Shown in pieces: positions 1 through 45,219 of a stretch of DNA of 45,219 bases. A program made the translations under genes and the position numbers. Origin of the DNA: Deltaproteobacteria bacterium (GTDB lineage: Bacteria; Desulfobacterota; Binatia; UTPRO1). Numbering within the stretch: the first letter of the stretch is position 1; each line of letters opens with the position of its first letter. Location of the stretch: NCBI GenBank assembly GCA_029262315.1, contig JAJCZP010000277.1, positions 1-45,219 of the forward strand. The letters run 5' to 3'. The notes under the pieces were generated by a model that saw only the letters and a program-made list of their open reading frames with translations, made no database searches and was not told the DNA's origin.

Positions 1-56
1 CACTCGGGCTCACACGCCCCACAGTTGATGCACTCCTCAGTAATGACCGTCGCCAT
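1..56 (-). CDS. Ferredoxin N-terminus, 2[4Fe-4S] type, cut by window edge
   Basis: Only the first 18 codons are inside the window. They read MATVITEECINCGACEPE, which carries the CxxCxxC start of a bacterial [4Fe-4S] ferredoxin (YfhL/Fdx type). Such proteins are small soluble electron carriers. The ATG is at 54-56 and is preceded on the minus strand by a purine-rich GGAAAGGA about ten bases upstream, which supports this start. The gene is divergent from the carboxypeptidase homologue that follows. The remainder of the protein, including the second cluster motif, lies outside the window, so the exact subfamily cannot be judged. Confidence 0.75.
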   Translation of the reverse strand, partial: MATVITEECINCGACEPE

Positions 57-210
57 CCATCCATCCTTTCCGCGAGCGGGGACCCCGACGCGCTCTCGAT
101 TGGAGCGCGGGACCAGCAGATATTCGCAGCCGATTCTGCTCAGATCCTACGAAACTGTCAACGAAATCAGCCACTAGGGCACAGGCCGAAAATTGCACGT
201 CGGCAGGTGA

Positions 211-1350
211 GTGTGGTATCGATGCGCGCGGTCTGGAAACAGGGTGGTGCGGTGGTCAGGACAGCGGTGGGGGCTCGGATACGCGCGTGCGTGGGGGCTC
301 GGATACGCGCGGACGTGGGGGCTCGGATGCGCACTCGCGTGGGCACTCGCCTGCCCCCCGATGGCACTCGGCGGGACGGTGATCGCCGATATCGCCGAGG
401 GCACCTTGCTCCGGCAGGTAGATGGCGCGACCGCCATCGAGGCGCGCCTCGCGGCCTCGCTGCTCCTGGTCCACGTCGTCCACGACGCGGTCCAGGCTGG
501 CGTGCTCAGGCCAGCAACCGTCGTCGCCATCGTTCCAGGCCCTGACTCCACACCAACCCAGATCGAAGCGACGCACCTCACCGTCGACGAGCTCCTGCTC
601 CTGCTGCTGCTGACCGGAGACCGGACGGCCGCCCATAGCCTTGCCCTGTCCATCGGGCCGGACATCGAACAAACGCGAACCCGCATGCTCCAGGTCGCCT
701 CCCGGCTGGGCCTGACGGCAACGCGCGAGCCATCGACCACGGACGAGGCGCCGGCGGTGGATCACGCGCTCCACACCTCCGCCCGCGATCTCGCCCAGCT
801 TGGACTCGCCATCACACGGGCGCCGGCCATCCGGCCGCGACTCGATCTGGATGGGGCGCCCATCGCCAACGGGCAGTTCATCGTCCGGGCCACCGATCCG
901 CTCATCGCGACCGAACTCCGGAAAGGCACGGCGCGCGCCGCAATGGTACTCGGGCGTCGCGACGATCTCGAGCTGCTGACGGTCGCCACCGGCACCGATG
1001 CCCACGAGGCGGCCTGGGAGTTGCTGACGGATGCGCTCGATCGCTACGAACGCCAAGTCATCGTGCACTCGGGTCAAGAGGTCGGCCCCCCCGTACACGT
1101 GCGCGGTGGCATCATCCCACGCTTCACGTCCGTCGCCGCCGAGCGTTTCGCCATCACGGCGCGACGTGACTCCGCTCTGCACGTTGGAACTCGCCTCCAA
1201 CTCCCAACGCATGTGGATGCTCCGGTTGACGTCAACGAGACGGTCGGCGAGCTGGTGATTGAGCAACAGGGTGAGGTCGTCGCGGTCGTTCCGCTGATCG
1301 CCCCCCGAACCATCGCCCCTCGGCACTGGCTGGGCGCATCGCTGCGTTGA
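211..1350 (+). CDS. D-alanyl-D-alanine carboxypeptidase (S11/PBP5-like) homologue lacking catalytic motifs
   Basis: The fold follows DacA/PBP5: an S11 peptidase domain at about residues 55-255 and a PBP5 C-terminal beta domain at about 295-370 (motif DAPVDVNETVGEL). The active-site motifs are all altered. SxxK reads SLLL (83-86), SxN reads TGD (135-137), and KTG reads RAT (226-228). The neighbouring TSARDLAQLG, which matches the STARD segment of PBP5, is kept. It is therefore probably a non-catalytic, penicillin-binding-protein-derived structural or regulatory protein of the envelope. The start is uncertain. GTG at 211 gives a leader made of WGLGYARA repeats ending in WALAC, which could be a lipobox. 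ATG at 361 gives a protein that begins directly at the domain without export signal. I favour 211 because the family is periplasmic. Confidence 0.75.
   Translation: MWYRCARSGNRVVRWSGQRWGLGYARAWGLGYARTWGLGCALAWALACPPMALGGTVIADIAEGTLLRQVDGATAIEARLAASLLLVHVVHDAVQAGVLRPATVVAIVPGPDSTPTQIEATHLTVDELLLLLLLTGDRTAAHSLALSIGPDIEQTRTRMLQVASRLGLTATREPSTTDEAPAVDHALHTSARDLAQLGLAITRAPAIRPRLDLDGAPIANGQFIVRATDPLIATELRKGTARAAMVLGRRDDLELLTVATGTDAHEAAWELLTDALDRYERQVIVHSGQEVGPPVHVRGGIIPRFTSVAAERFAITARRDSALHVGTRLQLPTHVDAPVDVNETVGELVIEQQGEVVAVVPLIAPRTIAPRHWLGASLR
267..353 (+). repeat. 24-bp tandem repeat, about 3.5 copies
   Basis: Direct repeat with unit gtgggggctcggatacgcgc plus four variable bases. Copies lie at 267-290, 291-314 and 315-338, followed by a partial copy at 339-353. 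Because the unit is a multiple of three, it encodes an octapeptide WGLGYARA-like repeat in the leader of the gene starting at 211. The copies diverge progressively (tac to tgc, then degenerate), as expected for an ageing tandem duplication. Confidence 0.85.
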
Positions 1351-1548
1351 GGGCCCCTGCGCGGAGCGCCCGTGCTCCGATCGGCATCGCAGCTGCAAGG
1401 CGCGCTGCACCCGCTGCGCGGCTCGCGCTCAGCACGTCTAGCGCGCGGGCGCCGATGGCGTCGGGCCCCCCAAACAACGTGGGGTTGAGGGCCCGCGTGG
1501 CGGGGCGCTGGGGAACGGGTAAGCCCTCGGAGATAACGAGCGCGCCCC

Positions 1549-3516
<1,968 letters not shown>

Positions 3517-3668
3517 CGATTTCCTCCAGTCAGCATATCCATGGGATCCATGTGTACGAACTCATTCAGACGCGCCATCGAGCGACGGGCGTCAATTCCG
3601 GGTGTCAGGTCTCGAGGCAGGAACTCCCGATGCCGAGCGTCATTCGGTGACCAGACGCTCGGGAACGG

Positions 3669-3956
3669 TCAATCGTCGCGACGGAGATCCTCCTGCGGCA
3701 GATCGTCATCGTCGGAGCGATTGCCGCCGCGTGACTCGCCACGCGGGCTCCGCACCAAGGCTTCGAGATCGTAGAGATACCAAGCATCGTCGATTCTATC
3801 GTAGCGCCACACCCGCCCCGACTCCGTGTCGAGAACGAAGATTCCTTGCTCCGCGGCTCCACCGAACGTGTAGCGTGCGCCGTCGCCAGCGTACGCGTAC
3901 GATGCCGCTCCGACGAGCAGCAACATCACCAAGCCGCCCTTCAAGAGAAATTTCAC
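3669..3956 (-). CDS. Small exported protein of unknown function
   Basis: A 95-residue protein with a clear Sec signal peptide (residues 1-23, cleavage after AYA), then a short domain with FVLDTESGRVWRYD and AWYLYDLE, and an acidic, low-complexity tail. The FVLDTxTGxVW-type motif occurs in small exported proteins of unknown role in many bacteria; no function can be assigned. GTG start at 3954-3956 with AGGTG just upstream. It is transcribed away from groEL, so the 185-bp intergenic stretch at 3957-4141 serves both genes. Confidence 0.7.
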   Translation of the reverse strand: MKFLLKGGLVMLLLVGAASYAYAGDGARYTFGGAAEQGIFVLDTESGRVWRYDRIDDAWYLYDLEALVRSPRGESRGGNRSDDDDLPQEDLRRDD

Positions 3957-4057
3957 CTGGCACCTCGGAACCCAGTCAAGCTTTTGGACTGCGCCAGGCG
4001 GTAAGTACTGGTGGCGCGAGAGAAAGTTCGCTTGCTGTACCCGATGATCCTAATGAG

Positions 4058-5758
<1,701 letters not shown>

Positions 5759-5762
5759 GTGC

Positions 5763-5807
5763 CCTGGGGAGCCCATGGCCGTCGATTGCCGCTTGCGGCA
5801 CCCCAGG
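5763..5807 (+). terminator. Possible stem-loop after groEL
   Basis: Outer arms CCTGGGG (5763-5769) and CCCCAGG (5801-5807) enclose an inner hairpin GCCGC-TT-GCGGC (5788-5799), followed by CTTTGTG. The structure begins four bases after the groEL stop. The T-run is weak, so termination would be partial at best. Confidence 0.35.
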
Positions 5808-5878
5808 CTTTGTGCGAAACGACGACACAGGACGACCCGCAAGCAGCGGGAAACGGAACACTTTCAAGGAGGATAGAG

Positions 5879-6136
5879 ATGCGGAACGTGAGCAAAAGAG
5901 CGGCGGGGATCGCTGTAGCGGCACTGCTGGTATCCACAATTGGGGTCGGCTGTTCCAGCAAGCCGAATCCGGAGACCGTCGCAGCCGCGCAGCGCGCTGA
6001 TGCGGCCGCCGCAAAGGCCGACTCGGCAGCGGCGCGTGCGGAAGCCGCGGCCGGCCGCGTCGAGGATGCTGCTCGCCGGGCCGAGGCGGCGGCGCAAAAG
6101 GCCGAAGCCATCTTCATGAAGCACATGCGGAAGTAG
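5879..6136 (+). CDS. Alanine-zipper (Lpp-like) lipoprotein
   Basis: An 85-residue outer-membrane-type lipoprotein. Residues 1-24 form a lipoprotein signal ending in STIGVGC, with SSKPN after the acylated Cys. The rest is an Ala-rich helix with Ala at heptad spacing (AAAAKADSAAARAEAAAG and onward), typical of trimeric alanine zippers related to Lpp and OprI. It ends in a basic HMRK, where Lpp-type proteins carry the lysine used for peptidoglycan attachment; such attachment is only an inference. Start ATG at 5879 has AAGGAGG about seven bases upstream. A longer in-frame opening from 5759 has no ribosome binding site and would bury the signal peptide. Confidence 0.88.
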   Translation: MRNVSKRAAGIAVAALLVSTIGVGCSSKPNPETVAAAQRADAAAAKADSAAARAEAAAGRVEDAARRAEAAAQKAEAIFMKHMRK

Positions 6137-6180
6137 CTCTTCCGCACGCAATACAGCGACGCCTTCGGGCCAAGCATTAA

Positions 6181-6226
6181 GGGCGCCGGCCGTCGATCAT
6201 CCGAACGACGGCCGGCGCCCTTTTTT
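6181..6226 (+). terminator. Rho-independent terminator
   Basis: A perfect 15-bp stem with arms GGGCGCCGGCCGTCG (6181-6195) and CGACGGCCGGCGCCC (6206-6220), a 10-base loop, and TTTTTT at 6221-6226. It lies 44 bases after the lipoprotein stop and just before the end of the convergent dehydrogenase. This is the clearest intrinsic terminator in the window. There is no T-run on the opposite side, so it works for the rightward transcript. Confidence 0.95.
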
Positions 6227-6230
6227 CATC

Positions 6231-7253
6231 TCAGTCGAACGTCACGACGGTCTTGAGCGACACGCTTTGTCCCGCCGTGCGGTACGCCTCGTCGATCTGC
6301 TCGAGCGGAAACCTGTGCGTCACGACCTGCTCGGCTGACACGACGCCCTGTTCAATCAACCGCAGCGCCTCGCGCGTATCGTCGGGACCACACGAATAGC
6401 TCGGGACGAGCCGGATCTCCCGAAAGTAGAGATCATGCGGCTGAATCGCGAGACGATCGTCCGGACGGCTGGTCGTAAAGAAGACGACGGTGGCACCACG
6501 ACCGGCAAGCCCAAGACCGAGTTCCATTGCTTCGAGACTCCCCGGACCGATAATGACGGCGTCCGCCATGTTCCCGCCGGTGATCTCCTCGAGACGAGCC
6601 ACCGGATCCTCGCGATCGACATCGATCGTGGCATCGGCACCGAGTTCGCGGGCGCGTGCCAGTCGAAACGGCACCCGGTCGAGCCCGATCACCTGCCGGG
6701 CTCCTCCATGGCGAGCCAGACGCACGTGCAACTGCCCCATGATCCCGAGACCGATGATGGCCACCCGTTCGCCACCCCGGAGACCGGCTCGACGCAATGA
6801 TTTGACGATACAGGCCACGGGCTCGACGAGCGCCCCGTCGACGAACGAGACGTCAGCGGGAAGCGGCAAGGTATCCTCGCGCACGTTCCCTGCCGGCACG
6901 ACGAAGTATTCGGCCATACCACCCGGATCGAGTCGCGACGCACGCCACGCGGCGCACTGGACGAATTCTCCTCGTTGGCACAAATCGCAGCGCATGCACG
7001 GCGCGTGATGATGAACGAACACCCGGTCGCCGGGGTGAAAGGTCTCGACCTCAGAACCAATAGCGGCCACCTCGCCCGCCGGCTCGTGACCGAACACCAG
7101 CGGGGCCTTCCGCTGCATGTACCAGCCCATGATGTCGCCGGAACAAATGCCGCACGCGCGGGTACGGATCAGGAGTTCCCCAGGGGCGATCTTCGGGACC
7201 GGCAGGTCTCGAATCGAGATGCGGAGATCTGTGTCCAGGTACGCACCACGCAT
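6231..7253 (-). CDS. Zinc-dependent medium-chain alcohol dehydrogenase
   Basis: Medium-chain dehydrogenase/reductase of the threonine/sorbitol dehydrogenase group, about 340 residues. Catalytic zinc ligands are in CGICSGD and GHEPAGEV, the structural zinc lobe is CMRCDLCQRGEFVQC, and the Rossmann nucleotide site is GLGIMGQLHV. The substrate is not predictable. I place the start at ATG 7251-7253 (MRGAYLDTDL), where family similarity begins. In-frame ATGs at 7295 and 7346 would add a low-complexity, Pro/Arg-rich extension and overlap the upstream gene. It is a paralogue of the next gene upstream and probably its co-transcribed partner. Confidence 0.9.
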   Translation of the reverse strand: MRGAYLDTDLRISIRDLPVPKIAPGELLIRTRACGICSGDIMGWYMQRKAPLVFGHEPAGEVAAIGSEVETFHPGDRVFVHHHAPCMRCDLCQRGEFVQCAAWRASRLDPGGMAEYFVVPAGNVREDTLPLPADVSFVDGALVEPVACIVKSLRRAGLRGGERVAIIGLGIMGQLHVRLARHGGARQVIGLDRVPFRLARARELGADATIDVDREDPVARLEEITGGNMADAVIIGPGSLEAMELGLGLAGRGATVVFFTTSRPDDRLAIQPHDLYFREIRLVPSYSCGPDDTREALRLIEQGVVSAEQVVTHRFPLEQIDEAYRTAGQSVSLKTVVTFD

Positions 7254-7320
7254 GCGCGCGGGGATACCGGGTGTCTGGGTGACGGGCGGGCGCATGGGCG
7301 TGCGCTGGGACGGGGACGAC

Positions 7321-8355
7321 TTAGATCGCGGAGGGCACGAGGGCATACTTGATGCCCTGCCCCTGCTGCAGCAACGCCAGCACCTGTTCGAGATCTGGAA
7401 AACGGTACGTGTCCGTAATGAGCGGCCGGCCGTCGATCGTCCCCTCCGCGAGCAACCGCTGCGCCTGCTCGACGTCGCGGGGGGTAAAATGGAACGGGCT
7501 CAGGACGGTGATCTGATCATAGTGCAGGCGGCCGGTATCGAACGACACCCGTGTCCCCGACGGACAGCCACCGAAGAGCACGAGCGTGCCGCCGCGCCGC
7601 ACGTACTGGATCGCTTGCTCCCAGACGGGCGGCTGGCCCGTACACTCGATGACGACATCAGCACCGCGTCCGCCCGTCCCCTCCGCCACCTGGGCGTAGG
7701 CGCTGGCGGGATCGGTGGCGACCAAGACCGTCGCTCCCGCACTCTCGGCAGCTTCCGCACGGTAGCGGCGCCGCCCGAGGACGGTAATACGCTCGATCCC
7801 CATGCTGCGAAGCACCAGCACGTGCAGCAAACTGATCGCCCCCGCGCCGATGATCAACACCGAATCGTCGGGCCGAAGCGCGACCCGATTGATGGCATGA
7901 ACGACGCACGACAGCGGCTCGAGCAACGCGGCCTCGGCGTAGCTGAGCGACGCTTCCTTCGGGAACATGTTGGTCTGGACGATCTGGGACGGCAGCTTGA
8001 CGTATTCGGCGTAGGCGCCAAGCACCATCTTGTCCATCACCGTGGTGCAAAGGTTCTCCTGCTGATGCTTGCAGTAGTAGCACGCCTTACAGGGAGCCGT
8101 CGGTACGGCCATGATGGCGTCGCCCTCGCGAAAGCCCTCGACCCCCGACCCGACCGCGGCGAGGTCGCCTGCGAACTCGTGTCCGAACAGGGTCGGCATC
8201 GGCATCTTGGGATGCCCACGTAGGTAGGCCTTCAGGTCGGTGCCGCAGGTCAAGGCGGCCGTCACACGAACGACGACCTCGCCAGGCCCTGGTTCCGGTG
8301 TCTCCACCTCCCGGTAGTCGATCTTTCCGGGCTCCAAGAGAAGCTGTGCCAGCAT
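7321..8355 (-). CDS. Zinc-dependent medium-chain alcohol dehydrogenase (sorbitol/threonine dehydrogenase-like)
   Basis: Second MDR-family dehydrogenase, about 344 residues. The catalytic zinc site is TCGTDLKAY and GHEFAGD, structural zinc cysteines are CKACYYCKHQQENLC, and the nucleotide-binding motif is GAGAISLLHV. The segment around the second GxGxxG position is atypical (GAGAIS rather than GxGxxG), which is seen in some polyol dehydrogenases. I choose ATG at 8353-8355 (MLAQLLLEPG), where the conserved N-terminal strand starts; GGGAG lies about 15 bases upstream. The ORF itself is open to 8418. Two adjacent MDR genes suggest consecutive or alternative oxidation of a polyol or hydroxy acid. 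Confidence 0.9.
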   Translation of the reverse strand: MLAQLLLEPGKIDYREVETPEPGPGEVVVRVTAALTCGTDLKAYLRGHPKMPMPTLFGHEFAGDLAAVGSGVEGFREGDAIMAVPTAPCKACYYCKHQQENLCTTVMDKMVLGAYAEYVKLPSQIVQTNMFPKEASLSYAEAALLEPLSCVVHAINRVALRPDDSVLIIGAGAISLLHVLVLRSMGIERITVLGRRRYRAEAAESAGATVLVATDPASAYAQVAEGTGGRGADVVIECTGQPPVWEQAIQYVRRGGTLVLFGGCPSGTRVSFDTGRLHYDQITVLSPFHFTPRDVEQAQRLLAEGTIDGRPLITDTYRFPDLEQVLALLQQGQGIKYALVPSAI

Positions 8356-8560
8356 CGACCCGCCGCGCTCCCTTACGCCGCCGACCGCCCTAGAGAGGGG
8401 GCCGTCGCCCGGCACCAAAGTGGCACCCGTCTACTGGTGGGGTGCAGTGTTGTCAAGGTGATGGCGGCGCCGCGCGCCCGCCAACCAGACACCGCGATTG
8501 CGCCTTCGTGGTACCCAGCGCATCCGTCTGAGCCGCCCCCTCCACAGGACCTGTCTTGGC

Positions 8561-9775
8561 TCAAGCCGCCGCGGCGATCGTCTTCAGCCCCCGCTCCAGC
8601 CGGTTCATGCCCTCCTCGAGCTTCTCCAGCGACGTAGCATACGTGATGCGGATGTTCGCAGGCGCACCGAAATCCTCACCTCCGACCACGGCAACGCCGC
8701 ATTCGGTCAAGAAATATCGAGCAAGGTCGCCGGCAGCGTCGAGCCGCATACCGCCAACGCTCCGCCCGAGGAACTCGGACATGGTCGGAAAAACGTAGAA
8801 AGCGCCGCGCGGCGCCACGCAAGTCACCCCGTCGATCGCCCCAAGCCGCGCCAGGACGTATGCCCGCCGCCGTGTGAACTCGGTAAGCATGGTGCCGACG
8901 CACGACTGGTCGCCAGCCAGGGCTGCGATCGCGCCAGCCTGGGTGATCGAGGTGGGGTTCGTCGTACTCTGCCCCTGGATCGTCGTCATGGCCTTCACGA
9001 CGTGCGCTGGTGCGGCCGTATAGCCGAGACGCCAGCCGGTCATCGCGTAGGTCTTCGACACCGAGCTGATGACGATGGTCCGGGACTTGAGCTCGGGGCA
9101 CTCGGCCAGGAAATGACGCTGCGTGAACCCGTCGTAGACGAGTCGCTCGTAGACGTCGTCCGAAATGGTGATGAGATTGTGGCGCGCGATGACCTCGCCA
9201 AGCGCCCGAAGATCGGCCGCCTCGTACGCGGCCCCCGTCGGGTTGCTCGGGCTGTTCAGGATCACGCCTCGGGTCCTCTGCGTGATCGCGCCTTCCAGCG
9301 CCGCAGGTGACAACCGAAACCCCTCACGCTCCTCGGTCTGCACGATGACGGGGCTCGCCCCAGCGAGCTTCAGCATGTCCGCGTAGCTCACCCAGAACGG
9401 CGCTGGCACGACGACCTCGTCACCCTCCTGAAAGATGGCCTGGAACGCGTTGTAGAGGGAGTGCTTGCCCCCGCAACTGGCGATGATCTCCTGCGGTTCG
9501 TACGTCAGGCCGTTGTCACGTGCGAGCTTGGTGATGATGGCGTCTTTCAACGCCAGAGTACCACCGACGGGCGTGTACTTCGTCTGACCGGCCCGCAGGG
9601 CCTCGGCCGCCGCGGCTTTGATGTGCTCGGGCGTGTCGAAGTCTGGCTCGCCGGTGCTGAAATCGACGATGTCCCTACCCTCGCGGCGCAGCTCGGCGAG
9701 CTTTGCCGTCACGGCCACAGTCGCCGACGGCTTGACCCGGGACAGACGTTCGCTCAGACGGACAGGCTCGCTCAT
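8561..9775 (-). CDS. Aspartate aminotransferase, class I PLP enzyme
   Basis: 404-residue fold-type I aminotransferase of the bacterial Ib/1-gamma aspartate aminotransferase group. Seen motifs: STGEPDFDTPEHIK near the N-terminus, NSPSNPTGA with the PLP-contacting Asn, the Schiff-base lysine in SSVSKTYAMTGWRLGY, and the carboxylate-binding Arg in NIRITYA. It transfers amino groups between aspartate (or related amino acids such as prephenate) and 2-oxoglutarate in the cytoplasm. The start codon overlaps the coaD stop by four bases (ATGA), showing translational coupling in an rsmD-coaD-aminotransferase operon. Confidence 0.94.
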   Translation of the reverse strand: MSEPVRLSERLSRVKPSATVAVTAKLAELRREGRDIVDFSTGEPDFDTPEHIKAAAAEALRAGQTKYTPVGGTLALKDAIITKLARDNGLTYEPQEIIASCGGKHSLYNAFQAIFQEGDEVVVPAPFWVSYADMLKLAGASPVIVQTEEREGFRLSPAALEGAITQRTRGVILNSPSNPTGAAYEAADLRALGEVIARHNLITISDDVYERLVYDGFTQRHFLAECPELKSRTIVISSVSKTYAMTGWRLGYTAAPAHVVKAMTTIQGQSTTNPTSITQAGAIAALAGDQSCVGTMLTEFTRRRAYVLARLGAIDGVTCVAPRGAFYVFPTMSEFLGRSVGGMRLDAAGDLARYFLTECGVAVVGGEDFGAPANIRITYATSLEKLEEGMNRLERGLKTIAAAA

Positions 9776-10287
9776 CGCTGAGTCTTCTGGCGCAAGCGTC
9801 CCAGCACGGGCTCTGGGACGAGGCCCTCGATGTCGCCGCCAAGTGTCGCAACCTCTTTGACGAGCCGCGAGCTGGTATAGAAATGCGCCTCGCCGGCCAT
9901 CATGAATATGGTCTCGATTGTCGACGCCAAGTGTCGATTCATCATTGTCATCTGGAACTCGTATTCGAAATCGGCAACAGCGCGGAGGCCACGGATGATC
10001 ACAGACGCGCCCACGCGTTGCACATAGTTGATGAGTAATCCGGAGAAGCTTTCCGCCCTGACGCGACCGCCGCAGTGACGAAAGGTCTCGTCGATCATCG
10101 CGACCCGCTCCTCGGCCGGAAACATGGCGGTATCCTTGTGTGGATTGAACGCAACGGCCACGATCACCGTATCGAACACCTGCAGGCTGCGCTCGATGAT
10201 GTCGACGTGACCGTTGGTTATGGGATCGAACGATCCCGCATAGACGGCGAGGGCCGCCCGCCCCGTTCCTTCACTCTGGGTTGCCAT
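9772..10287 (-). CDS. coaD: Phosphopantetheine adenylyltransferase
   Basis: 171-residue nucleotidyltransferase that makes dephospho-CoA from 4'-phosphopantetheine and ATP, the penultimate step of CoA synthesis. The signature AVYAGSFDPITNGH holds the (T/H)xGH active-site motif, and the second motif is YTSSRLVKEVATLGGD. Length matches the family. The start ATG is at 10285-10287, 17 bases inside the end of rsmD; the ORF stays open upstream, but that part is a shadow of rsmD. Adjacent rsmD-coaD is a conserved bacterial pairing. Confidence 0.97.
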   Translation of the reverse strand: MATQSEGTGRAALAVYAGSFDPITNGHVDIIERSLQVFDTVIVAVAFNPHKDTAMFPAEERVAMIDETFRHCGGRVRAESFSGLLINYVQRVGASVIIRGLRAVADFEYEFQMTMMNRHLASTIETIFMMAGEAHFYTSSRLVKEVATLGGDIEGLVPEPVLGRLRQKTQR

Positions 10288-10855
10288 GAATTGTCTCCGC
10301 CGTGCGCTCGCGGGTGAAGAGCGCAATCCAGGTTTCACCGTAGCATCGATGCAATCGTCGCACGAACACGCCCACCCGTTCGGGCAAATCTTCGTTGCGC
10401 CCGTGCTCGGCAACGACCCAGCCCGCGTCCTCCAGCACGGCCGTACTCTCCAGCCGCTCGAGCGTTGGCACCAACTCGCCCTGTCCGTAGGGCGGGTCCA
10501 GGAACACACCCCCGAAACGCCGCCCCTCGTCCGCCAGGTGCCGGAGCGCCCGAGCAACCGGCATACCGATCACCTCGCCGGCGAACCCGGCAGCAGTCAG
10601 GTTGGCCCGAATCGCCTGCACGGCCGCGGGGCTGGAATCCACGAAAACCGCAGCGCTGGCACCGCGGCTGAGCGCCTCGATACCGAGACCTCCGGTGCCC
10701 GCAAAGAGGTCCAGCACGGTCAGACCAGTCAACGAACCCCGACTCTGCAGGATCGAGTACACGGCTTCCTTCACCCGATCGGTGGTCGGACGGATCTCAC
10801 GGCCCCGGGGGGCGCGCAGGCGCCGACCCCGCGCACTTCCTGCAACGATGCGCAC
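10271..10855 (-). CDS. rsmD: 16S rRNA (guanine-N2)-methyltransferase RsmD
   Basis: 194-residue SAM-dependent methyltransferase that modifies G966 of 16S rRNA. The N-terminal MRIVAGSARGR is characteristic. The SAM-binding loop is LDLFAGTGGLGIEALSRGA and the catalytic motif IV is DPPYG. GTG start at 10853-10855; there is no convincing ribosome binding site, so a slightly different start is possible. It overlaps coaD by 17 bp and heads the leftward operon. Divergent from cofC, with a 172-bp intergenic region between them. Confidence 0.95.
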   Translation of the reverse strand: MRIVAGSARGRRLRAPRGREIRPTTDRVKEAVYSILQSRGSLTGLTVLDLFAGTGGLGIEALSRGASAAVFVDSSPAAVQAIRANLTAAGFAGEVIGMPVARALRHLADEGRRFGGVFLDPPYGQGELVPTLERLESTAVLEDAGWVVAEHGRNEDLPERVGVFVRRLHRCYGETWIALFTRERTAETIHGNPE

Positions 10856-11027
10856 TATTGGAATACGAAGCTGAGCCCGATCTGGGCGGGCGCTTTATAG
10901 CGGCCCCCATCACCCGACCGCAACTACCCGCGGACCCGACCCGGCTTGACTCACCGCCGGCCGATCTTTAGGAGGAGGGCGAAGGAACCCGGCGAGCTCG
11001 CGGGCTCGCACGAGGAGAACCCCGCCG

Positions 11028-11681
11028 GTGAACATCGCGCTGCTTCCCGCAAAGCCGCTGGCTCTCGGCAAGAGTCGACTGGCCCCGCTGCTCTCGGCCA
11101 GCGACCGGGCCGCGATCGGCCACGCCATGTTCACCGATGTCCTGCGAGCGCTCTGCAACGCCGCGAGCCTCGATGCGGTCATCGTCGTGACCGCGGATGA
11201 GACGCTGGCCAGTGAGGCCGAGACGGCCGGGGCCTGGCTGATCCGCGAGTCGGCACCCACAGGGCTCAATGCGGCAGTCATTCAAGGCACGGATGCCGCC
11301 GTCACCCGCAACGCCACAACCGTCCTCGTCGTCTTGTCGGACATCCCATGGATCACGGGCCCGGACGTCGACGCGCTGTGCCTCGACGCGCCGACGAAAG
11401 GCGCGCTCGTCGTCCCGTCGAAGGAAGGCACGTTCACCAACGTCCTCTTACGTCGCCCACCGACGCTGTTCCGTCCGGCGTTTGGGCGCCACAGCCTGAG
11501 ACGACATGTCGCCGCCGCCGAGGCGCACGGGCTGCCGTGCCACATCTGTCCGCACGAGCGCATCGGCTTCGATGTCGACACGCCCGACGATCTACGCGCC
11601 TTCGCGGCCGTCGAGAGCCCGACGGCTACCTACCGCGAGACGGTACGACTCGGCCTCGCTCCGCTACGCCCGGTCGCGTAG
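11028..11681 (+). CDS. cofC: 2-phospho-L-lactate / phosphoenolpyruvate guanylyltransferase
   Basis: 217-residue nucleotidyltransferase of the CofC/FbiD family, which activates 2-phospholactate or PEP with GTP in coenzyme F420 biosynthesis. Visible: the N-terminal ALLPAKPLALGKSRLAPLLS signature with the KxRL-type nucleotide loop, SDIPWIT (metal-binding Asp), and the C-terminal GFDVDTPDDL. GTG start at 11028 with GAGGAG ten bases upstream. It is the only F420 biosynthesis gene here, but the window also has two LLM-class and one split-barrel protein of families that often use F420. Confidence 0.93.
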   Translation: MNIALLPAKPLALGKSRLAPLLSASDRAAIGHAMFTDVLRALCNAASLDAVIVVTADETLASEAETAGAWLIRESAPTGLNAAVIQGTDAAVTRNATTVLVVLSDIPWITGPDVDALCLDAPTKGALVVPSKEGTFTNVLLRRPPTLFRPAFGRHSLRRHVAAAEAHGLPCHICPHERIGFDVDTPDDLRAFAAVESPTATYRETVRLGLAPLRPVA

Positions 11682-11709
11682 CACAGCCGAACACCGGCGG
11701 GCGCGCAAC

Positions 11710-12792
11710 TCACGCGAACGGCAAAGCCGACACCGTCGCTGGCGCGATGCCGTCCTGCATGTGGACGTCGAGCGTCGTTCCGGGCTCACAATGCTGCCGA
11801 CGCACGTACCCTAGCCCCACGAACTGGCCGCGATCCCACGACCAGGCCGCACTCGTGATCCACCCCACTTCGCGGTCACCGACCAGAAGCTTATCGTTCG
11901 GACGCGGTGCGGGAGATTCCGCCGCTCCACCCACGAGCAGGATGCCGACCAAGCGGCGGTTCACCTTCCCGCGAGCAGTCACCCGCTCGACGATCTCCTG
12001 TCCGAGATAGCATCCCTTCTGAAACGAGATCGCATCCTCGAAGGGGGTCTCGAGGGCAAGTGTGTCGCTCGTCACATCGCGACCCAAGCGGGCCACGCCG
12101 CTCTCGATCCGCAGCAACTCGTGGGCCTCGTACCCCACAGGTTGCGCCGCGCCTGACTCGACGACACCCGACCACCATGCCACCGCGCCCGCTGTCGGCA
12201 TCACACACAGGTACCCACCCACACCGGGCCCCGGGACGCGAACGATCCTGATCGGGCCCTCGTGCGCGTCGACTGACACATGGTCGTAGTCGTCCACTGG
12301 CGGCGTCGACACACCCCGGCCCACGAGCACGGTAGCGGCGTCGGGACCGAACAGACCAAAGACGTGCTCCGATGCTCCGCTCGGATGCAGTTCGACATCG
12401 TCGGCAACGATGTAGCGCTCGAGAGCGGGGACCGCGGCCGCGACGCCGGTCGCCGCGCCAACGAGGACAACCGCGTCCTCGTCCACCAGGGCCGTGACGT
12501 CAGCGACGACCTTCCCCTGATCCGTCAGCACGAGGGCGCGGCAGCCCTGCCCCACCACGCGCGCCTTGATGTCGTTCGACAACATTCCCTGCAAGAAATC
12601 GCCGCGGTCGCCCCCGTCCAGGCGCACGACGCCCTCGAGGCTCAGATCGACGAGCGCCGCCCCTGCGCAGAGGTGGCGATACTCGGCCGCCGGATCCCCG
12701 AAATGCCCGACGATCGCCATCCCTTCGCTCTCGGTCATGACCGCACCATGCGCGCGCGCCGCCGCCCCGATGATGGACTCTGAATCCGTCAC
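11710..12792 (-). CDS. ygfZ: YgfZ/GcvT-type folate-binding protein
   Basis: 360-residue homologue of the tRNA-modifying and iron-sulfur-repair factor YgfZ, which has the fold of the glycine cleavage T protein. The diagnostic motif [13 protein letters not shown] with the conserved Cys is present, as is the N-terminal LSNDI segment ([11 protein letters not shown]). YgfZ acts with tetrahydrofolate in maintenance of some Fe-S enzymes. GTG start at 12790-12792 with GAGGGGAG upstream. It follows the RND exporter gene by 34 bp on the same strand and may share its transcript. Confidence 0.9.
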
Positions 12793-12826
12793 TCTCGCTC
12801 CCCTCGTACGCCCCTGGGCCTCGACA

Positions 12827-15628
12827 TCATCCCGCCGCCGCGAATCGTTCAGTCGTGCTTTCCAAACGATCGCTGAGCACCCGCGTCAGGTTCAGGAAGA
12901 CGGTGGCCGCGATACGCGGATAGCGACGTTGGAGTCGCTCGAGAAACCGCTGATCGACCGCCAGCAGCTCCATCTCTCCGATGGCCACGATGTCGGCGGT
13001 ACGTTGTTGCTTCCGGACGAGGCCCATCTCGCCAAACACGTCTCCACGGCCGAGCTTCCGTACATTGCGCGGCCGACCATCAGGGCCGTGCACGATGACG
13101 TCGGCATCACCCGTGATAATGACGAACATCTCCTCGCCCATTTCGCCTTGTCGCACCGCCGCCTCGCCGGCTGCGACGGTCTTCAGCGAGCCGAGCAACA
13201 CCGCGATCCGCGCCTGCGCACGCCGGAGCCCGTGGAAGAGCGGAATGGTTTTGTGCGGGTCCTTCCCGAGCTTGGCGAACATGACGTCGAAGATCGTCAC
13301 GATACGCGTCTGCGCGAGAAGCGCCGGCAGGAGCAACAGATTGGTCGCGAGGGCCGCCACCATCGTCGCGGCCGACAGAGCGCCGAAGTCCCTGATGGGC
13401 ACAAAGTCCGAAAGGCGCATGACCAGAAAACCAAGCGTGAGCGCGCCCGACGTGTACACGATGGGTCGCCCCACCGTGCGAAGCGCCGTCGCCAACGAGC
13501 GATGCTCGTCCTGCGTCACCTGCAGTTCCCGATTGAACCGCACCATGTAGTGAATGGTGCTGTCGACGGAGATCCCGAGCGCAATCGCCGCGATGATGCT
13601 GGTCCCAATGTTGAGCATCGTGCCGGACCAGCCGAGGAGGCCGAAGAACATTACGATGGGAAGCACATTGGGCAACATCGCGACGAAGCCCACCTTCAAC
13701 GACACGAACAAGGCCGACATGAGGAGAAAGATGACGACCAAGGCCACCGTCACACTGGTCACCTGACCCCAGACGACGTCGTCGGTCGTCCCGTTCAGCA
13801 GGATGATATTCCCGGTCGGGACCACTGGGACGCTTCCCGGTTGATACTTCGCGGCCCAGGCCCGGATGGCGAGCAACACGTTTGCGATTTCGGTCGACGT
13901 CTCGAATCGAGTGCGGACCAGCACGTTGGCTTGGCCGAAATTAGGCGCAATGACCGACCGGAACGAGCGAGGATTCCCCTTGACCAGCGCCAGCACCTCG
14001 CCCAGCCGACTCGGATCATCCCAGAAGCTTTCGAGCTCGGCAGCCTCGACCATGTTCCCGTCGTCGTCGATGATGATGTCGCCCCCGCCAGCGCCACCGC
14101 CAGCGCGCAATCCCTGATCGAGAAGATCGAGATAGTCGGTGATGGCAACGGAGCGTGTGACCCCGGGAATGGTGGCAATGAAGCGTTGCAGGGCTCGGAG
14201 ACGCTTCAGCGCCTCATAGGTCATCATGGACCCCGGCTCCTCGTCCCCCACGACGACATAGAACGGCAGCGCTCCAGCGACGTGTTCGCTGATCGCATGG
14301 TGATCGCGACGCACCGGCGAATCTTCAGGAAAGTACGCCAAGAAATTGGTGTCGGCCTGAATCCTCGGTACCGCGTACAGGGCGACCAGCACGACCGCGG
14401 CCGCGGCACCGAAGATCAGGCGACGATGCCGAATGTCGATCTGCGCGAGACTCGCGAGCCAACTTCCGAGTCCCGATTCGACCGCGGCTTCGGGATTGCC
14501 GGCGAGCGCGCGGCCCGCATATCGGCGCTCGGGCATGACGACGATGAGCGCCGGCACCAACGTGATCGACAGCACGAAGAGAAACGCGATGCCGATGACG
14601 GCGTACAGCCCGAGCGCTCTGACCGCCTGGATCGGATTCAGGAGGAGCGAAGAGAAGCCGACACCCGTCGTCAGCGCCGAGATGAACACCGGCATCCCCG
14701 CCTCAGAGAGCGCACGGAGCACGGAGTTCCCCTCACCGCTCGGATCTTCCACCTCGAGGTAGTATCGCGCCACGACGTGGTTGGCGTAGGAGCTGCCGAT
14801 CACGATCAGGAGGGAAGGCAGTACGAGCGTCCCCAGCGTGATGGCATCGCCCATCCAGCCCATCGCGCCGAGCGTCCAGGTCGCACCCACGATCACGCAC
14901 AGAAGCGGCAGTGTCACCCCACGTCGCGTGCGGAAGGCAAAGAAGAAGACGGTGATGACGAGCGCGAGACTCGCGGGTGTCAGGACCCAGAGATCGCGTC
15001 GCATCAGCGCCAGGCCGTTGACCTTGAGATGCGACAGGCCGGTGAGGTAGGCGCGCTCGGGACCGGACGCGTTCACCTCGTCGGCAAATGCTCGCAACTC
15101 CTCGTCGATGCGCTGCGCTTGGCTGCCCTCCGCGGCCGCGTCGGTGAGAAAGACGTTGATCGCCGCCCCCCGACTGTCAGACGCGATCAGATTGCCCGCG
15201 TAGAGGGGGTTGTCGCGAATGCGCCCGCGCAGCACCTCGCGCGCCGCCTCGGTGCGGGGAAGGTCGGGAATCAGGAGTGGCGGATCGATCACATCGGCGA
15301 TCGGATCGCGGACGCTCGTCAGGCTGATGACGCTCGCAACGCCCTCGATGGCGCTGGCGCGATCGGTGATCGACTTGATCTTCTCGAGGGTCGCGGTAGC
15401 GAGGACGTCATCCCCGACGATACCGATGATGTTGACCTCGTCGTTCCCGAAACGCTCGACGATCGTGTCATAGAACTCTTTGCCGGGATCGTGTCGTGGC
15501 AGCAGGGTATCCACCGAGCTGTCCACTCGGAGGTGGCGCGCCCCGGCTCCGAGGACCACCGTGACGGCCGTCACCACGGTGAGGACCAGCCATGGCCGCC
15601 GAACGATCGTAGCGTATATCCGCTCCAT
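12827..15628 (-). CDS. MMPL/RND-family exporter fused to a C-terminal cyclic-nucleotide-binding domain
   Basis: 933-residue inner-membrane protein with two RND-type repeats: a membrane segment at 12-30, a large periplasmic loop, and a membrane block, each occurring twice. The second block holds [10 protein letters not shown] with the Asp expected for proton coupling, while the first has GSSYANHV with no acidic residue. After the last helix (about 770), residues 785-920 form a cNMP-binding domain: [31 protein letters not shown] (about 865) and the phosphate-contact RTA (about 875). The family exports hydrophobic molecules (lipids, hopanoids); control of export by cAMP-like ligands is inferred. 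Start [13 protein letters not shown] at ATG 15628; no strong ribosome binding site. Confidence 0.92.
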
Positions 15629-15715
15629 GAACTTTGGCGAGCATCCGCCACACGTTGCGCAAACTCAAGCCCCCAACGCTTGAGACAGCCTGCTCTGGTC
15701 CGATACAAGCGGTTC

Positions 15716-16483
15716 ATGGACCTCAGCGACGTTCTGTACGAGAAGCAAGGCGGCATCGCGTGGATCACGATCAATCGCCCCGAGCGACGCAACGCCTTCC
15801 GAGCGCAGACGGTGCGCGAACTCATCGCGTGCTTCCGGGACGCCTGGAACGACGCGTCCGTTGGCGTCGCCGTTCTCACCGGGGCGGGTGACAAAGCCTT
15901 CTGCAGTGGCGGCGACCAGAAGGAGCACGTCGCCGGCCCCGAACTCATGGAGGTGGCCTCGCTCCACGGACTGATTCGCACCTTCCCGAAGCCCGTCATC
16001 GCCATGGTGAACGGCTACGCCATCGGGGGCGGACACGTGCTGCACGTCGTCTGCGATCTGTCCGTCGCCGCGGACACCGCGATCTTCGGCCAGACGGGGC
16101 CGCGCGTCGGCAGCGTCGACCCAGGATTCGGCACGGCCTATCTCGCGCGCGTCATCGGCGAGAAAAAGGCACGCGAGATCTGGTACCTCTGTCGGCAGTA
16201 TTCTGCGGCACAGGCCCTCGAGATGGGCCTCGTCAACGCAGTCGTACCCGCGAGCGAACTCCGCGCCGAGGTCGAGCGGTGGTGCGCGGAGTTGCTCGCC
16301 AAGAGTCCGACCGCGCTCAAGATCGCGAAGTACTCGTTCAACGCCGACTCCGACAACATCGCGGGCATCGGCGCCATGGGATTCAACGCCGTCGAACTCT
16401 ACTACGACACCGACGAGGCGCAGGAAGGCGCCCGCGCCTTCCTGGAGAAGCGCCAGCCCGACTTCCGGCGGGCCGTCAAATAG
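15716..16483 (+). CDS. Crotonase-family enzyme, MenB/BadI type
   Basis: 255-residue enoyl-CoA hydratase superfamily protein. The set [56 protein letters not shown] (oxyanion and active-site loops) and [11 protein letters not shown] near the C-terminus places it with dihydroxynaphthoyl-CoA synthase (MenB) and 2-ketocyclohexanecarboxyl-CoA hydrolase (BadI). The VGSVDPG and YYDTDE segments resemble my recollection of BadI most. No men gene is near, so ring cleavage in alicyclic or aromatic acid breakdown is the better guess. The start is ATG 15716 ([10 protein letters not shown]); the same frame is open far upstream, but only as the antisense shadow of the exporter. Confidence 0.88.
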
Positions 16484-16502
16484 CCCCCCGGGCGCGCGGC
16501 AG

Positions 16503-16808
16503 CTAGACTTCGACCAGGATGTCTTCGCCGTCGCGCTTGATCGGATACGTTGCGACCTTGCAGCCGTCGTCGTCGACGTTGACGCCAGTGCAGACGTCGT
16601 AGCGCCACTCGTGCCACGGACACGCGACGACCGTGCCTTCCATTTCGCCCTCGCCGAGCGGCCCCCCCTGATGCGGGCAGGTGTCGTCGATGGCGTAGAA
16701 CGTACCGTCGCAGTTGAAAACTGCGATCGGCTTGTCGCCAACCTCGACGCTAATGCCGCTTCCGGGCGGAATATCGCCTGCGCTCGCCACCTTCATGAAC
16801 TCGGCCAC
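16503..16808 (-). CDS. Rieske [2Fe-2S] ferredoxin-type protein
   Basis: About 101 residues, a single Rieske domain with the cluster ligands in CPHQGG and CPWHEW. Soluble Rieske ferredoxins pass electrons to oxygenases or act as nitrite-reductase-small-subunit-like proteins. I take GTG 16806-16808 (reading MAEFMKVASAGDIPPG) as start because family members begin with this AEFxKV segment; ATG 16796 is the alternative four codons downstream. It begins 11 bp after the ABM-domain gene on the same strand, so the two form a small operon. Confidence 0.9.
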   Translation of the reverse strand: MAEFMKVASAGDIPPGSGISVEVGDKPIAVFNCDGTFYAIDDTCPHQGGPLGEGEMEGTVVACPWHEWRYDVCTGVNVDDDGCKVATYPIKRDGEDILVEV

Positions 16809-16819
16809 GGCACGCGCCC

Positions 16820-17119
16820 CTACTGTTTGCTCTCGAGCTCTTCGTAGGGCTCGATCTCGGGCGCACCGTCCAGAATAGGGCCAGCCACCGTCAGGAGCTT
16901 GGCCATCTGATCGCTCTTCTGGTGCACCTCGAGAGCTTCGGGACCGCTGTAACGCTCGAAGAAGAGGAACGTCCGCGAGTCCTTCGCCGCGCGATTGAAG
17001 ATATACATCAGCGTCTCGGGCTCTGCCGCCTTGACGTAAGCGACCATCTCGCGGGCAGCCTGCTCGAACTCCGCCTCTTTCCCAGCCAGAACCTTGAGCT
17101 TTGCGACCATCGTCAGCAT
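16820..17119 (-). CDS. Antibiotic-biosynthesis-monooxygenase (ABM) domain protein, YgiN-like
   Basis: 99-residue dimeric alpha/beta-barrel (ferredoxin-like) protein. The pattern MVAKLKVLAGKEAEFEQAA, then LMYIFNRA, FLFFERYSG and HQKSDQMAKL, is that of the ABM family, which includes cofactor-free quinol monooxygenases (YgiN) and haem-degrading enzymes. GGAGGAT precedes ATG 17119 by five bases. With the Rieske gene directly downstream it may act on quinol or phenolic compounds; substrate unknown. Confidence 0.85.
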   Translation of the reverse strand: MLTMVAKLKVLAGKEAEFEQAAREMVAYVKAAEPETLMYIFNRAAKDSRTFLFFERYSGPEALEVHQKSDQMAKLLTVAGPILDGAPEIEPYEELESKQ

Positions 17120-17202
17120 TGAAATCCTCCGAACGCGCTCGCCGCTCGAGCGGCGAGGCGGTGGGGAAGACTAACGACGGCCGCCGGTGTTTGCAACGAT
17201 GG

Positions 17203-18141
17203 TCAGGCCGCTTCGGCCCGACCCAACCCGAAGGCTTTGATCTTCCGCAAGAGCGTATTGCGCCCGATCCCCAGCCGACGCGCACAAAGGCTCTGGTTCC
17301 AATTGCAGCTGATCAAGACCGCATGGATGTAGTCGCGCTCGAGGTCGCGCAGCGGAAAAACGTCCGGCGGGGGCTGCTCCCGCGACCGGCGACCGACGAC
17401 GGCACGCAGATGGTCCAAACGCGGCGACGCGCCATGCGCCGCGCGCAGCACGCGATCCAGGGTGGCCTCGAGTTCCCGGGCATTGCCTGGCCACATGTCC
17501 TCGGCAAGCTCGGCGAGAATTGCGGGATCCAGCGATACCGGCATCCCACCCTCCGAACTCGGTCGTTCCTGGACGATACGATTGGCAATCAGCGGAATAT
17601 CCTCGCGGCGCTCACGAAGCGGAGGGATGGAAACACGCACGACACCAACGCGGAAGAACAGGTCGCGCCGGAACCGCCCGAGCCGCACGGCCTCCTCGAG
17701 GGGCGCGTGCGCCCCGCTGATGACGCGGACGCTGGACCACGAGCCGGCGCTATTCAACGCCAACAACAACTGGCGCTGGAGGTCGGCGCTCAACCCTTCG
17801 ATCCCATCGATGTAGAGGGTCGCTCCCGGCGGCTCGCTCGCGAGTGCGCTTGGCCCATCCTCACCAAACAACGCCTGGCGCGTCTCGGCCTCGGTACGCT
17901 CCGCAACCGGCACGTACACGAACGGGCCTGCCGCTCGTGGACTCTGCGTGTGAATGGCCGCGGCCAACGCGCGCTTGCCGGTGCCATTCTCACCCTGAAG
18001 GAGAAGATTCACCTCGGCGTGGCCGAGATCGCTGGCCGCCCGCTCGAGCGCGCGCATCGGAGCGCTGCGTCCCGCGAGCCATGCGGGGAGCGAGGCTGAA
18101 AGACTATCGGGCCGTAGGGCGTGATCCGGCGAGTGATCCAT
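17203..18141 (-). CDS. Degenerate sigma-54-type AAA+ transcriptional regulator with Fis HTH
   Basis: 312-residue bacterial enhancer-binding-protein homologue without receiver domain. Walker A is intact (GENGTGK, 50-56). The stretch between ALFG (90-93) and GATLY (106-110) is only about 12 residues, so the GAFTGA sigma-54 contact loop is deleted. Walker B reads LYIDGI, with Gly for the catalytic Glu. The arginine-finger segment RFRRDLFFRV (156-165), WPGNARELE (217-225) and a C-terminal Fis HTH (about 280-305, ARRLGIGRNTLLRKIK) remain. It likely binds DNA and ATP but should not open sigma-54 promoters. AAGGAG precedes ATG 18141. It is divergent from the response regulator at 18342. Confidence 0.88.
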   Translation of the reverse strand: MDHSPDHALRPDSLSASLPAWLAGRSAPMRALERAASDLGHAEVNLLLQGENGTGKRALAAAIHTQSPRAAGPFVYVPVAERTEAETRQALFGEDGPSALASEPPGATLYIDGIEGLSADLQRQLLLALNSAGSWSSVRVISGAHAPLEEAVRLGRFRRDLFFRVGVVRVSIPPLRERREDIPLIANRIVQERPSSEGGMPVSLDPAILAELAEDMWPGNARELEATLDRVLRAAHGASPRLDHLRAVVGRRSREQPPPDVFPLRDLERDYIHAVLISCNWNQSLCARRLGIGRNTLLRKIKAFGLGRAEAA

Positions 18142-18253
18142 GTGGGTCTCCTTCCGCGTCCTGGAACCATAGGACGGTCGGCCCGTTCGACTCTACCGCC
18201 GCGTGTAGGGTCAATTCCGTACAGCGACGGGAAAAACACAGGACGTCGGGGTT

Positions 18254-18271
18254 AAGCGGGCCCATCCGCTT
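18254..18271. promoter_or_regulatory. Inverted repeat in divergent regulator intergenic region (1)
   Basis: AAGCGG-N6-CCGCTT, a perfect 6-bp inverted repeat with a 6-base spacer, in the middle of the 200-bp region between the AAA+ regulator and the response regulator. A binding site for either regulator is plausible but unproven. Confidence 0.4.
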
Positions 18272-18300
18272 GACGCCGAACGACGTTTCAGCTGACTCTG

Positions 18301-18317
18301 CGCATGTAGGTCATGCG
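18301..18317. promoter_or_regulatory. Inverted repeat in divergent regulator intergenic region (2)
   Basis: CGCATG-N5-CATGCG, a perfect 17-bp dyad ending 24 bases before the response-regulator ATG at 18342. Its position suits an operator or a 5'-UTR element for that gene. Its sequence differs from the dyad at 18254-18271. Confidence 0.4.
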
Positions 18318-18341
18318 ACCCCGAAAGCCGAAGATTGAGTC

Positions 18342-18998
18342 ATGAGTAGCGAACGCGTCAAGGTCCTGCTGGCCGACGATCACACCATCGTCCGCGAGGG
18401 CATCCTGTCCCTCCTCCAGGCGCACGCGGAGATCATCGTCGTCGGCACGGCCGAGAACGGGCACGAGGCAGTCGAGAAAGCCCGGCGCAGCTTCCCGGAC
18501 GTCGTCGTCATGGACATCGCGATGCCCCTCCTGAACGGCATCGAGGCCGCGCGCCAGCTGAAGAAGATCGTGCCGCAAACCAAGGTCATCGTCCTGACGA
18601 TGTACGCCGACGAAGAGTACGTCTTACGGGCGCTCCAAGCCGGAGTGCGCGGGTACCTTCTCAAGCGCTCCGCGGCCTCGGAACTGCTTCAGGCAATCCG
18701 CACGGTCGAGCACGGCGATTTCTACTTGAGTTCGGATATCTCGCACGTCGTGATCGAGCGCTTCCTCTCCTCGCCGACGCCGCTCGAAGAGGTAGTCGCG
18801 CTGTCGCAGCGCGAGCGTCAGATCCTGCAACTGGTTGCCGAGGGACACACGAATCGGCAGATCGCGGCCGCCCTCGGCATTACCCCGAAGACGGTCGACA
18901 CGCATCGCACTCGGTTGAAAACGAAGCTCGGGATCCACGACACTCCCGGCTTGGTTCGCTACGCGATCCGCAAGGGGATCGTACAAGCGGATACCTAG
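18342..18998 (+). CDS. NarL/FixJ-family response regulator (orphan)
   Basis: 218 residues: receiver domain at 6-125 and LuxR-type HTH at about 155-215. The phosphorylation pocket is complete: acidic pair Asp12-Asp13, phospho-acceptor Asp58 (VVVMDIAMP), Thr86 and Lys108. The HTH contains LSQRERQILQLVAEGHTNRQI and ITPKTVDTHR. No histidine kinase is encoded in the window, so its partner lies elsewhere. Divergent from the AAA+ regulator, with two dyads in the shared intergenic region. The ribosome binding site is poor (AAGATTGAG). Confidence 0.95.
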   Translation: MSSERVKVLLADDHTIVREGILSLLQAHAEIIVVGTAENGHEAVEKARRSFPDVVVMDIAMPLLNGIEAARQLKKIVPQTKVIVLTMYADEEYVLRALQAGVRGYLLKRSAASELLQAIRTVEHGDFYLSSDISHVVIERFLSSPTPLEEVVALSQRERQILQLVAEGHTNRQIAAALGITPKTVDTHRTRLKTKLGIHDTPGLVRYAIRKGIVQADT

Positions 18999-19090
18999 GG
19001 TCGGCGGCCCGCGCTCGGCCGATCGAACCACGCCACCAGGTTCCGCGCGATCGCGGCCGGGGTTCGAGCGCGCAAGCAGACTGCTTCGCC

Positions 19091-19801
19091 ATGCCACGTA
19101 CACTCCGGGCCATTTCCTTCGACGCCGCGGGAACGCTCTTTCATCCAATCCGACCCGTGGGCGTGCTGTATGCCGAAGTGGCCGCGCGCCATGGCGCGCA
19201 CGTCGATGTCGAAGCGTTGCAGGGACGCTTTCAGCGGGCGTTCGGCGCGGCCCCCCCCTTGGCGTTCCCCGCCGCGCCAGCCCCCGAGGTTCGGCACCGC
19301 GAGCGTGCTTGGTGGCACGCCGTCGTCTCGGAGGTGTTCCGCGACATCCCCATCCCCGACTTCGAGGCGTACTTCGCCGACCTGTTCGAGACCTTCGCCA
19401 GCGCTCAGACATGGCGTCCCGACCCGGCCGCTCTTCCGCTCCTGCGGGCCCTGCGCGGGCGCGATATGCGCGTGCTAGTCGTATCGAACTTCGACGCCCG
19501 TGTCCGCGGGATTCTCGACGGGCTCGGCATGACCCCGTGGATCGATGCCGTCACCATCTCGAGCGAGGCCGGAGCCGCCAAACCCGACCCCGCGATCTTT
19601 CGGGTCGCGCTGAGCGCGAGCGGTCTTGCCCCCGCCGACGTACTGCACGTCGGCGACACGATCCGGGAGGACTGGGCCGGGGCACGCGCGGCCGGACTCC
19701 CGGTCTTGCTGGTCGGCGGCGCCGACCTGCGCCAGGCCGCTCCGGAAGCCGACGTCGTCCCCAACCTCGCCGAGGTCGGCTCCCGGCTCGCCCGTCGTTG
19801 A
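19091..19801 (+). CDS. HAD-superfamily hydrolase (HDHD3-like)
   Basis: 236 residues, Rossmann-like HAD fold with alpha-helical cap. Motif I is ISFDAAGTLFHP, where the nucleophile Asp is present but the usual second Asp (DxD) is Ala. Motif II is VVSNFD, motif III includes AKPDP (Lys), and motif IV is HVGDTIREDWAGA. Probably a cytoplasmic phosphatase of small metabolites; loss of the general acid Asp makes activity uncertain, although DxxGTL variants are common in this subfamily. Ninety bp after the response regulator; transcribed in the same direction. Confidence 0.88.
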   Translation: MPRTLRAISFDAAGTLFHPIRPVGVLYAEVAARHGAHVDVEALQGRFQRAFGAAPPLAFPAAPAPEVRHRERAWWHAVVSEVFRDIPIPDFEAYFADLFETFASAQTWRPDPAALPLLRALRGRDMRVLVVSNFDARVRGILDGLGMTPWIDAVTISSEAGAAKPDPAIFRVALSASGLAPADVLHVGDTIREDWAGARAAGLPVLLVGGADLRQAAPEADVVPNLAEVGSRLARR

Positions 19802-19874
19802 TCCACGCGCCACCCGCGCCACCGCCGCCGGCCCCATATCCACGCGCCCGTTGAGATTTCTGGGCTTGACTCAA

Positions 19875-19898
19875 CATTCACTACTTTGGTAGTGAATG
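19875..19898 (+). promoter_or_regulatory. Perfect 24-bp palindrome over the TrmB-type regulator start
   Basis: CATTCACTAC-TTTG-GTAGTGAATG: ten perfectly paired bases on each side of a 4-base spacer. The right arm includes the ATG at 19896. A near-consensus -35 (TTGACT, 19866-19871) lies four bases upstream, so the palindrome covers the expected -10 and transcription start. It is very likely an autoregulatory operator. There is no Shine-Dalgarno between it and either ATG (19896, 19902), so a leaderless or poorly translated message is possible. Confidence 0.75.
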
Positions 19899-20753
19899 CC
19901 AATGGGCGCGCTCATCGAACGACTGCGTGAGATCGGTCTCGGCGACTACGAAGCCCGGCTCTACGTGGCGCTCGTGCGCCGCCATCCGGCCACGGGCTAC
20001 GAGCTGGCACAGACGTCCGGGGTGCCGAGCTCGAAGGTCTACGAAGTCCTGCGGCGCCTGCAGGACAAGGATCTCGTCTTCGTGACCGAGGGCGGACGGA
20101 CCCGCGGCTACATTCCGGTAGATCCCGAGGAGTTCGTCGAACAGTACTCCAGCCGGATGACGCGCACCCTCGAGGGCCTGCGCGACGAACTCGGTGCACT
20201 CGGCGGCGACGAGCAGGTTGGCTACGTCTGGAACATCAGCGGCCGCGATGCGTTGCTCGAGCGCGCGGGACGCGCCATCGAGCGGGCCGAGGCCACCATC
20301 ATCCTGTCCGCCTGGGACGACGAGCTCGCGGAGCTGACCGACGCCCTCACCGCGGCGCGTGCTCGCAAGGTGCGAACCGCGGTCATCGTCTACGGCGCAC
20401 TCGAGCCGACGGCGTCCGCCGTGTATCGCCATCCGATCCGCGACACGATCTACGACGAGAAGGGCGGCCGCGGCCTCTCGCTCTGCACGGACTCGCGCGC
20501 GGCACTGGTCGGGCTCGTCGCGAAGAACGGCAGCGCCTCCGGCGCATGGAGCCGAAACCACGGCTTCGTGACCGCGCTGGAAGACTACCTCAAGCACGAC
20601 ATCTACGTGCAGAAGATCGTCGGCCGCTTTCACGACCAACTGGTGGCCACCTATGGCCGAAACTTCTCGCGTTGGCGCGACGTGTTCTCCGATCGCACGC
20701 TGCCACCGAAAGCCCGCACCGCACGAGCACCATCCCAAAGGAGGTCCCGATGA
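19896..20753 (+). CDS. TrmB-family transcriptional regulator
   Basis: 285 residues. An N-terminal winged helix of the TrmB type (LGDYEARLYVALVRRHPATG, then VPSSKVYEVLRRLQDKDLV) is followed by a PLD-like/effector domain of the sugar-sensing TrmB group (ISGRDALLERAGRAIERA, TIILSAWDDEL). TrmB proteins are common in archaea and less so in bacteria; they sense small metabolites. The ATG at 19896 lies inside a perfect palindrome; ATG 19902 (MGALIERL) is an equally good start. The stop codon overlaps the aminotransferase start (ATGA at 20750-20753), so the two are translationally coupled, and the regulator may respond to that enzyme's substrate or product. Confidence 0.9.
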   Translation: MPMGALIERLREIGLGDYEARLYVALVRRHPATGYELAQTSGVPSSKVYEVLRRLQDKDLVFVTEGGRTRGYIPVDPEEFVEQYSSRMTRTLEGLRDELGALGGDEQVGYVWNISGRDALLERAGRAIERAEATIILSAWDDELAELTDALTAARARKVRTAVIVYGALEPTASAVYRHPIRDTIYDEKGGRGLSLCTDSRAALVGLVAKNGSASGAWSRNHGFVTALEDYLKHDIYVQKIVGRFHDQLVATYGRNFSRWRDVFSDRTLPPKARTARAPSQRRSR

Positions 20754-21634
20754 GCGAAACCCCGAGGGCCGTGTACATCGACGGTCGGCTACACCCGCCC
20801 GAAGAGGCTACGATCTCGGTTCTGGACCACGGCCTCCTCTACGGCGACGGTGTGTTCGAGGGCATCCGCATCTACGCACGGCGTCCGTTTCGTCTCGACG
20901 CACATCTGGCGCGACTCGAAGCCTCGGCCCACGCCATTGCGCTGCTGGTACCGCTCGATCGCGCCGGGCTGGCAACGGCTGTTCGCGACACCGTCCGGGC
21001 CAATCGCCAGGCGGACGGCTACATCCGGATGGTGCTGACGCGCGGCGACGGTTCGCTCGGTCTCGACCCGCTCAGCTGCCACCACCCGCGATTGATCATC
21101 ATCGTGGCCGAGGTGTCGGTCTATCCGCCAGATCACTACGTGGACGGGATCCGTGTGATCACGGCCGCGACCCGCCAGGTGCCGATGGCCAGCGTCGACG
21201 CTCGCATCAAGTCGCTGAACTACCTGAAGAACGTGCTCGCGCGCCTCGAAGCCCACGAGGCCGGCGCCGCGGAGGCGCTCATGTTGAACCATGAGGGGTT
21301 CGTCGCCGAATGCACAGCCGACAACGTCTTCGTACTGTCAGGCGGACGCCTGCTCACGCCCCCCGCGAGTGAAGGTGCACTCGACGGCATCACGCGTGGC
21401 GTCGTCCGCGAACTGGCCGAGCGGGCGGGCCTCGCCTTCGAGGAACGCCGGCTCGCGCGCTACGATCTCTTCGTGGCCGACGAGTGCTTCCTGACCGGCA
21501 CGGGAGCGGAGATCGTTCCGGTCATCGCCCTCGATGGACGAACAATCGGCGCCGGGACGCCAGGCCCCGTAACGCAACGTCTCGCGGCGGAACTCCGCGA
21601 ACTCGCATCCCGCGAGGGCGAACCCCTATTCTAG
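20750..21634 (+). CDS. ilvE: Class IV aminotransferase, branched-chain amino acid type
   Basis: 294-residue PLP enzyme of fold type IV. The N-terminal VYIDGRL and LDHGLLYGDGVFEGIR motifs are typical of IlvE-like and D-amino acid aminotransferases; the Schiff-base Lys is in ARIKSLNYLKN (Lys154), and the cofactor phosphate loop region is ECTADNVFVL and TGTGAEIVPV. It probably interconverts branched-chain amino acids and 2-oxo acids, but the symbol is by family only. AAAGGAGG precedes ATG 20750; start overlaps the TrmB stop by four bases. Confidence 0.93.
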   Translation: MSETPRAVYIDGRLHPPEEATISVLDHGLLYGDGVFEGIRIYARRPFRLDAHLARLEASAHAIALLVPLDRAGLATAVRDTVRANRQADGYIRMVLTRGDGSLGLDPLSCHHPRLIIIVAEVSVYPPDHYVDGIRVITAATRQVPMASVDARIKSLNYLKNVLARLEAHEAGAAEALMLNHEGFVAECTADNVFVLSGGRLLTPPASEGALDGITRGVVRELAERAGLAFEERRLARYDLFVADECFLTGTGAEIVPVIALDGRTIGAGTPGPVTQRLAAELRELASREGEPLF

Positions 21635-21681
21635 CTCGGATGCCGCGATGCCCAGCACGCCCTCGACGGTGTTCGCCTCTG

Positions 21682-21954
21682 TCAGGAGGAGCCTGCGTGC
21701 TCCTCACGGCGAGCCTGACGCTCGAGGAACTCGTCCAACTGATCGAGCGAAACCTGCGGTCCAGCAACGAGTCGCATCGGCAACGCCGAATAGGGCAGCA
21801 CCGATCCTAGCTCCCCCCCGTGGTGGCGCGCGCCCGCGTAGTGCACGCGCATCACGGGTTGCGTATAGAATGGTGGCGGCACCTCGCCGTCATACGCGCG
21901 AGCAAGCTCTTGCTCCAGGTCTTGAGAAGCGTGTCGTCCGAGATTAGACATCAT
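21682..21954 (-). CDS. Small hypothetical protein
   Basis: 90 residues beginning MMSNLGRHASQDLEQELARA, then GEVPPPFYTQPVMRVHYAGARHHGGELG and an acidic-basic tail ending VSLDQLDEFLERQARREEHAGSS. No signal peptide or membrane segment; family not recognised. GAGGGGGG lies nine bases upstream of tandem ATGs (21954 and 21951), and a good sigma-70 promoter precedes it, which is why I accept it as real although the frame is open further upstream. Convergent with the aminotransferase gene (47-bp gap). Confidence 0.6.
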   Translation of the reverse strand: MMSNLGRHASQDLEQELARAYDGEVPPPFYTQPVMRVHYAGARHHGGELGSVLPYSALPMRLVAGPQVSLDQLDEFLERQARREEHAGSS

Positions 21955-21979
21955 CGTGTGACCCCCCTCGTACGTTCGA

Positions 21980-22007
21980 ATCATAGGGCGATCCGGGCGA
22001 ACGGCAA
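21980..22007 (-). promoter_or_regulatory. Sigma-70-like promoter of the small hypothetical gene
   Basis: On the minus strand, -35 TTGCCG (22002-22007) and -10 TATGAT (21980-21985; five of six consensus bases) are 16 bases apart. Transcription would start near 21973, giving a leader of about 19 bases before the ATG at 21954. Confidence 0.5.
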
Positions 22008-22107
22008 AGCAATATCTTTCCCCATACCCGCCGGAAAAAACCCCTAGGCACCGTAGCAACACGCGCAATGGACGACCGTCACGCCCCGTGGTAGCGACTC
22101 GCCAACT

Positions 22108-23778
22108 GTGCGTCTCTCGTCCGTTCCGATTCCTCCATCGGTGGCAATCCCCCTGGGGCTCGCCATGCTCGTGGTCGTGGCGTTGGCCGCGTTTGGTCTA
22201 GATCTCGGACACCCCGCCCTCTGGGACCCAGGCGAGGGACGGTACGCGCAAACGGTACGCGAGATGATGACGAGTGGCCGCTGGCTCGTCCCGACCCTGA
22301 ACGGCGCTCCCTATCTCGACAAACCGCCGGCGTTCTTCTGGATGGTCGCCGCCTCGTTCCAGCTGTTTGGCATGCACGAGTGGGCGGCCCGGCTGCCCGC
22401 GGCACTGGCGGCGCTGGCGACCCTTGCGGCGACCGTACGATTCGCCTGGGGACGCCTCGGGCCCGCGGCCGCCATCGGTGCGGGCATCATCCTCGCCACC
22501 GCCGGCCAGTTCGTCGTTCTCGGCAGATCAGTCCGGATGGACATGGTCCTCACCATGCTCCTGACCCTGGCGCTGTTTCGCGCCTATGCTCTCTGGAAGG
22601 GTGATGGCACCGACCACACGTGGCCCGTATACCTCCTCCTGGCACTCGGCCTACTGATCAAGGGTCCGATCGCCGTACTCCTCCCCGTGCTGATCATGGG
22701 CGCGCTGACGCTCGTCACCGGGGAGTACGATCGCCTCGTGCGATTGCGCCCCGGCCCCGGCGTGCTCGTCGCGGTCCTCGTGGCCTGCATCTGGTACGTC
22801 CCCGCCGCGATCTGGTCGCCGGAGTATCTCGGCACGTTCCTGTGGCAGCAGAATGTCGGGCGCTTCCTCGGAGCGTCGACCGGACACCCGAAACCGATCT
22901 GGTACTTCCTGTGGGTGCTGCCGGTGACGTTCCTTCCCTGGGCGCTGTTCCTTCCGGGCGCACTGCGCCACACGATCCGACGTGCGCGCCGATGGCATGA
23001 TCTCGATCTCTTTCTCACGTCCTGGCTGGTCGTCACCGTCGGCTTCTTCAGCGCGTCCAGTGCCAAACTAGCCACGTACGTGCTTCCGGTCTTCCCGCCG
23101 CTCGCGGTGCTCGTCGCCCGCTACGTGGTGCGCGCGGCGGCCGCTGGGCCCACCACCCAGATGAAAGCGTTTCGGGTCGCGGGAAGTATCTGGGCGCTCT
23201 TGGTCCTCATCGTCGCCGTCGGCGCCCCGCTGGCCGCCGCCTTCGCTCTGCCAGAATACGCCGGGCAGGCAGCGACCAGCCTTCTCTTGCTCCCAATCGC
23301 GGGCGGCGCGATGCTCGCCTTCCGACGTGGGCAGTGGCTCGCGGCCCCGGTTGCCATCGCGATCGGGAGCCTCGCCTTCCAGGTACTCTTCTACCGAGTG
23401 GCCGCACCCGTCGTCGACGAGTTCGCAAGTCTTCGCCGCCCCGCCGAGCTGGCACGGGCACTCCCGGACGACACCGCCATCTTCCTCTACAAAACGCGCG
23501 GGCACTCGTTCGCGTTCTACGATGGGCGTCGCCTCACCCGAGAACGCTCTCCCGACGCCACTGCCGCCCGCCTGAACGCCGACGCGCCCGCCGCCGTCCT
23601 CACGAAGGTGAAGTATTTCGAGAAACTTCGGCCACATCTGGCGCGCCCCGTCTGCATCTGGTGGCGCGGAGCCTCGGACCGGGTTCTCCTGGCGAACGTC
23701 TCATCCGGCAAGACACCCGGCATGGAGACGCTCGCCCCAACGGGGTGGGTCACCAGCCCCGGCCAACCGCCGTGCTAA
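22108..23778 (+). CDS. ArnT/PMT-family glycosyltransferase (GT-C, GT39/83-like)
   Basis: 556 residues with about 11-12 hydrophobic helices and a soluble C-terminal third. The first periplasmic loop holds LWDPGEGRYAQTVREM and the acidic catalytic-type residues followed by YLDKPPAFFWM, the layout of ArnT and related polyprenyl-phosphate-sugar transferases. Such enzymes add a sugar (for example aminoarabinose) to lipid A or another acceptor on the periplasmic side. The exact donor is unknown. GTG start at 22108; the preceding bases show no clear ribosome binding site. It is alone, without other arn genes. Confidence 0.9.
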   Translation: MRLSSVPIPPSVAIPLGLAMLVVVALAAFGLDLGHPALWDPGEGRYAQTVREMMTSGRWLVPTLNGAPYLDKPPAFFWMVAASFQLFGMHEWAARLPAALAALATLAATVRFAWGRLGPAAAIGAGIILATAGQFVVLGRSVRMDMVLTMLLTLALFRAYALWKGDGTDHTWPVYLLLALGLLIKGPIAVLLPVLIMGALTLVTGEYDRLVRLRPGPGVLVAVLVACIWYVPAAIWSPEYLGTFLWQQNVGRFLGASTGHPKPIWYFLWVLPVTFLPWALFLPGALRHTIRRARRWHDLDLFLTSWLVVTVGFFSASSAKLATYVLPVFPPLAVLVARYVVRAAAAGPTTQMKAFRVAGSIWALLVLIVAVGAPLAAAFALPEYAGQAATSLLLLPIAGGAMLAFRRGQWLAAPVAIAIGSLAFQVLFYRVAAPVVDEFASLRRPAELARALPDDTAIFLYKTRGHSFAFYDGRRLTRERSPDATAARLNADAPAAVLTKVKYFEKLRPHLARPVCIWWRGASDRVLLANVSSGKTPGMETLAPTGWVTSPGQPPC

Positions 23779-23790
23779 AGGGCGAGCAAT

Positions 23791-24198
23791 CTAGGGCGCA
23801 GAGTCGTCCTCGGGCTGCGATCGAGGAGGAACGAGCGTGAGAATCGTTCCCACCACTGGCAGTTGTCGGGCCAGATTGAACGCGCCTTCACCGAGAGCAC
23901 GACAGGCCCCGGCACCGGGCAGCTGATCGAGCGCCGTCTGAATCCGCCGCGGCATCGCCCCCACCTGGGCACCGGCCTCGCCCACCGCGGTGCTGGCCCA
24001 GCCCAGCCAAGCGTCCCACGTCCACGAGCTCTGGTTCGGGCTCTCGCCATTGCCGAGCCCCAGCTTGTCCCTGGACTGGTCGATGTCCTGCCACAACCGC
24101 CGCATGCGGGTCGGTTCGTAGCCACGCGGTCGATCGTCCTCGTACGCGGCCCGCCCGCGCCGACGCCTCGCCGGCGTGCGACGGCGGCGCTCAGCCAC
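23791..24198 (-). CDS. Hypothetical protein with Arg-rich N-terminus
   Basis: About 135 residues from GTG 24198 (MAERRRRTPARRRRGRA), continuing MRRLWQDIDQSRDKLGL, a Trp-rich stretch SSWTWDAWLGWASTA, and a moderately hydrophobic C-terminal region (LARQLPVVGTILTLVPP). The family is not recognised. It runs convergent to the glycosyltransferase (12-bp gap) and divergent from the lipoprotein at 24317. The start is uncertain; an upstream extension to 24234 and an internal ATG (MRRLWQ) are possible. Confidence 0.5.
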   Translation of the reverse strand: MAERRRRTPARRRRGRAAYEDDRPRGYEPTRMRRLWQDIDQSRDKLGLGNGESPNQSSWTWDAWLGWASTAVGEAGAQVGAMPRRIQTALDQLPGAGACRALGEGAFNLARQLPVVGTILTLVPPRSQPEDDSAP

Positions 24199-24316
24199 AC
24201 CGCCCCACGAACTTGACACTCCCCTTGAACGCAAGACGTACTCTCACGAGGGCGGCACCCTACCATCCCTATCCCACGCTTTCGACCTCGTGGGGGTTCG
24301 GGTAGCATCCGCAGCC

Positions 24317-24733
24317 ATGATCACGCGCCGCACGATGCTGTTGATGGCATGCGCCTCGTGCGCGCTCGGCTGCGAGCCGGCCGACCCGCGGCGCGGCGTC
24401 GCCGAGGACTTCATCGATCGGCTCTTCGTCGTCATCGACCAACACTCCGCCCGCGAGCTCGCTACCGGCCTGGCCGTCAAGAAACTCGATGAAGAGATTC
24501 GGCTGCGCGGCGACGTCCAGATCGACACGGCCACGCGCCAGCCCCACGTCACCTACAGCTTCATCGAAAGTCGGGGCGACGCGAGTCAGCCCGCGTCTTC
24601 GGTCGTATACGAACTCCATGTCTCGCTGGACGGTGCCGACGAGTTCACACGGCGATTGGTGCTCACGCTCCGCCAGATTGAAAGCGAGTGGCGCGTCGGG
24701 AACTACACCCTCGAAGCTGCCGTGCTCGACTGA
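24317..24733 (+). CDS. Predicted lipoprotein, hypothetical
   Basis: 138 residues. The N-terminus MITRRTMLLMACASCALGC ends in a lipobox (ALGC), so the mature protein starts at Cys19 with EP and is probably outer-membrane anchored. The remainder alternates hydrophobic and charged residues (SSVVYELHVSL, RRLVLTLRQIESEWRVGNY), suggesting an NTF2-like or cystatin-like beta-sheet domain that I cannot name with confidence. The frame is open to 24176, but only ATG 24317 gives a signal peptide. Its last 31 bases overlap the convergent MFS gene. Confidence 0.7.
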   Translation: MITRRTMLLMACASCALGCEPADPRRGVAEDFIDRLFVVIDQHSARELATGLAVKKLDEEIRLRGDVQIDTATRQPHVTYSFIESRGDASQPASSVVYELHVSLDGADEFTRRLVLTLRQIESEWRVGNYTLEAAVLD

Positions 24734-25992
24734 GCGAGTCGAGACGCCGCCGGGCGTAGACGAGAGATGGAGAGCGCGGCGAGCAGTGACAGCATTGCCA
24801 TCAGCACGATCGCGAGATCGTACCCACCCGTCCGGTCGCGCAACCATCCTACTAGAGGCAAGCCAAGCGCCTGCGAAAAAATGAGGATGGGGCTCATCCG
24901 TCCCGCGATGGCCCCGTAGTGCAAGCGCCCGAAACACTCCCCGATGATGGTCGCCTGCAGGGTCGCGTTGCCGCCCATCGCGTAGCCGTAGAGCAGGACA
25001 TAGGCGGCCAACACCATCGGATGTCGTGCGAATGGGAGTAGGAGGACACCGAAGGCCTGCAGGATGAAACACCCAAGAATCACCCGGCGATGGTCGAAGC
25101 GATCGAGGAGCGCGCCGAAGCCCAGCTTCCCGAGTACGCCGACACCCGCGGTGGCACCGAGCGCGAACGACGCGCGCTTGGCGTCGACGCCGACATCGAT
25201 GAGTAGCGGCACCTGATGCAGCAGCACCGCGGAGAGCCCCATCACGGTCAGCGAGAACGCGAACGCGATCAACCAGAAATTGGGGTCGCGGACGGCGTCG
25301 CGCGGTGTCACCGAGTGCTCGATCTCATGCTCGATCCCGAGATCCCCGCCGAAGCCCGCGCGCTCGAAGGACGGGAGTTCCGCTGGGGCCTTCCGCATGA
25401 GAAGCGCCACCGGCGGCAGGCCGACGACAATCACGATCAGACCGAGCACAACAAAGGCCTGCCGCCACCCGAACGCATCGATCAGGAACTGCGACAGCGG
25501 AACGAACAGGACACCGCCCATCGAAATACCCGCGGTCGCCACCCCGAGGGCGCGCCCCCGCCGGCGGATGAACCACCCGGCGACCGCCGTCGTGCTCGGG
25601 ATCTGCCCGAGCGATGCGGCCCCCACTGATAGGAGCGCCGCCATGACCATGTAGTACTGCGCAAGCGTCTGAACGTTCGAGAGCGCCATCAGAGCCGATC
25701 CGAGCGCCACGGCACCGACCAGCTGGAGCGGGCGCGAGCCCCACCGGTCGACGAGTCGCCCGATGATCGGTGCGGCCATCGCACCGCACAGTGACGACAA
25801 CGACAGACCGAAGGCCAGCTGCGCGCGCGTCCATCCGAACTCGTCGATGAGCGGCGTGAAGAAAACCCCGAAGCAGTAGAAGACGCAGCCGACCGTCAGA
25901 CACTGCGTCAGGAACGAGACCCCGACGATCCACCAGCCGTAGTAGACTCTGGGGCGGCGGCTCAACGGCGCAGACCAGCCGCGGCAAGGCAC
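24703..25992 (-). CDS. Major facilitator superfamily transporter (oxalate/formate or monocarboxylate-like)
   Basis: 429 residues, about 12 membrane helices. The start region RPRVYYGWWIVGVSF and the loop-2 motif GRLVDRWGSRPLQL are typical of the MFS group containing OFA (oxalate/formate antiporter-like) and monocarboxylate transporters; the second-half equivalent is GALLDRFDHRRVIL. A cytoplasmic loop after helix 6 (about 205-235) is polar. Substrate probably an organic anion. GTG start at 25990-25992 without a good ribosome binding site. Its 3' end overlaps the convergent lipoprotein gene by 31 bp. Confidence 0.92.
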   Translation of the reverse strand: MPCRGWSAPLSRRPRVYYGWWIVGVSFLTQCLTVGCVFYCFGVFFTPLIDEFGWTRAQLAFGLSLSSLCGAMAAPIIGRLVDRWGSRPLQLVGAVALGSALMALSNVQTLAQYYMVMAALLSVGAASLGQIPSTTAVAGWFIRRRGRALGVATAGISMGGVLFVPLSQFLIDAFGWRQAFVVLGLIVIVVGLPPVALLMRKAPAELPSFERAGFGGDLGIEHEIEHSVTPRDAVRDPNFWLIAFAFSLTVMGLSAVLLHQVPLLIDVGVDAKRASFALGATAGVGVLGKLGFGALLDRFDHRRVILGCFILQAFGVLLLPFARHPMVLAAYVLLYGYAMGGNATLQATIIGECFGRLHYGAIAGRMSPILIFSQALGLPLVGWLRDRTGGYDLAIVLMAMLSLLAALSISRLRPAASRLAQSSTAASRV

Positions 25993-26590
25993 TCGTCGAA
26001 GCGAGACGCGATCTCGTCTGGCGCGGTCGTGTCCCTAGCCATGCGGCTGGGAGGCTACGGTGCCCCCCGGGTCTCGTCAACGGGATTGCGGTGCCGCCAA
26101 GAGCGCCAGCGCGAGCGCCCATGGCCCGTACGCCGACACCGGAACGACGAGTACGACCGTTCCGATCGCGCTCAGGAGTCGCACCGTGCATCGCCCCACC
26201 CCCCGCACGCTCCGGCTTCTGCCGTGCGGTCGCGCACCTGTCAACGCAGCGACGAATTCTCGACGAGCGGCGCATTCGTGTTTGCGGTCCGATAGCGCGC
26301 GGCAGGTGCCATCTGCCCCGCGCACGACAGAACCACCTCGCGATAGGCGCGAGTATCGCAAGAAGGTGGGCGGCCAGCGTACACAGGTCGCGCCGTGCGA
26401 CTCCGCGCGGCCGTTCGGCAAGTATCCGACAGCGCGAAGCTACCGGCCCCGCGCGAGCGGGTGCCCCGCTCCGAAGCACGACAGCGACCCACAGCATCGC
26501 CTGTCATCCGTCGCGCTGGCACCACTCGTGCAGCGCCTGCACCACCCATGCGCCCCCCTGGCGCCTGGAGGGTCGAAAAGGAGGCTTGCG
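25993..26590. other. Intergenic region without supported gene
   Basis: 598 bp between the MFS start and the Cys-rich gene. All six frames show only Arg/Pro/Ala-rich shadows of GC-rich DNA. One minus-strand segment (26077-26190) would encode a hydrophobic tail VRLLSAIGTVVLVVPVSAYG and onward to a stop, and another minus frame near 26380 encodes a hydrophobic LAAHLLAILAPIARWF. They are in different frames, so they could be remnants of a broken membrane-protein gene, but I cannot support a pseudogene call. Confidence 0.4.
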
Positions 26591-27091
26591 ATGCGGTCCC
26601 ATCAGATAGTGACAATACTCTCCCTTGCGGCGGCGCTCACCGTCGTGATTGCGTTCGACGACGCCAACGCCGGCCAGCAGATGTGCATCCGCGAAGCTCG
26701 CGAGCTGCAGGCGGAATGCCGCGCGGCATGCCGAGACGACTTTCTCATGGAGAAGGATCTTTGTCGCGACATCGACCCCGCGTGTGGCAGCGCCTGTCGT
26801 ACAGCGTACGCCAGCTGCACGACGCCCTTTGTCGACATCCTAACGAACTGCAAAGACACATGCCGCACGACGTATCTCGCCGAGCGCGACGGATGTCCGG
26901 TCGCGGGCGATCCCGCGCGAGACGCCTGTATCGACGAGGCACAGCTGCGCGCCTTCAGTTGCCGCGACACGTGCCGCGAGAACCGTGACGTCCGCGACGG
27001 CCGGCGCGCCTGCCGGCGCGCGCGAAGCCTGTGCATACGCGCGTGTCCGCCTCCGGGTCCGAGCACACCGCCCGACCCTGGGCTCGGCTAA
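26591..27091 (+). CDS. Small secreted Cys-rich protein with Cx10Cx3C modules
   Basis: 166 residues with a Sec signal peptide (1-27, cleavage after DDANA). The mature part has five cysteine modules: three of Cx10Cx3C (starting CIREAREL, CTTPFVDI, CIDEAQLR) and two of Cx6Cx3C (starting CRDIDPAC, CRRARSLC), nearly all with Arg after the last Cys. The tail is Pro-rich (PPPGPSTPPDPG). The spacing suits disulfide-pinned helical hairpins, or metal or haem binding, but there is no CxxCH. Function unknown. AAAAGGAGG precedes ATG 26591. The second large Cys-rich gene lies 3 kb away. Confidence 0.8.
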   Translation: MRSHQIVTILSLAAALTVVIAFDDANAGQQMCIREARELQAECRAACRDDFLMEKDLCRDIDPACGSACRTAYASCTTPFVDILTNCKDTCRTTYLAERDGCPVAGDPARDACIDEAQLRAFSCRDTCRENRDVRDGRRACRRARSLCIRACPPPGPSTPPDPGLG

Positions 27092-27121
27092 CGCTCGCAG
27101 ACGCGATCGGGTAGCGTTGCC

Positions 27122-27646
27122 ATGACGCCCGATCGCGTCTACGTTCACGCCATGGCACCAGAATGCGGACTACGCCGGCCACATGGGCAGAGGAGACCAT
27201 TCGCTCTCCTCATCACCATCGTCACCGCAGCACTGACGCTCGCGCCGCTCGCGGACGCCGGCACACTCGGCCCGGAGATCCAGGCGGGACTCCGCGACAG
27301 CAGCTACGTCTACCTCGCCTCTCAGCGCAAGGATGGCGCGTTCGGTGAGCCGGCCGAGATCTGGTTCATGTTCGCCGAAGGCGCCGTGTGGGTCGGCACG
27401 CGAAAGAGCTCGTGGCGCGCCAAGCGCATTCGCGCCGGACGACCAGCAGCCACCATTGCCGTCGGCACGCGCGAGGGCCCGACTCTCACGGCGACGGGAG
27501 CGATCGTCAAGGACGAGAAGATGTACGCCACCATGTTCCGAACGTTCGCCAAGAAGTATCCGAGCGGGTGGCGCAAGCACGAAGAAGGTTTCCGCACGGG
27601 CTTCGCCGACGGCAGTCGCGTACTGATTCGCTACGACCCGCAATAG
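27122..27646 (+). CDS. Exported split-barrel flavin/F420-binding-like (PPOX-type) protein
   Basis: 174 residues. Residues about 1-46 form a signal peptide (RRPFALLITIVTAALTLAPLADA). The mature part has the pyridoxamine-phosphate-oxidase-like split barrel: SSYVYLASQRKDGAFGEPAEIWFMFAEGAVWVGT, then SWRAKRIRAGRPAATIAVG, the order seen in FMN- or F420-dependent members. Members are normally cytoplasmic, so an exported one is unusual. Starts: ATG 27122, or ATG 27152 (MAPECGLRR), which makes a more typical signal. It follows the Cys-rich gene by 30 bp on the same strand and may be co-transcribed with it. Confidence 0.75.
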   Translation: MTPDRVYVHAMAPECGLRRPHGQRRPFALLITIVTAALTLAPLADAGTLGPEIQAGLRDSSYVYLASQRKDGAFGEPAEIWFMFAEGAVWVGTRKSSWRAKRIRAGRPAATIAVGTREGPTLTATGAIVKDEKMYATMFRTFAKKYPSGWRKHEEGFRTGFADGSRVLIRYDPQ

Positions 27647-27678
27647 GCGCCCCCGAACGGTCGGAGAACCCGCTGCGG

Positions 27679-28353
27679 CTACGGTTCTCCGAAACCGCCG
27701 TCGAGGATGGTGTGGGTCTCGAGGTAGAGACCGCGCTTGAGAGCACCGTAGGTTGGGCTTGCTTTCGGCGCGAGACTGGCGGCGAGCGCGAGAGCACGCG
27801 GCAGGACATCGGGACCCGTAACGGCCTCGTCGACGATCTCCCGCTCCGCCGCCTCGCGTCCGCCGACGCGGGCACCCGTGAGTACCGTGTCGCGCACGGT
27901 GCGGGTCGTGAGCTTGGTCACGATCAACGCCGCCATGCCCGGCGCGAGTGGAAGCTGGAGATCGATCTCGGGCAGGCAGAAGTAGCCACGATCCTCCCGC
28001 ATGATCCGGTAGTCGTGCGCCAGGGTCATCATCCCGCCCGCAGCGAACGCATGCCCGTTGATCGCCGCGACGGTCGGCACCGGCAAGATCAGAATCCGAG
28101 CGAAACAACGCAGCAGAGCATCGACGAATGTTCCCGCGTCTGCCCGGCCTTCCCCTCCGAGCCAGTCGAGGTCCAATCCGTTCGAGTAGAACTTCTCGGT
28201 CCCGCCCGTCGTCACCAATGCAGCGGGCCCCTCTGCCTGCTCGACCGTGTCGAGCGCCTCGTTCAACGCCCGCAGAAACATCGGATTGAACCGATTGTCA
28301 TCCGCTCGCATCGTCAAGACGAAGACGTCACCCTCGCGTGTAAGATCGATCAT
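27679..28353 (-). CDS. Delta3-delta2-enoyl-CoA isomerase-like crotonase
   Basis: 224 residues, crotonase fold. It follows the layout of the plant/peroxisomal enoyl-CoA isomerases: FYSNGLDLDWL, PTVAAINGHAFAAGGMMTLAHDYRIMR, and GYFCLPEIDLQLPL with the conserved Glu. Likely shifts double bonds in unsaturated fatty acyl-CoA during beta-oxidation. Start ATG 28351-28353 (MIDLTREGDVFVL) matches the family; an upstream in-frame ATG at 28389 adds a basic, unconserved stretch. Convergent with the exported split-barrel gene. Confidence 0.88.
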   Translation of the reverse strand: MIDLTREGDVFVLTMRADDNRFNPMFLRALNEALDTVEQAEGPAALVTTGGTEKFYSNGLDLDWLGGEGRADAGTFVDALLRCFARILILPVPTVAAINGHAFAAGGMMTLAHDYRIMREDRGYFCLPEIDLQLPLAPGMAALIVTKLTTRTVRDTVLTGARVGGREAAEREIVDEAVTGPDVLPRALALAASLAPKASPTYGALKRGLYLETHTILDGGFGEP

Positions 28354-28490
28354 GGCATCTTTCTTGGCGCCTATCCGCCGCTGTCGCAAACATCCGCGCG
28401 CCCGACGCCCGCCGAGACTGGCATCGCCGCATCAGCACCGAGGATGGGGGTTCCGCACCACGAACTCGCGCTGGGAGAGACCTGCATGCA

Positions 28491-29636
28491 CTAGTGCCCA
28501 GGCGCGGCGCTCGTCCCGGGCTTGAAACGAAAGACGTGGTACGGCGCATGCGCGCGCATGTGGGCGTTCGAACGGAAGAGCACGTGCTGGAGCGAGCTGC
28601 AGGTGACGTACAACCACCCGTCGGGCCCGAAACCAAGCCCGTCCGGCCACCGGAAACGCGGCGTCTTCGCCCAGGTCGTCAGGGAACGGTCCGGAGCCAG
28701 CGCCATGACGGCGTCATGCTCCGGTGCGGTGATGATCACGTTATCGGACGCGTCGGTCGTGAGCCCGTCGCTCAAGGGTTTGGGACCGAAGTCCTCGACG
28801 CGGGCAGCGAGCGCCTCGTCCGAAAGTGAGGGGTCATCGAGATCACGGGCGGCTATCCGGTACATGCGATCACCGTTCACGGGTCCGTAGTAGAGCCACT
28901 CACCGCGTCGATCGAGCGCGATCGAATCGACACCAATCCGCAGGGTATAGATGCCGAGGATATCGATATCGCGCCCCCCGACCCGGAGGAGGTAGTCCTC
29001 CGGAAGAACCGACGAATGGCTGTCGAGCAGGCGTCGACTCTCCCCGGTCTGCACGTCGTAGGTGAGAAGCGCCGGCGTATGCGCGATCGGGCTCGCCTCG
29101 GCGATATAGATCTTGTCCCCCGCGGGCGACACCTGAAAATCGTTCACCATCGAGAGGAAACCCGCGACGTCACTTGGAAAGTCGTGCTGGTGCACGAGTT
29201 CGTTGGTTGCCAGATCGAAGGCCAACATACGTGGCTGGCCTTGCCCGAAGTCTGCGTGGTCGAGCGTCCACAGACGGTTCTGCTGGTCGATGCGAATGGA
29301 CAAGACCGTATGGAAGGACGGACGGCTGGGATCGTCATCCCGCTGGAAGGCCTCGCTCGGATACGGCACCGGGCGACCATCGACGAGTTCCACGACTTTG
29401 ACCGGCGGCGCACCATCCGGATGAAGCGTCAAGAATACACGCCCCTCGCGCGAGACGGCGATATTACCGGGAGGATAGTCGAGCTCGGCGACGAGCTCGA
29501 TCGCCGTATCGGGAATCGTCGGTACGCCGCTCCGGTCGTCCAAGCGACGTCCGCCGCCGAACATCATCCGCAACACCGCGGCGAGCGCGAGGACGACTAC
29601 CCCGGCGATCACCAGCACCCGAGCCAGCCTCCGCAT
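28491..29636 (-). CDS. Major royal jelly/yellow-family (MRJP) beta-propeller protein, membrane-anchored
   Basis: About 381 residues. An N-terminal anchor or signal (RRLARVLVIAGVVVLALAAVL) is followed by a six-bladed propeller of the MRJP/yellow family: SFHTVLSIRIDQQNRLWTLD, NDFQVS, IYIAEASP, and a C-terminal WPDGLGFGPDGWLYVTCSSL. Bacterial members are of unknown function; insect homologues include dopachrome-conversion enzymes. It is probably periplasmic. I start at ATG 29634-29636; an ORF extension to 29729 lacks features. Confidence 0.85.
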   Translation of the reverse strand: MRRLARVLVIAGVVVLALAAVLRMMFGGGRRLDDRSGVPTIPDTAIELVAELDYPPGNIAVSREGRVFLTLHPDGAPPVKVVELVDGRPVPYPSEAFQRDDDPSRPSFHTVLSIRIDQQNRLWTLDHADFGQGQPRMLAFDLATNELVHQHDFPSDVAGFLSMVNDFQVSPAGDKIYIAEASPIAHTPALLTYDVQTGESRRLLDSHSSVLPEDYLLRVGGRDIDILGIYTLRIGVDSIALDRRGEWLYYGPVNGDRMYRIAARDLDDPSLSDEALAARVEDFGPKPLSDGLTTDASDNVIITAPEHDAVMALAPDRSLTTWAKTPRFRWPDGLGFGPDGWLYVTCSSLQHVLFRSNAHMRAHAPYHVFRFKPGTSAAPGH

Positions 29637-29722
29637 CACGTCGCAGTAGCCGATCAGCGAGTGCGGACGCAAACCGCACCACCGCCTCCGGGCACACGCG
29701 CAGCACGCCCCTGGAACCACAC

Positions 29723-29764
29723 GCAGCACGGCCCCGGGTGCAGTCGCGCCCGGGGCCGTGCTGC
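29723..29764 (-). terminator. Long GC-rich hairpin after the large Cys-rich gene
   Basis: Perfect 16-bp stem GCAGCACGGCCCCGGG (29723-29738) and CCCGGGGCCGTGCTGC (29749-29764), with a 10-base loop. It begins 19 bases past the stop of the leftward Cys-rich gene and lies upstream of the MRJP gene. No T-run follows on either strand, so it may act as a transcript-stabilising or pausing structure rather than a classic intrinsic terminator. Confidence 0.6.
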
Positions 29765-29783
29765 CGAGAAAGTGCGCTCGCGC

Positions 29784-32201
29784 CTACGGATCGTACGTAA
29801 CGTCGACCGGCAGGGACAGACGACCGAGACTCGGCAGTCCACCGACCGCGTTCGGTGCGCTCTCCGCGGTAGGCGGAATGCAGAAGAGAGCACCCAGCGC
29901 CGGCCGTGCACTCTGTGTACACGCGACGTCAGCGGCACCCTGCACCGAAACCGACCCGCCGATGATACCGTTGTCGGTGAAACACTCGCGCGCACCGAAG
30001 GTACAGGTTTGCCCACCGGGGGTACACGACGGACAGGTCCCCTCTTCCTCCGGTGGCCTGCAATCCGGCGTCGAGATACATCCACGAAAGACGTCGGTCG
30101 AGCAGAACAGATCGAACGGCCCTAGCCCGCACACGCCTTCGTTGACCGTATCGGTATCGCCCGGGTTCGCCACACAGGTCGCATCCGTACAGGCGTTCGG
30201 AGCGGTCGGCTGCCCAGGCACGCCGCATTGGCCGCCGCCCAGACAATCGGAGGGCGCTCCACAGGGATCGCCACCATTCGTGCCGCCGAGACAGCGTGAG
30301 CCTCCGCAGACGCCTCCGCCGCAGTCGGCATCGGTGCTGCACGGGGTGTTGGTGTCATCGTCACACGTGTTGCAGAAACACTGCCTAGTCGAGAACCCGA
30401 TCGCGGTACAGGCCGGGTTCGCCGCGCTGATCGTCTTCGTCGTGAGTCCGGTCGCGCTACTCAGGGTGATCGGCAGCCGACCGATCACGCCACCAGAGTT
30501 CGGTGGGCAGTCGAGGCTGAGATCGCCAAAGAGCGAGCTCGTGCCGTTCACGACGCAGGCCTGGCCAAAACGCGTTCCACCGGTGCAGGCCCCTCCCACA
30601 CAACGGGGGCATGGCAGGGCGAGTTCGATACCCGAATGTGCGCGTGCGGTGAGATTGACCGTGGTTTCCATCTCGCCCGATTCGATGTTCATCGTACCGG
30701 TGATGACGCCCTCGATCTGATTGGTGATGCAGATTGGCACACCACCCGACGACTGAGGCAGCGGAGGACCGAAGAAGAAAGTACATGGTCCGAGCAGACC
30801 TTCGTTCGTGCAATCGAGATCGCTGGTGCACTCGAAGTACGAACCATCGCCCGCGCACCGTTGGTTATTGAACGCCGTCCCGCCAGCATTCGGCTCGGGC
30901 CCGTCGAGCGTGCAGTCACCACAAGTCGGCCGCTCGGTCCCCGCACAGCCGGACACCGCCAGCGTCAGCCGGCCGCCTGTCGGCAGATCGAAGTCGTGCG
31001 AGAGCCCGGTCCATCCGCTGTCGAGGTTGGTCGCGGCACCGTCGGGATCGACCTGCACTGTGGTCGGACACGGGGCGCCCGTCAGGTCGGCCACGCAGAC
31101 GTTGCATTCGCTGGCGCTCCCGGGAAATGCGAGGCCGAGAGCAGGATCCCCGTCGCCGACACCGGCCGCCCCCATGCAATCGACTTTGAATTCACTCACG
31201 CAGCTCACGCAGTCGATGTACTCCTGCAGCGTGGTAATGCTGGGTGCCGGACTGCCGATCGCGCCGCAATCCCATCCACCCGGATGCACCGCGTTCGGCG
31301 GTACCGCGACAGCCGGACACTCGAACGGAAGCGTAACGATGTCGTCCAGCGTCACGGCCACACCGCCGCTGACGACCTCGTTCATGCCGTCGCAGAGACC
31401 GTCACCATCGCCATCGCCACCACCGCCGCACCGCCGACAAATCTTGTCCACCAGCTTCAGCTGCAGACGCTTGATCTTCTCGACGGTCTTGTTGTCGCCA
31501 GAACTCCCGAGCTTCGGATCGGTATCGGGACAGGGATCGGCATCGTCGAAGCCCGCCTTCCCCTTCAACTTGCTATCCCAGCACTTCTCGAGCAGCCGCT
31601 GCTTCTTCTGGACGAACTTGATGCTCTCCTGCGACACGGTCCGCTGACAGCGCCGCTCGACACGGGTCACATCGCCACTCGACAGGAAGAAATTCGTCGG
31701 ATTGAAACCGTCGTAGAGCAGGTCACAGATCTCCTGATCGACGCCAGCGTCGGCGATACACTCGAGGCAGTCCGCGATGTCACCACAATTCCTGATCGTG
31801 TTGACGCAACTACCGTGGCTACCGCCCTCGAAGTCCATGCAGCGCGGAATGTCCCAGTTGATCGACGCGAGCGTCTCATCCGCATCGGAACCGGCATCGC
31901 CCTCGTTGCAGATCTTGTTCTTACCGCCGCACTTGCTGGCGATCTTGCCCTTCATCTTCGACGCCGCGTTCGCGATCTTGTCGGCCGCCTTCGCGTCCGG
32001 ACATGCGCCGAGGGTTGCCGGATCACCCTTGGTCAGCACGTTACGCTTGCACTTCTCGAGTTCCTTGGAGCGCGTCTTGAGATACTTGTTGAACTCCTTG
32101 TTGATCGCGCTCGTACACCGCGCCGGGTCGGCGTGAACCAAACCGGGTATGACGAGCGCGGTGACGACGGCAGCGATGGCGCCAAGCGTCGAGAACTTCA
32201 T
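29784..32201 (-). CDS. Large secreted Cys-rich protein with duplicated N-terminal module
   Basis: 805 residues with a signal peptide (MKFSTLGAIAAVVTALVIPG, cleaved after VHA). By my count the mature protein holds 61 cysteines. Two homologous modules occupy about residues 29-150 and 165-340: each has Cys-x21-LEKC-type spacing, then CPD, a lysine-rich helix, and CGG, followed by an ADCLEC- or DCVSC-like cluster. Further on come short Cys-knot-like repeats (CSTDADCGGGVCGG, CGAPSDCLGGGQCG) like those in myxobacterial and deltaproteobacterial surface proteins. Probably disulfide-stabilised and extracellular; function unknown. GAGGAGGAAG precedes ATG 32199-32201; the frame is open to 32630, but that stretch lacks coding features. 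Confidence 0.85.
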   Translation of the reverse strand: MKFSTLGAIAAVVTALVIPGLVHADPARCTSAINKEFNKYLKTRSKELEKCKRNVLTKGDPATLGACPDAKAADKIANAASKMKGKIASKCGGKNKICNEGDAGSDADETLASINWDIPRCMDFEGGSHGSCVNTIRNCGDIADCLECIADAGVDQEICDLLYDGFNPTNFFLSSGDVTRVERRCQRTVSQESIKFVQKKQRLLEKCWDSKLKGKAGFDDADPCPDTDPKLGSSGDNKTVEKIKRLQLKLVDKICRRCGGGGDGDGDGLCDGMNEVVSGGVAVTLDDIVTLPFECPAVAVPPNAVHPGGWDCGAIGSPAPSITTLQEYIDCVSCVSEFKVDCMGAAGVGDGDPALGLAFPGSASECNVCVADLTGAPCPTTVQVDPDGAATNLDSGWTGLSHDFDLPTGGRLTLAVSGCAGTERPTCGDCTLDGPEPNAGGTAFNNQRCAGDGSYFECTSDLDCTNEGLLGPCTFFFGPPLPQSSGGVPICITNQIEGVITGTMNIESGEMETTVNLTARAHSGIELALPCPRCVGGACTGGTRFGQACVVNGTSSLFGDLSLDCPPNSGGVIGRLPITLSSATGLTTKTISAANPACTAIGFSTRQCFCNTCDDDTNTPCSTDADCGGGVCGGSRCLGGTNGGDPCGAPSDCLGGGQCGVPGQPTAPNACTDATCVANPGDTDTVNEGVCGLGPFDLFCSTDVFRGCISTPDCRPPEEEGTCPSCTPGGQTCTFGARECFTDNGIIGGSVSVQGAADVACTQSARPALGALFCIPPTAESAPNAVGGLPSLGRLSLPVDVTYDP

Positions 32202-32502
32202 GGCTTCCTCCTCGTTCGAATCGTCCGCAGCGACGGCATTCCAAGCTCCCCGGTGAACGGCACGTTGCACCCGGAAAAACCCTTGCTTGCGACACTCTGT
32301 GGATCCGAATCGGCACTGCGGGGAAGATCCCCGTTTCACAGAGGGTAAGCCCCCACCCAAAAGCATGTCAAGGAGAAAGTACAGTATTCTGCAAGGAAAC
32401 GGCCCAGAAACCCCGCGATCTCGCATGGCGAACGGGAAACCCTGCCGCGACGAGGACGCTGAATCGAGCCCTCGTTCGCCCCGAACAGACCGATCCGGGC
32501 CC
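32202..32502. other. 301-bp intergenic region with likely promoter of the Cys-rich gene
   Basis: It separates two leftward genes and contains no credible ORF. On the minus strand there is a full-consensus -35 TTGACA (32366-32371) and a weak -10 TACCCT (32342-32347) 18 bases further on, plus a 15-bp dyad CGGGGA-N3-TCCCCG at 32319-32333 just past the predicted transcription start. The dyad may be an operator or a 5'-UTR hairpin. Confidence 0.4.
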
Positions 32503-33177
32503 CTACCGCGTGCGGCGCCCCGGGCGCGGCGCCACGCGAGGGGATCGGGATCGGTCCTCGAGCAGCCTCGCCACCGCCTCTTTGATGAACCGCGACTGGC
32601 GATCCAACGCCTCCGCGCTGAGTGGATCATTTTCGCTCACGGTGGCGAGCAGGGGAGCGCTCGCAAAGTAGCCGAAAATCAGCTGATAGAGGCCGAAGGC
32701 GAGATGCGGCATATCGGCCGGCTCCCAGTGATCGCTCGTGTCGGCCAGTACCTTGATACCCTGAGCGTAGAGTGGTCGCAGCAATCGACTCAAGACCTGA
32801 CGCAAGTGCCTGCTGTCGTCGAGCGAAGCCCGCTGAATCAAGCGAGGCAAATGCGGATGACCGATGAGGTACTCGATGACGACCTCGAGAAACGCGTCAG
32901 GGCCACTCCCGTGTTCGGTCCGCCGCGCCGATCCGCTCGCGTTGATCACCGCGATGATCGGGTCGATACCGCGGGTGAGCACCGCCTCGTAGAGGGCCCG
33001 CTTGTTGCGAAAGTGATTGTAGAGGCTCGCCTGGTTGCGGAGCCCCGCATCGGCGGCCAACTCGCGCATCGACACGCCAGTGAATCCGCGTTCGGCGAAG
33101 CGACGCTCCGCCGCGTCGAGAATCAGATCGCGGGTGGCACGTGCTTGATGGGCGCGCGCCGGCGGAGGCATGTGCAT
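32503..33177 (-). CDS. TetR/AcrR-family transcriptional regulator
   Basis: 224 residues. N-terminal TetR HTH at about 13-60: RATRDLILDAAERRFAERGF, GVSMRELAADAGL, SLYNHFRNKRALYEAV. The C-terminal ligand domain is of the FadR/CerR-like type, with a basic tail. Start ATG 33175-33177; a second ATG is two codons later. A palindromic candidate operator lies 10-23 bases upstream. Next leftward neighbour is the large Cys-rich gene, 301 bp away; the LLM oxidoreductase at 33231 ends 53 bp upstream on the same strand. Ligand unknown. Confidence 0.92.
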   Translation of the reverse strand: MHMPPPARAHQARATRDLILDAAERRFAERGFTGVSMRELAADAGLRNQASLYNHFRNKRALYEAVLTRGIDPIIAVINASGSARRTEHGSGPDAFLEVVIEYLIGHPHLPRLIQRASLDDSRHLRQVLSRLLRPLYAQGIKVLADTSDHWEPADMPHLAFGLYQLIFGYFASAPLLATVSENDPLSAEALDRQSRFIKEAVARLLEDRSRSPRVAPRPGRRTR

Positions 33178-33186
33178 TTGTACCGA

Positions 33187-33200
33187 AACGAACGTTTGTT
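33187..33200. promoter_or_regulatory. Candidate TetR operator
   Basis: AACGAACGTTTGTT, a 14-bp palindrome with one mismatch (perfect form would be AACGAACGTTCGTT). It sits 10 bases upstream of the TetR start codon. TetR-family sites often take this form, so negative autoregulation is a fair guess. Confidence 0.5.
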
Positions 33201-33230
33201 CTCAAGAGTACGTCGGCCACCGCGGTCGAC

Positions 33231-34100
33231 TCACCCGACGCACTGAATGACCTCGTCACCGAAACGGCGCATCGCATCGCGCTTGGTCTCGATGGCGGTC
33301 GCGTCGCCGCCGTACAACGCCCAAGGCATGGTGAGCACCGTAGTCACCCCGAGATCCCCCAGGCGACGATAGCCGTCGACATCGACGGCCTCGGTACAGG
33401 AAACCACGAAGTCGAAATCCACATCGGCGCGCCCGTACTCGGCACGTAGCGCCTGAAGCTGGGCGATGAGATCGCGGAGTTCGTCGTAGCTGCGGAGCGT
33501 CGAGATCCAGCCGTCGCCCACACGCGCGGCGCGGCGGAGCGCCGGCTTGGACTCGCCTCCGATGTAGATCGGTACTGGTCGGGTGGGCGCAGGCACCATC
33601 GTGAGAGGCGCGAACCGATAGAAGGTCCCCTCATAGGAGACCATGCCGCCTTGCCACAACGTGTGGAGCACCTCGATCGCTTCGTCGGTGCGGCGCCCGC
33701 GGTTGGTAAACTCCTGCGCAAGATACTCGAACTCCTCCCGCATCCACCCGACGCCGATGCCAAGAACGACGCGATTCTCCGACAACACCGCCGCGGTCCC
33801 AACGGCCTTGGCCACGACAAAAGGGTGCCGGGCGGGCAGAACATAGACGTTCGTCATGAAACGCAGCGTCGTCGTAACGGCCGCCATGGCGCCGATGGCC
33901 ACCCACGGATCGGGCCACGGTGTCGAGGCTTCGAATGGCGGTCGCCCATCCGCGCTGTATGGGTACGCCGACCCGAACGTCTCCGGCACGATGACGTGGT
34001 CGGAAAGGGCCAACGCGTGCAACCCACAGGCCTCGGCGGTGCGAGCAACTTCGAGGTACTGGGCGGGATCGGTGTAGGCCAGCGCGGCAACGAAGCGCAT
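33231..34100 (-). CDS. LLM-class (luciferase-like) F420- or flavin-dependent oxidoreductase
   Basis: 289-residue TIM-barrel oxidoreductase of the bacterial-luciferase superfamily. Visible: MRFVAALAYTDPAQYLEVA start, ALALSDHVIVP, FMTNVYVLPARHPFVVAKAVGTAAVLS, VVLGIGVGWMREEFE and VPIYIGGESKPALRRAA, the pattern of F420-dependent LLM proteins of mycobacteria and Binatota. Substrate unknown. ATG 34098-34100 with AGGA close upstream. Divergent from the NTF2-like operon, with only 47 bp between. Confidence 0.92.
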   Translation of the reverse strand: MRFVAALAYTDPAQYLEVARTAEACGLHALALSDHVIVPETFGSAYPYSADGRPPFEASTPWPDPWVAIGAMAAVTTTLRFMTNVYVLPARHPFVVAKAVGTAAVLSENRVVLGIGVGWMREEFEYLAQEFTNRGRRTDEAIEVLHTLWQGGMVSYEGTFYRFAPLTMVPAPTRPVPIYIGGESKPALRRAARVGDGWISTLRSYDELRDLIAQLQALRAEYGRADVDFDFVVSCTEAVDVDGYRRLGDLGVTTVLTMPWALYGGDATAIETKRDAMRRFGDEVIQCVG

Positions 34101-34147
34101 GCGTCCTGGTAGTATGGAACGTCCACATCTGCAAAGTATCTCGGGGC

Positions 34148-34675
34148 ATGGCGACCTATGACGCAGCAGAGCTCGAACGAGCCTTTCAACGCTATTGGCG
34201 CCTCGGTGCCGTCGGCGAAAACTGGGACGCGTGGGCGAATCTGTTCGCGGACGACGTCCTGTACGTCGAGCACGTACTCGGCACGATGCATGGACGCGAG
34301 GCCGTCCGTGCATGGATCGGGCCGATCATGGCGCAATATCGCGAACTCTACACGGCGTACGAATGGCACACGGTCGACGCCGACGCCGGACGGGTCATCG
34401 TGTACATGCAGAACAGGCGCGATCACCCACGCGGCAGCGGCACCATCGACTTCCCTGGCATCACGATCCTCGGCTATGGCGGACAGGGCCTGTGGCGTTA
34501 CGAGGAAGACTACTGGTCAGTCCCCGGCGCGCAGGCGACCCTGCAAGAATACGCGCAGGCCTGCGCGGACCACGACCCCGACCACGCCCAGAAGCAGACC
34601 CGGCTGAACTGGGGTCACGGCCCCGACTGGACCCGTGGCGCAGCGTCATACGCCGCACGCGTTGCGGTCACCTGA
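34148..34675 (+). CDS. NTF2-like/SnoaL-type protein
   Basis: 175 residues with the cone-shaped NTF2-like fold pattern: an N-terminal helix (AELERAFQRYWRLGAVGENWDAW), LFADDVLYVEH with the typical Asp, REAVRAWIG, and the long strands GRVIVYMQNRRDHP and GLWRYEEDYWSVPG. Such proteins include polyketide cyclases, ketosteroid isomerases and dehydratases. First gene of a four-gene rightward run (with the metallo-beta-lactamase, ferredoxin and SDR). The metallo-hydrolase starts 5 bp after its stop. Confidence 0.85.
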   Translation: MATYDAAELERAFQRYWRLGAVGENWDAWANLFADDVLYVEHVLGTMHGREAVRAWIGPIMAQYRELYTAYEWHTVDADAGRVIVYMQNRRDHPRGSGTIDFPGITILGYGGQGLWRYEEDYWSVPGAQATLQEYAQACADHDPDHAQKQTRLNWGHGPDWTRGAASYAARVAVT

Positions 34676-34680
34676 GCCAC

Positions 34681-35589
34681 GTGGCGGTGGACGCACCCAC
34701 TCCTGACCGCGAGTACGGGCACGTCACCGTGCTCGGCGGCGTCCGAGGCGGCAAGTACCCCTACGGGCATTCGGTACTGGTCCGCGGAAGCGAGGAGCAG
34801 ATCATCATCGACCCGTCGTTGTCGCTGCTCGCCCGGCCCACGCCACCGCCCGCCGATCGCGTCCTCAATAGCCACTGCCACGAGGACCACGTCGCGGGGA
34901 ACCACCTCTACCCTCGCGCGCCTTGCCATCTCCACGAGCGCGATGTCGCGGGCATCCGTTCGCTCGATGACTTCATGAACATCTACGGATTCACGGGCGA
35001 AACGGACACGGCGTTTCGCAAGACGCTGGTCGAGCAGTTCCACTTCGTGCCCTGCCCCGACGCCCACGGCTTCCGGGACGGCGACGTGTTCGATCTCGGC
35101 GACTGCCGCGTACACGCCCTCCATGCGCCGGGGCATACGAGCGGCCATACCGTCTTCCACATCGAGCCCGACGACGTACTGTACCTCGGCGACATCGACC
35201 TCTCGAGCTTCGGCCCGTACTACGGCGACGCCTCATCGTCGCTTCTCGAGTTCGAGGCGACCTTGGCGATGGTGCGTGGGCTCGAGGCACGCGCCTACGC
35301 CACGTTTCACCACATCGGCGTGATCGACGACCGCGAGACCTTCCTCGCGCGGCTCGACCGCTTCGCCCAGGTCATTGCCGCGCGCGACGCCCGCCTGCTG
35401 GCCTTCCTCGCCGAGCCTCGCACCCTGGCCGACGTCATTGCCCATCGATTCATCTACCGGCCCGGCGACGATCTCGATTTCATCGACGACGTCGAGCGTC
35501 GCAGCATGACCCAGCATCTCAGCCGCCTGGCCGCCGCTGGACGGGTCGAAGAGATCGGGCCAGAGCATTTCGTAGCGCGGGCCGCTTGA
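34681..35589 (+). CDS. Metallo-beta-lactamase-fold hydrolase
   Basis: 302 residues. The metal site is HxHxDH at SHCHEDHV (His65, His67, Asp69, His70), His152 in APGHTSGHT, Asp171 in YLGDID, and a late His in TFHHIG. The C-terminal 80 residues form a helical region typical of the LACTB2/glyoxalase II-like subgroup that includes a winged-helix-like domain. It may hydrolyse a thioester or lactone. I take GTG 34681 as start, as the frame extends upstream only within the NTF2-like gene; GTG 34687 is also possible. Upstream spacing of five bases suggests coupling. Confidence 0.88.
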   Translation: MAVDAPTPDREYGHVTVLGGVRGGKYPYGHSVLVRGSEEQIIIDPSLSLLARPTPPPADRVLNSHCHEDHVAGNHLYPRAPCHLHERDVAGIRSLDDFMNIYGFTGETDTAFRKTLVEQFHFVPCPDAHGFRDGDVFDLGDCRVHALHAPGHTSGHTVFHIEPDDVLYLGDIDLSSFGPYYGDASSSLLEFEATLAMVRGLEARAYATFHHIGVIDDRETFLARLDRFAQVIAARDARLLAFLAEPRTLADVIAHRFIYRPGDDLDFIDDVERRSMTQHLSRLAAAGRVEEIGPEHFVARAA

Positions 35590-35662
35590 CGGCTGCCGAC
35601 GCGAGTTGCACCCTAGCGCCGATCATTGCTCGCTCACGAAGCGAAGCTCACAGGAGGAGCCG

Positions 35663-35857
35663 ATGCGTATCGCGGTGGACCGAGATCTCTGTGAGGGCAA
35701 CGCCGTCTGTATGAAGGTGTGCCCTGAGGTATTCGTCGTTGGCGACGACGACCAGGCGCAACTACTGCTCGCGGAACCCGGCGACGAGTACCGCGAGCAG
35801 ATCGAGGCAGCGGTACGCCGCTGCCCGCGCCAGGCGCTTGCCATCCAGGACGGCTGA
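35663..35857 (+). CDS. Small [3Fe-4S]/[4Fe-4S] ferredoxin (P450-partner type)
   Basis: 64 residues beginning MRIAVDRDLCEGNAVC. Cys pattern CEGNAVCMKVCPEVF and RRCPRQAL: C-x5-C-x3-CP and a distal CP, close to the single-cluster ferredoxins that pair with cytochrome P450 or other mono-oxygenases, but with a third Cys in place of the usual non-Cys position. ATG 35663 has AGGAGGAG just upstream. The frame opens at 35606, but the upstream part lacks a ribosome binding site. The SDR gene follows after 8 bp. Confidence 0.93.
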   Translation: MRIAVDRDLCEGNAVCMKVCPEVFVVGDDDQAQLLLAEPGDEYREQIEAAVRRCPRQALAIQDG

Positions 35858-35865
35858 GCGGACCG

Positions 35866-36726
35866 ATGGGCGATGCGCTCCAGGGACGCGCCGCGCTCGT
35901 CACCGGCGGGGGTAGCGGTATTGGGCTCGCGTGCGCGCAGCATCTGCTGCGCGACGGTGCGCATGTCACCATCGCCGGGCGCGGTGAGGACCGCCTGCGC
36001 AGCGCCAAGGAGGCCCTCGCCCAGGACATCGGTGATCCCTCGCGGGTCCACTACGTCGTCTGCGACATCACCAACGAGGACGCGGTGGCGGCGGCGGTAC
36101 AGACGGCGGCGGCCCCGCTAGGCGCCCTGCACATTGCCGTCGCCAATGCGGGCAGCGGCATGGGCGGCTCGATTCTCTCGACAACACTCGAGATGTGGCG
36201 CTTCACCCTCGACGTGAATCTGACGGGCACGTTTCTCACCGTGAAGCACGCTGGTCTCGCGATGCGGAAGGCGGGGGAAGGCTCGATCGTCGCCATCTCA
36301 TCGATCGCCGGTGTCATCACGCACCGCCTGATGGCGCCCTACTGCGCCAGCAAAGCCGGCCTCGAGATGTTCATCAAGGTCGCGGCGGACGAACTCGGCG
36401 GATTCGGGATTCGCGCCAATGCGGTCCGACCGGGGCTGGTCGAGACCGAACTCGCCACGCCGCTTCTGGACGACCCTGTCGTACGCGACGACTATCACGA
36501 CCAGATGCCACTCAGCCGGATCGGCACTCCAGACGACATCGGGGCCGCCGTCAGGTGGCTCGCCGGCCCGGAATCGTCGTGGGTCACGGGGCAGTGTCTG
36601 GCCATCGACGGCGGGCACACGCTGCGACGCGGGCCCTACGTCGATTCGATGATCGAGCGCATGCTGGGACCAGATGCCGTCAAGGACAATGCCGCTCCCG
36701 GCAAGCCTCGCCCCACGTCCGACTAG
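35866..36726 (+). CDS. Short-chain dehydrogenase/reductase
   Basis: 286-residue classical SDR. Cofactor motif TGGGSGIGLACAQ, NAG (VANAGSGMG), catalytic Ser in AISSIAG and Tyr/Lys in YCASKAG are all present, with WVTGQCLAIDGGHT near the end. It likely oxidises or reduces a hydroxyl/keto group, perhaps on a steroid- or terpenoid-like molecule together with its operon partners. Starts 8 bp after the ferredoxin stop and ends 11 bp from the convergent hydrolase. Confidence 0.94.
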   Translation: MGDALQGRAALVTGGGSGIGLACAQHLLRDGAHVTIAGRGEDRLRSAKEALAQDIGDPSRVHYVVCDITNEDAVAAAVQTAAAPLGALHIAVANAGSGMGGSILSTTLEMWRFTLDVNLTGTFLTVKHAGLAMRKAGEGSIVAISSIAGVITHRLMAPYCASKAGLEMFIKVAADELGGFGIRANAVRPGLVETELATPLLDDPVVRDDYHDQMPLSRIGTPDDIGAAVRWLAGPESSWVTGQCLAIDGGHTLRRGPYVDSMIERMLGPDAVKDNAAPGKPRPTSD

Positions 36727-36737
36727 CTTCCCATGCC

Positions 36738-38033
36738 CTAGGAACTACGCGGGCGGCTCCCGGCGCCATCGCTCACCTTGGAGCAAGCGCGCCCGATCTG
36801 CCGCATGACATCCCACACGTGGTACAGCGCCGGGTGAAAAAGCGGCTTCCCGTTCGTGAGAATGGCGGCCGACACCTGCCGCTGCGGATCGGCCCACGAA
36901 AACACGTTGGTAAAGCCCAGATGTCCGAACGCGTGTTGGGTATCGGGCCCGTACAAGCTGAGGTACTGCCCGCCGAGCATGAAGCCCATCCCGTAGCGAA
37001 GCGGGACACCAAGGGTGAAGTCGAATTCCAGATAGGACTGCTCTGCCGTCGCGCGACGAACGGTGCGCGGCTCGAAGATGCGGGTCCCACCGAGAACGCC
37101 GTCATTCAGCAGCAACTGATAGTAGCGGCAAAGCTCGTCGGCGGTCGCGACCATGCTCGCCGCCGGAATTATGCCCATCAGGAACCGGGGATCGTTCGAC
37201 ATGGTGGTCGCCTGGTAGAAGTCGACACCCAGAGCACGGTGGAGGAGCTGCGAGAACGGCGGCAGCGCGGGAAAGCCGGTGAAGTAGTTGGTCGCCACGA
37301 GGGGCAAGTCACGCTCCGCGACGCCATAGCGCATCCACCGCAACCCGAGCGGACGGCGGACGGCGGCATCGTGTACCGCGCGCACCGTCACACCGGTGAC
37401 ACGTCGAATGATCTCCCCGAGAATGAATCCTCCCGAGATCGCGTGATACGCCAGCTGGCGCCCGGGGCGCGACGCGAGCGGCATCTCGCACATGACACGC
37501 ACGATCGCCTCGGAGTCGCCAAGCAGGTCGAGATCGATGGCCTCGCGGGGAGGACTCGGCAATCCCGCCCGATGGGTCAACACGTGTCGAATCGTAATCC
37601 ATCGTTTCCCCGGCACGCCGAACTCCGGAAGGTACTCGCACACGGGATCGTCGAGCCGCAGCATGTTCCACTGGTCGAGCAAATGGATGACCATGGCGGT
37701 CACGGCCTTGGTCGCCGAAAGCAGGCCGAACGGGGTATCGGGGGTGGCAAGCGTACGGGGCCCATCCTCGGGATCGTTCGGGCCGTTCCCCGAGGCATAC
37801 CCGATCGTGCGATCCATGAGGACATGGCCGTGCCGGCGGACGCAAATCGAGATGGCCGGGTGAATCCCGCTCCGATACAGGTTCTCCACGGCCGCCCAGA
37901 TGCGCGGCACGGCGTCCGCGGCCACCCCGACCTCGCGTGGATCGACCTCCACGCCTGGACGGATCGTCGTCACCGCCTCGATGGGCTCGGGAACGCGGCA
38001 CAGGGTAACCAAGGGGCACTGCAGAAACGGCAC
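36738..38033 (-). CDS. Serine beta-lactamase-like (class C/esterase-type) hydrolase
   Basis: 431 residues of the beta-lactamase/transpeptidase-like serine hydrolase fold. Catalytic SxxK is SATK in LLSATKAVTAMV, the YxN equivalent is YHA in QLAYHAISGG, and the third motif is HLG in FGHLGFTN. This set matches LACTB/EstB-type esterases rather than true beta-lactamases. No signal peptide is seen, so it is probably cytoplasmic. GTG start at 38031-38033 is a guess; the conserved region begins about residue 26. Convergent with the SDR and divergent from the esterase. Confidence 0.88.
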   Translation of the reverse strand: MPFLQCPLVTLCRVPEPIEAVTTIRPGVEVDPREVGVAADAVPRIWAAVENLYRSGIHPAISICVRRHGHVLMDRTIGYASGNGPNDPEDGPRTLATPDTPFGLLSATKAVTAMVIHLLDQWNMLRLDDPVCEYLPEFGVPGKRWITIRHVLTHRAGLPSPPREAIDLDLLGDSEAIVRVMCEMPLASRPGRQLAYHAISGGFILGEIIRRVTGVTVRAVHDAAVRRPLGLRWMRYGVAERDLPLVATNYFTGFPALPPFSQLLHRALGVDFYQATTMSNDPRFLMGIIPAASMVATADELCRYYQLLLNDGVLGGTRIFEPRTVRRATAEQSYLEFDFTLGVPLRYGMGFMLGGQYLSLYGPDTQHAFGHLGFTNVFSWADPQRQVSAAILTNGKPLFHPALYHVWDVMRQIGRACSKVSDGAGSRPRSS

Positions 38034-38122
38034 GTTACGAGGCTAGCATACGAAATGAGGGCGCGTTGGACGAAAATGCTGGCCTTCACCTAGAGCGCCA
38101 CGCATGGCACTCTCCCACCGTG

Positions 38123-39442
38123 ATGCCCTGGTTGTTCCTGCTGGCGACCCTCGTCGGAGCGATATTCACCTACAATACCGTGCGCCCCACATACGCCGGG
38201 GCCCACCGGGCAGTGATCAGCTTCTTTGCCGGCTGGATCACGAGCGAGCTCGCGCTCCATCATATTCTCTGGCAGGCGATTGCCACGGCGATCTTCATCT
38301 GGGGCGGCGCGTTGGCCGCATGGCCTGGGGAGCTGGCACTCGTCATCACGATCGTGTCCTGGGGCGTCCTCGGATTCGAGTGGTCGGAGGGACGCCACGC
38401 GGGCACGACCGTCGAACGCGCGCTCCGCACCGCCTTTGGCAACGACTACGCGAGCAGTATCGCAGACGATCTGGCAGGGAGGCTCACCGACGACGTCGAT
38501 TGGCGACGGATCGTGCTTCCATTCCCGATCCGTCGCCCAACCGTGCAACGCATTCGCAACATCCGCTTCGCTCGCGCGGCGGGTGTCGATCTCGACCTCG
38601 ATGTGTACAAACCACGGAGCGGGGCCGCCGACTGCCCCGTGCTACTGCAGATCCACGGCGGCGCCTGGGTGGTCGGCACCAAGGACGAGCAAGGCCTCCC
38701 CCTCATGATGCACATGGCCGAACGCGGCTGGGTGTGTGTGAGCGTCAACTATCGGCTGAGCCCACACGCGACATTCCCCGACCACCTCATCGATCTCAAG
38801 CGCGCCCTCGCCTGGGTCCGCGCACACGGCCGCGAATATGGCGCCGATCCCGATTTCGTCGTCGTGACGGGAGGGTCGGCAGGCGGGCATCTCGCGGCGC
38901 TGATGGCCCTCACCATGAACGATCCGGAATACCAACCCGGGTTCGAAGACGTGGACACCTCGCTCGACGCGTGTGTGCCATTCTACGGCGTCTACGACTT
39001 CGCCAATCGCAACCAGCTCAGCCACCACGGGGGACAGCAAGATCTGCTCGAGAAGCAAGTGATGAAAGCCTCGGTAGAGGAAGCACCCGAAGCCTACGAC
39101 AAGGCATCCCCAGTTGCCCGCTTGCGAACGTCGGCCCCGCCGTTCCTCGTGATCCACGGCGATCGCGACACCCTCGTACCGGTCGAGGAAGCGCGCCGTT
39201 TCGTCACCGAGTTCCGCCGCCAAGCGCACGAACGTATCGCCTACGCCGAAATCCCTGGAGCCCAGCACGCGTTCGAGATCTTCCCGTCGCTCCGGACCGC
39301 GGGGGTCGTGCAGGCCGTCGCGCGCTTTCTCATGTATCGGTACAGCGCGCATCTTGCAGCGCGCGACCGCAGTCGGTCAGCGTCGGACAGTGGCAGCGAC
39401 GCAACGCCTCGAGCACCTGTCGCATCTCCTGCGCCTCTTTGA
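38123..39442 (+). CDS. HSL-type alpha/beta-hydrolase esterase with N-terminal membrane segments
   Basis: About 439 residues. The N-terminal third has hydrophobic helices (PWLFLLATLVGAIF, ATAIFIWGGALAAW, LALVITIVSWGVLGFEW). The hydrolase domain has HGGAW (oxyanion), the nucleophile GGSAGGH, Asp in HGDRDTLV and His in GAQHAFE, as in hormone-sensitive-lipase-like esterases. It probably sits at the membrane and acts on lipophilic esters. I use ATG 38123; an upstream TTG at 38066 (preceded by GAGGG) would add 19 residues. Its last 113 bases overlap the convergent MerR gene, and the final residues look unconserved. Confidence 0.9.
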   Translation: MPWLFLLATLVGAIFTYNTVRPTYAGAHRAVISFFAGWITSELALHHILWQAIATAIFIWGGALAAWPGELALVITIVSWGVLGFEWSEGRHAGTTVERALRTAFGNDYASSIADDLAGRLTDDVDWRRIVLPFPIRRPTVQRIRNIRFARAAGVDLDLDVYKPRSGAADCPVLLQIHGGAWVVGTKDEQGLPLMMHMAERGWVCVSVNYRLSPHATFPDHLIDLKRALAWVRAHGREYGADPDFVVVTGGSAGGHLAALMALTMNDPEYQPGFEDVDTSLDACVPFYGVYDFANRNQLSHHGGQQDLLEKQVMKASVEEAPEAYDKASPVARLRTSAPPFLVIHGDRDTLVPVEEARRFVTEFRRQAHERIAYAEIPGAQHAFEIFPSLRTAGVVQAVARFLMYRYSAHLAARDRSRSASDSGSDATPRAPVASPAPL

Positions 39443-39731
39443 TGCGCGCCGCGATCTGCTCCAACTTCCGCTCGGTGAACTTCTGCCACCGGGCCGAGGG
39501 TGGGGTCTTGCGGGCGAAGCCGTGCAGCAACATCCGCGTCTCGGCGATCGTGAAGCCGGCGCGCTGCGCCAGCTCGACTACGGACAGCCGCTCGATGATC
39601 GACGGGTCGTAGATCCGCCGGCCGTTCCGCCGCAGTGGACGGGGGAGCAGTCCGACACTCTCGTAGTAGCGAATCGCCGAGGCTCGGAGCCCCGCGCGGC
39701 GTCCCACCTCACCGATCGTCCATTCAGTCAT
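39330..39731 (-). CDS. MerR-family regulator with C-terminal Cys cluster
   Basis: 133 residues. MerR winged HTH at 1-70 (TIGEVGRRAGLRASAIRYYESVGLLP), a dimerising coiled coil at about 75-110, then CHCPTLTDC (Cys113, 115, 121) and Cys130. The C-x-C-x5-C part resembles SoxR, but the first Cys of the SoxR CxxC is absent, so a [2Fe-2S] cluster cannot be assumed; a metal or thiol sensor is possible. AGGAGG lies before ATG 39731. An operator-like palindrome sits 13 bases upstream. The 3' end overlaps the esterase by 113 bp. Confidence 0.93.
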   Translation of the reverse strand: MTEWTIGEVGRRAGLRASAIRYYESVGLLPRPLRRNGRRIYDPSIIERLSVVELAQRAGFTIAETRMLLHGFARKTPPSARWQKFTERKLEQIAARIKEAQEMRQVLEALRRCHCPTLTDCGRALQDARCTDT

Positions 39732-39744
39732 GTGATCCCTCCTA

Positions 39745-39764
39745 ACCTCAAGTACCCTTGAGGT
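39745..39764. promoter_or_regulatory. MerR/SoxR-type palindromic operator
   Basis: ACCTCAAG-TACC-CTTGAGGT: perfect 8-bp arms around a 4-base spacer. The inner 18 bases CCTCAAGTACCCTTGAGG share both arms with the Escherichia coli soxS operator (CCTCAAGTTAACTTGAGG), and MerR-type sites of this form normally lie between -35 and -10 elements with long spacing. It sits between the MerR gene and the divergent acyl-CoA synthetase (ATG 39839). Confidence 0.8.
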
Positions 39765-39838
39765 CCTAGCCCAGTGGATCGAGCTTGCGAAGACCGTGCG
39801 GTGGCGCTGCGGCGCTGGCGTCGGTATACGTCCGCCCT

Positions 39839-41389
39839 ATGAGCGAACTCGGATTCTGGAAGCTGGCCCCCACCGACCCCACCCACCTCGCCATCGTCGA
39901 GCCCGACGGCCGAGAGATCTCGGCGGGTGAACTCCTCGCCGACTGCAATCGCGTCGTCCACGCCCTTCGTGGACTCGGCCTGAAGCAGGGCGACGCAGTG
40001 GCCACCGTATTGCCGAACTCGGCTACCATGATGGAGATCTACCTCGCCGTCACGCAGGCCGGTTTCTACCTCGTCCCCATCAACCATCACCTGACCGCGC
40101 CAGAGATCGCGTACATTCTGGAAAACTGTGAGGCCAAAGCTTTCGTCGCCCACGAGCGCTTTGCCGACGTTAGCCGCAGCGCCGCTGACGAGGCCAAGCT
40201 TCCGCCCGAAGGCCGCCTTGCCGTCGGTACGATTCCCGGCTTCCGCTCCTACGAAGAATGGAAGCAGGCGGCACCGGCCGACCCACCAACCGACCGCGCC
40301 GCCGGCCAGGTCATGAACTACACGTCGGGAACGACGGGGCGCCCGAAAGGCGTGCGGCGGAAGCTCATCGACATGAGCCCGGACGATGTGGCGAGCTTGT
40401 TCTCGCTGTTCCTCGCCATGTTCGGCATCACACCACACGACGACGGTGTGCATCTCGTCGGCTCCCCCCTGTACCACACCGCGGTTCTGGTGTTCGCGGG
40501 CTCGTCACTGCATTTCGGTCACACCGTCGTGCTGATGGACAAGTGGAGCCCCGAAGGCTCGCTCGGCGTCATGCAACAGCACAAGGTCACGACCAGCCAC
40601 ATGGTGCCGACGCAGTTCCACCGACTCCTGGCGCTTCCCGAGGACGTGCGCGGCAAATACGACGTCTCGTCAGCGCGCCACATGGTGCACGCTGCGGCGC
40701 CCTGCCCGATCGAGATCAAGCGCCGTATGCTCGATTGGTGGGGGCCATGTATCTACGAGTACTACGCGGCGAGCGAAGGCGGCGGCACGCTGGTGACGCC
40801 CGAGCAGTGGTTGAAGTATCCTGGGACCGTCGGCACCGCCTGGCCCACCTCCGAGATCCGCATTCTCGACGATGAAGGTAAGGACCGCCCAATGGGCGAG
40901 CCCGGCACCGTCTACATGAAGCTCGGGACTCAGGACTTCGAATACCACGGCGACAAGGGCAAGACCGACGCCAACCGCCGCGAGGGTTTCTTCACCGTCG
41001 GTGACATCGGCTACCTGAACGAGGAGAACTTCCTCTTCCTGTGCGACCGGAAGATCGACATGATCATCTCCGGGGGCGCGAACATCTATCCGTCAGAGGT
41101 CGAAGGCGAGCTCCTGAACCACCCGAAGGTCGGCGACGCCGCCGTGTTCGGCATTCCCGACGAGGACTGGGGCGAGCAGGTCAAGGCCGTCATCGAGCCG
41201 GCGCCTGGTATCGCCGCCAGCCCCGAACTTGCGGATGAGATCATGGCCTTCTGCCGCGAGCGCGTCGCCAAGTTCAAATGTCCGAAATCGATCGACTTCG
41301 TCGAGGAGATGCCGCGCGATCCGAACGGCAAGCTGTACAAGCGGAAGCTCCGGGATCCGTACTGGGAGAATCGGGAACGCGCGATCTAA
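39839..41389 (+). CDS. Acyl-CoA synthetase (AMP-forming, FadD-type)
   Basis: 516-residue ANL-superfamily ligase that activates a carboxylic acid to its CoA thioester. P-loop YTSGTTGRPKGV, aromatic/adenine loop YEYYAASEGGG, ATP-binding GFFTVGDIGYL, hinge CDRKIDMIISGGANIYPSEVE and catalytic Lys in PNGKLYKRKLRDPYW are all present. The substrate is unknown; the fold resembles fatty- or steroid-acid ligases. ATG 39839 (MSELGFWKLAP). There is no ribosome binding site, and TATACG at 39825-39830 suggests a leaderless start. The MerR palindrome lies 75 bp upstream. Confidence 0.95.
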   Translation: MSELGFWKLAPTDPTHLAIVEPDGREISAGELLADCNRVVHALRGLGLKQGDAVATVLPNSATMMEIYLAVTQAGFYLVPINHHLTAPEIAYILENCEAKAFVAHERFADVSRSAADEAKLPPEGRLAVGTIPGFRSYEEWKQAAPADPPTDRAAGQVMNYTSGTTGRPKGVRRKLIDMSPDDVASLFSLFLAMFGITPHDDGVHLVGSPLYHTAVLVFAGSSLHFGHTVVLMDKWSPEGSLGVMQQHKVTTSHMVPTQFHRLLALPEDVRGKYDVSSARHMVHAAAPCPIEIKRRMLDWWGPCIYEYYAASEGGGTLVTPEQWLKYPGTVGTAWPTSEIRILDDEGKDRPMGEPGTVYMKLGTQDFEYHGDKGKTDANRREGFFTVGDIGYLNEENFLFLCDRKIDMIISGGANIYPSEVEGELLNHPKVGDAAVFGIPDEDWGEQVKAVIEPAPGIAASPELADEIMAFCRERVAKFKCPKSIDFVEEMPRDPNGKLYKRKLRDPYWENRERAI

Positions 41390-41415
41390 GCCGGACGAGA
41401 CGCGCGAGCACCAGT

Positions 41416-42264
41416 CTACGTAGCGCTGCGCCAGGCGGAGACGTCGAGATCCCACTCGCTTTCCAGTCGTTCGATCTCCGGCTCGAACAACCGAGCTAGA
41501 CGCGCCCGTGTTTCCGCGTTCATGGGGACGTAGGGCTGACGGCGGAGATTGATCCGATCGACGAGCCGAGCGAGCTTTGGAATGGGTCTACGCAACGGAG
41601 CGACCAGGCGTTGGCCGCGGGGCCACCGCGGGGCACGGGCGCGATTCACCGGCGTCGGGGACCAGGTAAACCCAGCGGGGTCGATATCGAGAAACGCGCC
41701 GAGTCGCGCGCAGACCGCAGCGCGGTCCGCACTCCAGTCGTCGAGGAGTACGAGCATGATGCGCTCCCGCGGGAAGTGGGCGCGGAAACGCGCCAGCTGC
41801 CCCGCGTAGCGACCACGGTCGACATAGCTGTAGGTCCGCCTCGCATGCGCATTTCCACATAGCCGCTGGGCCTCGAGATCCAGCGCTTGCTCGAAGGTAC
41901 GATCCTCCCAGCCGTAACGCACTTCGTGCCAGTAGTGACTATAGGCACGCTCCACCGGGTCGCGGAGGAGAAACAGGAGGCGTACGTCCCCGAGTGTCTC
42001 GTAAATGCGGCCCGGCACCTCGGGGAGGTAGATGTAGAGTGGACTCGTTTGCGCGACGACCTTCTGCCCGTTCCAATCGCGGAAGTACTTCTCGTACCAG
42101 TCCAAACCCTGCGCGTAGTTTGCGTCGTTGTCGAAGTAGTGCAGTTCCTGCGGGCGTACGGGCAGGAACACATCGGGATGGGTCTCGAGCATCTTGTGCG
42201 CGGAGGTCGTTCCCGACTTCTGCACGCCGCCGAGTATCAGATTCGGTAGCGGCATCGACACCAT
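41416..42264 (-). CDS. Sulfotransferase (PAPS-dependent, PF00685-like)
   Basis: About 282 residues. The 5'-phosphosulfate loop is GGVQKSGTTSAHKML and the 3'-phosphate loop is LLFLLRDPVERAYSHYWHEV, as in heparan-sulfate-type and NDST-type sulfotransferases. It would transfer sulfate to a carbohydrate or lipid. I start at ATG 42264 (MVSMPLPNLIL), where conservation begins; ATG 42255 is three codons later, and the extension to 42402 is unconserved. No strong ribosome binding site. Convergent with the acyl-CoA synthetase (26-bp gap). Confidence 0.9.
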   Translation of the reverse strand: MVSMPLPNLILGGVQKSGTTSAHKMLETHPDVFLPVRPQELHYFDNDANYAQGLDWYEKYFRDWNGQKVVAQTSPLYIYLPEVPGRIYETLGDVRLLFLLRDPVERAYSHYWHEVRYGWEDRTFEQALDLEAQRLCGNAHARRTYSYVDRGRYAGQLARFRAHFPRERIMLVLLDDWSADRAAVCARLGAFLDIDPAGFTWSPTPVNRARAPRWPRGQRLVAPLRRPIPKLARLVDRINLRRQPYVPMNAETRARLARLFEPEIERLESEWDLDVSAWRSAT

Positions 42265-42389
42265 ATCTAAGAAGGGGCCGAGACCCGTCAAGCTCCGCCG
42301 TCTGGAGGGACCGCACCGGGGGTCGGCGGCGTCGATCGATACGCCCCCTATCCGCCCATCATTGCCGCGCCGTCGTCGCGACGGGGGCC

Positions 42390-42428
42390 TTGTTTCCGGC
42401 ATGCGAGTTTTATATCATCACCGTGATG
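42390..42428 (+). promoter_or_regulatory. Predicted leaderless promoter and dyad at the TetR start
   Basis: -35 TTGTTT (42390-42395), 17-base spacer, -10 TATCAT (42413-42418, five of six consensus). Transcription would begin at or next to the ATG at 42426, so the message would be leaderless; no Shine-Dalgarno is present. A 13-bp dyad CATCAC-C-GTGATG (42416-42428) overlaps the -10 and the start codon and is a natural autoregulatory site. Confidence 0.5.
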
Positions 42429-43076
42429 CCAAAAGTGGTTGATCATGATGCGCGCCGCGCGGAGATCGCCGGAGCCGCCGCGCGGGCTGTCGACGAATAC
42501 GGTCTGGATCGGGTCCGGTTGACTGATGTTGCAAGGGCCGCCGGCTGCACGACCGGATCGATCGGGCACTATTTCCCAGGCAAGGACGCGGTGCTGATCG
42601 CCGCGCTCGAGCACGCCTTGGCCGGCATCGTGGTTTCGGGGGCCGAAGGAGAGGCGGGGATCGACCTTGCGGGTGCGTCCGCATTCATCGAGCACGTCTG
42701 CGCATTCCTACCGATCACCGAATCCAATCAGCGCTACTGGCGGATCTGGCTCGCGTTCTGCGGTCGCGCCGCCCACGATCCGCGACTGGCGCGGGTTCAT
42801 CAACGCGCCTACGCGGAGCTACAGCGCGGATTGCTCGACGGCATGAGCGCGCGCGGTCTGGATCGTCTCCCGGAACTCGGCGATCTCGAGGACACCGCGG
42901 CGGCGGTGATGGCCGTCCTGGACGGAGTGGGACTGCGCGCGGTACTCGAGCCCGACGAGTGGCCGGTCGAGCGCCAACGCACCGTGGTCTCGACTCTGCT
43001 TTCGGCCGTGCTCGCGTCGCAGCAGCCGACAACATCATCAACGCGAACGCATACAACTCAGGAGAACGCACGATGA
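42426..43076 (+). CDS. TetR-family regulator (BetI-like)
   Basis: 216 residues. HTH at about 10-57 (RRAEIAGAAARAVDEYGLDRVRL, DVARAAGCTTGSIGHYFPGKDAVL), the C-terminal domain as in the TetR_C_6/BetI-like group, including WLAFCGRAAHDPRL. The start ATG 42426 follows from the HTH alignment; there is no ribosome binding site. It shares ATGA (43073-43076) with the phytanoyl-CoA dioxygenase-like gene, so it likely controls that gene in response to its substrate. Divergent from the sulfotransferase. Confidence 0.9.
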   Translation: MPKVVDHDARRAEIAGAAARAVDEYGLDRVRLTDVARAAGCTTGSIGHYFPGKDAVLIAALEHALAGIVVSGAEGEAGIDLAGASAFIEHVCAFLPITESNQRYWRIWLAFCGRAAHDPRLARVHQRAYAELQRGLLDGMSARGLDRLPELGDLEDTAAAVMAVLDGVGLRAVLEPDEWPVERQRTVVSTLLSAVLASQQPTTSSTRTHTTQENAR

Positions 43077-43987
43077 GTTTGAAAACATTCGACCCCGATA
43101 CGACCGCATCGACGATCGCCGAGACCTTGAAGCACGACGGCGCCTGCATCGTCCGCGATGCCCTACCGCTCGAACAGCTCGACCGCATCAATGCCGGCAT
43201 CGCCGGCTGGATCGAGAAATCCCAAACGGGTGGCGACGAATTCACGGGTCGCCGGACCAAGCGCACCGGTGCCCTGATCGCGCGCGTACCGGCGACGCAT
43301 GACGCCATCATGCACCCGCTGGTGCTGGACGCCGCCAGAAATTTCCTGGCCCCCTACAGTGCGGCGATCCAGCTGCACCTCACGCAAACGATCGCCATCC
43401 TCCCGGGTCAAACCGCGCAGGTGCTGCATCGGGATCGGCTGGCGTGGGGCACCTACATGCCAGCGACGATCGAACCGCAATTCAATACGATCTGGGCGCT
43501 CACCGATTTCACCGAAGAGAATGGCGCGACGCACGTCGTGCCGGGCAGCAACCAGTGGCCGATGGACCGCGATGCGGCGCCGGATCAAAGCCTGCAGGCC
43601 AAGATGAGCCGCGGCTCGGTGCTGTGCTACTCGGGCTCGGTCATCCACGGGGGTGGCGCGAACCGCTCACAGGCGCCGCGCGTCGGCATGAACATCACGT
43701 ACGCGCTCGCATGGCTGCGTCAGGAAGAGAACCAGTACCTGTCGTGCCCGCCGCACATCGCCAAGGGGCTGCCGCCCGCGCTCACCGATCTGATGGGCTA
43801 TACGATGGGCAGCTACGCGCTCGGGTACTACGCAAGCCCAGAGATGATCGACGGCCTCCCGGATACGCTACCGCCGGAAGTGGCGCTCGGGCGCATGCCG
43901 ACGTCCATCCCCGGCAACGCTCTGATCGGTGAAGCCGACGACACCGAGACCGCCGCGTTCCTCACGGAGCTGGCAACGCTCAAGTGA
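43073..43987 (+). CDS. Phytanoyl-CoA dioxygenase (PhyH)-family Fe(II)/2-oxoglutarate oxygenase
   Basis: 304 residues with the double-stranded beta-helix of PhyH enzymes. Iron ligands: HxD in VLHRDRL (His119, Asp121) and the distal His in VIHGGGANRS (His192); Arg198 or Arg203 is the likely 2-oxoglutarate anchor. Such enzymes hydroxylate unactivated C-H bonds, for example in branched fatty acids. ATG 43073 has CAGGAG at correct distance, and the start overlaps the TetR stop. Confidence 0.92.
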   Translation: MSLKTFDPDTTASTIAETLKHDGACIVRDALPLEQLDRINAGIAGWIEKSQTGGDEFTGRRTKRTGALIARVPATHDAIMHPLVLDAARNFLAPYSAAIQLHLTQTIAILPGQTAQVLHRDRLAWGTYMPATIEPQFNTIWALTDFTEENGATHVVPGSNQWPMDRDAAPDQSLQAKMSRGSVLCYSGSVIHGGGANRSQAPRVGMNITYALAWLRQEENQYLSCPPHIAKGLPPALTDLMGYTMGSYALGYYASPEMIDGLPDTLPPEVALGRMPTSIPGNALIGEADDTETAAFLTELATLK

Positions 43988-44047
43988 ACGCCCCGTAGAC
44001 GAGCTGTCGCAACGGCCGAACACACCGCGTTCGAGTTGACCAAACGC

Positions 44048-44070
44048 TAGCGCTCAGAATCTGGGCGTTA
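44048..44070. terminator. Weak bidirectional stem-loop between convergent genes
   Basis: TAGCGCTCAG-AAT-CTGGGCGTTA forms a 10-bp stem with two G-T wobbles and a 3-base loop, in the 127-bp space between the PhyH-type gene and the convergent LLM gene. No long T-run, so the call is tentative. Confidence 0.35.
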
Positions 44071-44114
44071 CCCCCGCCGCCGCGAGCCCCGCTTCGCTTG
44101 CTCCGCCTCCGATT

Positions 44115-45164
44115 CTACAGCAACTCCGTCAGGTCACGGATCAGGCTGAGCTGTCGATCCGCATGGCGGGCATCGAGGCTCATCAGCAGGGTGAAGTCGA
44201 TGTCGAGCGCCTTCCATTGAGCGATTTGATCGCGCATGTGCTCCTTGGAACCGAGAAGCGCGAGTTGATCGATCAGATCGTTCGGGATCGCGGCGGCCGC
44301 CTCTTGCTTCTTGCCGGCGAGGTAGAGGTCCTGGATGCCCGCAGTCGCATCCTCGAATCCGTACCGATCGATGGCGTTCTTGTGAAAGTTCTGGCCCTTC
44401 GCGCCCATGCCTCCGATGTAGAGAGCGAGATACGGGCGGACCTCGTCGCGGCACGCGTCCAGGTCGGTGCCCGGCACGATGGGTTGCATGACGTAGATCC
44501 CAAAGTCTTTGATCGACTTGCCGTTTCCCGCCTTTGCGAACCCCGCCTCGAGCTTCCCCCTGTACACACGGTCGAAGTGCAGCGGCGATAGCAGCATCGC
44601 GAGCCAGCCGTCGGCGATCTCCGCCGTCTGCTCGATGTTCTTCGGCCCTTCGGCGCCGACCACGATCGGAATGTCGGGGCGGCCGTGAAGAATACTCTTG
44701 AGCGGCTTCCCAAGGCCGACGGAGCCTTCGCCCCTGAAGGGGATCTGGTAGTGCTGACCATCGTACGACACGGGAGCCTCGCGCGCGAAGATGTCGCGCA
44801 TGATGCCGATGTACTCGCGCATGCGGCCAAGCGGACGCTGGTACGGCATGCCGTACCAACCCTCGACCACCTGCGGCCCTGACACGCCGAGGCCAAGAAT
44901 CATTCGCCCGCCGCTCAGCTGGTCCAGGGTGATCGCCGCCATGGCGGTCGCCGCAGGCGCACGCGCCGAGAGTTGCATGATACCGGTCGCCAACTTCAAC
45001 GTACGCGTGTGCGCACCGATCCAAGCCAGCGGTGTCAGCGCATCGGAGCCGTAGGCCTCGGCGGTCCACACCGAGTCGCACCCCATCGCTTCCGCTTCTT
45101 TGATTTGCTCAAGCGGCAGCGACATGGACCGCCCCGAGTATCCAAGATTGATCCCAAGCTTCAT
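44115..45164 (-). CDS. LLM-class F420-dependent oxidoreductase
   Basis: 349 residues of the luciferase-like family. MKLGINLGYSGRSMSL, CDSVWTAEAYGSDALTPLAWI, LKLATGIMQLSARAPAATAMAA, LGLGVSGPQVVEGWYG and IPIVVGAEGPKNIEQTAEIADGWL fit the F420-dependent LLM group close to the methylenetetrahydromethanopterin reductase (Mer) relatives. AAAGGA precedes ATG 45164. The final 55 bases of the window are its upstream region. Substrate unknown. Confidence 0.95.
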   Translation of the reverse strand: MKLGINLGYSGRSMSLPLEQIKEAEAMGCDSVWTAEAYGSDALTPLAWIGAHTRTLKLATGIMQLSARAPAATAMAAITLDQLSGGRMILGLGVSGPQVVEGWYGMPYQRPLGRMREYIGIMRDIFAREAPVSYDGQHYQIPFRGEGSVGLGKPLKSILHGRPDIPIVVGAEGPKNIEQTAEIADGWLAMLLSPLHFDRVYRGKLEAGFAKAGNGKSIKDFGIYVMQPIVPGTDLDACRDEVRPYLALYIGGMGAKGQNFHKNAIDRYGFEDATAGIQDLYLAGKKQEAAAAIPNDLIDQLALLGSKEHMRDQIAQWKALDIDFTLLMSLDARHADRQLSLIRDLTELL

Positions 45165-45219
45165 GCTACGAATTCCTTTCGCAGGCTGCCTGAAGACAGC
45201 GTTTGCTCACGACCTCGAT

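Follow-up and report, generated by a model that had tools for sequence, protein, structure and literature searches.

A duplicated 22-cysteine domain fused to many unrelated exported-looking proteins in a member of the Binatia

An 805-residue, exported-looking protein encoded in the window (the whole stretch of DNA that was analysed, 45,219 nucleotides, contig JAJCZP010000277.1 of assembly GCA_029262315.1) begins with a duplicated domain that has 22 conserved cysteines. The domain is portable: it is fused to many unrelated exported-looking proteins, and it matched no family in the libraries that we searched. We tentatively propose, with a confidence that stops a little short of even, that residues 26-366 form a portable module without catalytic activity that serves docking or attachment to the surface; its logic resembles that of dockerins, but it is not one of them. 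Portable and sharply defined by its signature, the domain is more than a cysteine-rich surface protein, and the mechanism that we outline for it is a reasoned guess.

Table 1. Positions of the gene and its features in the window
Feature	Residues	Window position	Strand	Remark
Gene for 805-residue exported-looking protein	1-805	29784..32201	-	ATG at 32201-32199; stop ends at 29784
Ribosome-binding-site-like GAGGAGG		32207..32213	-	5 bases 5' of the ATG; from sequence
Signal-peptide-like segment	1-24	32130..32201	-	predicted by inspection of the sequence
Duplicated N-terminal domain	26-366	31104..32126	-	22 conserved Cys
Module A	26-181	31659..32126	-	10 conserved Cys
Presumed hairpin of module A	29-91	31929..32117	-	Cys 29, 51, 67, 91
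Module B	182-366	31104..31658	-	12 conserved Cys, down to Cys366
Presumed hairpin of module B	185-258	31428..31649	-	Cys 185, 207, 224, 258
DGDGDGLCD, calcium-loop-like insert of module B	263-271	31389..31415	-	putative calcium binding
Second domain (C-region), repeated Cys-rich family	about 369-799	29805..31097	-	
CSTDADCGGGVC stretch within C-region	621-632	30306..30341	-	from sequence

The gene and its duplicated domain

The original prediction, a reading of this DNA, described a secreted protein of 805 residues with about 61 cysteines. The translated minus-strand gene has exactly 61, and its product looks exported, with a signal-peptide-like start predicted by inspection (Table 1). The cysteine spacing reported at that time is present in both modules: the Cys-x21-Cys segments occupy residues 29-51 and 185-207, both end in LEKC, and they are followed by CPD (residues 67 and 224) and CGG (residues 91 and 258). 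Further CGG triplets at residues 627 and 632 lie in or just after the CSTDADCGGGVC stretch, which had also been pointed out and falls inside the second domain. The genes scanned nearby on the same strand are ordinary ones with no obvious link to the 805-residue gene: a TetR regulator and a luciferase-like monooxygenase lie upstream of it, and downstream come a royal-jelly-protein-like propeller and an enoyl-CoA hydratase.

Two other frames in the window drew attention. A 570-residue open frame runs antisense to the gene (30636-32348, plus strand); we did not count it as a gene, such frames being not unusual at 65% G+C. At 26531-27088 on the plus strand, the window encodes a second small exported-looking cysteine-rich protein (186 residues) without a Pfam match, with one paralogue in the same genome (G000:C205) at 38% identity and one TAG within the match.

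As for the duplicated module that had been proposed, the duplication stands and the extent needed revision, the repeated unit being longer, at about residues 26-181 and 182-366. When modules A and B of the window protein were compared by BLASTP, they matched at E 4e-5. With the set size fixed at 10,000, a profile built from 28 A modules recovered all 28 B modules at E <= 4.5e-7, with scores of 29-97 bits, the weakest 29.1, compared with 13.7 bits for the best cysteine-fixed shuffle (559 scored of 560 made). The A/B duplication is not due to chance. Within one protein, A and B share 22-43% identity (median 31%, 77 proteins), and the whole domain measures about 280-340 residues across copies.

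The two-module pair is the usual unit and is not obligate. In 134 ORFs from loci found by the whole protein or the two-module profile, counted with a merged module profile, exactly two modules are present in 129, three in 4 and four in 1; a count without the merged profile gave a single module in 1 of 136 ORFs with at least one module. As a control we took 20 places of the source genome found by a half profile only. There, 22 ORFs had a module at E <= 1e-3; 14 of these had a second (weak in 4, with one module at E 0.026-0.39) and 8 had a single module, 3 of the 8 being short or cut frames. An initial description of the pairing as 'obligate' was dropped when these single-module ORFs appeared. 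One module can occur without its twin, since one 551-codon frame (L257, G000:C213) joins a single module of 48.4 bits to the second domain. At the other extreme, one ORF (L065, G000:C31:312-2105) has two complete duplicated domains in tandem with a Pro/Thr linker between them.

We found no credible match for the duplicated domain in Pfam, NCBIfam, PHROGs or the PDB, in agreement with the original view that the module was unassigned; a match to a characterised family, which would have spoken against it, did not occur. The candidate matches were rejected. ATP-synt_E_2 matched the whole protein at 20.7 bits against a cut-off of 25, was found in 1 of 28 members, is coiled-coil-like and was taken as chance; among the 28 members NCBIfam gave two matches, each in a single member, at E 0.06-0.07; and Spindly, at E = 1, was the one match of the profile search against the PDB. 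S-layer homology and carbohydrate-binding module profiles were absent from the Pfam matches of the window protein and the 28 members. In the literature searched we found no description of the domain, and in the available part of PMC8262859 the words 'cysteine' and 'surface protein' occur 0 times.

Cysteine pattern and presumed helical hairpin

We defined full copies as those scoring above 180 bits with a model start of at most 6 and an end of at least 270, one per ORF, leaving out the second domain of the two-domain ORF on C31. All 22 cysteine columns are kept in 62 of these 77 copies; among the other 15, 6 are without Cys 230 and 245 (aligned numbering of the window domain), 4 without one and 5 without three. 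Cys159 of the window protein is additional and unconserved. Across 271 modules, cysteines tend to be kept or lost together: columns 97 and 113 are both present in 186, both absent in 10 and discordant in 9, and columns 121 and 135 are both present in 79, both absent in 55 and discordant in 2. Columns 62 and 104 never co-occur (81 and 72 modules, respectively), as expected if each is the alternative partner of the cysteine at 72. The core columns 5, 27, 40 and 65 are occupied in 265/265, 266/266, 263/266 and 249/258 modules.

From these patterns we infer disulfides 5-65, 27-40, 72 with 62 or 104, 89-110 and 97-113, plus 121-135 in module B, which would give five in A and six in B, or 11 per domain. 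Because there is little variation at cysteines 89 and 110 and at the four core positions, we assign the pairing of these by elimination and by the presumed hairpin geometry. A subgroup of four copies (L125, L126, L127 and L222) is without one cysteine of module A. Two A modules (L028 and L029, from the loci of L125 and L127) carry a new cysteine beside the CGG position, which then reads CCG, and 6 A modules in total have it. The missing and the new cysteine together look like a swap of disulfide partners.

The paired behaviour of the cysteines bears on whether the domain might be a metal- or redox-active protein, which we consider very improbable. It is rich in cysteine, and in two of the fusion proteins the partner carries a pair of CXXCH haem motifs, but those motifs belong to the partner part, and the conserved cysteines are even in number and mostly lost in pairs, as in disulfides.

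The joint loss and mutual replacement of cysteines, together with residue coupling along an antiparallel band, suggest that each module opens with a disulfide-stapled antiparallel helical hairpin. Both segments between core cysteines have their hydrophobicity maximum at 100 degrees per residue (seven angles tried, with no shuffled control). We measured covariance between the two segments in 263 modules, after removing 8 of 271 with at least 15% gaps and excluding the four near-invariant core cysteine columns as conservation artefacts. Mean coupling in the antiparallel band (column sum 66-75) exceeds that outside by 0.155, a difference reached by none of 60 permutations of the pairing (mean 0.009, SD 0.030, maximum 0.076). 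It is the band mean that supports the hairpin here, because the top 15 inter-helix couplings, 8 of them in the band, do not exceed the permutations, which gave up to 11. An AlphaFold2 model of the window domain made without an alignment (mean pLDDT 42.7, pTM 0.21) was too poor for a fold search. Module B also contains a calcium-loop-like insert, and a similar loop after CGG or CGA is present in 7 of the 77 copies.

Distribution, partners and possible roles

In the source genome (5.92 Mb, 298 contigs), the domain profile gave 83 matches, 31 of them at 200 bits or more, and the whole window protein gave 79, counting itself. All 5 other members of the same family match the profile, as do 52 of 148 genomes of the class (36 of the 95 good ones; at most 16 candidates scored per genome, so that class copy numbers are lower bounds). 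In a sample of the phylum with at most 6 candidates scored per genome, 7 of 395 genomes match, all 7 of the same class. Many outer members are divergent and keep mainly the hairpin part of each module. We found no copy in a plasmid collection and confirmed none in viral contigs, where none of the 34 pattern matches of one scan contained the domain at E <= 10. A scan of genome contigs by single-protein patterns gave 1 locus. Other phyla were hardly sampled, and the restriction to the class applies to the phylum sample.

In the window protein the duplicated domain precedes a second cysteine-rich domain, the C-region, which has no match in Pfam or the PDB. It has 42 matches in the source genome and occurs in 33 of 148 genomes of the class (at most 12 candidates scored per genome, copy numbers again being lower bounds). 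It is at times found in tandem within one frame of up to 1673 codons, and it often finishes a few residues before the stop. The C-region is present in 22 of the 77 ORFs that carry the duplicated domain, so part of the spread of that domain is one architecture multiplying.

The remaining copies are joined to a wide range of proteins. On the 55 of 77 ORFs without the C-region we found 19 Pfam families. When 30 module-bearing proteins were scanned singly, 15 had a Pfam partner at E <= 1e-4 (among them L157, whose sole match lies under Pfam's own cut-off) and the other 15 had none. Partners include a sulfatase, SMP-30/gluconolactonase, a PQQ propeller, a right-handed beta-helix, G8 with a CEMIP beta-helix, FG-GAP, SBBP, thrombospondin type 3 and lysyl oxidase. 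Pro/Thr-type linkers adjoin 37 of the 77 copies, compared with 31 of 2000 background placements in other ORFs; a partner cluster of 46 segments is probably held together by such linkers, and we did not use it to count partner types.

A ligand-binding module, for a carbohydrate or another polymer, would send its partners to an external substrate instead of to their own cell. The sulfatase, right-handed beta-helix and G8/CEMIP partners act on polymers or resemble proteins that do, and the Pro/Thr linkers beside the copies are in keeping with such a module. By contrast, the PQQ and SMP-30 propellers and the FG-GAP partners share no substrate with one another, and five copies stand alone, leaving ligand binding a doubtful reading, albeit the first of the alternatives.

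Position within the protein varies as much as the partner. In the 77 copies, taken from the source genome and its relatives (starts chosen heuristically, some ORFs cut by the locus end), the domain is N-terminal in 54, C-terminal in 9, internal in 9 and alone in 5. In N-terminal copies 27-69 residues separate the domain from the presumed start or the start of the frame, and C-terminal copies end 10-24 residues from the stop. On a quick tree with 36 of its 74 inner branches open, the position label changes 14 times, while the starred branches alone force fewer changes (5 for the N-terminal label). The window copy belongs to a starred set of three (SH-aLRT 95), all in the source genome; one of the set lies behind a sulfatase (53% identity) and one precedes an unrelated domain. 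The common N-terminal placement close to the start would suit a pro-domain or an export or folding helper, removed or active only during secretion, but C-terminal, internal and stand-alone copies do not fit this role, and we regard it as improbable.

The original prediction also held the protein to be a rigid surface or appendage protein. We found no direct support for this: with the domain joined to so many unrelated proteins, an accessory role fits better than that of a dedicated appendage subunit. A related possibility is that the domain is a structural spacer or armour. As part of a rigid stalk or coat, it would stabilise exported proteins and keep them at a distance from the surface without a specific receptor. 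The abundance and strong conservation of cysteine (62 of 77 copies keep all 22), the large copy number and the junction with another cysteine-rich domain in the window protein are what such an element might look like. In a spacer one would expect the number of modules to differ between proteins, yet exactly two modules were counted in 129 of 134 ORFs (at loci found by the two-module profile or the whole protein), even if single-module ORFs exist; a place at the N or C end, as in 63 of 77 copies, is likewise ill-suited to it. We judge a spacer rather unlikely. In falling order of probability, the alternatives are ligand binding, spacer, pro-domain and redox activity.

We return to docking or attachment, the reading that we tentatively favor, mainly on the strength of portability: the domain is duplicated, probably very stable, without a recognisable enzyme family, and found at either end of many unrelated proteins. 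The protein would be exported by means of its signal peptide and oxidised outside the cytoplasm. Its two homologous halves, each a stapled hairpin followed by a short cysteine-rich segment, may form a pseudo-twofold binding unit, and the domain would then tether its partner to one shared receptor, either on the cell surface or in the extracellular matrix. The partner displayed by the window protein would be the second cysteine-rich domain (residues 369-805). A gap in sorting systems also speaks for docking: MYXO-CTERM scored over its cut-off in 0 of 10 genomes (14 control genomes also gave none, and there was no positive control), and the source genome has only 2 Dockerin_1 matches. Against docking, the 54 of 77 N-terminal copies fit a pro-domain or binding domain as well, and 5 copies have no partner. 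In a bolder version, which we think possible but unlikely, a novel surface-display system of the lineage would use the module, a docking unit built on disulfides, to mark its clients, of which a single genome would encode about 30 at full length; within this family the module would stand where dockerins (16 and 17 matches) stand in two related genomes.

If the docking reading is right, one uncatalogued domain would account for some of the proteins exported by a lineage that is apparently uncultured. Annotators would gain a new family recognisable by a sharp 22-cysteine signature; for biochemists there would be a compact module, probably very stable, with which its binding partner could be fished directly.

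Comparison with known systems

Dockerins are small, duplicated, non-catalytic modules carried by many unrelated exported proteins. The present domain resembles dockerin type I (PF00404) in being a duplicated add-on module and, in 7 of 77 copies, in its calcium-loop-like insert. It differs in its length of about 300 residues (the PF00404 profile has 57 positions), its 22 cysteines and its mostly N-terminal position. The Dockerin_1 profile matched neither the window protein nor any of the 28 members, and in place of a calcium loop in each repeat the window protein has its DGDGDGLCD in module B. The receptor counterpart is also missing, which weakens the analogy: cohesin (PF00963) has no match in the source genome and is found in 1 of 10 genomes. 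Most dockerins of these genomes are likewise without a visible cohesin. Two relatives (G008 and G034) have 16 and 17 Dockerin_1 matches, and their contrast with the source genome is suggestive at most.

The twin-CXnC hairpins of CHCH proteins and plant alpha-hairpinins also consist of two antiparallel helices and two disulfides, as we presume here. Twin-CXnC proteins have a cysteine spacing of 9 or 3, whereas that of the present modules is about 21 and 24, in an exported-looking bacterial domain with an extra cysteine-rich segment. No CHCH-type family was among the Pfam matches of the 28 members at E <= 0.1.

A further parallel is the MYXO-CTERM/myxosortase tag (TIGR03901), which is likewise borne by many exported proteins of one lineage. 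In the abstract of PMC11980579, MYXO-CTERM tags are called universal in Myxococcota and are placed on dozens of exported proteins within one lineage. TIGR03901 is a C-terminal tag of 34 positions, unlike the 22-cysteine domain found at either protein end here. The C-terminus of the window protein reads LPSLGRLSLPVDVTYDP, and the MYXO-CTERM combination of a C-terminal cysteine motif, a transmembrane helix and an Arg-rich tail is absent from it.

Dockerins are the closest of these systems in logic, with membership failing on profile, calcium loops and cohesin. Should the domain indeed dock its partners, the plug-in logic of dockerins would have arisen on a quite different scaffold.
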